Source: Candidatus Gastranaerophilales bacterium
GTDB lineage: Bacteria > Cyanobacteriota > Vampirovibrionia > Gastranaerophilales > Gastranaerophilaceae
Assembly (NCBI GenBank): GCA_944322785.1
Contig: CALUPW010000003.1
Span: 1-64,000 of the forward strand
DNA length: 64,000 nt
Direction of reading: 5' to 3'
Shown here piece by piece: positions 1 to 64,000 of this stretch (position 1 is its first letter; each line of letters opens with the position of its first letter). Below the pieces are notes generated by a model that worked only from the letters and a program-made list of their open reading frames with translations, made no database searches and was not told the DNA's origin. A program made the translations under genes and the position numbers.

Positions 1-1
1 T

Positions 2-76
2 ATTCAGACTGAAATGGATGCCGTACAAAAGGTTATTGAAAAGAACACTGAATCTACCTTCAAAACCTTCGGTTAG
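2..76 (+). CDS. 3' end of an unidentified protein (partial)
   Basis: An open frame enters from the left edge and stops at TAG 74-76, giving 24 residues that end in KNTESTFKTFG. The composition is protein-like and charged, but too little is present to name a family. A 7-bp hairpin overlaps the stop codon. No start codon is inside the window. It is on the same strand as smc but separated from it by about 500 bases, a terminator and a good promoter, so it is a separate transcription unit. Confidence 0.55.
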   Translation: MQTEMDAVQKVIEKNTESTFKTFG

Positions 77-91
77 TGGACGAAGTCCACT
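75..91 (+). other. short perfect hairpin at the stop codon
   Basis: AGTGGAC / GTCCACT form a 7-bp perfect stem around a GAA loop, starting inside the stop codon of the preceding partial gene. No T-run follows, so it is not a convincing intrinsic terminator by itself. It may protect the 3' end of the transcript. Confidence 0.35.
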
Positions 92-152
92 CCTACACTT
101 TGGAAAGACTGCTTTGTGACCGCTTTTTCAAAGTATTCGTACAATCTAAAAA
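92..152 (+). repeat. 61-bp direct repeat, copy 1
   Basis: Begins CCTACACTTTGG and ends ACAATCTAAAAA. It is identical over 61 bases to 272-332, exactly 180 bases downstream, and both edges are sharp. Each copy contains CTTTG...CAAAG inverted ends. I saw no further copy in the window. Confidence 0.9.
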
Positions 153-271
153 CTCAATACAGGGCGCTGGTGAAAAACTGCGCAAAAGCTCTGCGAGCGG
201 CTATTTTATATTAGTAAACTACTGCGAGCAAATGCACAGGACAAAGCAATAATCCGATGACATGTAAATAA

Positions 272-332
272 CCTACACTTTGGAAAGACTGCTTTGTGAC
301 CGCTTTTTCAAAGTATTCGTACAATCTAAAAA
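272..332 (+). repeat. 61-bp direct repeat, copy 2
   Basis: Identical to 92-152 with a period of 180 bases. The 119 bases between the copies show no clear similarity to the sequence after the second copy, so this looks like a duplicated short element and not a long tandem duplication. Confidence 0.9.
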
Positions 333-454
333 AACTAATTTCAAACGTTATACACAGTTACAGGAGAACTAAAAAACTATCGCAAAAACTTTATACCTTT
401 AATCTTTTGCGATTTTATATACTTTTCAATTTCATTTCCTTTTTTCCCTTTTAT

Positions 455-482
455 GCGGCCCTCAAGGGCGCGTTTTTTTTTT
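455..482 (+). terminator. intrinsic terminator
   Basis: GCG-G-CCC and GGGCGC pair around a TCAA loop (one bulged G at 458), followed directly by a run of ten T (473-482). It ends whatever transcript comes from the left and isolates the smc promoter downstream. Confidence 0.8.
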
Positions 483-526
483 ATTCAAATCTCCGAAAAC
501 ATTATTATTAAGATTTCTTTAATCCT

Positions 527-555
527 TTGACATGTCATAAATATTATTGTCTAAT
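527..555 (+). promoter_or_regulatory. sigma-70-type promoter of smc operon
   Basis: TTGACA (527-532) is a perfect -35 box. After a 17-nt spacer comes TCTAAT (550-555), a 5/6 match to the -10 box. The smc start codon is 29 nt beyond the -10, leaving room for a short leader with the GGGTAGGA ribosome-binding stretch. Confidence 0.75.
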
Positions 556-584
556 AGAATTAAGACTATAGTTGGGTAGGATTA

Positions 585-3500
585 ATGTACATAAAACAGC
601 TTGAAATAGATAACTTCAAATCTTTTGCCAATAAATCGGAGATACCGCTTCTGGAAGGCTTTACGACTATTTCCGGGCCGAACGGTTCCGGAAAAAGCAA
701 TATTATAGACAGTGTACTTTTTGCACTCGGACTTGCAAATGCGAGTGAACTTCGGGCGGAAAACCTTTCCCACTTTATTTCAACTTACACCAAACGTAAC
801 GAAGCATTTGTAAAAGTAACCTTCGGCGGCATGGAAAACGGGCAGGATTTAAGTATTGCCAGAAAAATCCGCAAAACTAATCAGGGTTATGCCAGCACCT
901 ACTATATTAATGACTCTGTAACAACCCTTACAAACGTGCACGCAGAACTTGAAAAATATAATGTCACACCGAACAGCTATAATGTTATGATGCAGGGTGA
1001 TGTAACCGGTATTACAAACTGCACCCCTAAAAACAGACGTAAAATTATTGATGAAATTGCTGGTGTCGCAGATTTTGACAGAAGAATAGAACAGGCTACA
1101 AATGAGCTTACTACAGTCGAACAGCGTGTTGAAAGGTCATCTGTAATTCTCAATGAAGTTGACGTGCGCCTTGAGCAGCTTAAAGAAGAACGTGAAGTTG
1201 CTTTAAAATACCAGAAATTAAGGGATGAAAAAAATCAGCTTGACGGACAAATCAATAAGGTTAGATTTTTTGATATAAAAAAGAATCTTCAGCAGGCACA
1301 TGAAAATATTCTTGAATTCACCAAAAAGAAAAAAGAAGAAGAAGTTAAAAACAAAGATTTGGATGAGCGGCTGACGCTAATAAAACAAAAATATCAGGAA
1401 GTTTCCGACATAATCAAAGAAAAAGGCGAAGCTCACCAGATAGAATTAAAAAAGCAGCTTGAAGAATTGAAAGGCGAAATCGACCGCAAAAATAATGCGA
1501 CAACTTACGCAGACAAACAAATTATGGATGGTCTGCGAAGGATTGAAAACGCCAAAAACGGGATTGATTCTCACAAACAAAAAATTGAAGATTTCAAACT
1601 TAAAATTAAGTTGAAAGAGGATGAAATCAAGATTATAGACAATAATATCAAAGAAAAAAATGACGAATTGAAAAAAATTCTTGAAGATATGACAGGTATG
1701 AATGCAACAGCTGACCAGCATATTGAAAAGCGCAACAATTTGAGAAAAACACTTGAAAATCTTCAGGATAAAGAAAACAGCCTGATTAAACAAAAACTTC
1801 CGCTTGAAAATGATCTTAAAAATCTTCAAAACGAACTGTCAAAGGCAAAGGAAACCGTTCAAGAGCTTGAAACGCTAAAAGCAAACTTTACATCAGATTA
1901 TGATTTAAAAAAAACACTTGTTGAACAGCTTGAAAAAGAAATGAATGATTTTAAAATCATTCAACAGAATGTTCTTCATGATTTAGACACAACCCGCAAC
2001 GAAATTGATGATGTAAATCATGATATTCAAATGGCTGACAGAAAAATTTCAGCTATGGAAACTAAAAAACAAATAGCGCAATCAAGCTTCAACAGTGCCA
2101 TTGATACAGTAATGAACGCAAACTTAAAAGGAGTACATGCACCTCTTGTAAAACTCGGTACAGTTGATAAGGAATATTCAACAGCCATGGAAGTTGCATT
2201 TGGCGGCAGAATGACACACATTGTAGTTGATGATGAACATGTCGCATCTGTTGCAATTGAACTTTTGAAATCCTCCGGAACGGGCAGAGCAACTTTTATA
2301 CCGCTAAATAAAATCGTCAAAGCTCCGACACGTCTGAATCTGCCTAAAGACAGAGGTGTTATTGATTTTGCAATTAATCTGGTGGATTTTGACGACAAAT
2401 ACATTAACGCATTCTATTATGCCGTTGGCGAAACTCTTGTTGTTGAGGATATGGAATGTGCAAAAAAACTTATCGGCAAATACAGAATGGTCACCCTTCA
2501 AGGTGAAATATTTGAAAAATCCGGTTCCATGACCGGAGGTTCTCAAAGACGCACTGGATTAAGCTTCAGCCAGAATGACGACACTGAACTTGAAAACTTA
2601 AAAAAACATCTTAATGAATTAAGGAAAAAAGCAGCTGATTTAATCAGCAAAAGAGATTCTCTTGAGGCTAAACGAGAAGATATCCGGCAAAAATATTCTG
2701 ATTCAATGAATGAATCTGCCAAGGCAAAAATTGAACTTGAAAACATGAACAGAAATTATTCAAACAGCGAAAACATTCTTGCCGAGCGCCATGAATTTAT
2801 TAAAACAACAGAACCTAAAATTGATGAGCTTGCCAAAAAACTTGATAAACTCGAAGAACAAAATGTACAAATTTACGATGATATGGCTCAAGTTCAATCC
2901 GAAATCGAAGAAGTTGAAAAACTGATTAATGAACAGGATTTAAAAGATTTAAAAGAAAAAACCGAAGGTGTAGAAGCTGAAATAAAAAGATTACAGCAAA
3001 AACTGATGACAGCAAATAACGAAAAGAATGATTTTAACCGTGATATTGCTTTTCAGGAAAACATGATTTTAACAAACACCGAGGATATCCAGCGCACCGA
3101 AGCCAATAACAAAAAACTTGAGGCCGATAAAGAGCGTTTCAAAACGGAGATTGAGGAACTTAACCAGAAAGCTGAAAAGTTGAATGATGACATAAAAGGA
3201 ATTGAAGAAAAACTCGGAAAACTTTTGGAAGAACGTGATACAATCAATTCCGAACTTAATGAACTGGAAAAACAAAAACACATAAGAGAATCCGATATTG
3301 AAAAGATTGCAGAACAAATTGAATCTTTTAAAGCAAGAAGACGTGAACTGGAACCGCAGCTTGAAACCGCACGTGAAGAACTGGTCAATTCAGGTGTTGA
3401 AATTGATAAACTTGAACCTGTTGAAATTTCAATTGAGGAAATAACCTCTCAAATCCAGCGTCTTGAAAAGAAGATGCAGGAATTGGGGGATGTAAATATG

Positions 3501-4076
3501 CGTGCAATTGCAGCCTATGACGAAGTTCAAACCCGTCAGCAGGAATTGAAAACTCAAATTGAAACCTTATCTAAAGAACGAAAAGAGATTTTAGACAGAA
3601 TGCATGGTTATGAACAGTCTAAAAAAGAAGCTTTCTTAAAAACCTACAATAACATTAATGAAAATTTCAAACAGGTTTTCCATCAGTTATCCGAAGGTGA
3701 AGGCGAATTAAAACTGGAAAATCCTGAGGATCCGCTTTCCGGAGGTATGACAATTGAAGCTCAGCCCAGAGATAAAAAACTTCAAAGACTCGAAAGTATG
3801 TCTGGCGGTGAAAAATCACTTACGGCACTTGCCTTTGTCTTTGCAATACAAAGATATATGCCCTCCCCCTTCTATGCATTTGACGAAGTTGATGCAAGTT
3901 TGGACACGATGAATGTTGAACGTATCGCCCAAATGGTGCAGAACCAGTCAAAAAATACGCAATTTATAGTAGTTAGTCACCGCAAACCTATGATAGAATC
4001 AGCAAATAGGACGATAGGTGTAACTCAAAAAGAAAAAGGTATAACCCGTGTTACGGGCGTTAAACTCAGAGATTAA
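585..4076 (+). CDS. smc: chromosome segregation ATPase SMC
   Basis: SMC is the dimeric ATPase of the bacterial condensin complex that organises and segregates the chromosome with ScpA and ScpB. The 1163-residue protein has the full family architecture: Walker A GPNGSGKS at residues 31-38, a long first coiled coil rich in E, K and L, a globular hinge at about 516-657 (GVHAPLVKLG to GSMTGG), a second coiled coil, the ABC signature SGGEKS at 1073-1078, and Walker B FYAFDEVDAS with D1100 and E1101. Length matches typical bacterial SMC. It is the first gene of an operon with scpA only 2 nt downstream, driven by the promoter at 527-555. Family assignment is certain; the hinge limits are estimates. 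Confidence 0.98.
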   Translation: MYIKQLEIDNFKSFANKSEIPLLEGFTTISGPNGSGKSNIIDSVLFALGLANASELRAENLSHFISTYTKRNEAFVKVTFGGMENGQDLSIARKIRKTNQGYASTYYINDSVTTLTNVHAELEKYNVTPNSYNVMMQGDVTGITNCTPKNRRKIIDEIAGVADFDRRIEQATNELTTVEQRVERSSVILNEVDVRLEQLKEEREVALKYQKLRDEKNQLDGQINKVRFFDIKKNLQQAHENILEFTKKKKEEEVKNKDLDERLTLIKQKYQEVSDIIKEKGEAHQIELKKQLEELKGEIDRKNNATTYADKQIMDGLRRIENAKNGIDSHKQKIEDFKLKIKLKEDEIKIIDNNIKEKNDELKKILEDMTGMNATADQHIEKRNNLRKTLENLQDKENSLIKQKLPLENDLKNLQNELSKAKETVQELETLKANFTSDYDLKKTLVEQLEKEMNDFKIIQQNVLHDLDTTRNEIDDVNHDIQMADRKISAMETKKQIAQSSFNSAIDTVMNANLKGVHAPLVKLGTVDKEYSTAMEVAFGGRMTHIVVDDEHVASVAIELLKSSGTGRATFIPLNKIVKAPTRLNLPKDRGVIDFAINLVDFDDKYINAFYYAVGETLVVEDMECAKKLIGKYRMVTLQGEIFEKSGSMTGGSQRRTGLSFSQNDDTELENLKKHLNELRKKAADLISKRDSLEAKREDIRQKYSDSMNESAKAKIELENMNRNYSNSENILAERHEFIKTTEPKIDELAKKLDKLEEQNVQIYDDMAQVQSEIEEVEKLINEQDLKDLKEKTEGVEAEIKRLQQKLMTANNEKNDFNRDIAFQENMILTNTEDIQRTEANNKKLEADKERFKTEIEELNQKAEKLNDDIKGIEEKLGKLLEERDTINSELNELEKQKHIRESDIEKIAEQIESFKARRRELEPQLETAREELVNSGVEIDKLEPVEISIEEITSQIQRLEKKMQELGDVNMRAIAAYDEVQTRQQELKTQIETLSKERKEILDRMHGYEQSKKEAFLKTYNNINENFKQVFHQLSEGEGELKLENPEDPLSGGMTIEAQPRDKKLQRLESMSGGEKSLTALAFVFAIQRYMPSPFYAFDEVDASLDTMNVERIAQMVQNQSKNTQFIVVSHRKPMIESANRTIGVTQKEKGITRVTGVKLRD

Positions 4077-4078
4077 AC

Positions 4079-4888
4079 ATGAGCAGTGAAACAGCAATAT
4101 TAAACTATAATACTACAACACAGGCAATTCCTGAAAACGTCAATGTTGACAACGAAGGGATAGGTATTCTTGTATCCCTTGCAAAAGCAGGGAAAATTGA
4201 TCCCTGGAACATTGATATCGTTGATGTTACGGACAAATATCTTGCGCATATGTGTGAGATGAAATCTCAGGATCTTAGACTTACGGGCAGAACATTTCTT
4301 TTTGCTTCAGTTCTTTTAAAGCTAAAGTCCAATATTCTTGAAGGTATTGATATCACTCAATTTGAAAATCAGCCGCAAGATAATATTGAATATGATGATG
4401 ACGGATTTATCGTTGATTACGGAGAAGCTGAAGATTATGTTCCGACCAACAACGTTGTATCAATTGATGATGTCTTGCAAAGAAGAACCAGTGTCAGACT
4501 TAACAGAAATAGGGTTGTAACGTTACATGACCTGATAAGACAGTTAGAATTTTACGAAAAACTGGAACACAAACAATCGTTAAAGAGTGCTCATGAACGG
4601 GCCAAACGCCGTGTTCAATCATATTCAAGATTTACGCCGGATGATATTATAAATCTTGCCCATGAAGAATATATTGAAGACTGTGTTTTAAGATTAAAAG
4701 AAAATCTTGTTCAGATATTTGAAAAAGAAGAAAAAATAGAGCTGAATGAATTGACTTTACTCGGCATGGATAAAATAAGCGCATATATTGCATTATTGTT
4801 TTTGACTGCCGAAACTGACTATGAACTGGTTCAGGATGAATTTTATTCAGATTTGTATGTTGTACGAGGTGAACATGGAGCCGCTTAA
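4079..4888 (+). CDS. scpA: segregation and condensation protein A
   Basis: ScpA is the kleisin that bridges the two SMC heads and binds ScpB. The 269-residue protein has the family pattern near the N-terminus (LVSLAKAGKIDPWNIDIVDV, then FASVLLKLKS) and a C-terminal winged-helix-like region ending the kleisin. The first 30 residues form a poorly conserved extension. The gene starts 2 nt after the smc stop and overlaps scpB by 14 nt, so the three condensin subunits are probably translationally coupled. The middle (about 95-140) is acidic and low-complexity, as expected for the kleisin linker. Confidence 0.95.
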   Translation: MSSETAILNYNTTTQAIPENVNVDNEGIGILVSLAKAGKIDPWNIDIVDVTDKYLAHMCEMKSQDLRLTGRTFLFASVLLKLKSNILEGIDITQFENQPQDNIEYDDDGFIVDYGEAEDYVPTNNVVSIDDVLQRRTSVRLNRNRVVTLHDLIRQLEFYEKLEHKQSLKSAHERAKRRVQSYSRFTPDDIINLAHEEYIEDCVLRLKENLVQIFEKEEKIELNELTLLGMDKISAYIALLFLTAETDYELVQDEFYSDLYVVRGEHGAA

Positions 4889-5378
4889 AGCAAGAATTGA
4901 AGCCGTGTTATTTACAACAGCAAAGGCGCTTTCAACAAACGAAATTGCCGAAATACTTGAAGTTGAAAACGAACAGGTTGAGGAAGCAATTCTTGATTTA
5001 ATTATGGATTACTCATCCCGTGACGGAGCATTGGAAATTGATGATGAAAACGGCTACATTCTTCAAGTAAAAGAAGATTTTATGGATATTGTTGAAAAAC
5101 TATGCCCTGTAGATTTGCGGCCTGCTGTTTTAAGAACTTTAGCGGTTATTGCATTAAAAGAACCTTTACGTCAGACCGAACTTAAAGAGCTTAGAGGTTC
5201 AACCGCTTATGAACACGTTGCAGAACTTATTGAAAAAGGACTGATAAGCAGAACACGTGACAAAAACGGCAGAAGCTACAATCTCAAAACAACACCTAAA
5301 TTCGCAGAATATTTTAAACTTAAAGGTGACACTAGAGCATTGGAAAAACTTCTTGAACAGGGAAAAATGGATGAATAA
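4875..5378 (+). CDS. scpB: segregation and condensation protein B
   Basis: ScpB dimers bind the ScpA kleisin linker and regulate the SMC ATPase. The start is placed at ATG 4875 (MEPLKARIEAVLF), preceded by the GAGGTG ribosome binding site. The same frame can be read from 4821, but that adds 18 residues lying inside scpA with no ribosome binding site. The 167-residue product has two winged-helix domains; the segment with LRTLAVIALKEPLRQTELKELRG is the typical second helix-turn-helix motif. It overlaps scpA by 14 nt and the protease gene by 8 nt. Confidence 0.95.
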   Translation: MEPLKARIEAVLFTTAKALSTNEIAEILEVENEQVEEAILDLIMDYSSRDGALEIDDENGYILQVKEDFMDIVEKLCPVDLRPAVLRTLAVIALKEPLRQTELKELRGSTAYEHVAELIEKGLISRTRDKNGRSYNLKTTPKFAEYFKLKGDTRALEKLLEQGKMDE

Positions 5379-6696
5379 GCAAATAATTAATAAAATAGTT
5401 TTTACATTTTCTCTTTTAATAATTTTGATAATATTCTTTAATATACCTTTCTTTTTGTGCAGTGCAGGCAAGAGCAGCTTAGAAAAGAACCAGACGGTTA
5501 AGGCATACAAGCTTTTACAAAAAGCGTATATTTTAAGGCCGAAAAATAAGGAAATACGCTATAATTACGTAAAATCAATGACATACTTAAAACCTTCCGA
5601 AAAAATTCAAACGGAAATGTTTAAATTTTCACAGAGCAAAACTCCGGATGCAGCACAAAAACTTGCAGAACATCAGATAACAATGTGGAAATCCAATATT
5701 CTTGGAAATATCGGTGATAATTATATTGAACAGGCCACTTATGACAAAAATCTTTTAAGATGGGACATCAATACGTTTCCGCTAAAAGTTCTTATAGAAG
5801 TTCCTATTTCAACGCCTGACTACTATAGAGATGAAATTGAGAAAGCGTTTAACGAATGGGCTTCAATTACAGGATTTTTAAAATTTGAATTCATTGAAAA
5901 AGGCAAAGCTGATATTATTGTAAAATTCAACCCGCTTCCGGAGGACGTTTGCGAAGACGGAATATGCAAATATGTTGTTGCATACACAGAACCTAAAATT
6001 AGCGGTAAAGTTCTAAAATCAATGACAATCACAATGTATGATAAAGATGCAAACGGAAACTATTTTTCAGACAAAGAACTTTATAATACAACCCTTCATG
6101 AAATAGGTCATGCACTGGGAATTATGGGACACAGCTACAGTTCAGATGATTTAATGTATATGTCCTCTGAACACGGGGATAATATTACAAGATACAGACG
6201 GGATTTTCAGTATCTCTCTCAGGAAGACTTAAACACAATCAACCTTCTCTACAGACTTATTCCTGATATTTCAAATGTGCCAATGTCAAAATTTAACAAA
6301 GAAGGACTGATATATGCACCGATAGTGCTTGGAAATGAAAAACAAATCGGAAATAGAAAAATAAAAGAAGCTGAAAATTATATTGAATCAGCACCCGAGC
6401 TGCCCGGCGGCTATATAGATCTTGCGATTGCATATGCGGATATGGAAAAATACTCTGATGCAACAGATGCATTGCGTAAAGCTCTTGAACTTGCACAATC
6501 GGATGCTGACAGATATATAATTTACTATAACCTTGCTGCAATTCATCTCAACTCCAACAGACTTGAGGAAGCCGAAAAATATCTCGAACTTGCCAAAAGT
6601 ATAAACCCGACAGATGACACCTCAGAACTTGAAAGTAATCTTAACCATGCCAAAGCAGCAAATAAAAAACCCTTTAAAACAAATATTCAACGATAA
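5371..6696 (+). CDS. membrane-anchored metzincin-type zinc protease with TPR repeats
   Basis: The start is taken at ATG 5371, which overlaps the scpB stop by 8 nt; the frame is open back to 5257 but only inside scpB. The 441-residue product begins with a basic stretch and a hydrophobic segment (about residues 8-30), a signal anchor or uncleaved signal. The catalytic motif HEIGHALGIMGH at residues 243-254 fits the metzincin HExxHxxGxxxH zinc site, and DLMYMSS just after it is a plausible Met-turn. This resembles the matrixin (M10) domain. After about residue 340 come two or three tetratricopeptide-like helical repeats. It probably acts outside the cytoplasmic membrane. Its coupling to the condensin genes is conspicuous; the substrate is unknown. 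Confidence 0.85.
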   Translation: MNKQIINKIVFTFSLLIILIIFFNIPFFLCSAGKSSLEKNQTVKAYKLLQKAYILRPKNKEIRYNYVKSMTYLKPSEKIQTEMFKFSQSKTPDAAQKLAEHQITMWKSNILGNIGDNYIEQATYDKNLLRWDINTFPLKVLIEVPISTPDYYRDEIEKAFNEWASITGFLKFEFIEKGKADIIVKFNPLPEDVCEDGICKYVVAYTEPKISGKVLKSMTITMYDKDANGNYFSDKELYNTTLHEIGHALGIMGHSYSSDDLMYMSSEHGDNITRYRRDFQYLSQEDLNTINLLYRLIPDISNVPMSKFNKEGLIYAPIVLGNEKQIGNRKIKEAENYIESAPELPGGYIDLAIAYADMEKYSDATDALRKALELAQSDADRYIIYYNLAAIHLNSNRLEEAEKYLELAKSINPTDDTSELESNLNHAKAANKKPFKTNIQR

Positions 6697-6830
6697 TTTC
6701 TCTTAACAAATACTTCACAAACTATTTAAAAAAAAGGATGTTTAAAGTATTCTAAACAAGTATGCTTGCAGAAAAAATTTATTTTGCATTCATACAAATT
6801 GTCACCAAACAAAAATAATGAGGAAATCAA

Positions 6831-8207
6831 ATGAATTACAATGTCGCAATAATAGGCGCAGGCCCCGCAGGGATTTTCGCTGCACTTGAAATTACAAAAT
6901 TGAAACCTGACTGGAAAGTAGTTTTAATAGAAAAAGGTCAAAAGATAGAAAATCGTGTTTGTCTTTTACGAGAAGGTTATGAAAAGTGTCCTTCCTGCAA
7001 AAAATGCGGACTTCTTTGCGGCTGGGGCGGAGCCGGCGCATTTTCCGACGGCAAGCTGACACTTACGCCTGACGTTGGCGGACACCTTGTTGACTATATG
7101 TCAAGAGAAAAAGTTGAAGAATTAATTGATTACTCAGATAAACTATATCTTAAATTCGGCGCTACTGATGAAGTTTTCGGCACAGATATGAAAGTTTTTA
7201 AAGAACTGGAACGGGAAGCGGCTCTTGCAGAACTAAAACTCGTACATTCGCCTGTTAGACATTTAGGAACTGAAAGAAGTCTTGATGTGCTTAAAAACAT
7301 GCAGGATTATCTGGACGAAAGAATTACCATAATAAATAATGTTTCAGCTAAAAATCTGATTGTTGAGTGCGAACAGGTTAAAGGAATTACACTTGACAAC
7401 GGCGAAACCATAACAGCCGAATACACAATTATTGCACCGGGTCGTGAAGGTGCTGACTGGCTTACAAAAGAATTTGCTCAGAATAAAATCGGCATGGTAA
7501 ATAATGCTGTTGATGTTGGAGTTCGAGTTGAACTTCCGGCACCTGTATTTGAACCTTTGACTGACAAACTTTATGAATCCAAACTCATTTATCATTCACC
7601 GACATTTGGTGATGAGGTTAGAACATTCTGTATGAACCCGAACGGAGAAGTTGTTCAGGAAAACTACAACGGTATTGCAACGGTTAACGGACACAGTTAT
7701 GCCGAAAAAACAACGAACAATACAAACTTTGCGCTTCTTGTAAGTGAAAAATTCACAGAACCGTTTAAAGAACCCATACAATACGGTCAACACATCGCAA
7801 GTCTTGCAAACATGCTCGGCGGCGGCATTCTTGTTCAAAGATTCGGTGACCTTCTTGACGGACGCCGCTCTACACCAGAAAGAATTAAATCAAGCATAAT
7901 CACGCCGACACTAACCTGTGCAACCCCCGGAGATTTGAGTCTTGTAATTCCGTACAGACAAATGACAAGTATTATCGAAATGCTTTATGCTCTTGACAAA
8001 GTCTGCCCCGGAACCGCTTCAAGATACACTCTCCTATACGGTATTGAAGTTAAATTCTACTCTGCACGTGTAAAACTGACAGATGAACTTGAAACCGAAG
8101 GAGTTAAAAACCTGTTTACAATCGGCGACGGTGCGGGTGTAACAAGAGGATTGATACAGGCTTCCGCATCAGGCGTCTATGTTGCAAGAACTATTTGCGG
8201 AAGATAA
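6831..8207 (+). CDS. FAD-dependent dehydrogenase, uncharacterised family (COG2509-like)
   Basis: The 458-residue protein starts with a Rossmann FAD-binding fold (VAIIGAGPAG, glycines 9-14), followed by an acidic beta-strand end (VVLIEKG). It then has a Cys cluster, C53, C56, C59 and C63, running into GWGGAGAFSDGK at 64-75, a stretch I associate with the uncharacterised FAD-dependent dehydrogenases grouped as COG2509. The C-terminus has the second FAD contact, FTIGDGAGVTRGLIQA. The substrate is unknown; the four clustered cysteines could bind a metal or an Fe-S cluster. A GAGGAAA ribosome binding site precedes the ATG. It is a single-gene unit closed by the terminator at 8251-8275. Confidence 0.85.
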   Translation: MNYNVAIIGAGPAGIFAALEITKLKPDWKVVLIEKGQKIENRVCLLREGYEKCPSCKKCGLLCGWGGAGAFSDGKLTLTPDVGGHLVDYMSREKVEELIDYSDKLYLKFGATDEVFGTDMKVFKELEREAALAELKLVHSPVRHLGTERSLDVLKNMQDYLDERITIINNVSAKNLIVECEQVKGITLDNGETITAEYTIIAPGREGADWLTKEFAQNKIGMVNNAVDVGVRVELPAPVFEPLTDKLYESKLIYHSPTFGDEVRTFCMNPNGEVVQENYNGIATVNGHSYAEKTTNNTNFALLVSEKFTEPFKEPIQYGQHIASLANMLGGGILVQRFGDLLDGRRSTPERIKSSIITPTLTCATPGDLSLVIPYRQMTSIIEMLYALDKVCPGTASRYTLLYGIEVKFYSARVKLTDELETEGVKNLFTIGDGAGVTRGLIQASASGVYVARTICGR

Positions 8208-8250
8208 CTTTTGCATACGCAGTGAAGATTTTAAAAATGTATTTAAAAAC

Positions 8251-8275
8251 AAAAAGCCCTTAAACAGGGCTTTTT
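8251..8275. terminator. bidirectional intrinsic terminator
   Basis: AAAAAGCCCT and AGGGCTTTTT form a perfect stem around TAAAC, with A and T runs on both sides. It serves the dehydrogenase on the plus strand and the converging pilin gene on the minus strand. Confidence 0.9.
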
Positions 8276-8276
8276 A

Positions 8277-8990
8277 TTATTTCGGAAGATTTTTCCAGTA
8301 TCCAGCCTTTTCATTATCCGGATTCACGTCATAAAGCGCATACCAGGTACAGCCTATTCCGTTGCCTTTCTGTTTTGATTTTATGGAACATGGATTTCCC
8401 GCCTGCTCCATTGTGGCCGGTCTGTCTTCCAATTCTTTTAATTCTTCTTCTGTATATTGCTTATACATTTTTTTCGGTACCAGAATCCCCTGTTTATTAG
8501 TTTCAAAGTTAAAAATATCATGTCCCAACCTGTTTGGTTTTGCTCCCGAACCATTAATATCGACAGTTATATTTACGTTAGACGCATTAATTTGAACATT
8601 TACACAAGTACCGTCCGCAAGCATTTTTTCAGGCTGAGATGTACCTCTATCAAGAAATACATCATTTGTATTATTGTAATTTCTAACACCGTTCGGGTAC
8701 TTGCATTCACCTACTATTTTTAACCTTTTATAATATGCCTCCATAAATTCCTGCGCTCTCGGATAAACCTTATTAGCATTATCATAAGTTGCAAATTCCG
8801 CCTGCAAATTGTCTATGCCCATTTCATCTTTTACAAGCGCAAGAGCTTCGGAATGTCTTGAATAGGCTTTTTTTAATGCAGTATGCAGGTGCTTGTTCCG
8901 AATGTTGTTTATCATTGACGGCAGCGTCATCGCAGCGACTATACCGATTATGCCGAGGGTTATCAGAACTTCAGCAAGGGTGAAAGCGGC
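8277..8990 (-). CDS. type II/IV pseudopilin-like protein without a visible start codon
   Basis: An ATG-started reading gives 217 residues from 8930 (MTLPSMINNI). In the same frame upstream (8990 to 8931) the strand encodes AAFTLAEVLITLGIIGIVAA, the prepilin cleavage/methylation motif and hydrophobic helix. The real gene therefore extends further and ATG 8930 is internal. The frame stays open to a TAA at 9141-9143 but has no ATG, GTG or TTG. Instead it reads into palindromic repeat DNA, giving peptides such as FRHPELDSGS. The start may be a rare codon, or the 5' end may have been replaced by repeat DNA. One base upstream in another frame, ATG 9046 gives MLIETTYAA before a stop, so a one-base shift would repair it. 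The body is a typical pseudopilin: amphipathic helix (NKHLHTALKKAYSRHSEALALV), then a Cys-containing globular part. Family sure, integrity unsure. Confidence 0.75.
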   Translation of the reverse strand, partial: AAFTLAEVLITLGIIGIVAAMTLPSMINNIRNKHLHTALKKAYSRHSEALALVKDEMGIDNLQAEFATYDNANKVYPRAQEFMEAYYKRLKIVGECKYPNGVRNYNNTNDVFLDRGTSQPEKMLADGTCVNVQINASNVNITVDINGSGAKPNRLGHDIFNFETNKQGILVPKKMYKQYTEEELKELEDRPATMEQAGNPCSIKSKQKGNGIGCTWYALYDVNPDNEKAGYWKNLPK

Positions 8991-9052
8991 TTTGCAGGAC
9001 GTTTGGTCACTCTGGTCTATGCTGCGTAGGTTGTTTCTATAAGCATTGATAG

Positions 9053-9073
9053 ACCCTGAATCGAGTTCAGGGT
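9053..9073. repeat. palindromic repeat element (hairpin 1)
   Basis: ACCCTGAA / TTCAGGGT, an 8-bp perfect stem with a TCGAG loop, flanked by ATTGATAG and GACGG. It is one of a family of short dispersed palindromes here whose minus-strand reading resembles FRHPELDSGS. It lies inside the open frame upstream of the pilin. Confidence 0.75.
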
Positions 9074-9110
9074 GACGGAAAGAAGAATGTATTATTTTAC
9101 CACTTTCGTC

Positions 9111-9132
9111 ATTCCGGCCTCCGAGCCGGAAT
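9111..9132. repeat. palindromic repeat element (hairpin 2)
   Basis: ATTCCGGC / GCCGGAAT, an 8-bp perfect stem with loop CTCCGA. It has the same design as the elements at 9256-9277 and 45552-45573, which use ACTCCGGC / GCCGGAGT. Confidence 0.75.
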
Positions 9133-9198
9133 CTATTTCTTTATTTAGAGATTTTGAAACAAGTTCAGAATGACATATTGAATTAACGGCATTGATAG

Positions 9199-9218
9199 AC
9201 TCTGACTTTCGTCAGAGT
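9199..9218. repeat. palindromic repeat element (hairpin 3)
   Basis: ACTCTGAC / GTCAGAGT with a TTTC loop, preceded by ATTGATAG and followed by GACGG, as in hairpin 1. Related to 45600-45619 and 49782-49801, which use ATTCTGAC / GTCAGAAT. Confidence 0.75.
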
Positions 9219-9255
9219 GACGGAATGAGGGGCTTAGCATCCGGCTACTTTCGTC

Positions 9256-9277
9256 ACTCCGGCCCCCGAGCCGGAGT
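9256..9277. repeat. palindromic repeat element (hairpin 4)
   Basis: ACTCCGGC / GCCGGAGT with loop CCCCGA. The same 22-bp unit occurs at 45552-45573 with two loop changes. Confidence 0.8.
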
Positions 9278-9296
9278 CTGTTTTTATCAACATTGA

Positions 9297-9378
9297 TAGA
9301 TTCCGGATCACCAGGTAGGGGCATAAAATCTCGTTTCGACTCCCTCTCAACGGATTTTGCAGCCAGTACGGAATGACG
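9297..9378. repeat. 82-bp dispersed repeat, copy 1
   Basis: Runs from TAGATTCCGGATCACCAGG to CCAGTACGGAATGACG and matches 49579-49660 over 82 bases with four differences by my alignment. Its ends are ATTCCGG and CGGAAT, so it is a longer member of the same palindromic family with a 60-bp insert. It lies in the 3' part of the broken small gene at 9145-9538 (minus strand). Confidence 0.9.
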
Positions 9379-9608
9379 TTTCATTTTTTCGTAAAATTCT
9401 TCAAGACATGTATTTTTAAGAGGCTTTGGACTTAAATTGTCCTTGTCCTCTGAATGACCTAAGTCTAAACCGCAGCAGGAGCCTGTTTTACGGGTTGCCC
9501 CCCCCCCCCTGAAATTCAGTCATATCAATAGTTTTCACCTTATACCTCCTGTAAAAATTAATAACAACTCCTTTTATATTTTAAATGATTATCAAAATAA
9601 ATGCAACC

Positions 9609-9637
9609 TTGCCCGTGATATTTTTGGGTGGTATAAT
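9609..9637 (+). promoter_or_regulatory. promoter of sensor kinase gene, leaderless type
   Basis: TTGCCC (9609-9614), a 17-nt spacer, then a perfect TATAAT (9632-9637). Exactly 6 nt separate the -10 from the ATG at 9644, so transcription should begin at or next to the start codon. There is no Shine-Dalgarno sequence. Confidence 0.75.
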
Positions 9638-9643
9638 TTTTGT

Positions 9644-11443
9644 ATGAGTAATAGAGTGAGCTTAACAACGCAAAACAGATTAATTGTATCAGGACTTATT
9701 TTAAGCACTGTTCTTATTGTGTTAATCGCAATTTTTGCAATCTTTAATATTCAAAAAAAACTTAATGACGGCTACAAAAGTTTCGGTCAGGTGATTTCAA
9801 AAATTCTGGCAATCGAAAGCATGGAAATTACAAGAGGATTAAACAGCGAAAAAACAAGAGAAACTTTAAAATCTCATTCCGACAGCATACTAAAAAGCCA
9901 CAATGATATTGTTTTGATTGAATTTAGAGATAAAAACGGAAATGTTATATATTCAGGTAAAAATGAAACTCTTAAAAACCCGAAACGTGCAAGCATAACT
10001 GTAACTTCCCCGCTTGAAATCTCAAATAAAAACGGTTCCGCTCAAATCGGCTCTGTTACGGTAGCTCTTTCAGGAAGTATCATAAATCAAATATCTTCAA
10101 CAACAAGAGCCTCTCTTTTGTTTGTTTTTACGATTGCATGGGTCGTTTTTGCCTTTGTAATCCTTATCAACACATATTTGATTACAAGAGAACTCAGAAT
10201 TTTGCAAACAGGTGTAAAAAAGATTTCAACAGGCGAATTCGGATACAAAATTGAAGATCAGGATGTTTCAACAGAAGTAAAAGAATTGTTTGATGAATTT
10301 AATGACATGTCAAACAGACTTCACCTTTATGAAGAACAAAATATTGAACAACTTACGCTTGAAAAAAATAAACTTGAAGCTGTTTTAATGAGTATAGCAA
10401 ACGGTGTTGTTGTATGTGACAACAATGATAAAGTCGTTCTTGTAAACAATCATGCACAAAAATTGCTTGAGGTAAACGAAGAAAAATTATTGAATACAGA
10501 AATTCAGCAGTATGTAGACACAGACGGCAATTTCTGTTTCAAAGATAAAATCGAGCAGTTTAAAGATACACCGCTTGAAATTATTGAATCAAAGCCGATT
10601 GATTTTAACATAACTGTTGATAAAAGAGTTATCAAATCTATAATTTCACCGATGTTTACAAGAAATAAGGATTATGTCGGATATATTATCGTACTGATAG
10701 ATGTAACCAAAGAAACTGAAATGGAACAAATGAGAACACATTTTATCTCAAACGTTTCTCATGAATTGAGGACACCTGTTACAGTTCTTAGAAGCTACAT
10801 TGATACTCTATACAACTACGGAAATGAATTTGACTATGAAACACAAAAAGAATTTATAGGTACAATCAATCAGGAAATTATCAGACTTAACCGTATGGTA
10901 AATGACATTCTTGATTTTTCAAAACTTGAGGCTGACGTAAAACTTGAAAAAGAGCCTGTAAATCTTGTTCGTTTAATTGAAGAATGCATAAATCAGGTTT
11001 CCGTGTTAACGCAGGAACACAACATAAAAGTCGAAGTTTCCAAAGATAATGAAATTCCTGATGTTGAACTTAATTATGACAGTATTGAACGTGCATTTAC
11101 AAATTATATGTCAAATGCAATAAAATATTCACCTGAAAACGGCACAATAAAAGTTAAAATATCAAATCACGGAAACTGCGAGGTTGAAGTTACGGTGACA
11201 GACGAAGGCTGCGGGATTTCGCCCGAGCATCAAAAAAAGATTTTTGACAGATTTTACAGAGTCGAAAATAACACGCATACGATAAAAGGCACCGGATTAG
11301 GCTTAAACCTTGTTAAAACAACTATTGAAAAACATCATGGCGGAAAAGTTTTTGTACAATCAGAAGAAGGCAAAGGCTCAACTTTCGGATTTATAATTCC
11401 TGTAAAAGCTGTTGAAACAACGGGTGAAATAACGCTTTGTTAA
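9644..11443 (+). CDS. membrane sensor histidine kinase (PhoR/WalK type)
   Basis: The 599-residue protein has TM1 at about 13-35, an extracytoplasmic sensor region to about 155, TM2 at about 157-180, a HAMP linker (about 180-232), a PAS domain (about 242-360), the HisKA dimerisation domain with phospho-acceptor H373 in SHELRTP, and a HATPase domain. The last shows an N-box with N491 (SNAIKYSPENG), DEGCGIS and GTGLGLNLV. The order matches PhoR/WalK-type kinases. No response regulator lies beside it, so it is an orphan in this window. The promoter leaves essentially no 5' untranslated region. The downstream exported unknown starts 15 nt later and is likely cotranscribed. Confidence 0.93.
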   Translation: MSNRVSLTTQNRLIVSGLILSTVLIVLIAIFAIFNIQKKLNDGYKSFGQVISKILAIESMEITRGLNSEKTRETLKSHSDSILKSHNDIVLIEFRDKNGNVIYSGKNETLKNPKRASITVTSPLEISNKNGSAQIGSVTVALSGSIINQISSTTRASLLFVFTIAWVVFAFVILINTYLITRELRILQTGVKKISTGEFGYKIEDQDVSTEVKELFDEFNDMSNRLHLYEEQNIEQLTLEKNKLEAVLMSIANGVVVCDNNDKVVLVNNHAQKLLEVNEEKLLNTEIQQYVDTDGNFCFKDKIEQFKDTPLEIIESKPIDFNITVDKRVIKSIISPMFTRNKDYVGYIIVLIDVTKETEMEQMRTHFISNVSHELRTPVTVLRSYIDTLYNYGNEFDYETQKEFIGTINQEIIRLNRMVNDILDFSKLEADVKLEKEPVNLVRLIEECINQVSVLTQEHNIKVEVSKDNEIPDVELNYDSIERAFTNYMSNAIKYSPENGTIKVKISNHGNCEVEVTVTDEGCGISPEHQKKIFDRFYRVENNTHTIKGTGLGLNLVKTTIEKHHGGKVFVQSEEGKGSTFGFIIPVKAVETTGEITLC

Positions 11444-11458
11444 TCTAAAAGAGGCTTA

Positions 11459-12211
11459 ATGGATCAGATTGATTTAAAAGAATTGAGAATTATCAGCTAT
11501 ATAGCGCTTGTAATAGTTATTTTAATGTTTGTTAATTCTTTTTTGGGCGATATATCATTCAGACTAACTTATATAAATGCAAAAGTAACAGAAACCACTT
11601 CAAAAATTCTTGATGCTAAAAATAATTATCCTGTACAACAAGATATTCCGGAAAAAGAACAGGAATTTATAAAAGTAAGAACTCAAAAAGGTAAAAATTA
11701 TGCGATAAAGACAATGGCTGATTATTCAATAACAGGTCTTGTTGTTGCTACAAATACCAATTTCTTTTTGCGTGATGTTATGAGAACACAATTTGATGAA
11801 GTCTGTCTTATGGATATCGGGCTTGTATGGGGCGATATAGCAGATAAAAAATACGTAAAAAAGCACCTTCGATTTAAATCAACAAAAACCTTAGGTCAGG
11901 CAAGACAACTTTCTGTCAGAACTCCGGATTATGAAGCAATGCCTTACAAATGGGGGTATGTCGGCGGACACATGTCGCATACACACCTTATTCCAGCAAG
12001 CGTTAATGTAATGAGTGCTCTTTTAAAAATAAAAAAATATGATGTTGTAAAACTTGACGGATATCTTGTTGATATTTATACGGACAAAGGTAATATCGTT
12101 GCCCGAACAAGTCTTTCCAGAACCGATACAAACGCACAAAGCAGAGGTTACGGTGCATGTGAAGATATGTATGTTACACAGGTTCAAATCGGAAATAAAA
12201 TTTACAGATAA
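11459..12211 (+). CDS. membrane-anchored conserved protein of unknown function
   Basis: 250 residues with one N-terminal transmembrane segment (about 11-29) and an extracytoplasmic body. The C-terminal half carries a pattern I recognise from a widespread uncharacterised family: LVWGDIADKK, then HTHLIPAS, then a beta-rich end with SLSRTD and GACEDMYV. The related proteins I recall have no assigned function. It begins 15 nt after the histidine kinase, so it may be part of the same signalling unit. The only ribosome-binding candidate is AAGAGGC. Confidence 0.7.
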   Translation: MDQIDLKELRIISYIALVIVILMFVNSFLGDISFRLTYINAKVTETTSKILDAKNNYPVQQDIPEKEQEFIKVRTQKGKNYAIKTMADYSITGLVVATNTNFFLRDVMRTQFDEVCLMDIGLVWGDIADKKYVKKHLRFKSTKTLGQARQLSVRTPDYEAMPYKWGYVGGHMSHTHLIPASVNVMSALLKIKKYDVVKLDGYLVDIYTDKGNIVARTSLSRTDTNAQSRGYGACEDMYVTQVQIGNKIYR

Positions 12212-12268
12212 CCCGCAAATTTTTATTTTTACATTTTTTGTATTATTGTACAAAATTTAGGAGGTAAT

Positions 12269-12631
12269 ATGAAAAATATTTCTATTTTAGATGCAAACAT
12301 CAATATTTTTAGAAATGAAATGGCTAAAGCTGCAAGAAAATACAAAGATGTTGCAGAAATTATGGTTTTTGAACAGGGATTAAGAGGTGACGTTGATAAC
12401 CAATTTGTAAGAAAAATTTTACCTGATTATTTTGATAAAACAGGTAACCTTACAGAAACAGGCAGACAGGGACTTAAAGATTTAATCGCTGACATGTTTT
12501 CAAAAAAAACTTCTCCCGAAAAAGTTAGTGTTCAAAAATTCTTTCAGGAATTTTACAAACCAATTAAAGTTGATTTAAAAAATATTGATTTCAGCTTTCT
12601 TGATAATCCCTTTAAGAGAATAAACCGTTAA
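12269..12631 (+). CDS. small unknown protein
   Basis: 120 residues, mostly helical and charged, with no signal peptide or transmembrane segment and no family I recognise. A strong TTTAGGAGG ribosome binding site sits 6 nt before the ATG, and CCCGCAAAT...TACATT upstream may be its own promoter, so it is very likely expressed. Its 3' end overlaps the converging TPR gene by 20 nt, so there is no room for a terminator between them. Confidence 0.75.
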   Translation: MKNISILDANINIFRNEMAKAARKYKDVAEIMVFEQGLRGDVDNQFVRKILPDYFDKTGNLTETGRQGLKDLIADMFSKKTSPEKVSVQKFFQEFYKPIKVDLKNIDFSFLDNPFKRINR

Positions 12632-14207
12632 TCTTGTCGATTATATCCTGCGGGTCAATTTCTCCTGTAACTTTATTTATATCTTGAGCTATTTGATAAA
12701 GTTTTGCTGCCTCAATCTTGTCGCCTGTAATTGTTATTGCACGGGCAAGGTTAAAGTGGGCAAGTGCATAATTCGGGTTGCACTCAATTGATTTTTTAAA
12801 CAGGTCAATAGCTTTTTTGACACGTCCTAAATCATCAAGGTAAATTACGCCGAGGTTGTTGTATGCAATATCATAATTCGGATCGTACTCTATCGCCATT
12901 TCATACTCTTTAATAGCTTCATCCAAATCACCTTTGCCCCAGTATAAAAATCCTAAATTACAATGAATTTTGGCATTTTTGGGATCCAAATCCAATGCGT
13001 TTCTATATACCGCAAGTGCATTGTTATAATCCTCTTTATCATAAAATGCACTCCCTAAATTGATATAAATATCAATATCTTCCGGTGTCAGAAGATATGC
13101 ACTTTGATAAGAACCAATTGCTGCATTCAAATCTTTTTTAGACTCCTGATATACAAATCCAAGAGTTTGATTTATAATACTTGTCCATTGTTTTCTTGGA
13201 TTTAAAGTAACAGCTGTTTGAAAATGCGAAATGGCACCTTCAATGTCGCCTTTAATATAAAGAATATTTGCCAGATTTGAATGAACATCCGGCATATTCG
13301 GCATAATTTGAATTAATTTTTCATAAACATCAACAGCACTGTCATAATCTCCCAGCTCTTCATACGCCTGACAGAGATGTCTGTAAGCCTGAACATTTAA
13401 ACAATCAAGCCATATTGCCATTTTGTATTCTGTTATAGCATCTTCAAACCTGCCCAGACTTCTGTATATATCTCCAAGCAGACAGTACAACGGAACAAAT
13501 CCCGGAGCTTTTTCAATTGCATTGATATAAATATCAATTGCGTTATCTACCCCTTTTGTGTGCACCATATAAAAACCTTTTGTCAAAATAGGAAAGAATT
13601 TGAAATAGGAAATTGTTTTCATAACATTGGAAACTGCCTGTGAATCCAGAGGAAGCGTTAATAAAGAGAGAATAAACTCCCACTTTGATTTTGCAAAATT
13701 CTTAAATGATCTGAATGAAGAAAGAGTATATAAATTTGACAAAAGAAAATGTGCGCAGGAATTTCTTAAAGGTTTATATTTTATAGCCTTTTTAGCGTTT
13801 AATGAAGCTTCAAGAAATCTTGCCTTTTTAGTATAAGTTTCAGCCAGAAGATAATAGGCATCAGCGTATTTTTCATTTTTTGAAATCGCCATATCAAGAT
13901 AATTCACGGCTTTATCTAATTCCCCTTTGTGAAAATGTGCACGACCTATTTTATAGTAAATTTCTGCGGAATCAATATATGTTTCCAGTGCTCTTTGATA
14001 TTCAGTTATTGCTTCATCAATATATTGTGAGGAATTGTAAATATCAAGATGCCATGCTAGGTACAAATCACCTAATCGAAGATGTAAATCCGCATTTGTG
14101 GGGTCATCCTGCAAACCTGACTGACATAATTCAATTGCACTTTTAACATTACCGGTTTTGTACTCTTTATTAATTTTCTTTTCCAAGATTTTTGTGTCTG
14201 TTGCCAT
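12612..14207 (-). CDS. tetratricopeptide repeat protein
   Basis: 531 residues built almost entirely of TPR units. Repeats such as AEIYYKIGRAHFHKGELDKA, DIYINLGSAFYDKEDYNNAL and IHCNLGFLYWGKGDLDEA show the 34-residue spacing and the W/L-G-Y-A-P consensus. About a dozen repeats can be counted. There is no signal peptide or membrane segment, so it is a cytoplasmic scaffold or protein-interaction partner. The stretch at about residues 155-220, between two blocks of repeats, is less regular and rich in F, S and K. It faces the LeuA-type gene divergently. Confidence 0.92.
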   Translation of the reverse strand: MATDTKILEKKINKEYKTGNVKSAIELCQSGLQDDPTNADLHLRLGDLYLAWHLDIYNSSQYIDEAITEYQRALETYIDSAEIYYKIGRAHFHKGELDKAVNYLDMAISKNEKYADAYYLLAETYTKKARFLEASLNAKKAIKYKPLRNSCAHFLLSNLYTLSSFRSFKNFAKSKWEFILSLLTLPLDSQAVSNVMKTISYFKFFPILTKGFYMVHTKGVDNAIDIYINAIEKAPGFVPLYCLLGDIYRSLGRFEDAITEYKMAIWLDCLNVQAYRHLCQAYEELGDYDSAVDVYEKLIQIMPNMPDVHSNLANILYIKGDIEGAISHFQTAVTLNPRKQWTSIINQTLGFVYQESKKDLNAAIGSYQSAYLLTPEDIDIYINLGSAFYDKEDYNNALAVYRNALDLDPKNAKIHCNLGFLYWGKGDLDEAIKEYEMAIEYDPNYDIAYNNLGVIYLDDLGRVKKAIDLFKKSIECNPNYALAHFNLARAITITGDKIEAAKLYQIAQDINKVTGEIDPQDIIDKINGLFS

Positions 14208-14298
14208 AATACTTTCTTAAAACCAAGCCTGTACTGTTTATAATATTTATTTTAATTAATATTATATAAAAAAGCAAGTTGTTTAGATATATTTAGTG

Positions 14299-14304
14299 TA
14301 TAAT
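14299..14304 (+). promoter_or_regulatory. -10 box upstream of the LeuA-type gene
   Basis: A perfect TATAAT lies 23 nt before the ATG at 14328, with ACAGGGG as ribosome binding site between them. I see no good -35 box at the usual distance. Confidence 0.5.
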
Positions 14305-14327
14305 ATTGAAAAAACAGGGGTATTTTT

Positions 14328-15632
14328 ATGAATAGAATTTATTTTGTTGACGTCACAAACAGAGATGGGGTTCAAACTTCAAGACTCGGACTTGCAAAAC
14401 TACAAAAAACGATTATTAATCTTATGCTTGACGATATGGGAATAACTCAATCCGAATTCGGTTTTCCGACAACAAGACACGAGATTAATTATTTGAACGG
14501 GAACCTTGAACTGGTTGAACGGAATGTAATAACAAAAACAAAACTTTCCGGCTGGATGAGAGGAATAGCAGAAGATGTTGAACTTTCATTTAAAAATGTC
14601 CCGAAACTCAAAAACCTGAATCTTTCGCAATCCACATCCGAACAGATGATTAACGGCAAATATTTAGGCAAAAAGACTCCGCAGGATATTTTAAATATGA
14701 CGTGTGAAGCTGTTGAATGCGCAGTTTCAAAAGGTGCTGAAATAATCGGCGTAAATGCGGAAGATGCATCAAGAAGCGATATTGAATTTTTAATTAAATA
14801 TGCAACCGAAGCTAAAAAATGCGGCGCTCATCGTTTCAGATACTGCGATACCCTCGGATACGAAGACCCTAAGACGACTTATGACAGAATTTACAGCATT
14901 GCAAAAGCAACAGAAATGCCGGTTGAACTTCATTTTCATAATGATTTGGGTATGGCGGCGGCATGTTCGGTTATGGGGGCAAAAGCTGCAATTGATGCAG
15001 GTGTTGACGCCTATATAAATACTGCAATCAACGGAATGGGAGAACGTGCGGGAAATGCAGATCTTGCATCCTGTCTTCTCGCCGTATTAAAGTCCGCAGG
15101 ATTTAAAAATAAATACAAAATTGATGAAAATATTGATTTAAGCAAAATATGGAAACTTGCAAAATATACAGCTTATGCTTTCCGAGTTCCGATACCAATA
15201 AATCAGCCGGCTGTCGGCGACAACGCATTTGCACATGAATCCGGCATACATGCAGACGGGGCCTTAAAAGACCGCCGGAATTATGAACTTTATGATTTTG
15301 AAGAACTCGGACGGGGAGAACCGGAAATTATTGAAACCGGCAGAATGATTACCACCGGCGAATATGGCGGGATTAAAGGTTTCAGAAATGTTTATGAAAA
15401 TCTTGAACTTGAATTTAAGGATGAACATGAAGCCCGTAACATTCTTGAACTTGCCAGATATGCAAACGTTCATACGCAACAGCCGCTGACAGACAGTGAA
15501 CTCCGATTTATTTATTATTATCCTGAAATTGCGGCAAAAATCATGACAGTTTCGCCTTATTATGAACCTGCGGGCGCAATTAAAGAACGTGTGGATGCAC
15601 ATCTGCTTACTATGCCGCACAAAATAGTTTAA
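14328..15632 (+). CDS. LeuA/homocitrate synthase family acyltransferase
   Basis: Enzymes of this family condense acetyl-CoA with a 2-oxo acid (2-isopropylmalate, homocitrate or citramalate synthase). The 434-residue protein has the TIM-barrel signatures: NRDGVQ at 11-16 near the N-terminus, the metal ligands H202 and H204 in HFHND, NGMGERAGNADL and ESGIHADG. It is about 80 residues shorter than full-length LeuA and lacks a clear leucine-sensing C-terminal domain, which fits homocitrate-synthase-like or short isopropylmalate synthases. A LeuC-type gene follows 1 kb downstream, so both probably act in one chain-elongation pathway. Which substrate is used cannot be read from the sequence. Confidence 0.85.
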   Translation: MNRIYFVDVTNRDGVQTSRLGLAKLQKTIINLMLDDMGITQSEFGFPTTRHEINYLNGNLELVERNVITKTKLSGWMRGIAEDVELSFKNVPKLKNLNLSQSTSEQMINGKYLGKKTPQDILNMTCEAVECAVSKGAEIIGVNAEDASRSDIEFLIKYATEAKKCGAHRFRYCDTLGYEDPKTTYDRIYSIAKATEMPVELHFHNDLGMAAACSVMGAKAAIDAGVDAYINTAINGMGERAGNADLASCLLAVLKSAGFKNKYKIDENIDLSKIWKLAKYTAYAFRVPIPINQPAVGDNAFAHESGIHADGALKDRRNYELYDFEELGRGEPEIIETGRMITTGEYGGIKGFRNVYENLELEFKDEHEARNILELARYANVHTQQPLTDSELRFIYYYPEIAAKIMTVSPYYEPAGAIKERVDAHLLTMPHKIV

Positions 15633-15718
15633 ATTTCATGTAAATAATTCTTAATAAATACGCAAAAATTATGTTTCAAGGATATTAATACAACATTGAA
15701 ACTAAAAGGAGACACTTT

Positions 15719-16645
15719 ATGAATATTCAGGCAATTTCATCAATAAATTTTAGAGGAAATTCTACAAAATACGAAAAACCCTCTAAAAAACAAACTATAT
15801 TAACGAATTTGGAAAACCAACCGCAAATCGACAGAAAAAGACTTGCTAATGCAATGAAAGCTCTTGCTCTGAGTTCCGCTATAGTTTTTACACCCGCAAT
15901 GATTTCATGCGGAAAAGATGAAATTATTGAAGACTGCGACCACCCAAACCATATTAATCCTCCGTTTCCGGTTGACAGCACAGATAATGTAGTTGATACC
16001 GTATATACAGGAATTACATATCAAACTCCGGCTATTGAAATGAGAAGATATAAAGTATCAGATAGGGACACTTCATATTTTGGCAGCGTAACATTTTCAC
16101 CGGCAATAGTCCATATTCCTTATAATGCTCATAAATCCTCCGAACTCCAAACTGTTATGAAATTTATTGACATTTTAGGTTTGAATTCAAAAACTCTAAA
16201 TAAGGAATATACCCCGACAAAATCATTTGATTACAATATGGTGCCCGCTCAGCTGACATGGCTTAATGAAAAATCCGGCACAGTTAATCAATTGAAATAC
16301 AACGGATATGACAGTCAGGATAAACTTGTAAAAATGGATTTGATTTCTATTCCGGAAAAAGGCAACCCTGTTGAACGCCAGCTTCAGATGATTGTTGCGG
16401 GAAATGATAAATTGCTTGTTTACGTATATGATAAAGAGGGACAAAATAAATACACTGAACAATTATACACTCTTGACAACGACACGATAACACAATTCAA
16501 CATTAACGAAAACAATAATTTTGAAAAAGTCTGCGAATATTCAAAAGGTAGAAACGGAAAAACTGTTTCCGCAACAGACAATAACGGAAATGAATTTAAT
16601 CTTGCAAACTTTGATGTTTTAACAGCAATATCCGAAGAAAAATAA
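15719..16645 (+). CDS. probable lipoprotein with N-terminal F-R-G segment
   Basis: 308 residues. Unusually, a 40-residue hydrophilic N-terminus comes first, starting MNIQAISSINFRGN (F11-R12-G13), and only then a hydrophobic signal-like stretch ending AMISC (about 44-64). C64 could be a lipidated cysteine: MIS-C is close to a lipobox. The rest is a beta-rich body with no family I know. A strong AAAAGGAG ribosome binding site precedes ATG 15719, so the long N-terminus looks real and is not a misplaced start. The F-x-G segment recurs at the N-termini of six other proteins here. It sits between the LeuA- and LeuC-type genes without obvious connection to them. Confidence 0.7.
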   Translation: MNIQAISSINFRGNSTKYEKPSKKQTILTNLENQPQIDRKRLANAMKALALSSAIVFTPAMISCGKDEIIEDCDHPNHINPPFPVDSTDNVVDTVYTGITYQTPAIEMRRYKVSDRDTSYFGSVTFSPAIVHIPYNAHKSSELQTVMKFIDILGLNSKTLNKEYTPTKSFDYNMVPAQLTWLNEKSGTVNQLKYNGYDSQDKLVKMDLISIPEKGNPVERQLQMIVAGNDKLLVYVYDKEGQNKYTEQLYTLDNDTITQFNINENNNFEKVCEYSKGRNGKTVSATDNNGNEFNLANFDVLTAISEEK

Positions 16646-16650
16646 TCATG

Positions 16651-16678
16651 TTTAACAAATATCTTTTTATGCTAAAAT
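16651..16678 (+). promoter_or_regulatory. promoter of LeuC-type gene
   Basis: TTTAAC, a 16-nt spacer, then TAAAAT preceded by TGC, an extended -10. It lies 19 nt before the ATG at 16698; AAAAAGGAG is the ribosome binding site. Confidence 0.55.
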
Positions 16679-16697
16679 ATAGCAAAAAGGAGTTAAC

Positions 16698-17939
16698 ATG
16701 GGGCAAACATTAGCAGAAAAAATAATATCCGAACATGCAGGACATAACGTAAAAGCAGGAGAACTGGTTATTGCAAACGTTGATGTCTGTGCTGTTCAAG
16801 ACGGAACCGGTCCGCTTACCGTACAGGAATTCAAAAAACTCGGAAAAGATAAATTAAACAATCCTGAACGTACAATTTTGTTCATTGACCATGCATCGCC
16901 AAGCCCCAGAAAAGAACTTTCAAATACACACACAGTTTTAAGAGAATTTGCAAAAGAATACGGAGCTGTTCTTTCTGATGTAGGCGCCGGAGTATGCCAC
17001 CAGAGATTGATTGAAAGCTATGTTAATCCGTGCGAAATACTTGTTGGTGCGGATTCGCATACATGTACATCAGGTGCACTCGGAGCTTTTGCAACAGGCA
17101 TGGGTTCTACTGATATTGCGGTTGCCATGGCGCTCGGAAAAACGTGGCTAAAAGTTCCGCAAACATATAAAATTGAAGTATGCGGGAAATTTAATAAAGG
17201 AATTTGCTCAAAAGATTTAATGCTTCATTTGATAGGCCTTATCGGTGCAGACGGTGCAACTTATAAAGCTCTTGAATTTTGCGGTGACACAATCGAAAAT
17301 ATGGAAATGTCAGAAAGGTTTACTCTGGCAAATATGGCTGTTGAAGCAGGGGCAAAAGCCGGACTTTTTGTGGCCGATGAAAAAACAAAACAGTATTTAA
17401 AAGCCCATGGACGTGAAGACAAATTCCGCTTTATAAAACCTGACAGTGATGCCGTTTATGAACGCATAATAAAAATTAAGGCGGAAGACATAAAACATAC
17501 AGTTTCCTGTCCGCACACAGTTGATAACACAAAAACAGTTGATGAACTTAAAAAAATAAAAGTCAATCAGGTATTTATAGGCACATGTACAAATGGACGA
17601 ATTGAAGATTTACGAATTGCCGCAGATATTTTGAAAGGTAAAAAAGCACATCCTGATGTGCGGCTTTTGATTTGTCCCGCATCAAAAGAAGTTTATTTAA
17701 AAGCACTTGAGGAAGGTCTTATAAAGATTTTTGTTGATGCAAATGCAGCAATTCTTCCTCCCGGCTGCGGGCCATGTGTCGGTGTTCATGCTGGCACTCT
17801 TGCTGACGGTGAAGTCTGCCTTGCTACTCAAAACAGAAATTTTCAGGGGCGTATGGGCAACACCAAAGGATTTATATATCTTGCATCACCTTACGTTGCG
17901 GCATACACCGCAGTTAACGGATATATTTCAGCCGAATAA
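16698..17939 (+). CDS. leuC: 3-isopropylmalate dehydratase / homoaconitase large subunit (LeuC type)
   Basis: The large subunit of the 4Fe-4S hydro-lyase that isomerises 2-isopropylmalate or homocitrate. The 413-residue length matches the short archaeal-type LeuC/HacA group. The cluster ligands are C297 in GTCTNGR and C357/C360 in PPGCGPC, and the substrate-binding end NRNFQGRMGN is intact. No small-subunit (LeuD) gene lies next to it, so the partner must be elsewhere. Together with the LeuA-type gene upstream it suggests leucine, lysine-type or citramalate-type 2-oxoacid elongation. The symbol is by family; the true substrate is not shown. Confidence 0.88.
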   Translation: MGQTLAEKIISEHAGHNVKAGELVIANVDVCAVQDGTGPLTVQEFKKLGKDKLNNPERTILFIDHASPSPRKELSNTHTVLREFAKEYGAVLSDVGAGVCHQRLIESYVNPCEILVGADSHTCTSGALGAFATGMGSTDIAVAMALGKTWLKVPQTYKIEVCGKFNKGICSKDLMLHLIGLIGADGATYKALEFCGDTIENMEMSERFTLANMAVEAGAKAGLFVADEKTKQYLKAHGREDKFRFIKPDSDAVYERIIKIKAEDIKHTVSCPHTVDNTKTVDELKKIKVNQVFIGTCTNGRIEDLRIAADILKGKKAHPDVRLLICPASKEVYLKALEEGLIKIFVDANAAILPPGCGPCVGVHAGTLADGEVCLATQNRNFQGRMGNTKGFIYLASPYVAAYTAVNGYISAE

Positions 17940-18010
17940 TTATAATTATTCATTAAAAAAGATAACCCGTTTACTATAAGCATTTGCGCAAACAATTTCG
18001 GACAAATATT

Positions 18011-18031
18011 CCTTACTATTAAGGTAAGGAG
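18011..18031 (+). promoter_or_regulatory. hairpin covering the sigma factor ribosome binding site
   Basis: CCTTAC (18011-18016) can pair with GTAAGG (18024-18029) across a 7-nt loop. GTAAGG overlaps the AAGGAG ribosome binding site of the sigma factor gene, so a folded leader would hide it. The gene at 63438 has the same design. Confidence 0.4.
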
Positions 18032-18037
18032 AAAAGT

Positions 18038-18637
18038 ATGTCCGTTTCTAAGCTGCAATACAAAAAAATGTCACTGGAGGAACTGGTCGTTTTGTCACAG
18101 CAGAACGATCTTAAAGCGCTTGAAGAACTTATAAAACGTGAACAAAAAAATGTTTTTGCGGCATTTTCATATCTTACGGACAAACGTGAAAATATATCCG
18201 ATTTGACACAGGAAACGCTTATGCGTGTTGCAAAAAATATCCATAATCTTAAAAATCCAAAAAATTTTAAAAGCTGGCTGAATACTATAATAACAAATCT
18301 TTTTTATGACGAACTGAGAAAATCCTCCAGAAAACCTGACACAATATCAATAGAAGATACAGATTGCGATGAGGGTGGATTTGACATTTTATCCTTGATT
18401 CCGGATAAAAAATGCAAACCGCATGAAAAATGTGTTTCAAATGAACTTGAAAAAATAATTAAGGATACCATAAGAGGGCTTCCCGAGCAATTTCGTATTG
18501 CAATCATTTTAAGAGAGCTTCAGGGACTTAGTTACGAAGAAATTGCAGATGCAACACATTCCAGCATTGGAACCGTAAAATCACGTATTGCCCGTGCCAG
18601 ATGTAAATTACAGGAAGGTTTAAGACCGTATATATAA
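18038..18637 (+). CDS. ECF-type RNA polymerase sigma factor
   Basis: 199 residues with sigma region 2 at about 22-100 (FSYLTDKRENISDLTQETLMRVAKNI, then FKSWLNTIITNLFYDELRK) and region 4 at about 140-195, with the helix-turn-helix SYEEIADATHSSIGTVKSRIARAR. Regions 1 and 3 are absent, as in extracytoplasmic-function sigma factors. A zinc-binding anti-sigma gene follows 16 nt downstream, which supports an ECF system released by an envelope or redox signal. A 6-bp hairpin covers the ribosome binding site. Confidence 0.95.
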   Translation: MSVSKLQYKKMSLEELVVLSQQNDLKALEELIKREQKNVFAAFSYLTDKRENISDLTQETLMRVAKNIHNLKNPKNFKSWLNTIITNLFYDELRKSSRKPDTISIEDTDCDEGGFDILSLIPDKKCKPHEKCVSNELEKIIKDTIRGLPEQFRIAIILRELQGLSYEEIADATHSSIGTVKSRIARARCKLQEGLRPYI

Positions 18638-18653
18638 AAGGAAAGGAGAAACT

Positions 18654-19205
18654 ATGCAACAGCAGTTAACATGTGATCAGGTAGGTGCTTTGCTTACTTA
18701 TTATGTAGAAAATAAGCTGAACAAACCGCTCAAAAAATATGTAGAATATCATCTAAGTAAATGTCCTGAATGTAATGAAAAATATCAGAAATTAAAAAAA
18801 CTTTTAAACAATTTTACGGAAATATCAAAAAAAATTAATGAAGACGATACAGAAGAAGACAATCCTTATATTACAAAACAATACAGGGATTTTAAGTCTA
18901 ATTTGTCTGCATATATAGACAATGAATTAACTGATGAAGAAAATATTCGCATAAAAAAAATCGCTATTTCAAATCCTGTTGCCCGTAAAGATTTAGAGGA
19001 TATTTACACATTTAAAAAACTGTTACATTCTTCTTTTGACAAAACAAAAAACGATGCCAAAGAAGATTTTTCAAAAAATATACTGAATCAAATCTATTCA
19101 CTCCATACGAGTAATAAACTTGACCCTTTTTACCTCATCATGATAATTTTCTCAATTATTATCGCTGTTACACTTTTAGGAGTTTTTAATTTGTTTACGG
19201 TTTAA
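18654..19205 (+). CDS. membrane-anchored anti-sigma factor with zinc-binding domain
   Basis: 183 residues. The N-terminus has the zinc-binding anti-sigma pattern C7...H33-x3-C37-x2-C40 (YHLSKCPEC), which in this family clamps the cognate ECF sigma factor. A second, similar segment follows at about 80-130 (SAYIDNELTDEENIRIKK) but lacks the His and Cys ligands, as if the domain had been duplicated and one copy lost its zinc site. One transmembrane segment lies at the C-terminus (about 158-180), leaving almost nothing outside the membrane. The sigma gene is directly upstream. Its 3' end overlaps the converging gene by 4 nt. Confidence 0.9.
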   Translation: MQQQLTCDQVGALLTYYVENKLNKPLKKYVEYHLSKCPECNEKYQKLKKLLNNFTEISKKINEDDTEEDNPYITKQYRDFKSNLSAYIDNELTDEENIRIKKIAISNPVARKDLEDIYTFKKLLHSSFDKTKNDAKEDFSKNILNQIYSLHTSNKLDPFYLIMIIFSIIIAVTLLGVFNLFTV

Positions 19206-19861
19206 ATTTTCATATCAGAACCTGAAAATTTTGTATATGCAAGTTTTTGATAAGCTGCCATGCTGAGCGGCTTAAATAATTGCATTTTTGAAATCTCTTG
19301 AGAATTTTTATCTAATTTTTGATTGGCCAAAATTTCTTTTTGTTTTCGCGCTGCATACTCATTTCGCAAAACAGGCGTCAAAAGATTGCATGATATAATT
19401 GACCCTAATGTATTTGTAATCATGCTTATCCCGCTTTTTAAACTTTTAAATTCTTCAAGTGTATCGCCTGTCATATTTTTTGAAATATCTGTTGTAATTT
19501 TTCCGATATCTTTGACATTATTATCTTTTATATACTTATCAATTTTGGGAGTAGTGAGTTTGCCTGATTTTACAAGCTTTACTCCGAAATTTGTAAATGC
19601 ATTTGTAACGAGATAAAAAGAAAGAATATTAATTGCGGCATCCGCACATTCCTGAGGAATCAAAAACAGTTTTTCTTTTTTTGAAATTTTGTCGTTAAAA
19701 ACAATTGCCATAACCTGAGCCGCAGCAGAAAGTGTCCAGCTTAAAACACCTGTATGAACAAGCATTTTTCCGGGTTCTTCCCCGTAATGTTTATAAAGGT
19801 AATTCTTTACACTCATGAATTTTTTTGAGGCAAGTTCGGCAAGATTATTTAGAGGCGTCAT
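19202..19861 (-). CDS. lineage-type membrane protein, unknown function
   Basis: 219 residues with three or four hydrophobic segments (about 36-55, 75-98, 140-165) between basic loops. It shares composition and layout with the next gene upstream and with the larger proteins at 32615-34279 and 34290-36041, all rich in Lys, with short membrane hairpins. ATG 19861 has a clear GGAGGTG ribosome binding site and overlaps the upstream gene by 17 nt, so the two are translationally coupled. I do not recognise a described family. Confidence 0.7.
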   Translation of the reverse strand: MTPLNNLAELASKKFMSVKNYLYKHYGEEPGKMLVHTGVLSWTLSAAAQVMAIVFNDKISKKEKLFLIPQECADAAINILSFYLVTNAFTNFGVKLVKSGKLTTPKIDKYIKDNNVKDIGKITTDISKNMTGDTLEEFKSLKSGISMITNTLGSIISCNLLTPVLRNEYAARKQKEILANQKLDKNSQEISKMQLFKPLSMAAYQKLAYTKFSGSDMKI

Positions 19862-20483
19862 GTTTTACACCTCCATTATGTTCGATAAATTTGTTTGTCA
19901 AATACTTTGTAAGCGGGGCATCAATTACAAAATTGGTAATTGACATAACAAACAGAGAAAGTATTGTGCCTAAAGTTTTTCTGTATTGTTTAACCGCTTC
20001 ACACAAATCATGTCCTGCATTTGATGGGGAAAATAAAGTATTTAACCCTGTCAATTTGACTTTTTGACCGAGTTTGTCAACTGACGTCGGAAGTTTTGAC
20101 CACTTATTTATGGCATCAATACATCCGTATCTGATTAAAACTCCCGTTGTTGTTCCAGCAATAATTTTGGCAATGGTACGGCAAACAGAAACCTTGCGGG
20201 TTTCTTCATCAACACTTTTGTTATTTGCATCTATAAACGGCTGTGACATAAGGGCTGTAACACCGAGAATTAAACGGTTTTCCGGTGATGAAATCTCACT
20301 TCCTACCCATTTTATTCGCTTCTGCCACTTCTCACTTCCTACGGAAAAATTCGGCACACAGTCATAAAAAGCCTGCTGTACCCGTTGTGAACCTGAAGTT
20401 ACAGTTTTGTACAGCGAAGAATTTTTTATATATGAAGTTATTCCTGCCAGTGCCATAATTATTACCCAAGTCAATAAAGACAA
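19845..20483 (-). CDS. lineage-type membrane protein, unknown function
   Basis: 212 residues if read from TTG 20483; ATG 20456 (MALAGITSY) is a more ordinary start and loses only nine residues. It has an N-terminal hydrophobic segment, a central basic region (SGSQRVQQAFYDCVPNF), a motif with SQP (LMSQPFIDANNKSVDEETRKVS) and a hydrophobic C-terminal segment. The S/A-Q-P motif is shared with the proteins at 32615 and 34290 (SIQPLN, SAQPIN), so I group them as one family. It is the first gene of a two-gene unit. Confidence 0.7.
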   Translation of the reverse strand: MSLLTWVIIMALAGITSYIKNSSLYKTVTSGSQRVQQAFYDCVPNFSVGSEKWQKRIKWVGSEISSPENRLILGVTALMSQPFIDANNKSVDEETRKVSVCRTIAKIIAGTTTGVLIRYGCIDAINKWSKLPTSVDKLGQKVKLTGLNTLFSPSNAGHDLCEAVKQYRKTLGTILSLFVMSITNFVIDAPLTKYLTNKFIEHNGGVKHDASK

Positions 20484-20580
20484 TCAAGATATGGAATTGC
20501 CCGCAAAATTTATATTATTACAAAAATTTTACAAAATAAAACATGAATGACAAATAAAAATATTTTTAAGTATTATAACA

Positions 20581-21024
20581 ATGACAACAACTATGAGATA
20601 CAACGAATTTAAAAAAGAGTTGATTAACAATGTGTATTTGCAGTATGCAAAAGGTAATCCCGGTGCTGCAAGAACGGCAATCGCTAAAATTTACAGAGAA
20701 GGCTGCCACAACCCTCGTGGTACATTATTCCGGATTATATCAGGCGGAATTGAAGTAAAAGACGTTTTAATCAATGAAGCAAAAAGTATAGAAAAAGCCG
20801 GAAAATATCGAGAAGCTCAAGCGTTTTTATTCAAATATTTTGATATAAATAAAGAAATAACAACACCCAATCATCCGATGGTTGCGGCGGCAAGAGATGA
20901 ATTTATTGGAAAATTAAATGAAATGAATGTTTCATCGAAAAACCGTAAATTCAGCAAATTCATTCTTCTAAAACAAGAATATCCAATTATTGGAAAATTA
21001 AAATTTCTTGCCAAATTTTTATAA
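20581..21024 (+). CDS. small unknown helical protein
   Basis: 147 residues, helical and basic at the C-terminus, with no signal peptide. Segments such as [17 protein letters not shown] and [16 protein letters not shown] look like one or two TPR-like helical pairs, but too few to call. TATTAT or TATAAC lies within 4-10 nt of the ATG and there is no ribosome binding site, so a leaderless message or a start at ATG 20593 is possible. Its 3' end overlaps glgC by 6 nt on the opposite strand. Confidence 0.65.
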
Positions 21025-22254
21025 TCTTGCACCTTTCGGAACAACAGTTATGCCGCCCGGAGAAACATAAAATCCACGCTTTATATCTTCTTCCCTGTTA
21101 AATCCTATACGAGTATTCGGCGGGATGTCAACGTTTTTATCAATAATTGCACGTCGTATTCTTGAATATCTGCCTATATCCACATTTTCCATCAATATAC
21201 TTTCAGATATTTGAGAATAGCTGTTTACCCTGACCCGCGGGGATAAAACACATCTTGAAAGGCCTCCGCCTGAAACAATACACCCTTCAGATACCATTGA
21301 ATTTGTAGCCATTCCGACTCGGTCACCCTCCGACCATATAAATTTTGCAGGCGGATAATTGTAATTGAAAGTTCTTATCGGCCATTCCCGTGAATACAAG
21401 TTAAGCTCCGGAGCACTGTCCAGCAAATCCATGTTTGCCTGCCAGTAAGCATCAATACTTCCTACATCCCGCCAGTATCCGCTTTCGGCTTCAGTCATAC
21501 CTGCAAACGTGTTTGATGCAAAATTGTAAACATAAATGCGTTTCCCTTCATCAAGCAGCATCGGAATAACATTTTTTCCAAAATCATGACTTGAAGATTC
21601 AATTTTTTCATCTTCATTAAGAGCTTTTAAAAGAACATCTTTGTCAAAAATATAATTACCCATTGAAGCCAGACAATAATTCGGATTTCCTGGTATAGAT
21701 TTCGGAGTATCTTTCGGTTTTTCAACAAAATTCGTCAGACGCCAGTTGTCATCAACTTCAATTATTCCAAATTCGGATGCTTCTTCAATAGGAATCGGAA
21801 TCGCTGAAATTGTCAAATCCGCACAATTGTATTTATGGAAATCAAGCATCTGTGAAACATCCATTTTATAAACATGATCACCCCCAAATATACATACATA
21901 TTTAGGATTTTCATCAGTTATATGAAAAACATTCTGATAAATTGCATCAGCTGTACCTCTGTACCAGTCGGAACCCGTACGCATTTGTGCAGGCGCCAAA
22001 TCAACATACTGATTTAAGAATGGTGACAAAGCCCAGCCACGAGTAATATGTTTATTTAAAGAATCCGATTTGTATTGTGTTAATACTTTTATTTTAAAAA
22101 ATCCTGAGTTGATAAAATTATTTAATACAAAATCAATAATTCTATATCTTCCGCCAAAAGGGACAGCAGGTTTTGCCCTGTCTTTTGTCAGCGGATATAA
22201 TCTTTTTCCCTCTCCCCCTGCCAGAATCATTACCAATGCATCATCAATAGACAT
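21019..22254 (-). CDS. glgC: glucose-1-phosphate adenylyltransferase
   Basis: Makes ADP-glucose from glucose-1-phosphate and ATP, the committed step of glycogen synthesis. The start is taken at ATG 22254 ([14 protein letters not shown]), which has GAAAGAGG in front; the frame extends 13 codons upstream without support. The 411-residue product has the nucleotidyltransferase signature [11 protein letters not shown], the [14 protein letters not shown] motif, GGDHVYKMD, and a left-handed beta-helix C-terminus typical of GlgC. No other glycogen gene lies alongside. It indicates that the organism stores glycogen. Confidence 0.95.
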
Positions 22255-22402
22255 ATAAAAACCTCTTTCAAATAATATATAAAAATTATACATGATTAAA
22301 TAAAAAAATGCACTAATACTTTTTTATTATTTTTAATAATTTAAAAATTTAATAGCAAAAAAAAATATTCAGGTATTTTTTATACAAAAACAGGAGAAAA
22401 TT

Positions 22403-22765
22403 ATGAATATACACCCCAATTATTCAAGCCAAACTTTTGGCTGCAAATTAAACACAATATCCGTAATTGAAAGCACTACCGGACATCTTTTAAAACAAGG
22501 AAACGATACTGAGCGAATAAAACTTATTAAAGAAGTTCTTGAGCTCAAAGAACTTAACCTTGAGACGTTGAAGAACAATCCTATGGGCGGATTTTTATGT
22601 TTAATATCTTCAGGTAAGATTTTGCTGAATAAAAATCCCAGATTTGCCAAAATTATAAATAACATTACACAAATAATTGAAAATGATAATCATGGCGAAA
22701 AGACAAATGAAGTTGTTCATAAAATTGTCAGGAAATATGGAAAAGAAATTGACTTAAAGGTATAA
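22403..22765 (+). CDS. small unknown protein, paralogue of the next gene
   Basis: 120 residues, no signal peptide. The N-terminus reads MNIHPNYSSQTFGCKLNTISVIESTT. The next gene has the matching MIVQNSNPIKFGAKFETGKVLEVTT, and both proteins end in a short beta-like tail (EIDLKV / VIDITI). The shared pattern F-G-x-K-x(4)-V-[IL]-E-x-T-T and equal length make them paralogues from a tandem duplication with 1 nt between them. ACAGGAG precedes the ATG. Function unknown; F12-G13 belongs to the N-terminal F-G/F-x-G group. Confidence 0.7.
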   Translation: MNIHPNYSSQTFGCKLNTISVIESTTGHLLKQGNDTERIKLIKEVLELKELNLETLKNNPMGGFLCLISSGKILLNKNPRFAKIINNITQIIENDNHGEKTNEVVHKIVRKYGKEIDLKV

Positions 22766-22766
22766 A

Positions 22767-23111
22767 ATGATTGTCCAAAATTCAAATCCAATAAAATTCG
22801 GTGCTAAATTTGAAACAGGCAAGGTGCTTGAAGTCACAACACAAAAAATTTTTTACAGCAAAGGGCTTAAAGGCCCAACAGAGGTTATAAAGACCTTAAA
22901 CGGTAAACATCCTGTCGGCAATCGTGGTTACAAATATATGGCATGCAAAATCGGTGAAAAAATAACGTCAAAATATCCGAAAATAAAAGAAGCCACGGAT
23001 GAAATAAAAACTATTTTTGAGAATAATCCGGAAATGAACAGAAATGAAATGACTCAAAAAATCAAACCTATATTAGACAGATTTGACAAAGTAATTGATA
23101 TAACAATTTAG
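22767..23111 (+). CDS. small unknown protein, paralogue of the preceding gene
   Basis: 114 residues, sharing the N-terminal F-G-x-K pattern and the C-terminal beta tail with its neighbour, but otherwise diverged. The centre is helical and Lys-rich (ITSKYPKIKEATDEIKTIFENN). It is followed by the strong terminator at 23129-23151. Its ATG is preceded by CTTAAAGGTATAAA, so translation is probably coupled to the gene before. Confidence 0.7.
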   Translation: MIVQNSNPIKFGAKFETGKVLEVTTQKIFYSKGLKGPTEVIKTLNGKHPVGNRGYKYMACKIGEKITSKYPKIKEATDEIKTIFENNPEMNRNEMTQKIKPILDRFDKVIDITI

Positions 23112-23128
23112 AAATTATGTAAACAAAA

Positions 23129-23151
23129 CGAGGCACCCAAAGGGTGCCTCG
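23129..23151. terminator. strong hairpin, bidirectional terminator
   Basis: CGAGGCACCC / GGGTGCCTCG is a perfect 10-bp stem with a 3-nt loop. On the minus strand it is followed by TTTTGTTT, a good tail for the decarboxylase operon. The plus-strand tail (CTAATTTATATTTTT) is weaker. Confidence 0.85.
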
Positions 23152-23170
23152 CTAATTTATATTTTTAAAT

Positions 23171-24346
23171 TTAATTGCAGAGTGCAAGAAGAATACCTGC
23201 AGCAACCGCAGAACCGATTACACCCGCAACATTCGGTCCCATTGCGTGCATCAAAAGGTAATTTTGAGGATTAGCTTCCAAACCTACCTTATTAGATACA
23301 CGAGCAGCCATAGGAACAGCTGAAACACCGGCTGAACCGATAAGCGGGTTGATTTTGTCTTTTGAGAACAAATTCATTATTTTTGCAAAAACAACTCCGC
23401 CTGCTGTTGCCAGAGCAAATGCAGTTACCCCGAGAATAAGTATGAACAGGGTTTGAGTAGTCAAAAATTGATGTGATGACAATTTTGACCCGACGGATAA
23501 GCCTAAGAAAATTGTTACGATATTGATTAAGGCATTTTGCATTGTATCTGACAATCTTTCAACAACGCCGCACTCTTTGCATAAATTACCGAAAGTCAAA
23601 GCTCCTACAAGCGGACAGGCGTCCGGAAGAAATATTATACAAAGCCCCAATACAACAAGCGGGAAAATAATTTTCTCACGTTTAGTAACTTCTCGAAGCT
23701 GTTTCATTTCAATCTGACGTTCTGCTTTTGTTGTCAAAAGTTTCATAATAGGCGGCTGAATAACCGGAACAAGTGCCATATAAGAATATGCCGCAACAGC
23801 AATTGCACCAAGAAGTTCAGGTGCAAGCTTTGTTGTTACATAAATTGATGTTGGTCCATCAGCACCGCCGATAATACCAATTGCACCTGCCTGCGGCAAT
23901 GTAAATCCGAAACAGCATAACGCAAGAAGCAATGCCCCGAAAATTCCGAACTGAGCGGCACCGCCTAACAATGCTGTTTTAGGATTTGCAATAAGCGGAC
24001 CAAAATCTGTCATTGCACCTACACCCATAAAAATTATCAACGGGAACAATCCTTTATGAATCCCTGCTTCATAAATAATTCCCAAAAATCCGTTAGGTTC
24101 TGCAATTCCTGCAACCGGAATGTTTGATAACAAACCGCCGAATGCAATCGGAACAAGCAATAACGGCTCAAATTGTTTTTTAATACCTAACCAGAGCAAA
24201 AATAAACAAATCACAATCATTATCGGAGAACCGAATTGATGAAGGAATTGTTCAAATCCGCTCGTAATTGACGGATCTGCAGGCTGTACAAAATTTGCAA
24301 TACCTGTAGATTGCCAGAGTTTATATAAACTGTCTGCTATATTCAT
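23171..24346 (-). CDS. oadB: sodium-pump decarboxylase beta subunit
   Basis: The integral membrane subunit that releases CO2 from carboxybiotin and moves Na+ out of the cell in oxaloacetate, glutaconyl-CoA or methylmalonyl-CoA decarboxylases. The 391-residue protein has about ten hydrophobic segments and the family's functional motifs: [15 protein letters not shown] in the middle (the Asp is the proposed Na+ ligand) and [19 protein letters not shown] near the C-terminus. Its neighbours, an OadA-type subunit with biotin domain and a small gamma subunit, identify oxaloacetate as the probable substrate. It is the last gene of the operon. Confidence 0.93.
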
Positions 24347-24371
24347 ATTTCTATCCTTCTTTTTCTACTAA

Positions 24372-26156
24372 TTAAGCGATTGAAACAAGTTCCTGACCTG
24401 TTTTAACCTGATTACCTACTTCTATATCAACAGATTTAACCGTACCTGAAAGCGGTGATTTAATTTCTGTTTCCATTTTCATAGCTTCAATTACGGCAAT
24501 CACATCGCCTTCTTCTATTACATCTCCAACAGATACAAGAACTTTTAGAACTGTACCCGGAAGAGCTGCTTTAACCGGTTTTGCATCACCGTCTGCTGCA
24601 TGGCTTGCTTCAATACCTGATTTTACATTGATATCATAAAGCTTTCCGTTAACGGTTGCTTTGTTGCCTTCAATTGCAACTGCATATTTTTTACCGTTTA
24701 CAGTAACAGTATAGCCGTTTGAAGCATCTTCTTTCGGTTCATTTTCACCTGCTTCGCATTTTCTTACACCGATTGTACCTTTACCTTCAAGGAATAAAAT
24801 ACCTTTTTCTTTGCACGCTGCAGATATAAAGATATTTTCATCATTTACTGGCAAGCCGGCGTCTTCAAGGCGTTTTGTTGCAGCCTTAATACCCTTTTCA
24901 GGATCACGGTCATTAATATCCACAACAAGTTCTGTTGTCGGCTGCAAGTTAAGTTGTTCACCTGCAATTTTAACAATTTCCGCATCCGGTTCACAAGGAG
25001 TTTTTCCAAAATATCCCAAAACCATTTTCCCGTAACCTTCAGCGATTTTTTTCCATTTGCCAAACATTACATTGTTAAATGCTTGTTGAAAATAGAATTG
25101 AGAAACAGGAGTAACAGATGTTCCGAAACCGCCTTTTTCAACGACTTCTTTCATAGCTGCAACAACTTCCGGATATTTATCCATCAGGTTGTTATCACGT
25201 AGCATTTGAGTATTTGCAGTTAAAGCTCCGCCCGGCAAAGGTGATTGAATAATCATCGGATTTACTGCAAGAGCTTCCGGCGGTAAGAAGTAATCTTTCA
25301 TACATTCTTTAAAGATTTCTTCCGTTTCAAGAATTTTTTCAACATCAACACCTAAATCGTAATCAGTTCCTTTTAATGCATGCCACATAGAAACAATATC
25401 CGGCTGAGCGGTTCCGCCTGAAACTGGTTTCATTGAAAGGTCAATACCGTCTGCGCCGCCGTCAAGAGCTGCAAGATATGCTGCCAAACCTGTTCCTGCT
25501 GTTTCGTGAGAGTGGAATCTGATATGAGCGTCTGCACCTAAAATTTCACGAGTACGTTTAATTGTTTCATAAACTTTTCTCGGATTTGAAGTTCCTGATG
25601 CATCCTTGAAAGCAAGACTGTCAAAGGGAATACCGGCATCAAGAATATTTCTCAATACCTTTTCATAGAATGCAACATCATGAGCACCTGTACATCCTAT
25701 CGGAAGTTCCATCATTGTAATTGTTACTTCATGTTTCAAACCGTTATCACGGATACATTGACCGGAATAAATCAAGTTATTTACATCATTTAAGGCATCG
25801 AAGTTTCTAACCGTCGTAACACCGTGTTTTTTAAACATTTTTGCGTGAAGATTGATAATATCTCTCGGCTGAGAATCAAGACCTACAACGTTTACACCAC
25901 GTGCCAATGATTGCAAGTTGATATCAGGTCCAACAGCCGCTCTGATTTTGTCCATAGTTTCAAATGCATTTTCTCTGCAATAGAAAATCGGTGACTGAAA
26001 TCTGGCACCGCCTGCAACTTCAAAATGTTTTAGACCTGCATTGACTGCAGATTGCAAGGCAGGAATAAAATCATCTACAAATACTCTTGCCCCGTAAACT
26101 GATTGGAAACCGTCTCTGAATGAGGTGTCCATAACTTTGATAAGTTTTTTTCCCAT
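24372..26156 (-). CDS. oadA: oxaloacetate decarboxylase alpha subunit (carboxyltransferase + biotin carrier)
   Basis: The alpha subunit moves CO2 from oxaloacetate to biotin. The 594-residue protein begins with the carboxyltransferase barrel (DTSFRDGFQS, where relatives have DTTLRDAHQS; HSHETAG carries the metal ligands) and a PYC-OADA-like region. The C-terminus is a biotinyl domain with EAMKMETE, where K560 should carry biotin. A linker of about 70 residues joins the parts, without the Pro/Ala-rich stretch of some relatives. It is cotranscribed with gamma, beta and a biotin ligase. A pyruvate carboxylase B role is possible by sequence, but the beta and gamma subunits argue for the Na+ pump. 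Confidence 0.93.
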   Translation of the reverse strand: MGKKLIKVMDTSFRDGFQSVYGARVFVDDFIPALQSAVNAGLKHFEVAGGARFQSPIFYCRENAFETMDKIRAAVGPDINLQSLARGVNVVGLDSQPRDIINLHAKMFKKHGVTTVRNFDALNDVNNLIYSGQCIRDNGLKHEVTITMMELPIGCTGAHDVAFYEKVLRNILDAGIPFDSLAFKDASGTSNPRKVYETIKRTREILGADAHIRFHSHETAGTGLAAYLAALDGGADGIDLSMKPVSGGTAQPDIVSMWHALKGTDYDLGVDVEKILETEEIFKECMKDYFLPPEALAVNPMIIQSPLPGGALTANTQMLRDNNLMDKYPEVVAAMKEVVEKGGFGTSVTPVSQFYFQQAFNNVMFGKWKKIAEGYGKMVLGYFGKTPCEPDAEIVKIAGEQLNLQPTTELVVDINDRDPEKGIKAATKRLEDAGLPVNDENIFISAACKEKGILFLEGKGTIGVRKCEAGENEPKEDASNGYTVTVNGKKYAVAIEGNKATVNGKLYDINVKSGIEASHAADGDAKPVKAALPGTVLKVLVSVGDVIEEGDVIAVIEAMKMETEIKSPLSGTVKSVDIEVGNQVKTGQELVSIA

Positions 26157-26184
26157 AATTTATATCCTTTCATAATAATTAAAA

Positions 26185-26430
26185 TTAACCTCGTGCTTTT
26201 GCAACTGCAATTGCAACCGCAATTGCTTCGTCATCAGACACATTAGTACGTTTCACTTTTTTGTCTAAATTTTCAATTTCCTCAGGGTAAAATTTGTTTA
26301 GGATTCGTACACATGCTGACATTCCATTCATTGTCCATACCATAATTACAAGGAATGCAAATACAAATCCCATTCCGATCCCTAGCAATACCATTCCGGT
26401 ATCAAGCAGTTGAATAAAATCACCGTTCAT
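26185..26430 (-). CDS. oadG: sodium-pump decarboxylase gamma subunit
   Basis: 81 residues with a single transmembrane helix (about 10-35, including LLGIGMGFVFAFLVIMVW) and a short charged cytoplasmic tail ending in an Ala-rich helix. This is the usual build of OadG, which tethers alpha to beta. Position between the biotin ligase (4-nt overlap) and alpha supports the call, since gamma subunits are too variable for sequence alone. Confidence 0.88.
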   Translation of the reverse strand: MNGDFIQLLDTGMVLLGIGMGFVFAFLVIMVWTMNGMSACVRILNKFYPEEIENLDKKVKRTNVSDDEAIAVAIAVAKARG

Positions 26431-27146
26431 AATATATCTCCTATCGTTAATACAAACTGTTGTTTATCATTTTCAAGAACAAGTGCACCAAAGTCATTTA
26501 CAGACTTTGCAATTCCTGTTTTGGTTTCATTAAAAATTTTTACGGAAATTTCTTTATTTAAAAAACACGCATAATTAATATAATCTTGTTTAATAAATGA
26601 AAATCCGTTATTCAAAAAATTTTCATAATCATTAAAAAACAAATTCAATAAATCATTTAAAAAAGTATTTTTATCAATATATTTAGAAAGTTCAAGACAT
26701 AAAGAAGTAACTTTTTTATCAGTTACTTTTTTAACATCCTCAGAATCTGCCGAAATATTAATGCCAAAGCCTAAAACAAGTCCTTTAAAAAGCGTTCCCT
26801 GCATGACGGTTTCCGATAAAATACCGGCGATTTTTTTATCATTAACCAGAACATCATTCGGCCATTTGATTTGAGGTTTTAGTCCGTAATTTTCAAGAAG
26901 TTTGCAGATTACAACAGACAGATACTGTGTAATAGATGCGAATTTTTCATCAAATGAGCATGAAGGTTTTAAAACAATTGAAACAAAAAGATTGCCTTCT
27001 CCAAGATCAAGCCATGCTCTGTTTAATCTTCCTTTGCCTGCGGTCTGGCGGTTGGCTGAAATAACAGTCCTATCCGCAAGCAAATCAAGATTTTGCTTGC
27101 AATACTGATTTGTAGAATTTACCTCGTCAAGGTATATAACCTCCAT
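26427..27146 (-). CDS. birA: biotin--[acetyl-CoA-carboxylase] ligase
   Basis: Attaches biotin to the carrier-domain lysine. The 239-residue protein has the ligase motifs GKGRLNRAWLDLGEGNLF (biotinoyl-AMP binding) and KWPNDVLVNDKKIAGILSE, but lacks the N-terminal DNA-binding domain of repressor-type BirA, so it is a pure enzyme. It overlaps oadG by 4 nt (ATGA) and opens the operon whose alpha subunit needs biotin, a direct functional link. CGGGGGATAA is the ribosome binding site. The length is slightly below average because of the missing HTH. Confidence 0.93.
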   Translation of the reverse strand: MEVIYLDEVNSTNQYCKQNLDLLADRTVISANRQTAGKGRLNRAWLDLGEGNLFVSIVLKPSCSFDEKFASITQYLSVVICKLLENYGLKPQIKWPNDVLVNDKKIAGILSETVMQGTLFKGLVLGFGINISADSEDVKKVTDKKVTSLCLELSKYIDKNTFLNDLLNLFFNDYENFLNNGFSFIKQDYINYACFLNKEISVKIFNETKTGIAKSVNDFGALVLENDKQQFVLTIGDIL

Positions 27147-27203
27147 TTATCCCCCGAAAAAAATTAAACTTTATAATTAAATTCTAATACAAATAAAAAA
27201 AAT

Positions 27204-27232
27204 TTGCGATTTTTTTTTTATTGAGATAGAAT
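27204..27232 (+). promoter_or_regulatory. promoter of the ATP synthase operon
   Basis: TTGCGA (27204-27209), a 17-nt spacer with a long T-run, then TAGAAT (27227-27232). The atpB start lies 20 nt beyond, with GAGGGAGAG as ribosome binding site. Confidence 0.65.
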
Positions 27233-27252
27233 AAATTTGCGAGGGAGAGAAA

Positions 27253-27942
27253 ATGGAACACTGGGTTTATTCGTTTAATATTTTAAATCATCCGATATCC
27301 GTAAATATGGACACTCTAATAACAATGTGGATATCCATGCTTTTATTAATTATCCTTGCGCTGTTTACCACACGGAAAACATCTATATTCCCTTCAAAAC
27401 TCCAGATTGTGGCAGAAGGGATTGTCAACTATTTTTCCGGAATTGCAAAAGCCAGCATGGGTGAAGATGCAGCTAAAAAGCACCTCCCGCTTATATTGAC
27501 GCTTTTTATGTTTATATTAACAGCAAATCTTGTGGGACAGCTTCCATGGCATTTGATTCATTTGAAAACAGGAGAACTTGCATCTCCCAACAACGACATC
27601 AATATGACGGCAGCCATGGCAATTGTTGTTTCACTTTATTATATTTATTACGGTGTTAAGAAAAAAGGATTTCACTTTTTTGTTCACGGATTCAGTGTTG
27701 ACGGAATTATAATCACACTTGTAGATACTCTTGAACTTTTTGTAAGACCTTTTTCACTTGCTTTGCGGCTTTTCGCAAACATTTTTGCTGGAGAAGTTCT
27801 TGTATTTACAGTTGTCGGAATTGTCGCATACTTTTTGCCGCTTCCGTTCATGCTGTTTGAACTTTTTGTTGCGTTAATTCAAGCTCTTGTTTTTACGCTT
27901 CTTTCCACAACATATATATCAATGGCAGTTAATGAAGAATAA
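27253..27942 (+). CDS. atpB: ATP synthase subunit a
   Basis: The membrane stator subunit that forms the ion half-channels of F0. 229 residues with five or six transmembrane segments. The key Arg lies in the conserved LALRLFANIFAGEVLVF helix, and the final helix has FVALIQALVFTLLSTTYI. First gene of an operon in the order a, c, b', b, delta, alpha, gamma, the order of the cyanobacterial atp1 cluster. No atpI precedes it here. Confidence 0.96.
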   Translation: MEHWVYSFNILNHPISVNMDTLITMWISMLLLIILALFTTRKTSIFPSKLQIVAEGIVNYFSGIAKASMGEDAAKKHLPLILTLFMFILTANLVGQLPWHLIHLKTGELASPNNDINMTAAMAIVVSLYYIYYGVKKKGFHFFVHGFSVDGIIITLVDTLELFVRPFSLALRLFANIFAGEVLVFTVVGIVAYFLPLPFMLFELFVALIQALVFTLLSTTYISMAVNEE

Positions 27943-27962
27943 TTTATAAAAAGGAGAAAATT

Positions 27963-28205
27963 ATGGCAGTTGAACAATTAGCAAATTTGGATTTAGCAAA
28001 ATTAGGCGCAGGTATTGCAATCGGTTTCGGTGCAATCGGCGGAGGTTTAGGACTCGGTATTGCGACAAAAGGTGTTCTTGAAGCAATCGCAAGACAACCG
28101 GAAATGAAAGACGAAGCTTTTAAAAACTTCATTATCGGTGCAGGTCTTGCTGAAGCAACAGCTATTTATGCACTTTTGATTGCTTTGCTCCTGGTATTTG
28201 CATAA
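27963..28205 (+). CDS. atpE: ATP synthase subunit c
   Basis: 80-residue hairpin of two transmembrane helices forming the rotor ring. The ion-binding carboxylate is E64 (GLAEATAIYALLIALLL), the loop is ARQPEM, and helix 1 is GAIGGGLGLG. The Gln/Ser ligand set that marks Na+-specific rings (a Gln in helix 1 and Ser after the Glu) is absent, so the ring looks H+-specific. AAAGGAG precedes the ATG. Confidence 0.96.
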   Translation: MAVEQLANLDLAKLGAGIAIGFGAIGGGLGLGIATKGVLEAIARQPEMKDEAFKNFIIGAGLAEATAIYALLIALLLVFA

Positions 28206-28230
28206 AAATTTTCAATAAAGGGTCAAAATC

Positions 28231-28701
28231 ATGTTTGAATTTAATGCAACATTTTTAATTGCAATGATTAGTTTTGTAGTGTTCATAATAATTATGAATG
28301 CAATATTGTACAAACCTATTCTTTCTATCATCGCACAAAGACAAAACTATATTGATGATAACAATAGTGCTGCACAAAATTCAAAAAAACAAGCGCAAAG
28401 TATTCTGGACGACAGGGAACAGCAAATAAATAATGCTTTTGCAAAATCTAAGGAAATCGTTTCCTCCAGAGTCTTAAAAGAAAATGAAACAGCGAAAAAT
28501 CTTACGGATAAAGCAAAAGCAGAATCCATGAACAGCATAAATGCAGGAAAAGCAATTCTTCAAAAAGAAGAATTGGAAACTTCAAATGCTCTTAAAACTA
28601 ATGTGAAAGAACTTGCAGAGAAAATTTCTTCAAAAATTCTCGGCGAAAATATCACAATTGATAATGTTGATTATAATTACATTGATAAGGTGCTGAAATG
28701 A
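28231..28701 (+). CDS. atpG: ATP synthase subunit b' (first of two b-type subunits)
   Basis: 156 residues: an N-terminal transmembrane helix (about 8-27) and a long charged helix with Ala/Lys/Glu repeats, as in peripheral stalk b subunits. A second b subunit is encoded directly downstream with a 4-nt overlap. Two different b subunits (b and b') are characteristic of Cyanobacteria and their relatives, chloroplasts and some other phyla. By cyanobacterial order this first one is b' (called atpG or atpF2 there). Confidence 0.9.
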   Translation: MFEFNATFLIAMISFVVFIIIMNAILYKPILSIIAQRQNYIDDNNSAAQNSKKQAQSILDDREQQINNAFAKSKEIVSSRVLKENETAKNLTDKAKAESMNSINAGKAILQKEELETSNALKTNVKELAEKISSKILGENITIDNVDYNYIDKVLK

Positions 28702-29195
28702 ATACAATTGGTCAAATCTGGAATTTTATAGTAACAAGCAACTTTTTCAACTTTGTTGTAATGGTGCTGATTTTAGCATGGATTGTAACGAAATTTGATT
28801 TGATTAATGTGCTTGAAAATATCAAAATCAACATACAAAATACGATTAAAAAAGCTGAAGAAGAAAAAGCGGCAGCTGAAAAAGAGCTAATAAACGCAAA
28901 AAAATCCGTTGAAAATTTGGAAAGTGAAATTAAAGAAAAAATTGATTCTGCAGAAAAACAAGCTGAAAAAATTGCGCAAAATATTGCACTTGAAACAGAA
29001 AAAAAAGTAACAAATATAAAAAACAATATTGAACGGGCAATATCAGCAGAAGAAAAAACAATTTCCGCAAGACTTTCAAAAAAAACGGCTCTGGCATCAT
29101 CCGAACTTGCAAAACAACATATAATAACACTTCTTGAAGCCCATCCGGAACTTCACGAAAAATATATCAATCAAAGTATTGAAGAATTAGGATAA
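28698..29195 (+). CDS. atpF: ATP synthase subunit b
   Basis: 165 residues, with an N-terminal membrane helix (about 10-28) and a long coiled-coil helix of the peripheral stalk (KKAEEEKAAAEKELINAKKS). The last 40 residues, ASSELAKQHIITLLEAHPEL, resemble the delta-binding end. It overlaps b' by 4 nt and is followed by delta after 3 nt. Confidence 0.93.
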   Translation: MNTIGQIWNFIVTSNFFNFVVMVLILAWIVTKFDLINVLENIKINIQNTIKKAEEEKAAAEKELINAKKSVENLESEIKEKIDSAEKQAEKIAQNIALETEKKVTNIKNNIERAISAEEKTISARLSKKTALASSELAKQHIITLLEAHPELHEKYINQSIEELG

Positions 29196-29198
29196 ATT

Positions 29199-31266
<2,068 letters not shown>

Positions 31267-31281
31267 GAAAGGAGTAACCGT

Positions 31282-31638
31282 ATGAAATGTTATTATCATC
31301 ATGATAGAGATGCCTTTGGAATTTGTCAGGCGTGCGGCAAGGCATTATGTTTAGAATGTATGGACACTACAAATAATGTCACAAAATGCAAAAACAGCAA
31401 TTTTTGTAAAGAAATTGTCCGCTTGCAAAACATTACATACGGCAACATACGTGCAACCTTTACTAAAAGCCAGAAAATGGTATCCACTATACTCGGATTG
31501 CTATTCTTGCTTTCTGGAATTGCAGGTATCGGCATTACTTTTATCATTGAAGACAGCTTTATGCTTGTACCGAGCTTAATATTTATAGTAATAGGTTTTG
31601 CAATTTTTTACAGCGCATGCAGAATGCGTGTCAGCTAA
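31282..31638 (+). CDS. B-box-like zinc finger membrane protein inserted in the atp operon
   Basis: 118 residues: an N-terminal cysteine/histidine pattern C3, H6, C15, C18, C23, C26 resembling the first part of a B-box zinc finger, with two further Cys (C36, C42), then two transmembrane helices (about 67-87 and 91-111) and a short basic tail. It lies between atpA and atpG with 15-nt gaps on both sides and its own GAAAGGAG ribosome binding site, so it must be transcribed with them. Proteins of this build are known in bacteria but without a general function. An assembly or regulatory role for ATP synthase is suggested by position only. Confidence 0.75.
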   Translation: MKCYYHHDRDAFGICQACGKALCLECMDTTNNVTKCKNSNFCKEIVRLQNITYGNIRATFTKSQKMVSTILGLLFLLSGIAGIGITFIIEDSFMLVPSLIFIVIGFAIFYSACRMRVS

Positions 31639-31653
31639 TTTCAGGTAAACATT

Positions 31654-32586
31654 ATGACCAATTTAAAAGACATAAAAAACAGAATTCAAAGTGTTGAAAG
31701 TACAAAAAAAATTACACGTGCAATGAAAATGGTTGCGGCTGCAAAAGTAAAAAAAGCAGAATCAACAGTTAAAATGTCACGGCCATTTACAAATGAATTA
31801 AACACAATGTTTAAAAAACTGCTTAATTCAGTCGGCAGCTTTTCGGATTTGACGCTAAAAATCAAAACTGCCGTTGACAATTATCCGGCACTATTGCAGG
31901 TAAGAGAAGTGAAAACTGCAGGAATTTTAGTTATTACTTCAAACAAAGGGCTTGCAGGGGCATATAATGCCAATATTTTAAAACAGACTTTGAAAACTGT
32001 AAAAGAATATAATGAAAAAGGGATAAAAACAATTCTTTTCATTGTAGGTCAAAAGGGCATAAGTTCTTTAAAGAAAAAATGTAAAAATTTTGACTGTGAA
32101 ATTGCAAAGACATATAATGCGGTTGCAAACAACCCTACCGGTGAAGGCGCAAGTGTTATTGTTTCAGATATGGCAGAATATTTTGTTAATCAAAAAATAG
32201 ACAAAATTGAAATCATTACAACCAGATTTAAAAATATGATGAGCTATTTTATTGAAAATTGGGAGGTTCTGCCTTTAAAAGATATAAATACGGATCATGA
32301 ACGCCTTCATGACAATATCATTGAACCTTTGATGGAATTTCTTCCGGATATGCACCATATTTTGCAGAAAGTTGTTCCGATGTATATTGCAAATATTATT
32401 TATCAGGCACTTCTTGAAGCGCAGGCAAGTGAACTTGCAAGCAGAATGACTGCAATGTCTGCGGCAACAAATAATGCTGAAAAGATGCTTAAAGATTTAT
32501 CGACTGAATACAACAAAACCCGTCAATTTGCAATCACTCAAGAAATTATAGAAGTTGTATCCGGAGCAAACGCTCAAATCGGATAA
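31654..32586 (+). CDS. atpG: ATP synthase subunit gamma
   Basis: 310 residues, the central rotor stalk. The N-terminal helix (KDIKNRIQSVESTKKITRAMKMVAAAK) and the C-terminal helix (SELASRMTAMSAATNNAEKML ending VVSGANAQIG) are the conserved coiled-coil pair. Ends the operon; the gene order stops here without beta and epsilon, as in Cyanobacteria, where atpB-atpE form a separate unit. I see no terminator before the converging gene, 28 nt away. Confidence 0.95.
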   Translation: MTNLKDIKNRIQSVESTKKITRAMKMVAAAKVKKAESTVKMSRPFTNELNTMFKKLLNSVGSFSDLTLKIKTAVDNYPALLQVREVKTAGILVITSNKGLAGAYNANILKQTLKTVKEYNEKGIKTILFIVGQKGISSLKKKCKNFDCEIAKTYNAVANNPTGEGASVIVSDMAEYFVNQKIDKIEIITTRFKNMMSYFIENWEVLPLKDINTDHERLHDNIIEPLMEFLPDMHHILQKVVPMYIANIIYQALLEAQASELASRMTAMSAATNNAEKMLKDLSTEYNKTRQFAITQEIIEVVSGANAQIG

Positions 32587-32614
32587 TCAAAATAATACAC
32601 CGGAAAAACGTTAT

Positions 32615-34279
32615 CTATCTTCTTAAAAATGCTTGCATACTGAGGTTGTTCTTCAGGTTTATTTTGTCGGATTCTTTATTTATAAGATTATTTTGTGATG
32701 ACAATTCAGCTTCCATAGCTTTCTTTTCTGCAAGTTTAGCCTTGCGTCTGGCTTCGGATTTATTTGTCATATATATATTGAGTTTAGGAATTCCAATACC
32801 CAGAACAAGACCTGAATACAAATATCCTGCAATTTGTGCAACATTCAAAATTTTCAGTTGCTTTCTTATTGCTTTACCTCTTTCACCTGCAGGAATTTGT
32901 TTTAACATTTGAGCAAAAGTGAGCGCTTTACCGTCATTTGATACTGCATTTATACCTAATTTTTTCAAACCTTCAATTATAACTTCGTCACGGGTTTTGA
33001 GATTTGTTTTAAAGAAAGATTTTTCACCTTTATTTTTTATAAGCGATTTGTCGTTATCCATTGCCATTGCAACACCTTTTGCAACAAAGTTGCCAAGAAC
33101 AAGCCAGTTAAAGAATCCTAAAACATCTTTAACAACAGATTCTCTTAACTCATCCTTGTCACGAGCAACGATAAATCTCGACATGATTGTTAACCCGTAG
33201 ATAAGTTTAAACTGGTTTAAGGTTGGAACCATACCTTTGTATTGAATATTTTTAAGCAGTCCGCCTTCCTTACGGGCAAGATCTGCAACAATTCCGCCGC
33301 CGAAAACTGCAGCCGCTGCTAATTTCCAGAGTTTGAAGTTAAAACTTTTATCTTTTTCCCGTCCTTCAACTCCGACAAAGCCGTCACTACCGGTTTTCTT
33401 CTTTGTAAGATAAATGTTTAAAGGCTGAATTGACATGCCGATTCCGGAGGCAATAGCCATACCTGCAATTGTACGCCCTGTATTAATATGTTTTAGACCG
33501 TTTATAAATGTGTTTTTTGAAAAATCGGTTTCTTCAAAAGCCTTAACAACTTTATCTTTTGTTAAAGTTTTAGCGACATTATAGATATTTTCAACAAACC
33601 CTGAAAGACTGTTTGTTGTTTCTTTGCCGGCTGCTTTTAACTTATAATCGGTTTCAGAACCTGTTGCATGAGTAATATAATTTACAAGATACTGTTTTGT
33701 ATTTTTAGGAATTGTATCTCCCGCAATATCAGGATTGTTTAACGCAGACATATAGCGTTTTACGACATTTTTAATATCATAAGAATTTAACTTATTTTCT
33801 TTACCTTCTGCATTTGTTGAAAGATTTTCAAAAACATCATTTAAAGTTTTTTCAAGATTTTGAACAGCTGATTTATCTTTATTAGCCTGAACATTGTCAT
33901 GGAAAAGTTTACCAATAATATCGAAAGTTTCGTTATCTGCAAAAATTTTGTCTGCACGAATACCGAATGTTTTATTTAACACGAGAGAAAATGCAAGTGC
34001 AGCTAATGAGCCGTAAACACCGATTAACGAATGGTTAATGGTTCCAGAAGCTTCACGGCGTCCTGTTTCCATACCGGCTGCAGGACCTCTGTTTACAAAG
34101 TCGACTGTTGTTCTGGGGATTACCATGGAACCCAAATCAACAGCATTTGCACCCCAGGCCTGATTTGTGTCCAAAAAACGCAAGCCGAGGCTTAAGGCAT
34201 CAAAGCCTTTAAAATTTATATTTTGTTTTTCCTTTTTGTTTTCTACTGAATTATAATGGGGTATGTTTTGAATTTTCAT
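32615..34279 (-). CDS. large lineage-type membrane protein, paralogue of 34290-36041
   Basis: 554 residues with several hydrophobic stretches, Lys-rich loops and no known domain. The N-terminal segment MKIQNIPHYN...NINFKGF (F23-K24-G25) carries the F-x-G pattern. Blocks shared with its neighbour include SMVIPRTTV (IIPRTIV there), GRREASG (RRESSG), SIQPLN (SAQPIN), KGMVPTLNQ (KGLFPTMDQ) and DKDELRES (DKNELRES). The two genes are 10 nt apart, have AAGGAG ribosome binding sites (34279 only) and must be ancient duplicates. They are probably integral to the cytoplasmic membrane; function unknown. Confidence 0.75.
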   Translation of the reverse strand: MKIQNIPHYNSVENKKEKQNINFKGFDALSLGLRFLDTNQAWGANAVDLGSMVIPRTTVDFVNRGPAAGMETGRREASGTINHSLIGVYGSLAALAFSLVLNKTFGIRADKIFADNETFDIIGKLFHDNVQANKDKSAVQNLEKTLNDVFENLSTNAEGKENKLNSYDIKNVVKRYMSALNNPDIAGDTIPKNTKQYLVNYITHATGSETDYKLKAAGKETTNSLSGFVENIYNVAKTLTKDKVVKAFEETDFSKNTFINGLKHINTGRTIAGMAIASGIGMSIQPLNIYLTKKKTGSDGFVGVEGREKDKSFNFKLWKLAAAAVFGGGIVADLARKEGGLLKNIQYKGMVPTLNQFKLIYGLTIMSRFIVARDKDELRESVVKDVLGFFNWLVLGNFVAKGVAMAMDNDKSLIKNKGEKSFFKTNLKTRDEVIIEGLKKLGINAVSNDGKALTFAQMLKQIPAGERGKAIRKQLKILNVAQIAGYLYSGLVLGIGIPKLNIYMTNKSEARRKAKLAEKKAMEAELSSQNNLINKESDKINLKNNLSMQAFLRR

Positions 34280-34289
34280 GATTTTCTCC

Positions 34290-36041
34290 TTACGAATTTA
34301 AAAATGCCTGAAACGAAGTTTTTGCGGCTGCCGGAATATTCGATGCCGAAATCGAAGAGGCGGCAGCCTGTGTACCGGCGCCGGTGGCAGCTGTAGTTGT
34401 CGTTTTTTGCGCATTTATATTCGCAAGATCTTGTTTTGCTTTATTTTTGTTAGTTTGAGTTCTTGTATAGAGCGGAATAAATATACCGAGAGAAATCAGC
34501 GAGAATGCAAGGTTGCCTATCTGGCAAATTGTTCTGAGTCTTTTATCATGTGCTGTTGCTAATTCATCCGTAGATTTTAATGATGTATGTTTTGCCCAGT
34601 TCCAGAATTTTTGAAGTGCATTTGCATTCTGGTCTGCTTTTTTCAGCCTGTTAATTAATTTAACATTACCATTATTTTTATGTTCAATATATGTTGCAAT
34701 ACCTTTTGCAGCATAATCGCCGAGGAAATAAAAACTAGCAAAGGTTGCAATATCACGAATTGTTGATTCACGAAGTTCATTTTTATCTTCAGAGGCAGCC
34801 ATTCTGCTTGCAAAAGTTGCGGTAGAAATAATTCTTGCCTGATCCATAGTCGGGAAAAGCCCTTTAAACTGATACAAAGAACTTAGAGTGGGTTTATCCA
34901 TCACCATAGACAAAGCACAAACACCAATCATTGAACCTACTGAAATAAATTTTTGTTTCAACAATTGCAGTTTTTCTTTTTTAGAGAGTTCCTTATATTC
35001 TTTCTTTTCCTGATAATCGTTGTAAATAGGCGCACCTTTGCGTCCTGAAAGTTTGTGGGTAATCCAGCGATTTATAGGCTGAGCAGAAATTGCCAGAGGT
35101 ATTATTATGCCGAGTCCGCCTAAACTTTTCCAGTTGACAAGTTTTTTAGCCTTTGTAAAGTAACTTTTAAGTTGTTCTGCAGTTTTAACGCCTCTTTGTT
35201 TAGCACCGTGAAGGACTTTTGGTGTATCTTTGCAGAAAGATGCAAGGTTGTTGCCAAGGTATCCTTCATCACCTTTAAATCGGATATTTTCCGAAATATG
35301 CGTTAAATTAACCAAATTTTGGTATGCTTTTTTAGTATTTTTGTAATCGCCGTCTTCGGCTGCCTTTGCAAGAATATCAATAGCACTTTCTGCCTCAGGT
35401 TTGAGTCTGATTTTTTCTAAAATATCATTTATTTCTTTCAGATTTTTTATTTCATCCGGATTTTCAGCCAGCAGTTCCGCAAAAGATTTTATACCGCCTT
35501 TGTTATAAGCTTCGCCGTCAACGCCTTCAAGGGAAAGTATTGAACGTTTAAAGAAATCCTTATAATATTCCCGTGTCGGGTTGCCGCAGGGAGTATAAAA
35601 TTTGGCTATTTTATCATAGGCCTCATTATTTGCCCAGTTGTTCAATAAATTTTTATCAAAAATTCCCATTACAGGTTTGTTAAACAAAGCTCCGGCACCC
35701 ATTACAAGGAAACTCGGCAATAAACAATTTATTACCAGACCTGAACTTTCACGTCTGAATGCTTCAAATCCGCCAAAGAAATTCAACTGACGTTTTTGAT
35801 TTCCGTTTTCATCTTTTTTATTTGAACCGGCGTATGTTTCAACGATAGTTCTCGGTATAATAGCTGTTGACAAATCCAATACAGAAACATTCAGCATCGG
35901 ATGTTCTTCACATTTTTGAATGCCTTTTACGAGCAAATCAGATAAACCGCCTTTAAAAGAAGGTTTAAAATTTGCATTATTAATACTCTTTTTGGGGGTA
36001 TTTTTTTTGTCTACACTACTTATACTAACTTTTTCAATCAT
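34290..36041 (-). CDS. large lineage-type membrane protein, paralogue of 32615-34279
   Basis: 583 residues. The N-terminus ends its tag-like segment with PSFKGG (F29-K30-G31). Shared blocks with the downstream gene are listed there; between them are conserved hydrophobic segments (for example around SMIGVCALSMVMDKP). The C-terminus is a low-complexity Thr/Ala/Ser stretch (TTTAATGAGTQAAASS) before SFQAFLNS; the downstream protein ends in a similar SMQAFLRR. The matching C-terminal pattern (QAFL) is a second shared feature. No ribosome binding site is obvious before the ATG. Confidence 0.75.
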   Translation of the reverse strand: MIEKVSISSVDKKNTPKKSINNANFKPSFKGGLSDLLVKGIQKCEEHPMLNVSVLDLSTAIIPRTIVETYAGSNKKDENGNQKRQLNFFGGFEAFRRESSGLVINCLLPSFLVMGAGALFNKPVMGIFDKNLLNNWANNEAYDKIAKFYTPCGNPTREYYKDFFKRSILSLEGVDGEAYNKGGIKSFAELLAENPDEIKNLKEINDILEKIRLKPEAESAIDILAKAAEDGDYKNTKKAYQNLVNLTHISENIRFKGDEGYLGNNLASFCKDTPKVLHGAKQRGVKTAEQLKSYFTKAKKLVNWKSLGGLGIIIPLAISAQPINRWITHKLSGRKGAPIYNDYQEKKEYKELSKKEKLQLLKQKFISVGSMIGVCALSMVMDKPTLSSLYQFKGLFPTMDQARIISTATFASRMAASEDKNELRESTIRDIATFASFYFLGDYAAKGIATYIEHKNNGNVKLINRLKKADQNANALQKFWNWAKHTSLKSTDELATAHDKRLRTICQIGNLAFSLISLGIFIPLYTRTQTNKNKAKQDLANINAQKTTTTAATGAGTQAAASSISASNIPAAAKTSFQAFLNS

Positions 36042-36335
36042 AAAAATGTCTGGCTTTATTTAACATACCTATTATAACAACAGCACAAAATTATTAAAAG
36101 ACGTAAATTTAAAAAATTGCGCTTACAGACTAATATGTTAAGGAGATATTAAGAAGATTTATTGAATGAGTTTTTAATTTTAAGAATTTTTAAAGGCGTT
36201 TTTAAAATTTTTAATGTATGAAAAACGGTTTTTAACAACAAATTCAATTAAATTCGTAATTTTATTTATTAAATTAATTGTAAATAATTGTAACGAATAC
36301 GCTTAATATTTTGCATTTTATATATTATGGATATA
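36042..36335. other. AT-rich intergenic region
   Basis: About 294 bases, very AT-rich, with no open frame of note and no hairpin that I can support. It holds the promoter of the minus-strand membrane protein unit at its left end and the untranslated end of the CCA-type gene at its right end. Confidence 0.6.
36071..36076 (-). promoter_or_regulatory. -10 box upstream of the 34290-36041 gene
   Basis: On the minus strand TATAAT lies 29 nt before the ATG at 36041. The -35 position (36094-36099, TTTTAA) is a weak match. Confidence 0.4.
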
Positions 36336-37742
36336 TTAATTTAGATTTTTTATAAATTCAACAGCATGCTCTTTTGTCAAAATTTCACCGCTGATTTGTG
36401 CTTCATGCAACAAATCCATGATTTCACCCAGTTTGGGAGAGGGTTTTATATCCAAAATTTTCATAATATCATTTCCGTCAAGAAGTTTTGGCAGTGGTTC
36501 AAGAGTGTCACGGACGTCAAGATAAAATTTTAAAAGCCGGTTTAGAGAATTTATATTATTATTTACCATTTCATCAGAAACAGCAGGTCCTCTTGCCGAT
36601 AATCGATCCGCTTTTGCAAGAATAATTTCATCTATTGAATTATCTTCCATTTTCCTAACGTAACGCATCATAATTTTGTCGTTGATTTCCGGAGAACACA
36701 TAAGGGAAGACGGATAAATATGATTTTTAATCATTGTAGCAATATAATCAATCTGCTTGTTTGAGAAAGCTAATTTTTTAAGTAAAAGCGGCGCCATTTT
36801 TGCACCCGTATCATCATGCTTTATAAACCTGTGACGACCTGTATCTTCCTCAATTGTCCATGTTGAAAATTTACCGATATCATGCAAAAATGCGGCAAGT
36901 TTTAGATGCGCAAGCCTGGAATACCCTCCGAAATCTTTTTTTTCAAGATGTTCTTTTACATCATTTGATGATTTTTTATAAATTTCTTGAACCATTCTTG
37001 AAGTTTCAAGAGAATGTTCAAATAAGCGTAAATGATGGTGGGTATTTGGCGGAACCTGTTTTAATTCGTTAATTACAGGGAAAATTTTTTCCAAAAGTTC
37101 TGCTTTATCCATATTTTTTAGAGCAATATCCGAAAATTCACCCGAAAAAAGATGCATAATTTCATAATTTAAACGCTCTACAGCCGGCTTTGAAATCAAA
37201 TCTGTATGTTTTTTTATGATTTCAAAAGTTTGCGGCTCAATCCCAAAACCGGTTTGCGCCTGAAATCTGAAAACTCTTAAAAGTCTTAACGGATCATCTA
37301 TAAAATTATTTTCATCAATTATTTTTAAAATTTTGCTTTCAAAATCCATGATACCACCTGTAACATCAATTATTTTGAAAGTTTTCAAACTTACTGCAAT
37401 TGCATTTATTGTCAAATCCCGTCTTGTTAAATCTTTTTCAACAGTTCCGCCAACAGCAGTTGTTATATCAAGATAATTAATTTTATCGGGCATTACAACA
37501 CGATAAATTTTGTTGGTTTCATCAAGCGGAACAAAAGTTGCACTAAAATATTCAGCAATTTTCAAGGCAAACTCTTTTACATCAGAATTTAAAATAATTA
37601 AATCACGGTCATTTGTATCTTTATCAGACAAAAAATCACGAACTGCACCTCCGACAAGATAAATATCTTCGTCAAAATTTTTCATTATTTCAATTAAAAT
37701 ATTGTCCGATTTAATTTTTTCCGTAATAATTTCCAAATTCAT
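36336..37742 (-). CDS. tRNA nucleotidyltransferase (CCA-adding / poly(A) polymerase family) with HD domain
   Basis: 468 residues. The head is a class II nucleotidyltransferase: LVGGAVRDFL, then NDRDLIILN (catalytic Asp pair) and the RRDLTINAIAV motif, followed by RLLRVFRFQAQTGFGIEPQT. The tail has an HD phosphohydrolase domain, with HLRLFEHSLETSRMV and FLHDIGKFSTW. This build is that of CCA-adding or A-adding enzymes that repair the tRNA 3' end; the two activities cannot be told apart by eye. It overlaps rsmE by 32 nt, so translation is probably coupled. Confidence 0.92.
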   Translation of the reverse strand: MNLEIITEKIKSDNILIEIMKNFDEDIYLVGGAVRDFLSDKDTNDRDLIILNSDVKEFALKIAEYFSATFVPLDETNKIYRVVMPDKINYLDITTAVGGTVEKDLTRRDLTINAIAVSLKTFKIIDVTGGIMDFESKILKIIDENNFIDDPLRLLRVFRFQAQTGFGIEPQTFEIIKKHTDLISKPAVERLNYEIMHLFSGEFSDIALKNMDKAELLEKIFPVINELKQVPPNTHHHLRLFEHSLETSRMVQEIYKKSSNDVKEHLEKKDFGGYSRLAHLKLAAFLHDIGKFSTWTIEEDTGRHRFIKHDDTGAKMAPLLLKKLAFSNKQIDYIATMIKNHIYPSSLMCSPEINDKIMMRYVRKMEDNSIDEIILAKADRLSARGPAVSDEMVNNNINSLNRLLKFYLDVRDTLEPLPKLLDGNDIMKILDIKPSPKLGEIMDLLHEAQISGEILTKEHAVEFIKNLN

Positions 37743-38460
37743 AAATTATATTTCCCAACGCAACCGTAACTGCAGTTTCAGCCCTCAAAATCAAATCTCC
37801 GAGTGTCAGCATCGGAATATTGTTTTCTTTAAAAAAGCCGAATTCTTTTTCCGAAAATCCGCCCTCCGGTCCGATTATCACAAGCAGACTTTCACCTTTT
37901 AATACCGGAGATTCAATAAAAAAGTCTTTTAAAGTTTTTGTAGAATTTCTTTCACAAAAAGCAATCACTTTATCAAATCTTTTTGAACCATATAAAATTT
38001 CTATTGATGAAACTTCTTCACATTTTGGAATAACAGCTCTTTCACATTGTTTTGAAGCTTCATACATAATTTTATTCCATCTGTCGATTTTTTTTTCAAT
38101 AACCGATTTATTTAAAGCACAATTGTCTGTCAAAACCGGAATAAGAGAACGTACCCCTAGCTCTGTTGCTTTTTCAACAACAAAACTCTGTGCATCACTT
38201 CTTAACGGACTTTGAGCAAGAAATAAATCAAATTTTAAATCTCTTTCAGATTTATAAGATTTTTCAACAAAACATTCTATTTTATTTGGTGTTATATTTT
38301 TAATTACTGTTTCATATTGAATTTGATTTTCATCTATCAAAAGGATTTTTTCGCCACGTTTTGCACGCAGAGATTTTACCATATGATTGTAATTTTCTTT
38401 ATCTTCAATTGTTATAATATTATCTTTTAAATTTTCAGATTTTATAAAAAAATGCGGCAT
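37711..38460 (-). CDS. rsmE: 16S rRNA (uridine1498-N3)-methyltransferase
   Basis: 249 residues of the SPOUT class. The knotted C-terminal SAM site is VIIGPEGGFSEKE with LGDLILRAETA; the N-terminal PUA-like part precedes it. It methylates U1498 in the decoding site of 16S rRNA. TTGAAAGGA precedes the ATG. It forms a two-gene unit with the CCA-type gene. Confidence 0.94.
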   Translation of the reverse strand: MPHFFIKSENLKDNIITIEDKENYNHMVKSLRAKRGEKILLIDENQIQYETVIKNITPNKIECFVEKSYKSERDLKFDLFLAQSPLRSDAQSFVVEKATELGVRSLIPVLTDNCALNKSVIEKKIDRWNKIMYEASKQCERAVIPKCEEVSSIEILYGSKRFDKVIAFCERNSTKTLKDFFIESPVLKGESLLVIIGPEGGFSEKEFGFFKENNIPMLTLGDLILRAETAVTVALGNIIYEFGNYYGKN

Positions 38461-38610
38461 TGAATAGTCCTTTCAACAATATTTTACAATAAAATGCAAT
38501 TCTTTGAAAACATTTATTAAATTTTTGTTTATTTAGTGGATTTTTATTTATTTTTGAAGTATTATTACGGTAGTAGGAAATTCTTAAATTAAACCTTTCG
38601 GGAGGTAAAA

Positions 38611-39687
38611 GTGGAAAATACCAAACAAAATGAAAAAGTTATAGGCATACCCCGTGCCATGTCATTTTACAACAATTACCCTTTTTATTACGGATTTTTT
38701 ACTGATCTGGGTATTAAAATAGTTCTTTCTGACGTTACGACAAAACAAACTATGTCACGTGGCTCCGCACTTGTTGTTACAGAAACATGCCTTCCTATAA
38801 AAGTTTATATCGGACATATTTTAAACCTTCTTGATAAAGGTATAGACAAAATATTTGTCCCGTCATTACAATCAATTGCACACAAAATATACAACTGCTC
38901 TAAAATCAGAGGACTTCCCGATTTGGTAAGGAATGTTGTAAAAAAAGATTTTACAATGGTTGAAGCAACTCTTGACAAATCAGAAAAAAATCACGGCTTA
39001 TATGATTTTCTAAAAGAAATTGCCGCATATTTTGATATTACAGATGAAAATATCATTAAAAGAGCATCAAAAGCCGGCTGGAGATGTTATAACAACTTCT
39101 TTATTATGACAAAATCCGGTATGAGCTATAAAAAAGCAATGAATTATGCTCTTCAAGGTAAAATTTTTATTGAAAATCAAAACAAAGAATACCCGATTTC
39201 CGTTGCCCTTGTATCGCACGGATACAATATTTATGACGACAGAACTTCAATGAAAATTATTGAAAAACTTGAAAAAATGGATGTTAAAGTTGTAACTTCA
39301 CTTCAGCTTTCAAACGAACAAATGGATGAAGGAATCAACACACTCGGCGAGGAAAAATACTGGGCAAACGAATATGAAATGACCGGAACTGCAGGACATT
39401 ATCTTAAAGACAACCGTATTGACGGAATAATTACATTGACAGCCTTTGGCTGCGGCCCGGATTCTTTGATGGTTGAAAGAATTCAAAGAAGAGCAAAACA
39501 TTTCGGAAAGCCGCTCCTTCATCTTACAATCGACGAACAAACGGGAGAAGCCGGTTTTATTACCAGATTGGAAGCCTTTGTTGATATGCTTTTCCGTAAA
39601 AAACGTGCAAACATCATCAACAAAATTGAAATTGATGATACAAGAAGCAATTTTATTCCGAATACAAACTTTATTGAAACAAAATAA
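38611..39687 (+). CDS. acyl-CoA dehydratase activase-related protein (DUF2229 type)
   Basis: 358 residues from GTG 38611, supported by CGGGAGG 6 nt upstream. The start VIGIPRAMSFYNNYPFYYGFF and TETCLPIKVYIGH are typical of the DUF2229/COG3580-type domain associated with 2-hydroxyglutaryl-CoA dehydratase activators. Conserved cysteines (in TETCLP, YNCSKI and FGCGPDS) could bind an Fe-S cluster. The protein stands alone, without the ASKHA-fold ATPase part of the full activase, and its role is unknown. Strong start-site evidence and full conservation of the Cys motifs argue that it is functional. Confidence 0.85.
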   Translation: MENTKQNEKVIGIPRAMSFYNNYPFYYGFFTDLGIKIVLSDVTTKQTMSRGSALVVTETCLPIKVYIGHILNLLDKGIDKIFVPSLQSIAHKIYNCSKIRGLPDLVRNVVKKDFTMVEATLDKSEKNHGLYDFLKEIAAYFDITDENIIKRASKAGWRCYNNFFIMTKSGMSYKKAMNYALQGKIFIENQNKEYPISVALVSHGYNIYDDRTSMKIIEKLEKMDVKVVTSLQLSNEQMDEGINTLGEEKYWANEYEMTGTAGHYLKDNRIDGIITLTAFGCGPDSLMVERIQRRAKHFGKPLLHLTIDEQTGEAGFITRLEAFVDMLFRKKRANIINKIEIDDTRSNFIPNTNFIETK

Positions 39688-39716
39688 TATCTCTGAAATA
39701 ATACCAATAGTTAAAA

Positions 39717-39745
39717 GAAAAGGCGGAAATAAATTCCGCCTTTTC
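39717..39745. terminator. bidirectional intrinsic terminator
   Basis: GAAAAGGCGGAA / TTCCGCCTTTTC, a perfect 12-bp stem with a 5-nt loop. It terminates the activase-like gene and, from the other side, rpsU. Confidence 0.9.
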
Positions 39746-39766
39746 TAATTACTTTATCAACCTGCC

Positions 39767-39940
39767 TTAAACTTTGCGTTTACGAGCAGCTTCTGATTTG
39801 CGTTTTCTTTTTACGCTCGGTTTTTCATATCTTTCACGTTTTTTAACTTCTGAAAGAATGCCGGCTTTTTGTATTTTTTTCTTGAAACGTCTTAATGCGC
39901 TTTCAATACTTTCGTTTTCGCCAACTTTAACTTCTGCCAT
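39767..39940 (-). CDS. rpsU: 30S ribosomal protein S21
   Basis: 57 residues, [20 protein letters not shown] at the start and an RKRK-rich end ([16 protein letters not shown]), the full pattern of bacterial S21, which sits near the anti-Shine-Dalgarno helix. ATG at 39940, TAA at 39767-39769. AAAGGTGG is 9 nt before the start. Confidence 0.97.
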
Positions 39941-40088
39941 TTATATTTTCACCACCTTTATGGTCATTTTGTACATTATATGACTGATTATAAACTAAAT
40001 AAAAATAAATTTCAAGATGTTACAGGGATAACACGATTTATTTTCATTGCAATTATTTTTTATCAAGTTTTTCATATTTTTTTATTAA

Positions 40089-40514
40089 TCATGGAAGCCA
40101 ATCTTCCAATAAATCATTATAAATCTTTATATATTTTTCGTCTGTAATTTTAGAAGGATAATTACCTGTTGAATAAAATGCATAATCTTTATCTTCTCTC
40201 ACTGAAAATATTTCAAAATCGTTAATTGTCCGATCTTTTTTATTAATTTTTACTCTATGCCAAGAGCTGTTTGTATAGATAAAACTAAATTCTTTATTAC
40301 CGTTTTTTACGCTTAGCGTTATTGGCTCATTTGCTACTCTATTGTAAAACTTTAGAGCTATATCTTCAGTTTGATTCACTAATTTTTGATTAGTTTCAGA
40401 CAAATAGACCTTTGGAGTAAAAGCCTTTGCTAAATTTTTACCTAACCCAGAGAACCAATTTCCATTAAAACTGCAAGGTACTCTGTAATTTTGCGGGGTA
40501 TTTCTAACTTGCAT
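40089..40514 (-). CDS. small unknown protein with N-terminal F-N-G segment
   Basis: 141 residues. The N-terminus MQVRNTPQNYRVPCSFNGNW (F16-N17-G18) belongs to the F-x-G group. The rest is a beta-rich small domain (ITLSVKNGNKEFSFIYTNSS) with a charged end. GAAAGGA is the ribosome binding site. A promoter lies at 40536-40563. Function unknown. Confidence 0.75.
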   Translation of the reverse strand: MQVRNTPQNYRVPCSFNGNWFSGLGKNLAKAFTPKVYLSETNQKLVNQTEDIALKFYNRVANEPITLSVKNGNKEFSFIYTNSSWHRVKINKKDRTINDFEIFSVREDKDYAFYSTGNYPSKITDEKYIKIYNDLLEDWLP

Positions 40515-40535
40515 AAAATCCTTTCAACTATATCT

Positions 40536-40563
40536 ATAATACAATAAAAAGCAGTATATGCAA
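40536..40563 (-). promoter_or_regulatory. promoter of the 40089-40514 gene
   Basis: On the minus strand TTGCAT (40563-40558), a 16-nt spacer and TATTAT (40541-40536) lie before the ATG at 40514, with GAAAGGA between. Confidence 0.5.
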
Positions 40564-40604
40564 ACTAAGTAGCATACACTCTTTTTAAGTCAATAGATTT
40601 TTAT

Positions 40605-40838
40605 TTACACAAATATATTAAACTTGTTATTATTATCAGAATGCAATTTTCTGTATTCTTCATCTGAAACAGAATTTTTTTGAAGGTTTGAAATATATCC
40701 CTTATACTCTGATATCACTGAATTAACCCAGGGACAATCCTTGGTCTTAGGATTAGTTTTAAGATTTGCTATCGCAGTGCTGTATTGATTTATCAATACA
40801 GAAGCTTCTGACTGCTTAATTGGCTCCATATAACTCAT
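40605..40838 (-). CDS. small unknown protein
   Basis: 77 residues from ATG 40838 (MSYMEPIKQSEAS), preceded by AAGGAAA; a TTG two codons earlier is a less likely start. Helical, without membrane segment, one Cys. No family recognised. Confidence 0.55.
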   Translation of the reverse strand: MSYMEPIKQSEASVLINQYSTAIANLKTNPKTKDCPWVNSVISEYKGYISNLQKNSVSDEEYRKLHSDNNNKFNIFV

Positions 40839-40896
40839 AACCAAAATTTCCTTTCTTATTATTATAAAAACAATAAGTCATGAAAAATTGCATATT

Positions 40897-43863
40897 TTAA
40901 GCTGATAATGTAAAGATTTCGTAAATTTCTTCATCAGTAAGTTCTGTAATAATCTTTTCACCTTCGTAAACTGCAAGGTCAGCAAGTTCTTTTTTAGATT
41001 TCAGCATCTCATCAATTTTTTCTTCAAAAGTTCCGAGTGTAATCATTCTGTGAACCATAACGTTTTTGTCCTGTCCAATACGATAAGTTCTGTCTGTTGC
41101 CTGATCTTCAACAGCCGGATTCCACCAGAGGTCGTAATGAATTACGTTCGTTGCACTTGTCAGGTTCAAACCTGTCCCGCCGGCTTTTAAGGAAAGTATC
41201 ATTACTTTTGCATCCTCATCATTCTGGAATTTTTCAATCAATTCTTCACGCTGTGGAACTGTCAGAGAGCCGTGGAAGAATAGGGGTTCCGTATTGCATT
41301 CCTCATTAATAACCTTGCACAGGATATCCCCCATTTCTTTATACTGGGTAAATATAAGAGTTTTTTCATTGTTATCAAGAATGCTTTGAACTGTTGATAT
41401 ACATTTATCCATTTTTCCTGAAAGTTCTTTGGAGATTTCACCGCCTTTAAGAAATTGATATGGGTGATTGCAGATTTGTTTTAATGCAGTAATAAGTTTA
41501 AAGATATTGCCGCGGCGGTTAATTCCGGTAAATCCGCTGATTTTTTCCATCATCTCATTAAGAGTTTTTTCATAAAGAACAGCCTGAGATTTTGAAAGAT
41601 AACAGTAGTCGTTGATAACCATTTTTTCAGGAAGGTCTGTAATAACGTGTTTGTCAGTTTTAAGACGTCTGAGAACAAATGGCGAAATAGACATCTTAAG
41701 TTTTGCGGCACGGGAATTTTCTTTAAATCTTTCAATAGGAATTGCATAACTCTTTTGAAAATCACGAAGATTGCCAAGATATCCGTGATTTATAAAATCA
41801 AAGATGCTCCACAGCTCTGTTAATCTGTTTTCAACCGGCGTACCTGTCATTGCAACTTTTACATCAGCCTTCAGCATTTTTATCGCAAGAGTTTGCGCAG
41901 TATCCGGGTTTTTGATATTTTGAGCTTCGTCAACAATAACCATTCCCCAGTTTTGTTTTTTCAACTCTTCGACATCAATCCGCATTATTGCATAAGTTGT
42001 TAAAATTACGTCATGTTTAATATCAAGCTGTCGTTCCGCTCCGTGATAAACAACAGCATCAAGAGAAGGCGCAAACATTTGAAGTTCTTTCATCCAGTTT
42101 CCCATCAATGTTGTGGGACAAATTACAAGAACAGGTTTAGTCAGCGTACCTTCTTCCTTCATTTTCAAAATAAGACTGATTACCTGAATTGTTTTACCAA
42201 GCCCCATGTCATCAGCCATACAAACGCCGAAACCTTTTGAAACATTTGTCCAAAGCCATTTTAGACCTGTCATCTGATACGGGCGGAGTTCGCCTTTTAA
42301 CTCAACGGGAGGCGCAACATCAACAGGTTTTGTAAAATCTTGAATTACACGTGCAAAAGCACTGTCATAATCAAAATCATATTGTGCAAGCTGTCCTGAC
42401 ATAGATGCATGAATTAATTCCATACGTGATAAAGATTTTAGGTTGGATTTTGCAATCTGCTCAAATATTTTTTTACTTTCTTCTTTATCAACAAGGACAT
42501 ACTTGTTTTTATATTTGATTAACCCGTTGCTGCCTTCAACAAGATTGTTAAACTCCTCAAGTGAAATCTTTTCATTTCCGATTGCGATTTCGTATGAAAA
42601 ATCAAGAATATCATCAAGAGCAATTTTTGAGGATGATGTGTTATTAAATATATCTGCTAAATCTTTAGAGCGTGAAGCTTTCACTTTAGCATTTATAGAG
42701 GCTCTCGGAACCACTATATTTACAAGTTCTTTCGGCAGAATAACTTCAATCTGGGCTTTTTGCAGATAATAGGCCGTTTGCGTAATGATTTTATAAACTT
42801 CGTTTAAATTCAAATCAAGAGCAAGCTTTGTTTCATCTTCAAAAAGCTGTTCAAGCTCAGGCATATAACGGATTGCATAATTAAGCTGCTTTTCAACGAT
42901 TCTTGAAATATCGGCGGCATTTGCACCGAAAATTTCATCTTTTGTATATAAATCATCAACAAGAACACTTTCACCTGTTTTGCGATTTTTGATATGAACT
43001 TTCAAGCGGAAAAGCTCATCTTCAATTCTGTCAATTTTAAAGAACGGAATGACATCGTATTTGCCGAGATAAAGTTCATCAAACCATTGAGAAAAGTTCT
43101 CTGCAATATCCATACCTTTCATTTGCGAACGCTGTTCAAGGTCCTTTATCATATAAGTTCCGGATTTTACATCCTTGAACTTGTACGCTTTAATTCCAAG
43201 AAATTTGTAAAGAACATAATTCAAATAATTATAAATGAAATCTTTTACGAAATTTTTCGGTTTGTCGCCTTTTATAAAAAGATTGTCCGGAATATTTTCT
43301 TCAAAAGTATTGATAATCCGTGCAAGCTGTTGATTTGAAATTATCGGTTCATAAACAATTCTGAACATTTGTCCCCGTGTTTTGACTGTCGGAATGAAGT
43401 ATAATTTTTCAATCAACTTCATTACAAAATGCGTCAGATTGTTCATATAGATAAAAGTCGGTGTAACAGCTTCCAAATCAACAACATCGCCGAACCCGCC
43501 GAAATAATCCATCACAAGATCCAAACTCATCGGATATCCGACAGAATCTCCCATAACCTGAGAACGGAAACGGAACAATGAACCTTTTGACTTCAAATAG
43601 TATTCAAAATTGTTTGTAGGTGTGACAAAGAAAGACAATTTATCATTTTCATTTACAAGAAAAAAGTTTGTGTTTCTTGCCGGAGTATAAGGACTTAAAA
43701 AAACATCCTTAAATTCATCTTCCACAGTCTGGTAAATAAGACTCAGAGTATAACGGAAGTCCTTGTTCTTAAACCCTTCCGGATTTTCGGAAAGATTAAA
43801 GAACAATTCATCCACGTTATTCTTTTTAAATGAAAAATCTATATCAAAAGTCTTGTCAGTCAT
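40897..43863 (-). CDS. SNF2/RapA-family DNA helicase-like ATPase
   Basis: 988 residues. The C-terminal half is an SNF2 motor: motif I DMGLGKT (K557), motif II DEAQ (645-648), CPTTLMGNW, motif III MTGTPVENRL, and the second lobe with LSLKAGGTGLNLT and QATDRTYRIGQ. The N-terminal 500 residues have no recognisable domain; related bacterial proteins have a SWIM zinc finger here, but I see none. The family remodels protein-DNA complexes or RNA polymerase. Single-gene unit with GGATGGA before the ATG. Confidence 0.93.
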   Translation of the reverse strand: MTDKTFDIDFSFKKNNVDELFFNLSENPEGFKNKDFRYTLSLIYQTVEDEFKDVFLSPYTPARNTNFFLVNENDKLSFFVTPTNNFEYYLKSKGSLFRFRSQVMGDSVGYPMSLDLVMDYFGGFGDVVDLEAVTPTFIYMNNLTHFVMKLIEKLYFIPTVKTRGQMFRIVYEPIISNQQLARIINTFEENIPDNLFIKGDKPKNFVKDFIYNYLNYVLYKFLGIKAYKFKDVKSGTYMIKDLEQRSQMKGMDIAENFSQWFDELYLGKYDVIPFFKIDRIEDELFRLKVHIKNRKTGESVLVDDLYTKDEIFGANAADISRIVEKQLNYAIRYMPELEQLFEDETKLALDLNLNEVYKIITQTAYYLQKAQIEVILPKELVNIVVPRASINAKVKASRSKDLADIFNNTSSSKIALDDILDFSYEIAIGNEKISLEEFNNLVEGSNGLIKYKNKYVLVDKEESKKIFEQIAKSNLKSLSRMELIHASMSGQLAQYDFDYDSAFARVIQDFTKPVDVAPPVELKGELRPYQMTGLKWLWTNVSKGFGVCMADDMGLGKTIQVISLILKMKEEGTLTKPVLVICPTTLMGNWMKELQMFAPSLDAVVYHGAERQLDIKHDVILTTYAIMRIDVEELKKQNWGMVIVDEAQNIKNPDTAQTLAIKMLKADVKVAMTGTPVENRLTELWSIFDFINHGYLGNLRDFQKSYAIPIERFKENSRAAKLKMSISPFVLRRLKTDKHVITDLPEKMVINDYCYLSKSQAVLYEKTLNEMMEKISGFTGINRRGNIFKLITALKQICNHPYQFLKGGEISKELSGKMDKCISTVQSILDNNEKTLIFTQYKEMGDILCKVINEECNTEPLFFHGSLTVPQREELIEKFQNDEDAKVMILSLKAGGTGLNLTSATNVIHYDLWWNPAVEDQATDRTYRIGQDKNVMVHRMITLGTFEEKIDEMLKSKKELADLAVYEGEKIITELTDEEIYEIFTLSA

Positions 43864-43888
43864 ATTCCATCCATTTTTTCAAATTTCG

Positions 43889-43921
43889 AATTTTAGCGGG
43901 GCTTAAATGTCCGCTGAAATT
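43889..43921 (-). terminator. possible terminator hairpin after gpmI
   Basis: AATTTTAGCGG / CCGCTGAAATT (plus-strand coordinates) pair over 11 bp with one G-T pair and an 11-nt loop immediately after the gpmI stop. No U-tract follows, so termination is uncertain. Confidence 0.4.
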
Positions 43922-45451
43922 TTATTTTTTAATCAACGACTCAGCATCCATTTCCGCCGGTTTTTCAATACCCATCAAATCAAGTATTGTCGGCGCTATG
44001 TTACATAACGCACCCGTGTCTTTAAGTTTGATATTATCAGGCGCATTAATCAGCACGAACGGAACTTCATTTGTAGTGTGAGCAGTCATAGGTTTGCCTG
44101 TTTCGTAATTAACCATAACTTCCGAATTGCCGTGGTCAGCCGTCAAAAGCATGATTATATCGTGTTTTTTGCAGGCATCCGCAATTTTTCCGACACATTC
44201 ATCAACAACTTTATCAGCCTTTACAGCAGCTTCTAAAACTCCTGTATGACCAACCATATCCGGATTTGCAAAGTTTACCAGAATAAAGCCGTATTTAGGA
44301 TCTTCAATTGCTTTTAAAACATTTTCGCAAACTTCACGTGCACTCATTTCCGGCTGCAAATCATAGGTCGCAACTTTTGGAGACGCAACAAGAACACGTG
44401 TTTCATGTGGCTGAGGTTCCTCAACTCCGCCGTTAAAGAAGAACGTTACATGCGCATATTTTTCAGTTTCCGCCGTTCTGAATTGATTTATGCCATGAGC
44501 TTCAAGAACGTCACCAAGAATATTTTTCATATGTTCTTTGCCAAAAGCAACAGGGAAAGTAAACGTTTCATCGTATTCCGTCATGCAAACATAAAAAAGA
44601 TTTTTACGAACAGCTTTTCTGTTAAACCCGTCGAAGCTTTCGAAATTTATGGCTTTTGTAATTTCCCTTGCTCTGTCAGGTCTGAAGTTCCAGAAAATAA
44701 TTGCGTCATTATCTTTTATTCGGCTATCTTCAGCTCCGATAACTGTCGGAAGTACAAATTCATCATTGTCGCCTTTTTGATAAGATTGTTTTATTGCCTC
44801 ATCTGCAGAAGAAGCTTTTTCGCCTTCACCTAAAAGCAAAGCGTTGTATGCCTTTTCAATTCTGTCCCAGCGGTTGTCACGATCCATTGCATAATATCTT
44901 CCAGAAACAGTTGCAATAGGCGGGAATCCGTATTTTTTAAGTTCATCTTCAATCGGCTTCAAAAATGTCATAGCACTTTGCGGAGGCGTGTCACGCCCGT
45001 CAAGAAAGGCATGAACGTAGACTTTTTTAAGCCCGTTGTCAGCCGCAAGCTTAATCAATGCTAAAATATGTCCAAGAGCTGAGTGCACGCCGCCGTCAGA
45101 AGCAAGCCCGTACAAATGCAGAGCGCTGTCATATTTTTTAACATGGTTTATCGCATCGAGAAAAGCCTTACGATTAAAGAAGTCGCCGCTTTTGATGGCG
45201 TTGTTTATTTTTGAAAGTTCCTGATAAACAATTCTGCCTGCGCCGAGATTAAGGTGTCCGACTTCACTGTTTCCCATCTGACCCGCAGGAAGCCCCACAA
45301 ATTCACCGTCAGCGTGAATTTTTATAAATTTTTCTTCTTTTTCAAGCCTGTCAACATGAACCGGATTAGCAAGTTTGGTTGCATCATATTCCGGATGCGA
45401 CTTGCTGATTCCCCAGCCGTCCATAATACATAATAAAACTCTTTTTGTCAT
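43922..45451 (-). CDS. gpmI: 2,3-bisphosphoglycerate-independent phosphoglycerate mutase
   Basis: Interconverts 3- and 2-phosphoglycerate in glycolysis. Start taken at ATG 45451 (MTKRVLLCIMDGWG), preceded by AAGAAGGGA; the open frame reaches 25 codons further upstream without a ribosome binding site. The 509-residue length matches the family. The Mn2+ site includes D11 (IMDGWG) and the catalytic serine is S62 in GNSEVGHLN. C-terminal ligands appear in LTADHGNSEVM and AHTTNEVPFV. Confidence 0.97.
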   Translation of the reverse strand: MTKRVLLCIMDGWGISKSHPEYDATKLANPVHVDRLEKEEKFIKIHADGEFVGLPAGQMGNSEVGHLNLGAGRIVYQELSKINNAIKSGDFFNRKAFLDAINHVKKYDSALHLYGLASDGGVHSALGHILALIKLAADNGLKKVYVHAFLDGRDTPPQSAMTFLKPIEDELKKYGFPPIATVSGRYYAMDRDNRWDRIEKAYNALLLGEGEKASSADEAIKQSYQKGDNDEFVLPTVIGAEDSRIKDNDAIIFWNFRPDRAREITKAINFESFDGFNRKAVRKNLFYVCMTEYDETFTFPVAFGKEHMKNILGDVLEAHGINQFRTAETEKYAHVTFFFNGGVEEPQPHETRVLVASPKVATYDLQPEMSAREVCENVLKAIEDPKYGFILVNFANPDMVGHTGVLEAAVKADKVVDECVGKIADACKKHDIIMLLTADHGNSEVMVNYETGKPMTAHTTNEVPFVLINAPDNIKLKDTGALCNIAPTILDLMGIEKPAEMDAESLIKK

Positions 45452-45551
45452 AAAAATCCCTTCTTTATATTTCGTACTATGTTTAAATTTTAACAGGAAC
45501 AAATTAGAAATACAATAGTTTTTCAAAGTGAGAGTTTAAGTTTTTTACGTC

Positions 45552-45573
45552 ACTCCGGCCGCCGAGCCGGAGT
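45552..45573. repeat. palindromic repeat element (hairpin 5)
   Basis: ACTCCGGC / GCCGGAGT with loop CGCCGA. The same unit as 9256-9277. Confidence 0.8.
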
Positions 45574-45586
45574 CTATTCTTTTTAA

Positions 45587-45748
45587 TCAACATTAATAGA
45601 TTCTGACTTACGTCAGAATGACATTGACGGTGCCCGTCGGCGTCGAAGGGCAATCTTCAAGAAACTAATGAAGGGGCGGAACACAACGAACCCGACGTTG
45701 GCACAATCGACACCCGCAACACCCGTCACACAGCCGGCGCCGATGTAA
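45587..45748 (+). pseudogene. possible gene remnant joined to repeat DNA
   Basis: A plus-strand frame open from a TAA at 45584-45586 reads through hairpin 6 and continues GARRRRRAIFKKLMKGRN to a Pro/Thr-rich end (ATPVTQPAPM) and TAA 45746-45748. The only ATG is at 45668 (26 codons), without a ribosome binding site. The basic stretch and the tail look like the C-terminus of a real protein, and the terminator at 45756-45789 lies 8 nt after the stop. It may be the 3' end of a gene whose front was replaced by repeats. Chance cannot be excluded. Confidence 0.3.
45600..45619. repeat. palindromic repeat element (hairpin 6)
   Basis: ATTCTGAC / GTCAGAAT with a TTAC loop, preceded by ATTAATAG. Near-copy of 49782-49801 and, with A/G changes, of 9199-9218. 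Confidence 0.8.
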
Positions 45749-45755
45749 ACATTAC

Positions 45756-45789
45756 AAAAAAAGACTTGCGGTTTCGCAAGTCTTTTTTT
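45756..45789. terminator. bidirectional intrinsic terminator
   Basis: GACTTGCG / CGCAAGTC with a GTTT loop, preceded by A7 and followed by T7. Ends the giant pilin gene (minus strand) and any plus-strand transcript from the repeat island. Confidence 0.9.
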
Positions 45790-45800
45790 CTTAATTAGGC

Positions 45801-48800
45801 TTACCATCTGATAAGTACCAGACCGTCAATACCGGCTTCAGCCGCCGGCTCAGCCGTACCTTCGTCACCTGTTCTGCAGTCCGGATCTTTAAATGATTCC
45901 GGATCATCTCTACCTTCAAAGTTACGAACCCAGCCGCTCGCCCAACATGTATTTTTAGAGCCGCCGCCGTTGCCGCCTTCACCAGAAGCTTCAACCCACT
46001 GTTGAAGAACAAAGCTGTTGTCAACAGGGAGAATCAAATTCATGATATTTGATTTAATCGTAAGGTTGTCATGTCTTCCGCCCGGAGTACCTGCCTGACC
46101 TTTAATCCAGTCAAACTCATCACCTTCACGATAGTAAGGCATTTGCTCAACAGGAGTGGTCAAACCACCTGCACCGCCAAAGCCTCCTTTTGCAGTAAGC
46201 ACGCCTTCAATAATCGTATCTCCGCCGTCTTCACCGTCTTCACCGGAGCCTTGCGTACCGGCCGCACCGCCTCTGCCGACAAAGATTTTAAGTTCTCTGT
46301 CTTTGATAGCACGAACGACTTTAACTATATATTCACCGGCATCGCCGCCTTCACCGTACTGCATGTAATTTGTATCCCATGTGTACCAGTATTTGTATTT
46401 GTAATTTTCAGGATTTGCCTTGCCGGAAACAATATATCCAACCTGATTTGCACCGATTATACCTGCATTATTTGTATTTGTGCCTTCATAGCCGCCGTCT
46501 CTGCCGTCAGGAGTACCGTCATAGGCATCAGAACCACCTGTGGCAGGCTTGTATGCACCTTTACCATGTGTCGGATTTTTACCTTCCGGATGAAGGGTAC
46601 AGGTTTGATCCGCACCTCCGACACCGAGGGAGATTTCCGCATAACCGGCAGAATCAGTACCGTTTTCGGCATAAACTCTTGCCTGACTTTCCCACTCTGC
46701 TTTTGTATAAAGCGCTTTTATCTTGTCCGCATTGTTATAGTCTGCGATAGCAATGGCATTGCTGCCCCGGATACCGGGGAGGATACCGCTGTAACCGTGA
46801 TAATACAGGTTGTAACCACCGTCAATCGGGCCTAAAGTACAGAAAGTACCTTTGCCGCCTTCGCTGCCTTCTACCATTTCCGCATAGTAGGAGCATTTGT
46901 CGACTGTATAGTTACCGTTGTTTTTATCAACAAGGTTTTCACCGCCCTGGTTTGTAGCTCCTGTATTTTGGTTTTTATAACCGTCACCATTATAGTCGCT
47001 AAAGCTCAACATACAAATTGATGCGTCTTGTCCGGAAAGAACTTTACCAGTATCAGGATCAATAGCTGCCTGTTGTGCTGCTGTATCATAAGTCTGCCAC
47101 GTTGATTGTACATTCAAACATTCAGACCAAGAGGTAACATCAGCCCACAACTGTTCATACTTGGTACTTCCGTATTGCTCTATCCAGAGCTTCTTTGAAG
47201 GCACGCTGGCATTAGGCCCTGGAGCTTGTGCATACGCATTTTTGACAGCATTACAACTGGTTTCATCTTTAGGAGTTATGTGATCTTGCCAATCGTCATA
47301 GCCTTTTGGCAGGTTGCATGCTGTCGGAAGATTCTTATAAGGTTTGTATGTAACATCCGTAAATGGATTGGTGTAATTCATATTAGAACTAGAACCTGAT
47401 TGCGTCCAAGTACCATTACCTGCACTTGTATTGGTATTTACTGTTGTTGCAGGCTCTGTTTTACCATAAGGATTTTGTCCTTCATATTTTTCAGATACAT
47501 CATATTCTATTGCAGGACTATAATGCTGGGATGAAGGTATTTCTTGATTGAATGCAGACTGGTAAGAAGTTTTACCATGCGTAATCGGTATAATACCTTC
47601 ACCAAAAGCATCAGCTAACGCATCAGTTGTACAATCGACATTAACACCATCCCGATCTTCTACAAACGAACCGAATACACCGTCGTTTGCAAAAAGTGTC
47701 TGGTTACCATAGGTACATACCGGTGCCTCAGTACCTTCAGTACGTGCAATGTTACGCTCTATCAGAGGAGCGGTAGTCCGTTCTGTTATATATGTATCAT
47801 TTGGAGAAGTTACAATTTTTCTGTAACTTGGGTACATATTGTCATCGCCTTTTACATTGGTTTCATCGTTATAAATATCTGTTGCATAGATATTTATATC
47901 TTTGCGGGCTGAAATAGTACATTTTTGAGCGGTACTTGGAATCCAGTATTCATCTGTACAAGGGCCTTCTAGATTACTAACACCGGCATTTGCTGATGAT
48001 GGAGCACCGTCACTCACGGTATTGCATGTCACCCATCTATAGCTGTCTGAGCCGCAATAGCTGTCATCTGCCATGTCAGCATATCCATTACATACCCTGT
48101 TACCAACAGAAACCCAACTTCCGCTCGCATTTACATAATATGAGCCTGAGTCACCATCACAATATCCGGTACCATAAGATCCGCCAACACATTTATTTAA
48201 ATATACGTTTGAGGCACATCTATTAACAGTTATAGAGCTATTTGAATATGAACTGTCGCATATAGGATCTCCCCAATAGTCTGTAGTCGTAGAACAAGAA
48301 GAACAGTCACCTGATGGATAAGAATACCTACAATCTACAGTCTCCCTAGTACAAGAAGAACATCCAGAATGTGATGGACTATAGCCTATACAATAATTAT
48401 AATCTTCATAACCTTGATCGTAAGAATCACCACATTGACTGCAATTTCCTGACATAGATTTCCCATCACATGAGTTTCTTTCCTCATTACAACTGCTTGC
48501 ATTACATTTACTTAGTGTAAAATATGAAGGACAGTAAGATTCAGTTCTCCAATTATTGCAATTAACAAACTCAGGATCATTTTCCTTGCCATTATATTCT
48601 TCATATTCGTATGTTGTACAACCCGCATTGCAGTAGGTTGAATTATAGTTTTTCCCCTCATTATTTTCTGCACCGCAATCTTCAAAACAACTGTATTTAT
48701 AGTCACGAGTTTCTGAGTGATAGCACTTAGTAGAAGAACTAGCATAGTATGTTTCGCCATCAGGGCAGGAAACGCTTTCTGTTTTATTCCAGCAGGCTTT

Positions 48801-49412
48801 TTCCTGCGGAGAAGATGTCTTGTTTTCCCACTTTCTCAAAGCAAGACAGCCGCCGTTTGCGCAATCCTGAAAAATATACCAAAGATCGCCGCCGCCGCCG
48901 GCATCACCTTTTACGCCACGCCCGTCCGCATAGGCATAGATTTGCCCCCACCCATAAGCCGGATCGCCTGCCGTTGTTATACCTTTTACTTCCAGAAGGT
49001 ATTCCTCTGTCAAGCCGAATGGTGAAAGAACTTCTGTTTCGGATTTGTGAGGCTGAGGATCGCCGCCTTTGTAGCCCGAATCCCCGCCGCCGCCACCGCC
49101 GCCGGTCGCCTGTATATGAAGATAACTGACTTTATCAGGAGGGGTAAACAAGCAGTGATCCCCGCCTGATGCCGCCTGATCCACTATCTTTTTATTTAGG
49201 CCGGAGCCTACGTACCGCTCTTCCCAGAGCTGTTTGGTTCCGTTATTGTCTTTATAATAACACATAAATGCCCCGTGCATCGCAAGTCTGGGCACTTTTA
49301 CGTGTCGTTTTGATATTACGGCGACGCTTGATGCTATCATTAAGGATACTATCAATAGCAATAACATCATTTCAACCAGCGAAAATCCGCCAAAAATCCT
49401 CGTTTTGTTCAT
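45801..49412 (-). CDS. giant cysteine- and glycine-rich prepilin-like surface protein
   Basis: 1203 residues, many times longer than ordinary pilins. The N-terminus MNKTRIFGGFSLVEMM is a type IV prepilin signal (cleavage after G9, F10, E14 at +5), followed by a hydrophobic helix to about residue 33. Residues 102-110 have seven Gly in a row. Residues 184-498 hold about 31 Cys in short C-x2-C, C-x4-C and longer spacings, with Tyr, Ser and Asn. The C-terminal half has glycine-rich runs (VGRGGAAGTQGSGEDGEDGG, GGFGGAGG) resembling tail-fibre or adhesin glycine domains. AAAGGTG precedes the ATG. It stands alone between repeat islands; no assembly gene is near. Probably a tip or minor pilin used as adhesin, which is an inference. 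Confidence 0.8.
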   Translation of the reverse strand: MNKTRIFGGFSLVEMMLLLLIVSLMIASSVAVISKRHVKVPRLAMHGAFMCYYKDNNGTKQLWEERYVGSGLNKKIVDQAASGGDHCLFTPPDKVSYLHIQATGGGGGGGDSGYKGGDPQPHKSETEVLSPFGLTEEYLLEVKGITTAGDPAYGWGQIYAYADGRGVKGDAGGGGDLWYIFQDCANGGCLALRKWENKTSSPQEKACWNKTESVSCPDGETYYASSSTKCYHSETRDYKYSCFEDCGAENNEGKNYNSTYCNAGCTTYEYEEYNGKENDPEFVNCNNWRTESYCPSYFTLSKCNASSCNEERNSCDGKSMSGNCSQCGDSYDQGYEDYNYCIGYSPSHSGCSSCTRETVDCRYSYPSGDCSSCSTTTDYWGDPICDSSYSNSSITVNRCASNVYLNKCVGGSYGTGYCDGDSGSYYVNASGSWVSVGNRVCNGYADMADDSYCGSDSYRWVTCNTVSDGAPSSANAGVSNLEGPCTDEYWIPSTAQKCTISARKDINIYATDIYNDETNVKGDDNMYPSYRKIVTSPNDTYITERTTAPLIERNIARTEGTEAPVCTYGNQTLFANDGVFGSFVEDRDGVNVDCTTDALADAFGEGIIPITHGKTSYQSAFNQEIPSSQHYSPAIEYDVSEKYEGQNPYGKTEPATTVNTNTSAGNGTWTQSGSSSNMNYTNPFTDVTYKPYKNLPTACNLPKGYDDWQDHITPKDETSCNAVKNAYAQAPGPNASVPSKKLWIEQYGSTKYEQLWADVTSWSECLNVQSTWQTYDTAAQQAAIDPDTGKVLSGQDASICMLSFSDYNGDGYKNQNTGATNQGGENLVDKNNGNYTVDKCSYYAEMVEGSEGGKGTFCTLGPIDGGYNLYYHGYSGILPGIRGSNAIAIADYNNADKIKALYTKAEWESQARVYAENGTDSAGYAEISLGVGGADQTCTLHPEGKNPTHGKGAYKPATGGSDAYDGTPDGRDGGYEGTNTNNAGIIGANQVGYIVSGKANPENYKYKYWYTWDTNYMQYGEGGDAGEYIVKVVRAIKDRELKIFVGRGGAAGTQGSGEDGEDGGDTIIEGVLTAKGGFGGAGGLTTPVEQMPYYREGDEFDWIKGQAGTPGGRHDNLTIKSNIMNLILPVDNSFVLQQWVEASGEGGNGGGSKNTCWASGWVRNFEGRDDPESFKDPDCRTGDEGTAEPAAEAGIDGLVLIRW

Positions 49413-49578
49413 ACGCTATTCACCTTTATAAAATATATTTTACAGCCATTACAGATTTGTTTTTGGATATAGTATAATCCATTTTAACATATTTTTATTA
49501 TAACCTACCTGCCATAAGAAGTCAATATTTGAAAAGGGAATGTGAAGGGTTGTGTGACAGTGGCGGGCGGTGACAGTA

Positions 49579-49660
49579 TAGATTCCGGATCACCAGGTAG
49601 GGGCATAAAATCACGTTTCGACTCTGTCTCAACGGATTTTGCAGCCAGTCCGGAATGACG
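49579..49660. repeat. 82-bp dispersed repeat, copy 2
   Basis: Matches 9297-9378 in the same orientation with four differences, ending CCAGTCCGGAATGACG. It lies 5' of the giant prepilin gene; copy 1 lies 5' of the smaller pilin. Confidence 0.9.
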
Positions 49661-49666
49661 GAATGG

Positions 49667-49716
49667 GGGTCGCTTGAGCGGACTGTTTTTTAGACTCCGG
49701 CTCACTGGCCGGTGTG
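49667..49716. repeat. 50-bp repeat, copy 1
   Basis: GGGTCGCTTGAGCGGA, a T-run, then ACTCCGGC / GCCGGTGT (imperfect hairpin 49694-49715). Four differences from 50121-50170. Confidence 0.85.
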
Positions 49717-49781
49717 ACGGGGAGAAGGCTGTCTGCAGTGGCAGGCTTACGGACGCCGGCGCCGACGGAGGCTGTCACGTC

Positions 49782-49801
49782 ATTCTGACGCAAGTCAGAA
49801 T
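49782..49801. repeat. palindromic repeat element (hairpin 7)
   Basis: ATTCTGAC / GTCAGAAT with a GCAA loop, then CTATCAATG. The reverse orientation of the ATTGATAG-ATTCTGAC unit at 45600-45619. Confidence 0.75.
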
Positions 49802-49892
49802 CTATCAATGCTGATTGTTCTGGCACTTTTGGTGCCGTGGATGAACAATCCACTTATTTTTTATGCCTCCGGCGGGTCTTGCGCAGACGGCG

Positions 49893-50020
49893 GTCGCTTT
49901 GTCAGCAAAGCGACGCAAACTGCGACCTGTTGCTTCGTTCGCTAATCAAAGTAACCGTTTCACCTGGGCAAGTGAACTCGCTTACGCTCAAACAGCACTT
50001 GCTTTGTTATTCTGAAACGG
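49893..50020. other. structured GC-rich element
   Basis: GTCGCTTTG / CAAAGCGAC (49893-49914) forms a 9-bp stem with a TCAG loop. Further on, CCGTTTCA (49955-49962) pairs with TGAAACGG (50013-50020), and within it GCAAGTG (49968-49974) pairs with CACTTGC (49996-50002). The nested stems suggest a folded RNA or a mobile non-coding element. No T-run follows and no gene starts directly after it. Confidence 0.45.
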
Positions 50021-50091
50021 AACATTGATTGCTCACTACGCAGAGGTCGATCATAAAAGAATATCAACCACTACTTAACGAAACAATAGAC

Positions 50092-50108
50092 TCCGGATCG
50101 AGTCCGGA
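50092..50108. repeat. palindromic repeat element (hairpin 8)
   Basis: TCCGGA / TCCGGA around a TCGAG loop, flanked by ATAGAC and ATGACG, the classic form of this element (GACTCCGGATCGAGTCCGG). Confidence 0.75.
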
Positions 50109-50120
50109 ATGACGTATAGA

Positions 50121-50170
50121 GGGTCGCTTGAGCGGATTGTTTTTTTGACTCCGGCTCGGTGGCCGGTGTG
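50121..50170. repeat. 50-bp repeat, copy 2
   Basis: Near-copy of 49667-49716, same orientation, ending 6 nt before the stop-codon end of the yjbQ-type gene. Confidence 0.85.
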
Positions 50171-50176
50171 GAAGGG

Positions 50177-50593
50177 TTAGTAAACGATTTGCACATATAC
50201 CGTGCGGGTTCTGGCTTTGTTATCAAAATCTATCAATACTATCTGCTGCCACTGGCCCAGCTGTAAGGCACCGTCCATTAACGGTATCATTGTACTGTTT
50301 CCGACTATCGACGCTCTCACATGAGCATATCCGTTGCCGTCATGCCAGGTTTCATCGTGGTGATACTCAGCCTCTGACGGTGCTATTTTTTCCAGCGCTT
50401 CCGGCAAATCCTTTAACAGCCCGGGTTCATACTCTATATTCGTTATTGAAACCGTGCTCCCAGCAACATATACATGCACAACTGCGTTTTGAAGGTTGTG
50501 AAGATACACAGCATTCTGCACTCTGCGGGTTATGTCGATTATCTGTGTATTGCCTTTGGTGTGAACCGTGAATTTTTCGTTGATTACCGTCAT
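50177..50593 (-). CDS. yjbQ: YjbQ / UPF0047 family protein
   Basis: 138 residues. The pattern HHDETWHDGNGYAHVRASIVG followed by LQLGQWQQIVLIDFDN is the signature of UPF0047 (YjbQ), small homotrimeric proteins with weak thiamin-phosphate synthase activity in E. coli; the main role is uncertain. It overlaps the upstream gene by 4 nt, so both are cotranslated. Confidence 0.93.
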   Translation of the reverse strand: MTVINEKFTVHTKGNTQIIDITRRVQNAVYLHNLQNAVVHVYVAGSTVSITNIEYEPGLLKDLPEALEKIAPSEAEYHHDETWHDGNGYAHVRASIVGNSTMIPLMDGALQLGQWQQIVLIDFDNKARTRTVYVQIVY

Positions 50594-51900
50594 AAAGTAA
50601 ATCTTACCTCTCCGTCTTTTACCAGTTTTCTGCCTTTTGAGTATGTCGCATACGGAATTGATTTTTCAGCAAGTGAGGTGAAATCCTCGCCTTCTGACAG
50701 TTTAAAGACATTGAAGTCTGCGTCTTTGCCTATTTTGATTGAGCCTGTAGTGTTGTCAAGACGAAGAATTTTCGCAGGATATATCGTCAGGTATTTTAAT
50801 AGTTCGTCTATAGGAAGTTCTGCGTCTTTATTTGCTTCGTTCGCAAGCCGCAAAAGACTGAACGACCTGTCAGGTTTAAAGCTCTGGGTCGAAAAGCCAA
50901 AGTTTGATTTAAAGTATTTTAGAACCGTTTTAAATTCCAGCTTTTTATTACAGATTTCGTCTGAATAAGACGGCTGGTAAACATATTTTACACCCGTTTG
51001 CGCAAGCTCTGACAGTTCTTTTTCGTCTGTATAATTTGCGTTTGCAACGATTATCTTCTTCGTTAAGACCTTAAGATTGTCCAGATATTCTACAGGGTTT
51101 AAGCCTTTTGTGTACGGTGTGATTTTCTGAAACCCTAAAAATTTGTGCAAAAGATCAATATCCGAAAATCCGTATTTCAACCACTCGATTTCGTCCTGAG
51201 ATTCTGCAAAGCGTGTCATCATAAGCATATTGTGTTTGCGGCAGTATTTTGAAAAAAGTTCCCAGAGTTTTTTATGAACACCTGAAATTGAATTAAGCAT
51301 TATTCCGATATGCGTATTTTCTCCTTTATGAAAAACCAGATCCTCAACTTTATCACGAATATCTTTAAACTTACGTTTGCTTTTATCCATACTGTCCGCA
51401 TAAACTTCGAAAAACAAATAATTTTTTATCGGAATTTTATTTATTATGTCAAAATACTTGTACTCCCGCGAAACCTGCGCAATACATGTTGTGCCTGATT
51501 TTATGGATTCTTCGACTCCTGTTTTAAATGATGCTATTTTTTCGTTTCTGTCCATTGAAAAGTAGCTGTTCAGTATATCTGCCCATTTTAAAGAATAATT
51601 ATGAGGATTTACCCCTGCAAAGGTGTATTTTTTTGAAATTGATTGAATAAATCTTTTCAGTTTATTTTTTAAAGACTTTGGTTTTACATCGTTCACTTCC
51701 GTATATTGAAGCTGCGTAAACAAGTCGATAAACCCGGGTGTTATTACGGAATTACCAAGGTCTTTTAGATATTTTTCCTCAAAATCAGCTTTTGAATTCG
51801 GTATAATATCAATTATTTTACCTTCATCAACGACAATTGCGTAATCTTTTAGAATTTCACCTTCTGATGTCAGAATCCATTTTGATTTATAACACTTCAT
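50590..51900 (-). CDS. amidohydrolase-superfamily protein lacking the metal ligands
   Basis: 436 residues from ATG 51900, with AAAGGGG upstream; the frame continues 16 codons further but unsupported. The fold resembles the cytosine-deaminase/MTA-SAH-deaminase group: an N-terminal beta sandwich (WILTSEGEILKDYAIVVDEGKI), ITPGFIDL, and the C-terminal IKIGKDADFNVF. The metal site is gone: PGFIDLHTH is here PGFIDLFTQ (F61, Q63), the usual HxAES is TRFAES, and the loop with HCP is VYQPS. It is therefore probably a non-catalytic relative. Cotranslated with yjbQ. Confidence 0.8.
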   Translation of the reverse strand: MKCYKSKWILTSEGEILKDYAIVVDEGKIIDIIPNSKADFEEKYLKDLGNSVITPGFIDLFTQLQYTEVNDVKPKSLKNKLKRFIQSISKKYTFAGVNPHNYSLKWADILNSYFSMDRNEKIASFKTGVEESIKSGTTCIAQVSREYKYFDIINKIPIKNYLFFEVYADSMDKSKRKFKDIRDKVEDLVFHKGENTHIGIMLNSISGVHKKLWELFSKYCRKHNMLMMTRFAESQDEIEWLKYGFSDIDLLHKFLGFQKITPYTKGLNPVEYLDNLKVLTKKIIVANANYTDEKELSELAQTGVKYVYQPSYSDEICNKKLEFKTVLKYFKSNFGFSTQSFKPDRSFSLLRLANEANKDAELPIDELLKYLTIYPAKILRLDNTTGSIKIGKDADFNVFKLSEGEDFTSLAEKSIPYATYSKGRKLVKDGEVRFTL

Positions 51901-51965
51901 ATAATCCCCTTTGTGTCTGATTTTAGCTGAATTTGAAGTAAAAAGCAAGTTGTTTGCAACAATGT

Positions 51966-53249
51966 TTAACCGTAAAATTCGTCTGCATAATATGCAAATT
52001 CAAGATGTCCGACAATGATTGTATCGCCGTCTTTAACACCCATAGCTTTTAATCTTTCAAAAACACCCATTCCGGTCAGAATGTTTTGAAATCTGATTAC
52101 CTGTTCGGAGTTTTTTGAATCCGTTACTTTCGCAAGCCTTCCTACTTTACCGCCGACTATTATATAAGTATCTTTTGACACTTTTGTAATGTCGTATTCG
52201 CTGTCATCATTGTTGTAGGCGCCGTCATCTTCTTCCACAATTATTTCTGATACAGGTTTTTCTATTTTTTCAACCATTTCCGACATTTTGTTTACCAGCT
52301 GCTGTACTCCGTCACCGGTAACGGCTGAAATTAAAAACACATCATCAGAAACAGCTTTAAATTGTTTATACAGTTCATCTTTTTTATCTTCATCTATCGC
52401 ATCAATTTTATTAAGCGCAATAATTTGATAAAGCGATGCTAGCCGATGAGAATGTTTTTCAAGCTCTTTGTTTATGATTTTATAATTTTCAAAGGGTTTA
52501 TCTCCGGTTGTATCAACCAGATGCACCAGAAATCTGCATCTTTCTACGTGTCTTAGAAAATCATGTCCCAAGCCGATGCCCTCAGATGCACCTTCAATTA
52601 ACCCGGGAATATCCGCAACAACAAATCCGTCGCCATTCAGACCTTTCACAACACCAAGATTAGGAATTAGTGTGGTGAACGGATAATCTGCTATCTTTGG
52701 TTTTGCAGAACTTATACGGCTTATTAGAGTGGATTTTCCGGCATTCGGCATTCCTAAAAGACCTACATCCGCTATTAGTTTAAGTTCCAGTATCAATTCT
52801 CTTTCAATTCCGGGTTCTCCTGGTTCACAAAACTGAGGCGCTCGTTTTTGAGCCGTTGCAAATCTTGCATTTCCTCGTCCGCCTCTGCCGCCCTGTGCAA
52901 CAAGAACCTTTTGCTCATGTTCGGTTAAATCAGCAATTACATTACCGGATTTTACATCAATTACTACGGTTCCGACAGGAACTTTTATATATGTATCCTT
53001 TGCCCACCTGCCATGGCAATTTTTAATCCCGCCGTTTTCACCGTTTTCGGCTTTGAATACTGATTTGTATTTAAAATCCATCAACGTTGACATGTTTTGA
53101 TCAGCAATAAGGTAAACGTCACCGCCCTTGCCGCCGTCACCGCCTGCCGGCCCGCCCTTGTCAACATATTTTTCACGCCGCCAGGCAACCATTCCGTTGC
53201 CGCCGTGTCCTGATACTATTCTGATTTTTGTTTTATCTAAAAATAACAT
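51966..53249 (-). CDS. obgE: GTPase Obg
   Basis: 427 residues with the three Obg parts: a glycine-rich N-terminal fold (AWRREKYVDKGGPAGGDGGKGG), the G domain with GMPNAGKST (P-loop), DIPGLIEGASEG and NKID, and the C-terminal OCT domain (about 350-427). It acts in 50S ribosome assembly and stress control. AGGGAT precedes the ATG. Divergent from tsaD with 38 bp between. Confidence 0.97.
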   Translation of the reverse strand: MLFLDKTKIRIVSGHGGNGMVAWRREKYVDKGGPAGGDGGKGGDVYLIADQNMSTLMDFKYKSVFKAENGENGGIKNCHGRWAKDTYIKVPVGTVVIDVKSGNVIADLTEHEQKVLVAQGGRGGRGNARFATAQKRAPQFCEPGEPGIERELILELKLIADVGLLGMPNAGKSTLISRISSAKPKIADYPFTTLIPNLGVVKGLNGDGFVVADIPGLIEGASEGIGLGHDFLRHVERCRFLVHLVDTTGDKPFENYKIINKELEKHSHRLASLYQIIALNKIDAIDEDKKDELYKQFKAVSDDVFLISAVTGDGVQQLVNKMSEMVEKIEKPVSEIIVEEDDGAYNNDDSEYDITKVSKDTYIIVGGKVGRLAKVTDSKNSEQVIRFQNILTGMGVFERLKAMGVKDGDTIIVGHLEFAYYADEFYG

Positions 53250-53275
53250 TTTTATCCCTAATTTAATATTTGTAT

Positions 53276-53281
53276 TACAAT
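53276..53281 (+). promoter_or_regulatory. -10 box of tsaD, leaderless type
   Basis: TACAAT ends 6 nt before ATG 53288. The -35 region (TATCCC or TTATCC) is poor. No ribosome binding site follows. Confidence 0.5.
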
Positions 53282-53287
53282 ATTACT

Positions 53288-54370
53288 ATGAAAAATATAA
53301 AAAATACACTTTTTTCTCACAAAACAGTTGAAATAGGTCTTGAATGCGGATACGACAACTATATAATGGCAATTGAATCCAGCTGTGATGAAACTGCATG
53401 TGCTGTTGTAAAAAACGGGCGTGAGGTTATAGCAAATGTTGTAGCTTCGCAAATCAAGACACATGAAAAATTCGGGGGTGTTATACCCGAGATTGCGGCA
53501 AGAGAGCATCTTGAAAGTATAAATGTTGTAATCGAGGAAACTTTTCGTCAGGCAAAAGAGAATGCAAACATTAAACCTGATGATATAACGGCTTTTGCAG
53601 GAACAGCAGGGCCGGGGCTTGTCGGATGCCTTCTTGTAGGATTGAATGCTGCAAAGACACTTGCGCTAGTTTATGACAAACCTTTTATAGGCGTAAACCA
53701 TTTGAATGCGCATCTATGTGCTAACTACATTGATACGGATTTAAAACCGCCGTTTATGGCACTGCTTGTAAGCGGCGGACACACGCAGATTATTGATGTT
53801 AAATCTTATGCAGAACAGTATATATTAGGCGAAACTATTGATGATGCGGTCGGTGAAGCCTACGATAAAGTTGCAAGGCTGATAGGACTTTCGTATCCCG
53901 GAGGACCGAGGCTTGACAAACTTGCACAGGAAGGCAACCCGAAAGCTTATAAACTTCCCGAAGGTAAAGTTGACGGCTACAATTTTAGTTTCAGCGGACT
54001 TAAAACCGCAGTATTGCGGCTTGTAAAACAACTTAAAGCAGAATTGCCCGCAGGTGAAACTGAATTACCTGAGAATATCGTAAAAGATATCTGTGCAAGC
54101 TTTCAAGAAACTGTATCTAAAACACTTGCAAAAAAATTAAGGGCTGCACTTGAAGAAAAAGGTTATCAACAGGTAGTTATTGCGGGCGGAGTTGCCGCAA
54201 ATTCTGAAATCCGAAGAAAAATATTCGATTTTGGAAATGACGGCTATAAAGTTTTTGCACCGCCTATGAAATATTGCACCGATAATGCCGCAATGGTTGC
54301 GTCATGTGCTTATTTTAACACAGATACCTTTGATGACGTTGATGTAGAAGTTTTTTCAAGAGTAAAATAG
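53288..54370 (+). CDS. tsaD: tRNA N6-adenosine threonylcarbamoyltransferase
   Basis: Transfers the threonylcarbamoyl group to A37 of ANN-decoding tRNAs. 360 residues from ATG 53288. The ASKHA-fold motifs MAIESSCDETACAV, HLNAHL (metal-binding His pair) and FSFSGLKTAV are present. The first 26 residues before MAIESS are an unusual extension; ATG 53366 would give the standard start, but only 53288 has a well-placed -10 box. The tRNA-modifying partner genes (tsaB, tsaE) are not in the window. Confidence 0.95.
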   Translation: MKNIKNTLFSHKTVEIGLECGYDNYIMAIESSCDETACAVVKNGREVIANVVASQIKTHEKFGGVIPEIAAREHLESINVVIEETFRQAKENANIKPDDITAFAGTAGPGLVGCLLVGLNAAKTLALVYDKPFIGVNHLNAHLCANYIDTDLKPPFMALLVSGGHTQIIDVKSYAEQYILGETIDDAVGEAYDKVARLIGLSYPGGPRLDKLAQEGNPKAYKLPEGKVDGYNFSFSGLKTAVLRLVKQLKAELPAGETELPENIVKDICASFQETVSKTLAKKLRAALEEKGYQQVVIAGGVAANSEIRRKIFDFGNDGYKVFAPPMKYCTDNAAMVASCAYFNTDTFDDVDVEVFSRVK

Positions 54371-54403
54371 AAAATAATATTAAAAATTGTAAAAATCACA
54401 CTA

Positions 54404-54432
54404 TTTACCCGCAAAAATATTTCTGTTACGAT
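54404..54432 (+). promoter_or_regulatory. promoter of the kinase-like gene, leaderless type
   Basis: TTTACC (54404-54409), a 17-nt spacer and TACGAT (54427-54432), then 6 nt to ATG 54439. No ribosome binding site. Confidence 0.6.
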
Positions 54433-54438
54433 ATTAGT

Positions 54439-55485
54439 ATGAATGTGATAAATCTTGGGACTACTCTTAATAAAACAATGAAACAACCTTCCGGAACAGA
54501 TAGAACATCTGTTCCTTGTTTTGTCAAACAGACTTCATTTACAGGTGCAACAGATATTTTTACCAAGAATTTTATCCCCACCCAGAAGGAAATAGCGGAA
54601 GTCTTTGCAAACGACAAAGCATGTGACGGTATTGCCGGATTTTTACCGCAAAGGTGGTATGCAAAGCTTAAGGGAGAAACATTTTCCGAAAAGGTGGAGT
54701 TAGAAAAGAAAGTTTTACATGCTTTCCGAGCTGCGGTTAAACACCTTAAGCCTTATAATGAAGACCCTTCAAGTCCGAAATTTAAAAGGTATCTTTTTGA
54801 TCTTGAAAATAAAAGATTAAAGGAAGCCTCAGATTATCTTACAAAAGTCTTGAGGCACTTTGGTATTTTACCTGAAACAAACAGCGTATATTTTAAAATA
54901 CGAAAAGTACACGGACAATATATTGAAAGAGGGTATCTTCTATGTGAAAGAGGCAAAAACCCGACACTTGAAAAACTTTTTATAAAAACATTTAAAAAAC
55001 TAAATCCTGAACGTCCTGACGCAAATACAAACGGGATTTATGCAGAACTTGCGCACGGGCTAAACTTAAACAGCCTTAAATGTCCGTACATCTCAAAAAT
55101 ATACTGGGGAGATGTAAAGGCCGGATATATGGCAACCGAATATGAAACTCCGCCAAAACACAGCAGTCCGATTGTACATTTCAAAAAAGAATATAATAAT
55201 TTTCTTGATTTCTCATTTGATTTTTTTAAACAAACAGGTATAAAACTTATCGAACTTCTGGAAAGCGGCATAAACCCGGGTAGAACAACCCGCCGCAACA
55301 AGTTTGAACCCAAAGGAAAAGAAGAACTTATTACCGGATATCTTCAACTCACATTAGATAAAGTTGGGCTTATGCATTGTGATTTGCATAAGGATAATGC
55401 CATAATCGGCACTGATAAAGGCGGAAAAGCTATTGTAAAAATTGTTGACATTGGCGGCGTAACTAAAAGATATGATGCTAAATAA
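54439..55485 (+). CDS. protein-kinase-like fold protein with N-terminal F-T-G segment
   Basis: 348 residues. The C-terminus has a kinase/phosphotransferase-like catalytic loop, HCDLHKDN (313-320), and a metal-binding D-x-G, VDIGG with D337. ATEYE (about 234) may be the hinge. A glycine-rich loop and the usual lysine are not obvious, so the N-lobe is diverged. The N-terminus ends in TSFTGA (F34-T35-G36) like other proteins in the F-x-G group. No signal peptide. It could phosphorylate a protein or small molecule; function unknown. The 3' end overlaps gshB by 8 nt on the opposite strand. Confidence 0.7.
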   Translation: MNVINLGTTLNKTMKQPSGTDRTSVPCFVKQTSFTGATDIFTKNFIPTQKEIAEVFANDKACDGIAGFLPQRWYAKLKGETFSEKVELEKKVLHAFRAAVKHLKPYNEDPSSPKFKRYLFDLENKRLKEASDYLTKVLRHFGILPETNSVYFKIRKVHGQYIERGYLLCERGKNPTLEKLFIKTFKKLNPERPDANTNGIYAELAHGLNLNSLKCPYISKIYWGDVKAGYMATEYETPPKHSSPIVHFKKEYNNFLDFSFDFFKQTGIKLIELLESGINPGRTTRRNKFEPKGKEELITGYLQLTLDKVGLMHCDLHKDNAIIGTDKGGKAIVKIVDIGGVTKRYDAK

Positions 55486-56440
55486 CAGCTTCTGTTTTTA
55501 CCTGTGACAGAATAAATTGTGTTATGGTTTTCTCCAGCTCAATACTGAAATGATTATTTATTTCTTTGATAAAATAACACGGACTTGTCACATTGATTTC
55601 AATAATTTTACCATCAATTACATCAAGTCCGACAAGAGGAAGCCCCATTGAATTTAACTTATTTGCAACAGGGAGAAATTTTTCTTTTTCTTCATCTGTC
55701 AGAACTGCTTTTATAATATTTTTGTCACAGTGTTCATTAAATTTAAAATCATCATTTGATGGAAGTTTTTGCACACAATAATCAAGAACTTCATCCCCTA
55801 AAAACAATACTCTTTTATCCCCGAATTTTGCTTTGTCAAGATATTTTTGAACCATTACAAGGGTCGAACAGTTGTTTGTCATTGAATTTATTATAACTGC
55901 CGTATTTTTATCACCTTTTTTTAATGTCATAACCCCTGCTCCAAAACATCTGTTTAACGGTTTTAAAACAATTTCCCCGTATTCATCCAGAAATCCCATA
56001 ATATCTGATTTTGATGAGGTTACAATATGCTCCGGCATCAAATCGGGAAACATCATAGCATGAAGTTTTTCGTTAAAATCCCTTATTGCCCGTGGTTCAT
56101 TCAAAATATGAGTTTTGTTCCTGTCTACAAAATCAAAAATATATGTTGCATTTATATAATCCAAATCAACAGGCGGATCGTTGCGAAACATGACAAGCGG
56201 AAAATCTTCAATATTTCGCTTAACTTCATTACGTTCATATAGAATATTACCGTGTTTTTCAAACACAGAATAACAATGAACAAATGCTTTTTCATTTTTT
56301 ACACCGAGTTTGTCTATCGTTGTTATAAAAACATTGCACCCGCTGCGCATCAATTCCCGTATCAGCCAGAAATTTGTTACCAGATTGTTAAATTCAAAAT
56401 ATTTTAACTCTATTCTGTCAATTAAAAATAAAATATCCAT
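55478..56440 (-). CDS. gshB: glutathione synthetase-type ATP-grasp ligase
   Basis: 320 residues. FRNDPPVDLDYINATYIFD, NEPRAIRDFNEKL and GLDVIDGKIIEINVTSPCYF match the bacterial glutathione synthetase motifs, and VLKPLNRCFGAGV is the ATP-grasp loop. The enzyme joins gamma-glutamylcysteine and glycine. A gshA partner is not visible. Related ligases for other peptides cannot be excluded. AAAGAGGC is the ribosome binding site. Confidence 0.88.
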   Translation of the reverse strand: MDILFLIDRIELKYFEFNNLVTNFWLIRELMRSGCNVFITTIDKLGVKNEKAFVHCYSVFEKHGNILYERNEVKRNIEDFPLVMFRNDPPVDLDYINATYIFDFVDRNKTHILNEPRAIRDFNEKLHAMMFPDLMPEHIVTSSKSDIMGFLDEYGEIVLKPLNRCFGAGVMTLKKGDKNTAVIINSMTNNCSTLVMVQKYLDKAKFGDKRVLFLGDEVLDYCVQKLPSNDDFKFNEHCDKNIIKAVLTDEEKEKFLPVANKLNSMGLPLVGLDVIDGKIIEINVTSPCYFIKEINNHFSIELEKTITQFILSQVKTEAVI

Positions 56441-56522
56441 ATAGCCTCTTTTTCCAAAACAATAGCACGATTAATAAATTACATCAATTAATCGCAGCTT
56501 TAAAACTCTGGATTATTAAGAG

Positions 56523-57188
56523 TTATTTTGAAATTTCATCCGGATTTAAAATCATACAGTTGATATTGTTCATGTTGATAAATTTGAGGAACATTTCCAA
56601 ATCCGTTTTGATTTCGGGGAACGTGTTGTAATGCATAGGAATAACCGTTCTAACCCCGAGCCAATCAGCTGCAATCGCAGCATGAGCCGCATCCATTGTA
56701 TAATGTCCGCCAATTGGAAGAAGTGCAATATTCGGACGATAAAGTTCTTTTATTGTTTTCATTTCTGACGTTAAAGCAGTATCCCCTGCGTGATAAATAC
56801 GGGTATTTTCAATATCAAAAATTATACCTGCCGCACTTCCTGCATATCCTCCGTCAGGAAGAGAATTTGAATGGAAAGCCGGAACAAAAATTGCACGTCC
56901 CCACGGATAGCTTAACCATCCGCCAAAGTTAACTCTGTTAACAGTTATTCCTTCACGGGAGAAATAATCGGCAAGTTCAACAACGGCAGAAACTGTTGCA
57001 CCTTTTTCTTTGGCAATTTCAATTGTTTCACCGATATGATCCGCATGCCCGTGGGTAACGAAAATATCCGTAATATTTTCTTCATGCCAGTTATATTTAT
57101 CATTTTGTTTTATAAAAGGGTCAATTAAAATACATCTTTCTCCAACTTTAAATTGAAATGCACTGTGACCTAAGTATCTGATATCCAT
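56523..57188 (-). CDS. metal-dependent hydrolase, UPF0173 type (metallo-beta-lactamase fold)
   Basis: 221 residues. THGHADH (H46, H48, D50, H51) is the metallo-beta-lactamase zinc motif, with downstream ligands in AFHSNS, YHAGDTA and PMHYNTF. Family UPF0173 has no general function assigned. AAGGAG precedes the ATG. Confidence 0.93.
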   Translation of the reverse strand: MDIRYLGHSAFQFKVGERCILIDPFIKQNDKYNWHEENITDIFVTHGHADHIGETIEIAKEKGATVSAVVELADYFSREGITVNRVNFGGWLSYPWGRAIFVPAFHSNSLPDGGYAGSAAGIIFDIENTRIYHAGDTALTSEMKTIKELYRPNIALLPIGGHYTMDAAHAAIAADWLGVRTVIPMHYNTFPEIKTDLEMFLKFINMNNINCMILNPDEISK

Positions 57189-57219
57189 ATTTTACTCCTT
57201 CTTCTTATTAATTTACAAT

Positions 57220-57248
57220 TTTATTTATAACAGATTTTTTGATAAAAT
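57220..57248 (+). promoter_or_regulatory. promoter of ribD, leaderless type
   Basis: TTTATT (57220-57225), a 17-nt spacer, TAAAAT (57243-57248), then 6 nt to ATG 57255. No ribosome binding site. Confidence 0.55.
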
Positions 57249-57254
57249 TCAATT

Positions 57255-58328
57255 ATGAAACAATACGAAACATATATGAAAGAATGTTTTGAACTTGCAA
57301 GGCTGGGAGAAGGGAATACTTCGCCCAATCCTATGGTCGGTTGTATTGTTTTAAATAAATTTGATGAAATTATTTCAAAAGGATTTCACGCAAAATACGG
57401 ACAAAATCACGCCGAACGGGATGCGCTTTTAAAAATTGATAAAAAAAATGCCGCAGGCGGAACCTTAATTGTCAATCTTGAACCCTGCACACATTTTGGT
57501 AAAACTCCCCCGTGTGCGGATTTGATTATTGAATACGGCATAAAAAAAGTTGTTATCGGAATGCGAGATGTAAACCCTGTTGTTGCCGGAAACGGAATTA
57601 AAAAACTGCAGGCTGCCGGCATAGAGGTTGTTGAAGGTATTCTTGAAAATGATGCGAAAAAGTTGAATGAAATTTTTATTACAAATATGACAGAACACCG
57701 CACATTTGTTGCCTTAAAAACAGCATGCACACTTGACGGTAAAATTGCAACAAAAACAGGCTGTTCACAATGGATTACCTCAGAAACTGCCCGCACGGAA
57801 GCAAAAAAACTGCGAAAAAAATACGATGCTATCCTAACAAGTTCTAAAACCGTTATTGCAGACAATCCGACAATGGAGCATAAAAATAAAATTATTTTAG
57901 ACAGAAAATTGAAAACTGATTTTAGGCAGGCAAATATATACAAATCAGGAAATATTTATGTTTTTTATGACGGGAAACTGACGCCGCCCTCAAACTTTGA
58001 AAATATTACCTTTGTACCTGCTCCAGTTATTAATGAAAAACTTGATATTGATTTTATTTTAAAAAAACTTTTTGAACGTAAAATAATGAGTGTATTTGTT
58101 GAAGCAGGCGGGATTTTAAACGGTGAAATGCTTAATTATACTGATAAAATTTATCAGTTTATTGCACCGAAAATTTTATCGGACAACAGTGGGAAATCTG
58201 CTTTTGACGGGAAAAATATTTTAAATATAAATGAAGCCGCCGCTTTCAGGTTTGATGACATCAAAATGTTTTCGCCTGATATTTTATTAACCTGCTATCC
58301 TATAAACAAAAAACAAAACTTTTCGTAA
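57255..58328 (+). CDS. ribD: bifunctional riboflavin deaminase/reductase
   Basis: Catalyses the second and third steps of riboflavin synthesis. 357 residues: the deaminase domain has zinc ligands H52, C78 and C87 (HAERDAL with E54; EPCTHFGKTPPC), the reductase domain starts near 148 (FVALKTACTLDGKIA). The last 20 residues are diverged. No other rib gene nearby. Converges with dnaX. Confidence 0.96.
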   Translation: MKQYETYMKECFELARLGEGNTSPNPMVGCIVLNKFDEIISKGFHAKYGQNHAERDALLKIDKKNAAGGTLIVNLEPCTHFGKTPPCADLIIEYGIKKVVIGMRDVNPVVAGNGIKKLQAAGIEVVEGILENDAKKLNEIFITNMTEHRTFVALKTACTLDGKIATKTGCSQWITSETARTEAKKLRKKYDAILTSSKTVIADNPTMEHKNKIILDRKLKTDFRQANIYKSGNIYVFYDGKLTPPSNFENITFVPAPVINEKLDIDFILKKLFERKIMSVFVEAGGILNGEMLNYTDKIYQFIAPKILSDNSGKSAFDGKNILNINEAAAFRFDDIKMFSPDILLTCYPINKKQNFS

Positions 58329-58353
58329 AACATTTCTATGAGTTTTGACACCA

Positions 58354-60213
58354 CTATTCAATAACTTTTCCGTCAAACAAATCCATCACCATATTAACCG
58401 TGTCAGAATGCATATCGGTAAATTTAGAAACTTTCTCATCATCGCTCACAACAGTTACTTCATCCTGCTCTGCGTCCTCAATTTCTTCTTTTACATCATC
58501 TAAGGTTTGAAGTTTTTCTTGCGGCTCCGGCTTTCTTGGCGGCGGAACCGGATTAGACTTTGGGACATTTATCGGCCCCTGCGTCACAACATCACCCGGA
58601 TTAGGAAGACGAACCGTAATTTTTGTATTTGTCTGTCCGAAAAGTTCATCAACAGCTTTTTGCAAAACCGCTTTTTTGCTGCCTGAGATAAATTGCTGCA
58701 GATAAATTTCGTTTTTAATTGATATAACAACATCCTCAGGGGATAACACAACAGGTTTTGCCCACTGCTTTAAAAGCGCACGTGTTGGCGGACTTGCGAC
58801 ATTACCGAGAAGATTACCCCACAGAGTCAAAATATCCTCACCTGCGGAGGATTTTGCCTTTGGCATTGGTGCAAAATCATTTGAAGAATCCTCTTTTATG
58901 GTTTCTTTATACTGATTTTTTTCAGAATCTTCATGTTTAATATTTTCATGTTCAGACGGAGCCTCTATATCAATTGAAGCTACCTTTTGTTTTTCTAATT
59001 GTTCGACAATTTTAGGTTTGGCATGGACTGCCGGTTCAACGTGCGGAGCAAATGTTCCTCCGCCTTCCAGTGCACTAAGCCGAGCCTGCAAATCCGCAAG
59101 TTTTGTATTTTCTTCCAGATTTGCAAGGTCAATCATCGCAATTTCAAGCCACAGACGGGGATTGTTTGTTGTTTTTAATTCTTTTATGTAATTTGCACAG
59201 CTGTCACACAATGAAATTACCTGATGCGACTCAATATTTTCCGATTGCTTTTTTAAATCCGAAATTTGTACATCATTTAACTGGGTTAATTCAATTGCAA
59301 TTTCCGGAGAACAATTTTTTACAATCAGCAGATTTTTCATATAATCCAGCAAATTCTGTAAAATTTGAACGGGTTCATTTCCCGAATTATAAATTTTTTC
59401 AAGAAGTTCAAGAGCATTTGCAGGATTTGATGCGATAATTTGATTAGACAACTCATTCAAAACATCAAACGAAATTCTGCCCAAAAGAGCATTAATATCA
59501 TCTGTTGTAATTGCATTTTGCACGCCTAATACACTCAGCTGGTCAAGCAGCGCAATACTGTCACGCATACCTCCTGCTGAATTTTTTGCGATTGTTGCAA
59601 GGGCGTCGTCTGTTATGTTTATTTTTTCGCAGTCTGAAATATATCTAAGGTGTTTCACTATATCTGACGTTGTAATTCTTCTGAAATCAAATCTCTGACA
59701 GCGGCTTTTTATAGTATCAAGAACTTTGTGAACTTCTGTTGTTGCAAGAATGAAAATTACGTTTTTAGGCGGTTCTTCAAGAGTTTTTAACAGGGCATTA
59801 AAAGCTGTTGTAGACAACATATGAACTTCATCTATAATATAAATTTTGTATCTGCTGTTAACAGGCGCATACATTACTTTTTCAAGAATATTCTGAGCAT
59901 CTTCAACTTTTCTGTTGCTCGCCGCATCAATTTCAATTACATCCATCGGAACGGAATTTGTAATATCACGGCAGTTTTCGCATTCGCCGCATGGATTTAT
60001 TGTCGGTCCGTTAACACAGTTTAGGGATTTTGCAAAAATCCGTGCTGTAGAAGTTTTGCCGGTTCCACGGGGACCGGTAAAAAGATATGCATGCGAAATC
60101 TTATCCATTGCAATTGCATTTGCAAGCGCTTTTTTTATGTGTTCCTGTCCGACAACCTGTTCTAAAGTCTGCGGACGATATTTTCTGTATAAAGGAATAT
60201 ATTTTTCGTTCAT
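58354..60213 (-). CDS. dnaX: DNA polymerase III subunit gamma/tau
   Basis: 619 residues, the clamp-loader ATPase. Walker A GPRGTGKTS (47-55), a zinc module with C66, C75, C78 and C81, DEVHMLS (Walker B), and SRC box SRCQRFDFR. The C-terminal tau-like region (about 380-619) has a Lys/Glu/Ser linker, a conserved domain (LKQWAKPVVLSPEDVVISIKN) and an acidic tail. Starts 6 nt from a -10 box. Confidence 0.97.
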   Translation of the reverse strand: MNEKYIPLYRKYRPQTLEQVVGQEHIKKALANAIAMDKISHAYLFTGPRGTGKTSTARIFAKSLNCVNGPTINPCGECENCRDITNSVPMDVIEIDAASNRKVEDAQNILEKVMYAPVNSRYKIYIIDEVHMLSTTAFNALLKTLEEPPKNVIFILATTEVHKVLDTIKSRCQRFDFRRITTSDIVKHLRYISDCEKINITDDALATIAKNSAGGMRDSIALLDQLSVLGVQNAITTDDINALLGRISFDVLNELSNQIIASNPANALELLEKIYNSGNEPVQILQNLLDYMKNLLIVKNCSPEIAIELTQLNDVQISDLKKQSENIESHQVISLCDSCANYIKELKTTNNPRLWLEIAMIDLANLEENTKLADLQARLSALEGGGTFAPHVEPAVHAKPKIVEQLEKQKVASIDIEAPSEHENIKHEDSEKNQYKETIKEDSSNDFAPMPKAKSSAGEDILTLWGNLLGNVASPPTRALLKQWAKPVVLSPEDVVISIKNEIYLQQFISGSKKAVLQKAVDELFGQTNTKITVRLPNPGDVVTQGPINVPKSNPVPPPRKPEPQEKLQTLDDVKEEIEDAEQDEVTVVSDDEKVSKFTDMHSDTVNMVMDLFDGKVIE

Positions 60214-60219
60214 GGTAAT

Positions 60220-60228
60220 ATTATAGCA
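60220..60228 (-). promoter_or_regulatory. extended -10 promoter of dnaX, leaderless type
   Basis: TGC-TATAAT on the minus strand (60228-60220) ends 6 nt before ATG 60213. No -35 match at 17-18 nt. No ribosome binding site. Divergent from the carboxypeptidase gene, 40 bp away. Confidence 0.6.
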
Positions 60229-60253
60229 GAGTTTTATGTAAAAGGGTTAAAAT

Positions 60254-61144
60254 ATGAACATAATTAAACCTGCAAACCTTAAAAAAGGTGATACAATCGG
60301 AATACTAGCAACTTCAGGCCCGATAAAACAGGACAGCCTACCGATATTGACGGCAGTGGATTATCTTAAGCAATCCGGCTACCAAACCGTTATCAGCAAC
60401 GATATTTATAAAGAAGACAGATACCTTGCAGGAGAAGACGAAACCAGACTAAAAGATTTGCATGATTTTTTCAAAAATCCTCATATTAATGCAATAATTT
60501 GTCTGCGAGGCGGATACGGGGCATTAAGACTGATTAACAGGATAGATTATTCCATTATCAGAAACAACCCTAAAATTTTTTGCGGATATTCTGATATTAC
60601 AGCATTAAGTATTATGTTTTTAAAACGTGCAGGACTTATGACATATTCAGGCCCGATGATTATGAGTGACTTTGGGGCTGCAGAACGCTCAAACTACACA
60701 ATGAACGAATTTTTTAAAGCAGTAACCTCGGATAAATATGAAATATCTGCAAATCATATTATAAAAGAGGGAAAAGCAGAGGGAATTTTGTGGGGCGGAA
60801 ATCTTTCGACGGTTGTTTCCTTATGCGGTCTTGATTTCATTCCTGATGAGCCTTTTATATTTTTTGCGGAAGATATTAACGAGCCGGTTTATAAAATAGA
60901 TAAAATGTTCAGACAGCTTTTAAATATAGAAAAATTTCGTCAAAACATCAGTGGACTCTGCCTCGGGGATTTTTCAAATACTGATAACAAAGACTGGCTT
61001 TTAAAACTCTTAATTGAAATTTCTGAAGAATTGTCCATTCCGTCTTCACTCGGTTTTAAAATTTCACATACAGCCTGCAAAACGACGATTCCAATAGGTG
61101 CCAGAGGTATGCTCAACGGAAAAACTTTACAGATTTTAAAATAA
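60254..61144 (+). CDS. LD-carboxypeptidase, S66 family
   Basis: 296 residues. CLRGGYGALRLINRI and FCGYSDITAL carry the S66 nucleophile S113; WGGNLSTV holds the Glu and SHTACKTTIPIG the His. The family removes D-Ala from muropeptides (LdcA) or cleaves microcin C (MccF). No signal peptide. AAAAGGG is the ribosome binding site. Confidence 0.92.
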   Translation: MNIIKPANLKKGDTIGILATSGPIKQDSLPILTAVDYLKQSGYQTVISNDIYKEDRYLAGEDETRLKDLHDFFKNPHINAIICLRGGYGALRLINRIDYSIIRNNPKIFCGYSDITALSIMFLKRAGLMTYSGPMIMSDFGAAERSNYTMNEFFKAVTSDKYEISANHIIKEGKAEGILWGGNLSTVVSLCGLDFIPDEPFIFFAEDINEPVYKIDKMFRQLLNIEKFRQNISGLCLGDFSNTDNKDWLLKLLIEISEELSIPSSLGFKISHTACKTTIPIGARGMLNGKTLQILK

Positions 61145-61227
61145 TTAATTTTATATTAAAAAGGAAGTCCCGCAAATTTTTTTGGGTTAAAATATGATTA
61201 AGGTTAGTCAAGAAAAGGATAAAAATT

Positions 61228-62067
61228 ATGTGGGATTATTCGGAAAAAGTAATGGATCACTACAGAAACCCCAGAAATGTCGGAAAAATCGACAATGCTG
61301 ATGCAATCGGTGAAGCCGGCTCACTTGCCTGCGGTGATTCCTTGAAAATATATTTAAAAATACAAAACGGAATTGTAACGGATGCGAAATTTCAGACATT
61401 CGGCTGCGGCTCAGCAGTTGCAAGTTCAAGCATTCTAACAGAAATGATTATCGGAAAAACAGTTGACGAAGTAAAAAAAATTACAAACAAAGATATAGCA
61501 GACCAATTAGGCGGTCTGCCTCCCGAAAAAATGCACTGTTCCGTAATGGGATATGAAGCTCTGGAAGATGCGCTTAAAAACTTTGACAATATGACGGATC
61601 TGGATGATTTACGAAACGAAACAAAAGCGGAGAAAATCGTCTGCACCTGTTTTAACGTTACTGAAAACATGATCTGGGATGCAATAAAACAAAACGGGCT
61701 GAAAACCGTCGAAGATATAACAAACTATACAAAAGCCGGCGGTGCCTGCGGCAAATGCAAAGGGTTAATTCAGGATATTATTGACACCTATTATAAAAAA
61801 GAAGAAAATGAGTCAAACAGTCCTGCGCTTTCACCCGCACAAAAAATTCTCAAAATAAACAACATAATTGAAACACAGATTTCTCCGGAACTCAGAAAAG
61901 ACGGCGGCGACATAACGCTTGTCGACATTGACGGCAATAAAGTTCTTGTAAAACTGCGCGGCAAATGTTCCGGATGCAAAAATTCGCATCTGACATTAAA
62001 GGCGTTTGTTGAAAGCACTCTTAGAGAAGCTGTGGATTCAAATATTGATGTAATCGAGGTGGCATAA
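61228..62067 (+). CDS. nifU: Fe-S cluster scaffold NifU
   Basis: 279 residues with the three NifU parts: an IscU-like domain (C35, C60, C104), a central [2Fe-2S] domain (C139, C141, C174, C177, in CTCFN and GACGKCK) and a C-terminal Nfu domain (C247-x2-C250). It builds clusters with sulfur from NifS. No nitrogenase gene is in the window, so this is probably the housekeeping Fe-S system, as in other non-diazotrophs. A -10-like TAAAAT lies at 61188-61193. Confidence 0.96.
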   Translation: MWDYSEKVMDHYRNPRNVGKIDNADAIGEAGSLACGDSLKIYLKIQNGIVTDAKFQTFGCGSAVASSSILTEMIIGKTVDEVKKITNKDIADQLGGLPPEKMHCSVMGYEALEDALKNFDNMTDLDDLRNETKAEKIVCTCFNVTENMIWDAIKQNGLKTVEDITNYTKAGGACGKCKGLIQDIIDTYYKKEENESNSPALSPAQKILKINNIIETQISPELRKDGGDITLVDIDGNKVLVKLRGKCSGCKNSHLTLKAFVESTLREAVDSNIDVIEVA

Positions 62068-63263
62068 TGAGTTTGATATATTTAGACAACAACGCAACAA
62101 CAAAAGTTGCACCGGAAGTTCTTGATGTAATGCTTCCCTATTTTAAAGAAGAATATGCAAACCCTTCAAGCATTTACGAATTTGCAAAAAAATCCAACCA
62201 TGCTGTTCGTGAGGCAAGAGGTGTGATAAAAGATTTTATTAATGCTGCAAACGAAAAAGAAATTATTTTCACCTCCTGCGGTTCGGAAAGCGCAAACACG
62301 GCTATTATGGGCGTACTAAACATGAACAAAAACAAGCGCCACATTATCACCTCAAAAGTCGAACACCCCTGCGTACTCAATCTATATCAAAATCTTGAAA
62401 AACAGGGATATAAAGTTGATTATATCGGAGTTAATTCAAACGGAGAACTTGATCTTGCACAGCTTGAAGAAGCAATAAATTATGACACGGCTCTTGTTTC
62501 AATAATGTATGCCAATAACGAAACAGGTGTTATTTTCCCGATTGAAAAGATTTCGGAAATTATTAAATCAAAAAATAAAGAAACTAAATTTTTTGTTGAT
62601 GCAGTTCAGGTTGCAGGCAAAATTCCGATTGATGTTCAAGCTGCCGAAATTGATCTTCTGGGAATTTCAGGACACAAATTTCATGCCCCGAAAGGTGTCG
62701 GTGCTTTGTACGTAAATTCAAAAACACTGATTACACCTTTAATCATCGGTGGACATCAGGAAAGGGGCAAACGTGCCGGAACTGAAAATGTTCCCTACAT
62801 TGTCGGAATGGCAAAAGCTGCGGAACTTGCCTCAGACAATCTCAAATATGAAGCAAACGAAGTTAAAAGACTGCGTGACAAACTGGAAACAGGTATTTTG
62901 AAAAAAGTATTTAATGCAAGAATAAATACAGGAATTGCAAGCAGAGTACCGAATACTTCAAACATCGGTTTTGAATATATAGAAGGGGAACTTATTCTTC
63001 TTCATTTAAGTGATTTAGGAATTTGTGCAAGTTCCGGAAGCGCCTGTACATCGGGTTCTCTTGAGCCGAGTCATGTCCTACGTGCGATGAATGTTCCGTT
63101 TACAGCCATTCACGGAAGTATCAGATGGTCGCTTTCAAGATACACAACAGAAAAAGAAATTGATTACGTTCTGGATGTTCTGCCGGGAATAATCGACAAA
63201 ATAACCTCTCTTTCTCCATATCAGGATGAACTTGCAAACCTTAAAAAACTTAAAGGATTTTAA
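62067..63263 (+). CDS. nifS: cysteine desulfurase NifS
   Basis: 398 residues, PLP enzyme giving sulfur to NifU. PLP lysine K204 (SGHKFHAPKG) and active-site C327 (SSGSACTSGS) are present, with HPHVE-type motif VEHPCVLN. Its ATG shares one base with the nifU stop (TAATG), so the two are translationally coupled. Confidence 0.97.
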   Translation: MSLIYLDNNATTKVAPEVLDVMLPYFKEEYANPSSIYEFAKKSNHAVREARGVIKDFINAANEKEIIFTSCGSESANTAIMGVLNMNKNKRHIITSKVEHPCVLNLYQNLEKQGYKVDYIGVNSNGELDLAQLEEAINYDTALVSIMYANNETGVIFPIEKISEIIKSKNKETKFFVDAVQVAGKIPIDVQAAEIDLLGISGHKFHAPKGVGALYVNSKTLITPLIIGGHQERGKRAGTENVPYIVGMAKAAELASDNLKYEANEVKRLRDKLETGILKKVFNARINTGIASRVPNTSNIGFEYIEGELILLHLSDLGICASSGSACTSGSLEPSHVLRAMNVPFTAIHGSIRWSLSRYTTEKEIDYVLDVLPGIIDKITSLSPYQDELANLKKLKGF

Positions 63264-63293
63264 AGTTAATAAAAAATTCAAATAAGAAATTTA

Positions 63294-63343
63294 TTTAAGC
63301 CTAAAGTAGTATGATTATTTAAACATAAGACTTTAGGCTTAAA
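63294..63343. other. 14-bp perfect inverted repeat after nifS
   Basis: TTTAAGCCTAAAGT (63294-63307) pairs with ACTTTAGGCTTAAA (63330-63343) across 22 nt. It may be the nifUS terminator, though no T-run follows, or an operator for the next gene. Confidence 0.6.
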
Positions 63344-63409
63344 TATTTACAGGAATTTTTGATTTTTTCAAAATGGCAGCTTCGTAGGATAGTTTTTAAA
63401 AATAAGCAG

Positions 63410-63430
63410 CCTTATCCTGAGCATAAGGAG
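63410..63430 (+). promoter_or_regulatory. hairpin covering the ribosome binding site of the 63438 gene
   Basis: CCTTAT (63410-63415) can pair with ATAAGG (63423-63428) across a 7-nt loop, hiding AAGGAG. An upstream AGGATA (63386-63391) can pair instead with TATCCT (63413-63418), giving a mutually exclusive fold. Confidence 0.35.
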
Positions 63431-63437
63431 TTGCTTT

Positions 63438-64000
63438 ATGAAAAAATTTATTATTACTTTATGCCTTCCTATTTTATTAGGATTTTCCATGACTGCGGCA
63501 CTTGCTGCTAACACACAAATTCTTGATAAAATTGAAAATTCTCTTTACGGTTTTACATACACGGGCGACAGCGAAAATTCAAGACTTGACAGAATAGAAA
63601 ATTCTGTTTACGGGACAGTTTCACAAAAATCAGCAACCGAACGAGTTGCCAGACTAAAAAAAGATTTATCTGCTGATTTGATAGGTCAGGAAATAGAACC
63701 AAAAGAAGACACCTTTGCGGATGATGAAATAGCATACGTTGGAGAAGAACTTAAATCTGCGCCAAATGTAAGTTATCCTGCAGTAGATGAGATGGAAGAG
63801 ATGGTATTTAATAAAGTTACGCCAAAAGATGACATTAAAAAACGGCTTTCTCGTCTTGAGATGAAAATGTTCGGTAAAGAATATAACGACGATCTTGCAA
63901 CCAGAACAGACAGACTAAAAGCTGAAATTAAACCGCAATCTTTGATGGACAATCAAATTGCACAATCCTCAAATGAATTTTATGATGATTATGTGCCGCC
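63438..64000 (+). CDS. exported protein with repeated RLxRIExxVYG-like motifs (partial)
   Basis: The first 187 codons of a gene that runs off the right edge. A signal peptide is clear (basic MKKF, hydrophobic core to about 20, cleavage near ALAA at 21-24). After it a motif recurs: ILDKIENSLYG, RLDRIENSVYG and RLSRLEMKMFG, each with RVARLKK- or RTDRLKA-like follow-up. The protein is acidic with a Pro-containing middle. I know such repeats only as uncharacterised proteins of this lineage. AAGGAG ribosome binding site at 63425-63430. Confidence 0.85.
   Translation, partial: MKKFIITLCLPILLGFSMTAALAANTQILDKIENSLYGFTYTGDSENSRLDRIENSVYGTVSQKSATERVARLKKDLSADLIGQEIEPKEDTFADDEIAYVGEELKSAPNVSYPAVDEMEEMVFNKVTPKDDIKKRLSRLEMKMFGKEYNDDLATRTDRLKAEIKPQSLMDNQIAQSSNEFYDDYVP

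Follow-up and report, generated by a model that had tools for sequence, protein, structure and literature searches.

The locus studied here raises the question of which gene, if any, is controlled by a run of 12 G residues placed a few codons behind a start codon. The locus lies in a window of 64,000 nucleotides (the whole stretch of DNA that was analysed) from a Candidatus Gastranaerophilales genome of 1.95 Mb and 99.75% completeness, called G000 below. A sequence-only reading had described an AGGAGG Shine-Dalgarno (SD) site, a GTG start at 9538, the codons (M)KTIDMTEFQ and 12 G at 9498-9509, and these coordinates were confirmed on the minus strand (Table 1). Its statement on the frames was also borne out by translation. 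At 12 G the frame gives a short peptide of 16 aa (MKTIDMTEFQGGGGNP, stop TAA 9490-9488), and with one G fewer it gives an open frame of 130 aa that includes GSCCGLDLGHSEDKD and runs to TAA 9147-9145.

We consider it very likely that the tract marks a large gene family in gut Gastranaerophilales whose members encode phase-variable type IV prepilins, are OFF by default and are switched by slipped strands in the leader, and that the window copy is a degenerate member of this family. A typical member would consist of an SD, a start codon, a leader of about 8-12 codons, 9-13 G, a stop in the usual frame, a linker of roughly 10-250 codons, and the pilin (FTxAEVLITLGIIG...). With a tract of the default length, translation would be out of frame and would end a few codons past the tract, so that no pilin is made (OFF). 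A slip of one G during replication, presumably in growing cells, would bring the leader in frame with the pilin and allow its expression (ON), and the complete leader and linker would then be cut off by prepilin peptidase. Because both are cut off, their sequence would hardly matter if it stays open. Dozens of such independent and mostly OFF switches could give a population with many pilin combinations, and surface diversity may be their purpose.

Table 1 Features of the window copy (positions in the 64,000-nucleotide window)
Feature	Position	Strand	Basis
Shine-Dalgarno AGGAGG	9545..9550	-	Read from sequence
CAGGAG, complementary to CTCCTG 3' of the G tract	9551-9546	-	Read from sequence
GTG start (9538-9536) and leader codons (M)KTIDMTEFQ up to the tract	9510..9538	-	Sequence; sibling leaders alike
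12-G tract, sets the reading frame	9498..9509	-	Sequence; shuffle and genome counts
TAA closing the current-frame 16-aa peptide	9488..9490	-	Translation of frame states
GCTCC, complementary to the SD	9478..9482	-	Sequence; CTCC enrichment in sibling copies
Linker (GSCCGLDLGHSEDKD..., then palindromic-repeat sequence), open at one G fewer, ending at TAA 9147-9145 short of the pilin	9145..9497	-	Translation
Palindromic repeat-derived part of the linker	9037..9340	-	Sibling copies read the same repeats in frame as prepilin leader
Zone where leader frame and pilin frame have come apart	9141..9190	-	Translation at each tract length
Type IV pilin-like gene, 287-codon stop-to-stop frame	8277..9140	-	PF07963, TIGR02532

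The window copy

The window tract has exactly 12 G, the first of which completes a CAG codon, and it is followed on the minus strand by CAACCCGTAAAACAGGCTCCTGCTGCGG. Chance is ruled out as its origin by the shuffled windows (0.22 runs of 8 G expected per shuffled window), by the expectation from base composition, and by 39 homologous copies. The pilin downstream runs from 8277 to about 8999 on the minus strand, with its N_methyl motif FTLAEVLITLGIIGIVAAMTLP at 8925-8996. The gene is above the cut-offs of PF07963 and TIGR02532, which describe the N-terminal cleavage/methylation motif with Glu5 and the hydrophobic helix. Residue -1 of its cleavage site is Ala (KAA|FTLAE), and the pilins of the same genome that lack a tract mostly have Gly or Ala there. 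Near the N_methyl motif of the window pilin, we found no start preceded by an SD. A single-sequence structure model of this pilin had a pLDDT of 37 and was too poor for use or for a fold search.

The leader frame ends at 9145, before the pilin frame opens at 9140. Among the frame states translated, no tract length links the leader to its pilin. Thus, the window copy is a decayed, degenerate member of the family and is not itself a working switch; intact copies of the unit are present elsewhere in the G000 genome.

A repeated family in the same genome

Using a 161-base query, we found 39 matches of the 160-base unit in G000. These copies share a common plan, namely an SD, ATG or GTG, a leader, a G tract, and then CAACCCGTAAAACAGGCTCC and a linker. 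Two kinds of leader, METIDMT.FQ and M(V)KKQTMIEIQ, are found in about 36 sibling copies. In addition, about 45 runs of at least 9 G were seen in G000, compared with about 0.7 expected from base composition (9 or more G/C).

For 36 G000 tracts, translation began at the start codon behind the SD, and the tract was taken at its assembled length, with one G fewer and with one G more. In 27 of the 36, exactly one frame state remains free of stops as far as a type IV pilin N-terminus (FTLAEVLITLGIIG..., PF07963), which lies 24 to 273 codons from the start. Over the 3174 linker codons of these 27 copies there are 0 stops in the pilin frame and 142 and 318 in the other two, a zero that is partly by construction since the copies were chosen as linked; at 5-10% stops per codon, the probability that such linkers are open by chance is negligible. 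Two G000 loci have interrupted tracts. L037, interrupted as GGGGGAGGGG, is locked ON and has an intact ORF of 298 aa from leader through linker to pilin without any adjustment, and L030 is fixed out of frame (OFF).

There are 70 N_methyl matches in G000 in all. As a control, we examined 16 G000 pilins without a tract, and at least 14 of them start 4-9 aa before the motif behind their own SD. A start codon between tract and pilin is absent in 54 of the 74 tract-linked pilins outside G000, and in 4 of the 27 in G000. Furthermore, one match over the cut-off for prepilin peptidase (PF01478), the enzyme that would cleave such leaders, was found in G000.

The leader body and the palindromic repeats

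The body with Cys-Cys-Gly behind the tract had been read as a small peptide with a double-glycine leader, exported by an ABC transporter with a C39 peptidase. The two glycines do precede an acidic, Cys-containing stretch, as such a peptide would have. However, the glycines are the translated G tract. The siblings of the window copy have this body too, and there it runs on into the pilin and is no more than part of the leader of a type IV prepilin. Changes in the body at codon positions 1, 2 and 3 number 83, 83 and 88. The body is thus kept open and its amino acids are not conserved, because change is equal at the three positions, as expected of a leader that is cut off. Furthermore, Peptidase_C39 (PF03412) had 0 matches in the 99.75%-complete G000 in a search that was positive in 8 control genomes. 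Export by a double-glycine leader was rejected on these two grounds, and we give this explanation practically no weight.

Palindromic repeats (RHSxLDPESINADKNRLRLGGRSDE) fill the prepilin leaders of G000 in frame, and the leaders reach lengths of up to about 270 aa. In G008, a genome of the same genus, the leaders have about 22-89 aa. Palindromic repeats inserted in coding genes are known from Rickettsia as Rickettsia palindromic elements, and the G000 repeats resemble these in being read in frame within genes. However, the G000 repeats are packed into a prepilin leader that is predicted to be cut off and discarded.

Frame states and tract length

We compared frame states in G000, G008, G151, G034 and G155, which all belong to one GTDB family. 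At the assembled length, nearly all linked G000 copies are out of frame and meet a stop within about 16 codons: 24 of 27 are one G too long (+1), two are displaced the opposite way, and one is ON. The numbers of ON copies are 5 of 30 in G008, 1 of 10 in G151, 3 of 20 in G034, and 2 of 14 in G155. Pooled over the five genomes, 12 of 101 pilin-linked tracts are ON, which is below one third (p = 6e-7, a value that overstates the evidence since the copies are related). This share counts against phase variation with a random frame, for which one third would be expected. The default offset is +1 in G000 and G008, -1 in G034 (17 of 20 linked tracts) and G151, and mixed in G155. The frame that is neither the default nor the pilin frame typically meets a stop 4-11 codons past the tract.

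The tracts differ among relatives, and the genome collections hold one genome per species, so that comparisons are made across species or between paralogues. In G151, the loci L116 and L117 differ by a single substitution over about 150 nt that comprise SD, leader and pilin N-terminus, and one has 11 G (ON) and the other 10 G (OFF); their pilins diverge beyond this shared part. Among nine reciprocal-best pairs of G000 and G008 pilins, three differ in frame state, and two of these three are ON versus OFF. In G155, tracts of 9, 10 and 11 G occur.

It might be argued that the true tracts are in frame and that the assembler miscounts runs of G. Runs of a single base are prone to error, and most of the assemblies are MAGs, in which homopolymer lengths can be wrong. 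However, in G000 the length follows the preceding bases (CAG copies carry 12 G and CGG copies 13 G), so that the offset is kept and the length is not, and the offset is near-constant at tracts of 11, 12 or 13 G. The copies of G008 tend the same way; four of them depart from this, with a 12-G tract that follows AGG or CGG and is ON. Furthermore, the mostly OFF pattern also appears in independent genomes, and the default OFF frame repeatedly meets an immediate stop in sequences that differ. An assembly artefact is therefore very improbable.

Taken as a family, the copies have three marks of slipped-strand switching: the homopolymer lies near the 5' end, its length decides between a full ORF and an early stop, and this length varies among relatives. 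The second of these marks holds for the family (101 pilin-linked tracts in five genomes) and not for the window copy. The sequence-only reading had taken the window gene for a phase-variable surface or secreted gene. This holds insofar as a homopolymer in the start of an exported or surface gene sets its frame by its length, and fails insofar as the window copy was thought to switch.

The sequence behind the tract and possible programmed recoding

A CTCC motif lies within 30 nt 3' of the tract, directly after the default stop, in 33 of 36 G000 copies and 28 of 31 G008 copies, compared with a background of 2-6%. The predicted pairing of the SD with CTCC averages 0.84 in G000 and 0.78 in G008; with the remainder of the segment shuffled, the value is about 0.1. 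It is weak in G151 and G034 and absent in G155. A universal SD/anti-SD hairpin was rejected, since the pairing is strong in G000 and G008 only. The minimum-energy fold predicted for the window copy lacks this pairing. For G000 and G008, we regard the predicted hairpin as a lead.

Free slippage alone would not predict a near-uniform offset within a genome, and this counts against phase variation. It would mean either that selection acts against ON states and large changes in length, or that slippage proceeds more slowly than expected. Mainly because of this uniformity, we kept programmed recoding as a rival explanation. Under recoding, the offset in the DNA would be fixed, and some ribosomes (shifting +1 or -1 on GGG GGG) or RNA polymerases (by slippage) would restore the pilin frame, so that all pilins would be made at a low, set level. 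The offset, almost constant within a genome despite varied tract lengths and phases, fits recoding, and so does the default-frame stop, which lies 0-5 codons past the tract in nearly all copies of the five genomes. A conserved sequence past the tract, pairing with the SD in G000 and G008, also speaks for it. However, the sign of the offset is not kept across genera, ON copies occur in all five genomes, the interrupted tract of L037 leaves a fully open ORF, and recent duplicates are one G apart. Thus, we regard recoding as improbable.

Within the phase-variation explanation, a more specific form can be proposed tentatively. The dozens of loci may form a default-OFF repertoire whose genes are nearly all kept by selection at a distance of exactly one G from ON. 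The conserved stop past the tract, together with the SD/anti-SD hairpin beyond this stop in one genus, may keep OFF tight, and each cell would then show one or few pilins. We think this possible, and somewhat doubtful as a whole.

Distribution and comparison with known systems

We searched for the pattern of an SD, 20-50 bases and at least 9 G in the whole family, and 88 of 146 family genomes contain it, with dozens per genome in many genera. The tract-rich members carry roughly 27-97 tracts per genome. The pattern is near absent in 23 order- or class-level outgroups. Leaders vary from genus to genus and are common within one genome. The relatives with names are Candidatus Gastranaerophilales MAGs and Candidatus Scatousia. 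Loss of mismatch repair was rejected as the cause of the long tracts, since MutS is present in every tract-rich genome tested. In addition, a search of viral contigs for carriage by phages or mobile elements gave no match.

Among phase-variation systems based on poly-G, the large ones known best are those of mucosal pathogens, for example Neisseria, Campylobacter and Helicobacter. In the opa genes of Neisseria, the repeat lies in the signal-peptide region. There are 4-12 opa loci, with 7-21 CTTCT repeats (PMC5953494). The pilin family would be comparable in principle to Opa as a phase-variable repertoire: both are multi-copy families of surface proteins in which an intragenic repeat would switch each locus independently. 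However, the Gastranaerophilales family has poly-G tracts, type IV pilin-like proteins, many more tracts in its tract-rich members and a default that is strongly OFF. The poly-G or poly-C tracts of 9-20 in neisserial pilC, lgtA and pglA also lie inside reading frames, and pilC affects pili (PMC5953494). The main neisserial pilin varies by pilE/pilS recombination, with poly-G mostly in accessory genes and repeats in 23 of 607 pilS alleles (PMC5953494), whereas in the Gastranaerophilales family the tract lies in the prepilin leader of dozens of pilin genes.

The genes pilA, pilB, pilC, pilT and pilD have been reported in a termite-gut member of the Gastranaerophilales/Melainabacteria (PMC5877343). 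In the literature searched, which did not extend to subscription journals and preprints, we found no paper joining Gastranaerophilales with phase variation. Neisseria genomes have 15-19 poly-G tracts on average (PMC5953494), and many genera of this uncultured gut family on the cyanobacterial branch would have more poly-G switches per genome than that. Many of the family's putative switches are on pilus-subunit genes. Pili are typical targets of immune recognition and of phages. Therefore, the switches would provide this common group of commensals with a source of surface diversity that can be tested. In addition, standard annotation misses or truncates these pilin genes, because most of them are out of frame in the deposited genomes.

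Other tract-bearing genes

A few tracts belong to surface-related genes other than pilins. In G000, L031 (C3, 7399-7656 and 6437-7435) has a 12-G tract and the same CAACCCGTAAAACAGCTCC tail inside an Acyl_transf_3 gene, which is out of frame as assembled. Thus, the module of tract and tail is also found in a non-pilin gene. A poly-G leader that is in frame as assembled precedes a GT8 glycosyltransferase at L039:1556-2545 (PF01501, E 2.6e-45) and a gene with a weak NodZ match at L182:1799-2896. These two loci suggest that surface-glycan genes share the poly-G switch.

Two further G000 tracts are L203 (C2, 2056-2829), with 13 G in the middle of a gene that is in frame as assembled and has no Pfam match, and L202 (C1:318500-321300), with 15 G and no evident leader or pilin nearby. 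In another genome (G004 C8:23255-25297), three similar tracts of G9-G12 lie within 2 kb, preceded by ..CCCCGAACC(C/T)TGC and followed by CTGNTAGTTGCTGATTTTTTCAG. This is another kind of tract-bearing repeat and not a pilin leader.

Finally, a histidine kinase gene adjoins the poly-G gene in divergent orientation in the window (9644-11443, plus strand), and likewise at L149, L172, L181 and L182 in several genera. The poly-G gene beside the kinase is pilin-like or glycosyltransferase-like, and this site seems to be a repeated position for switch genes.
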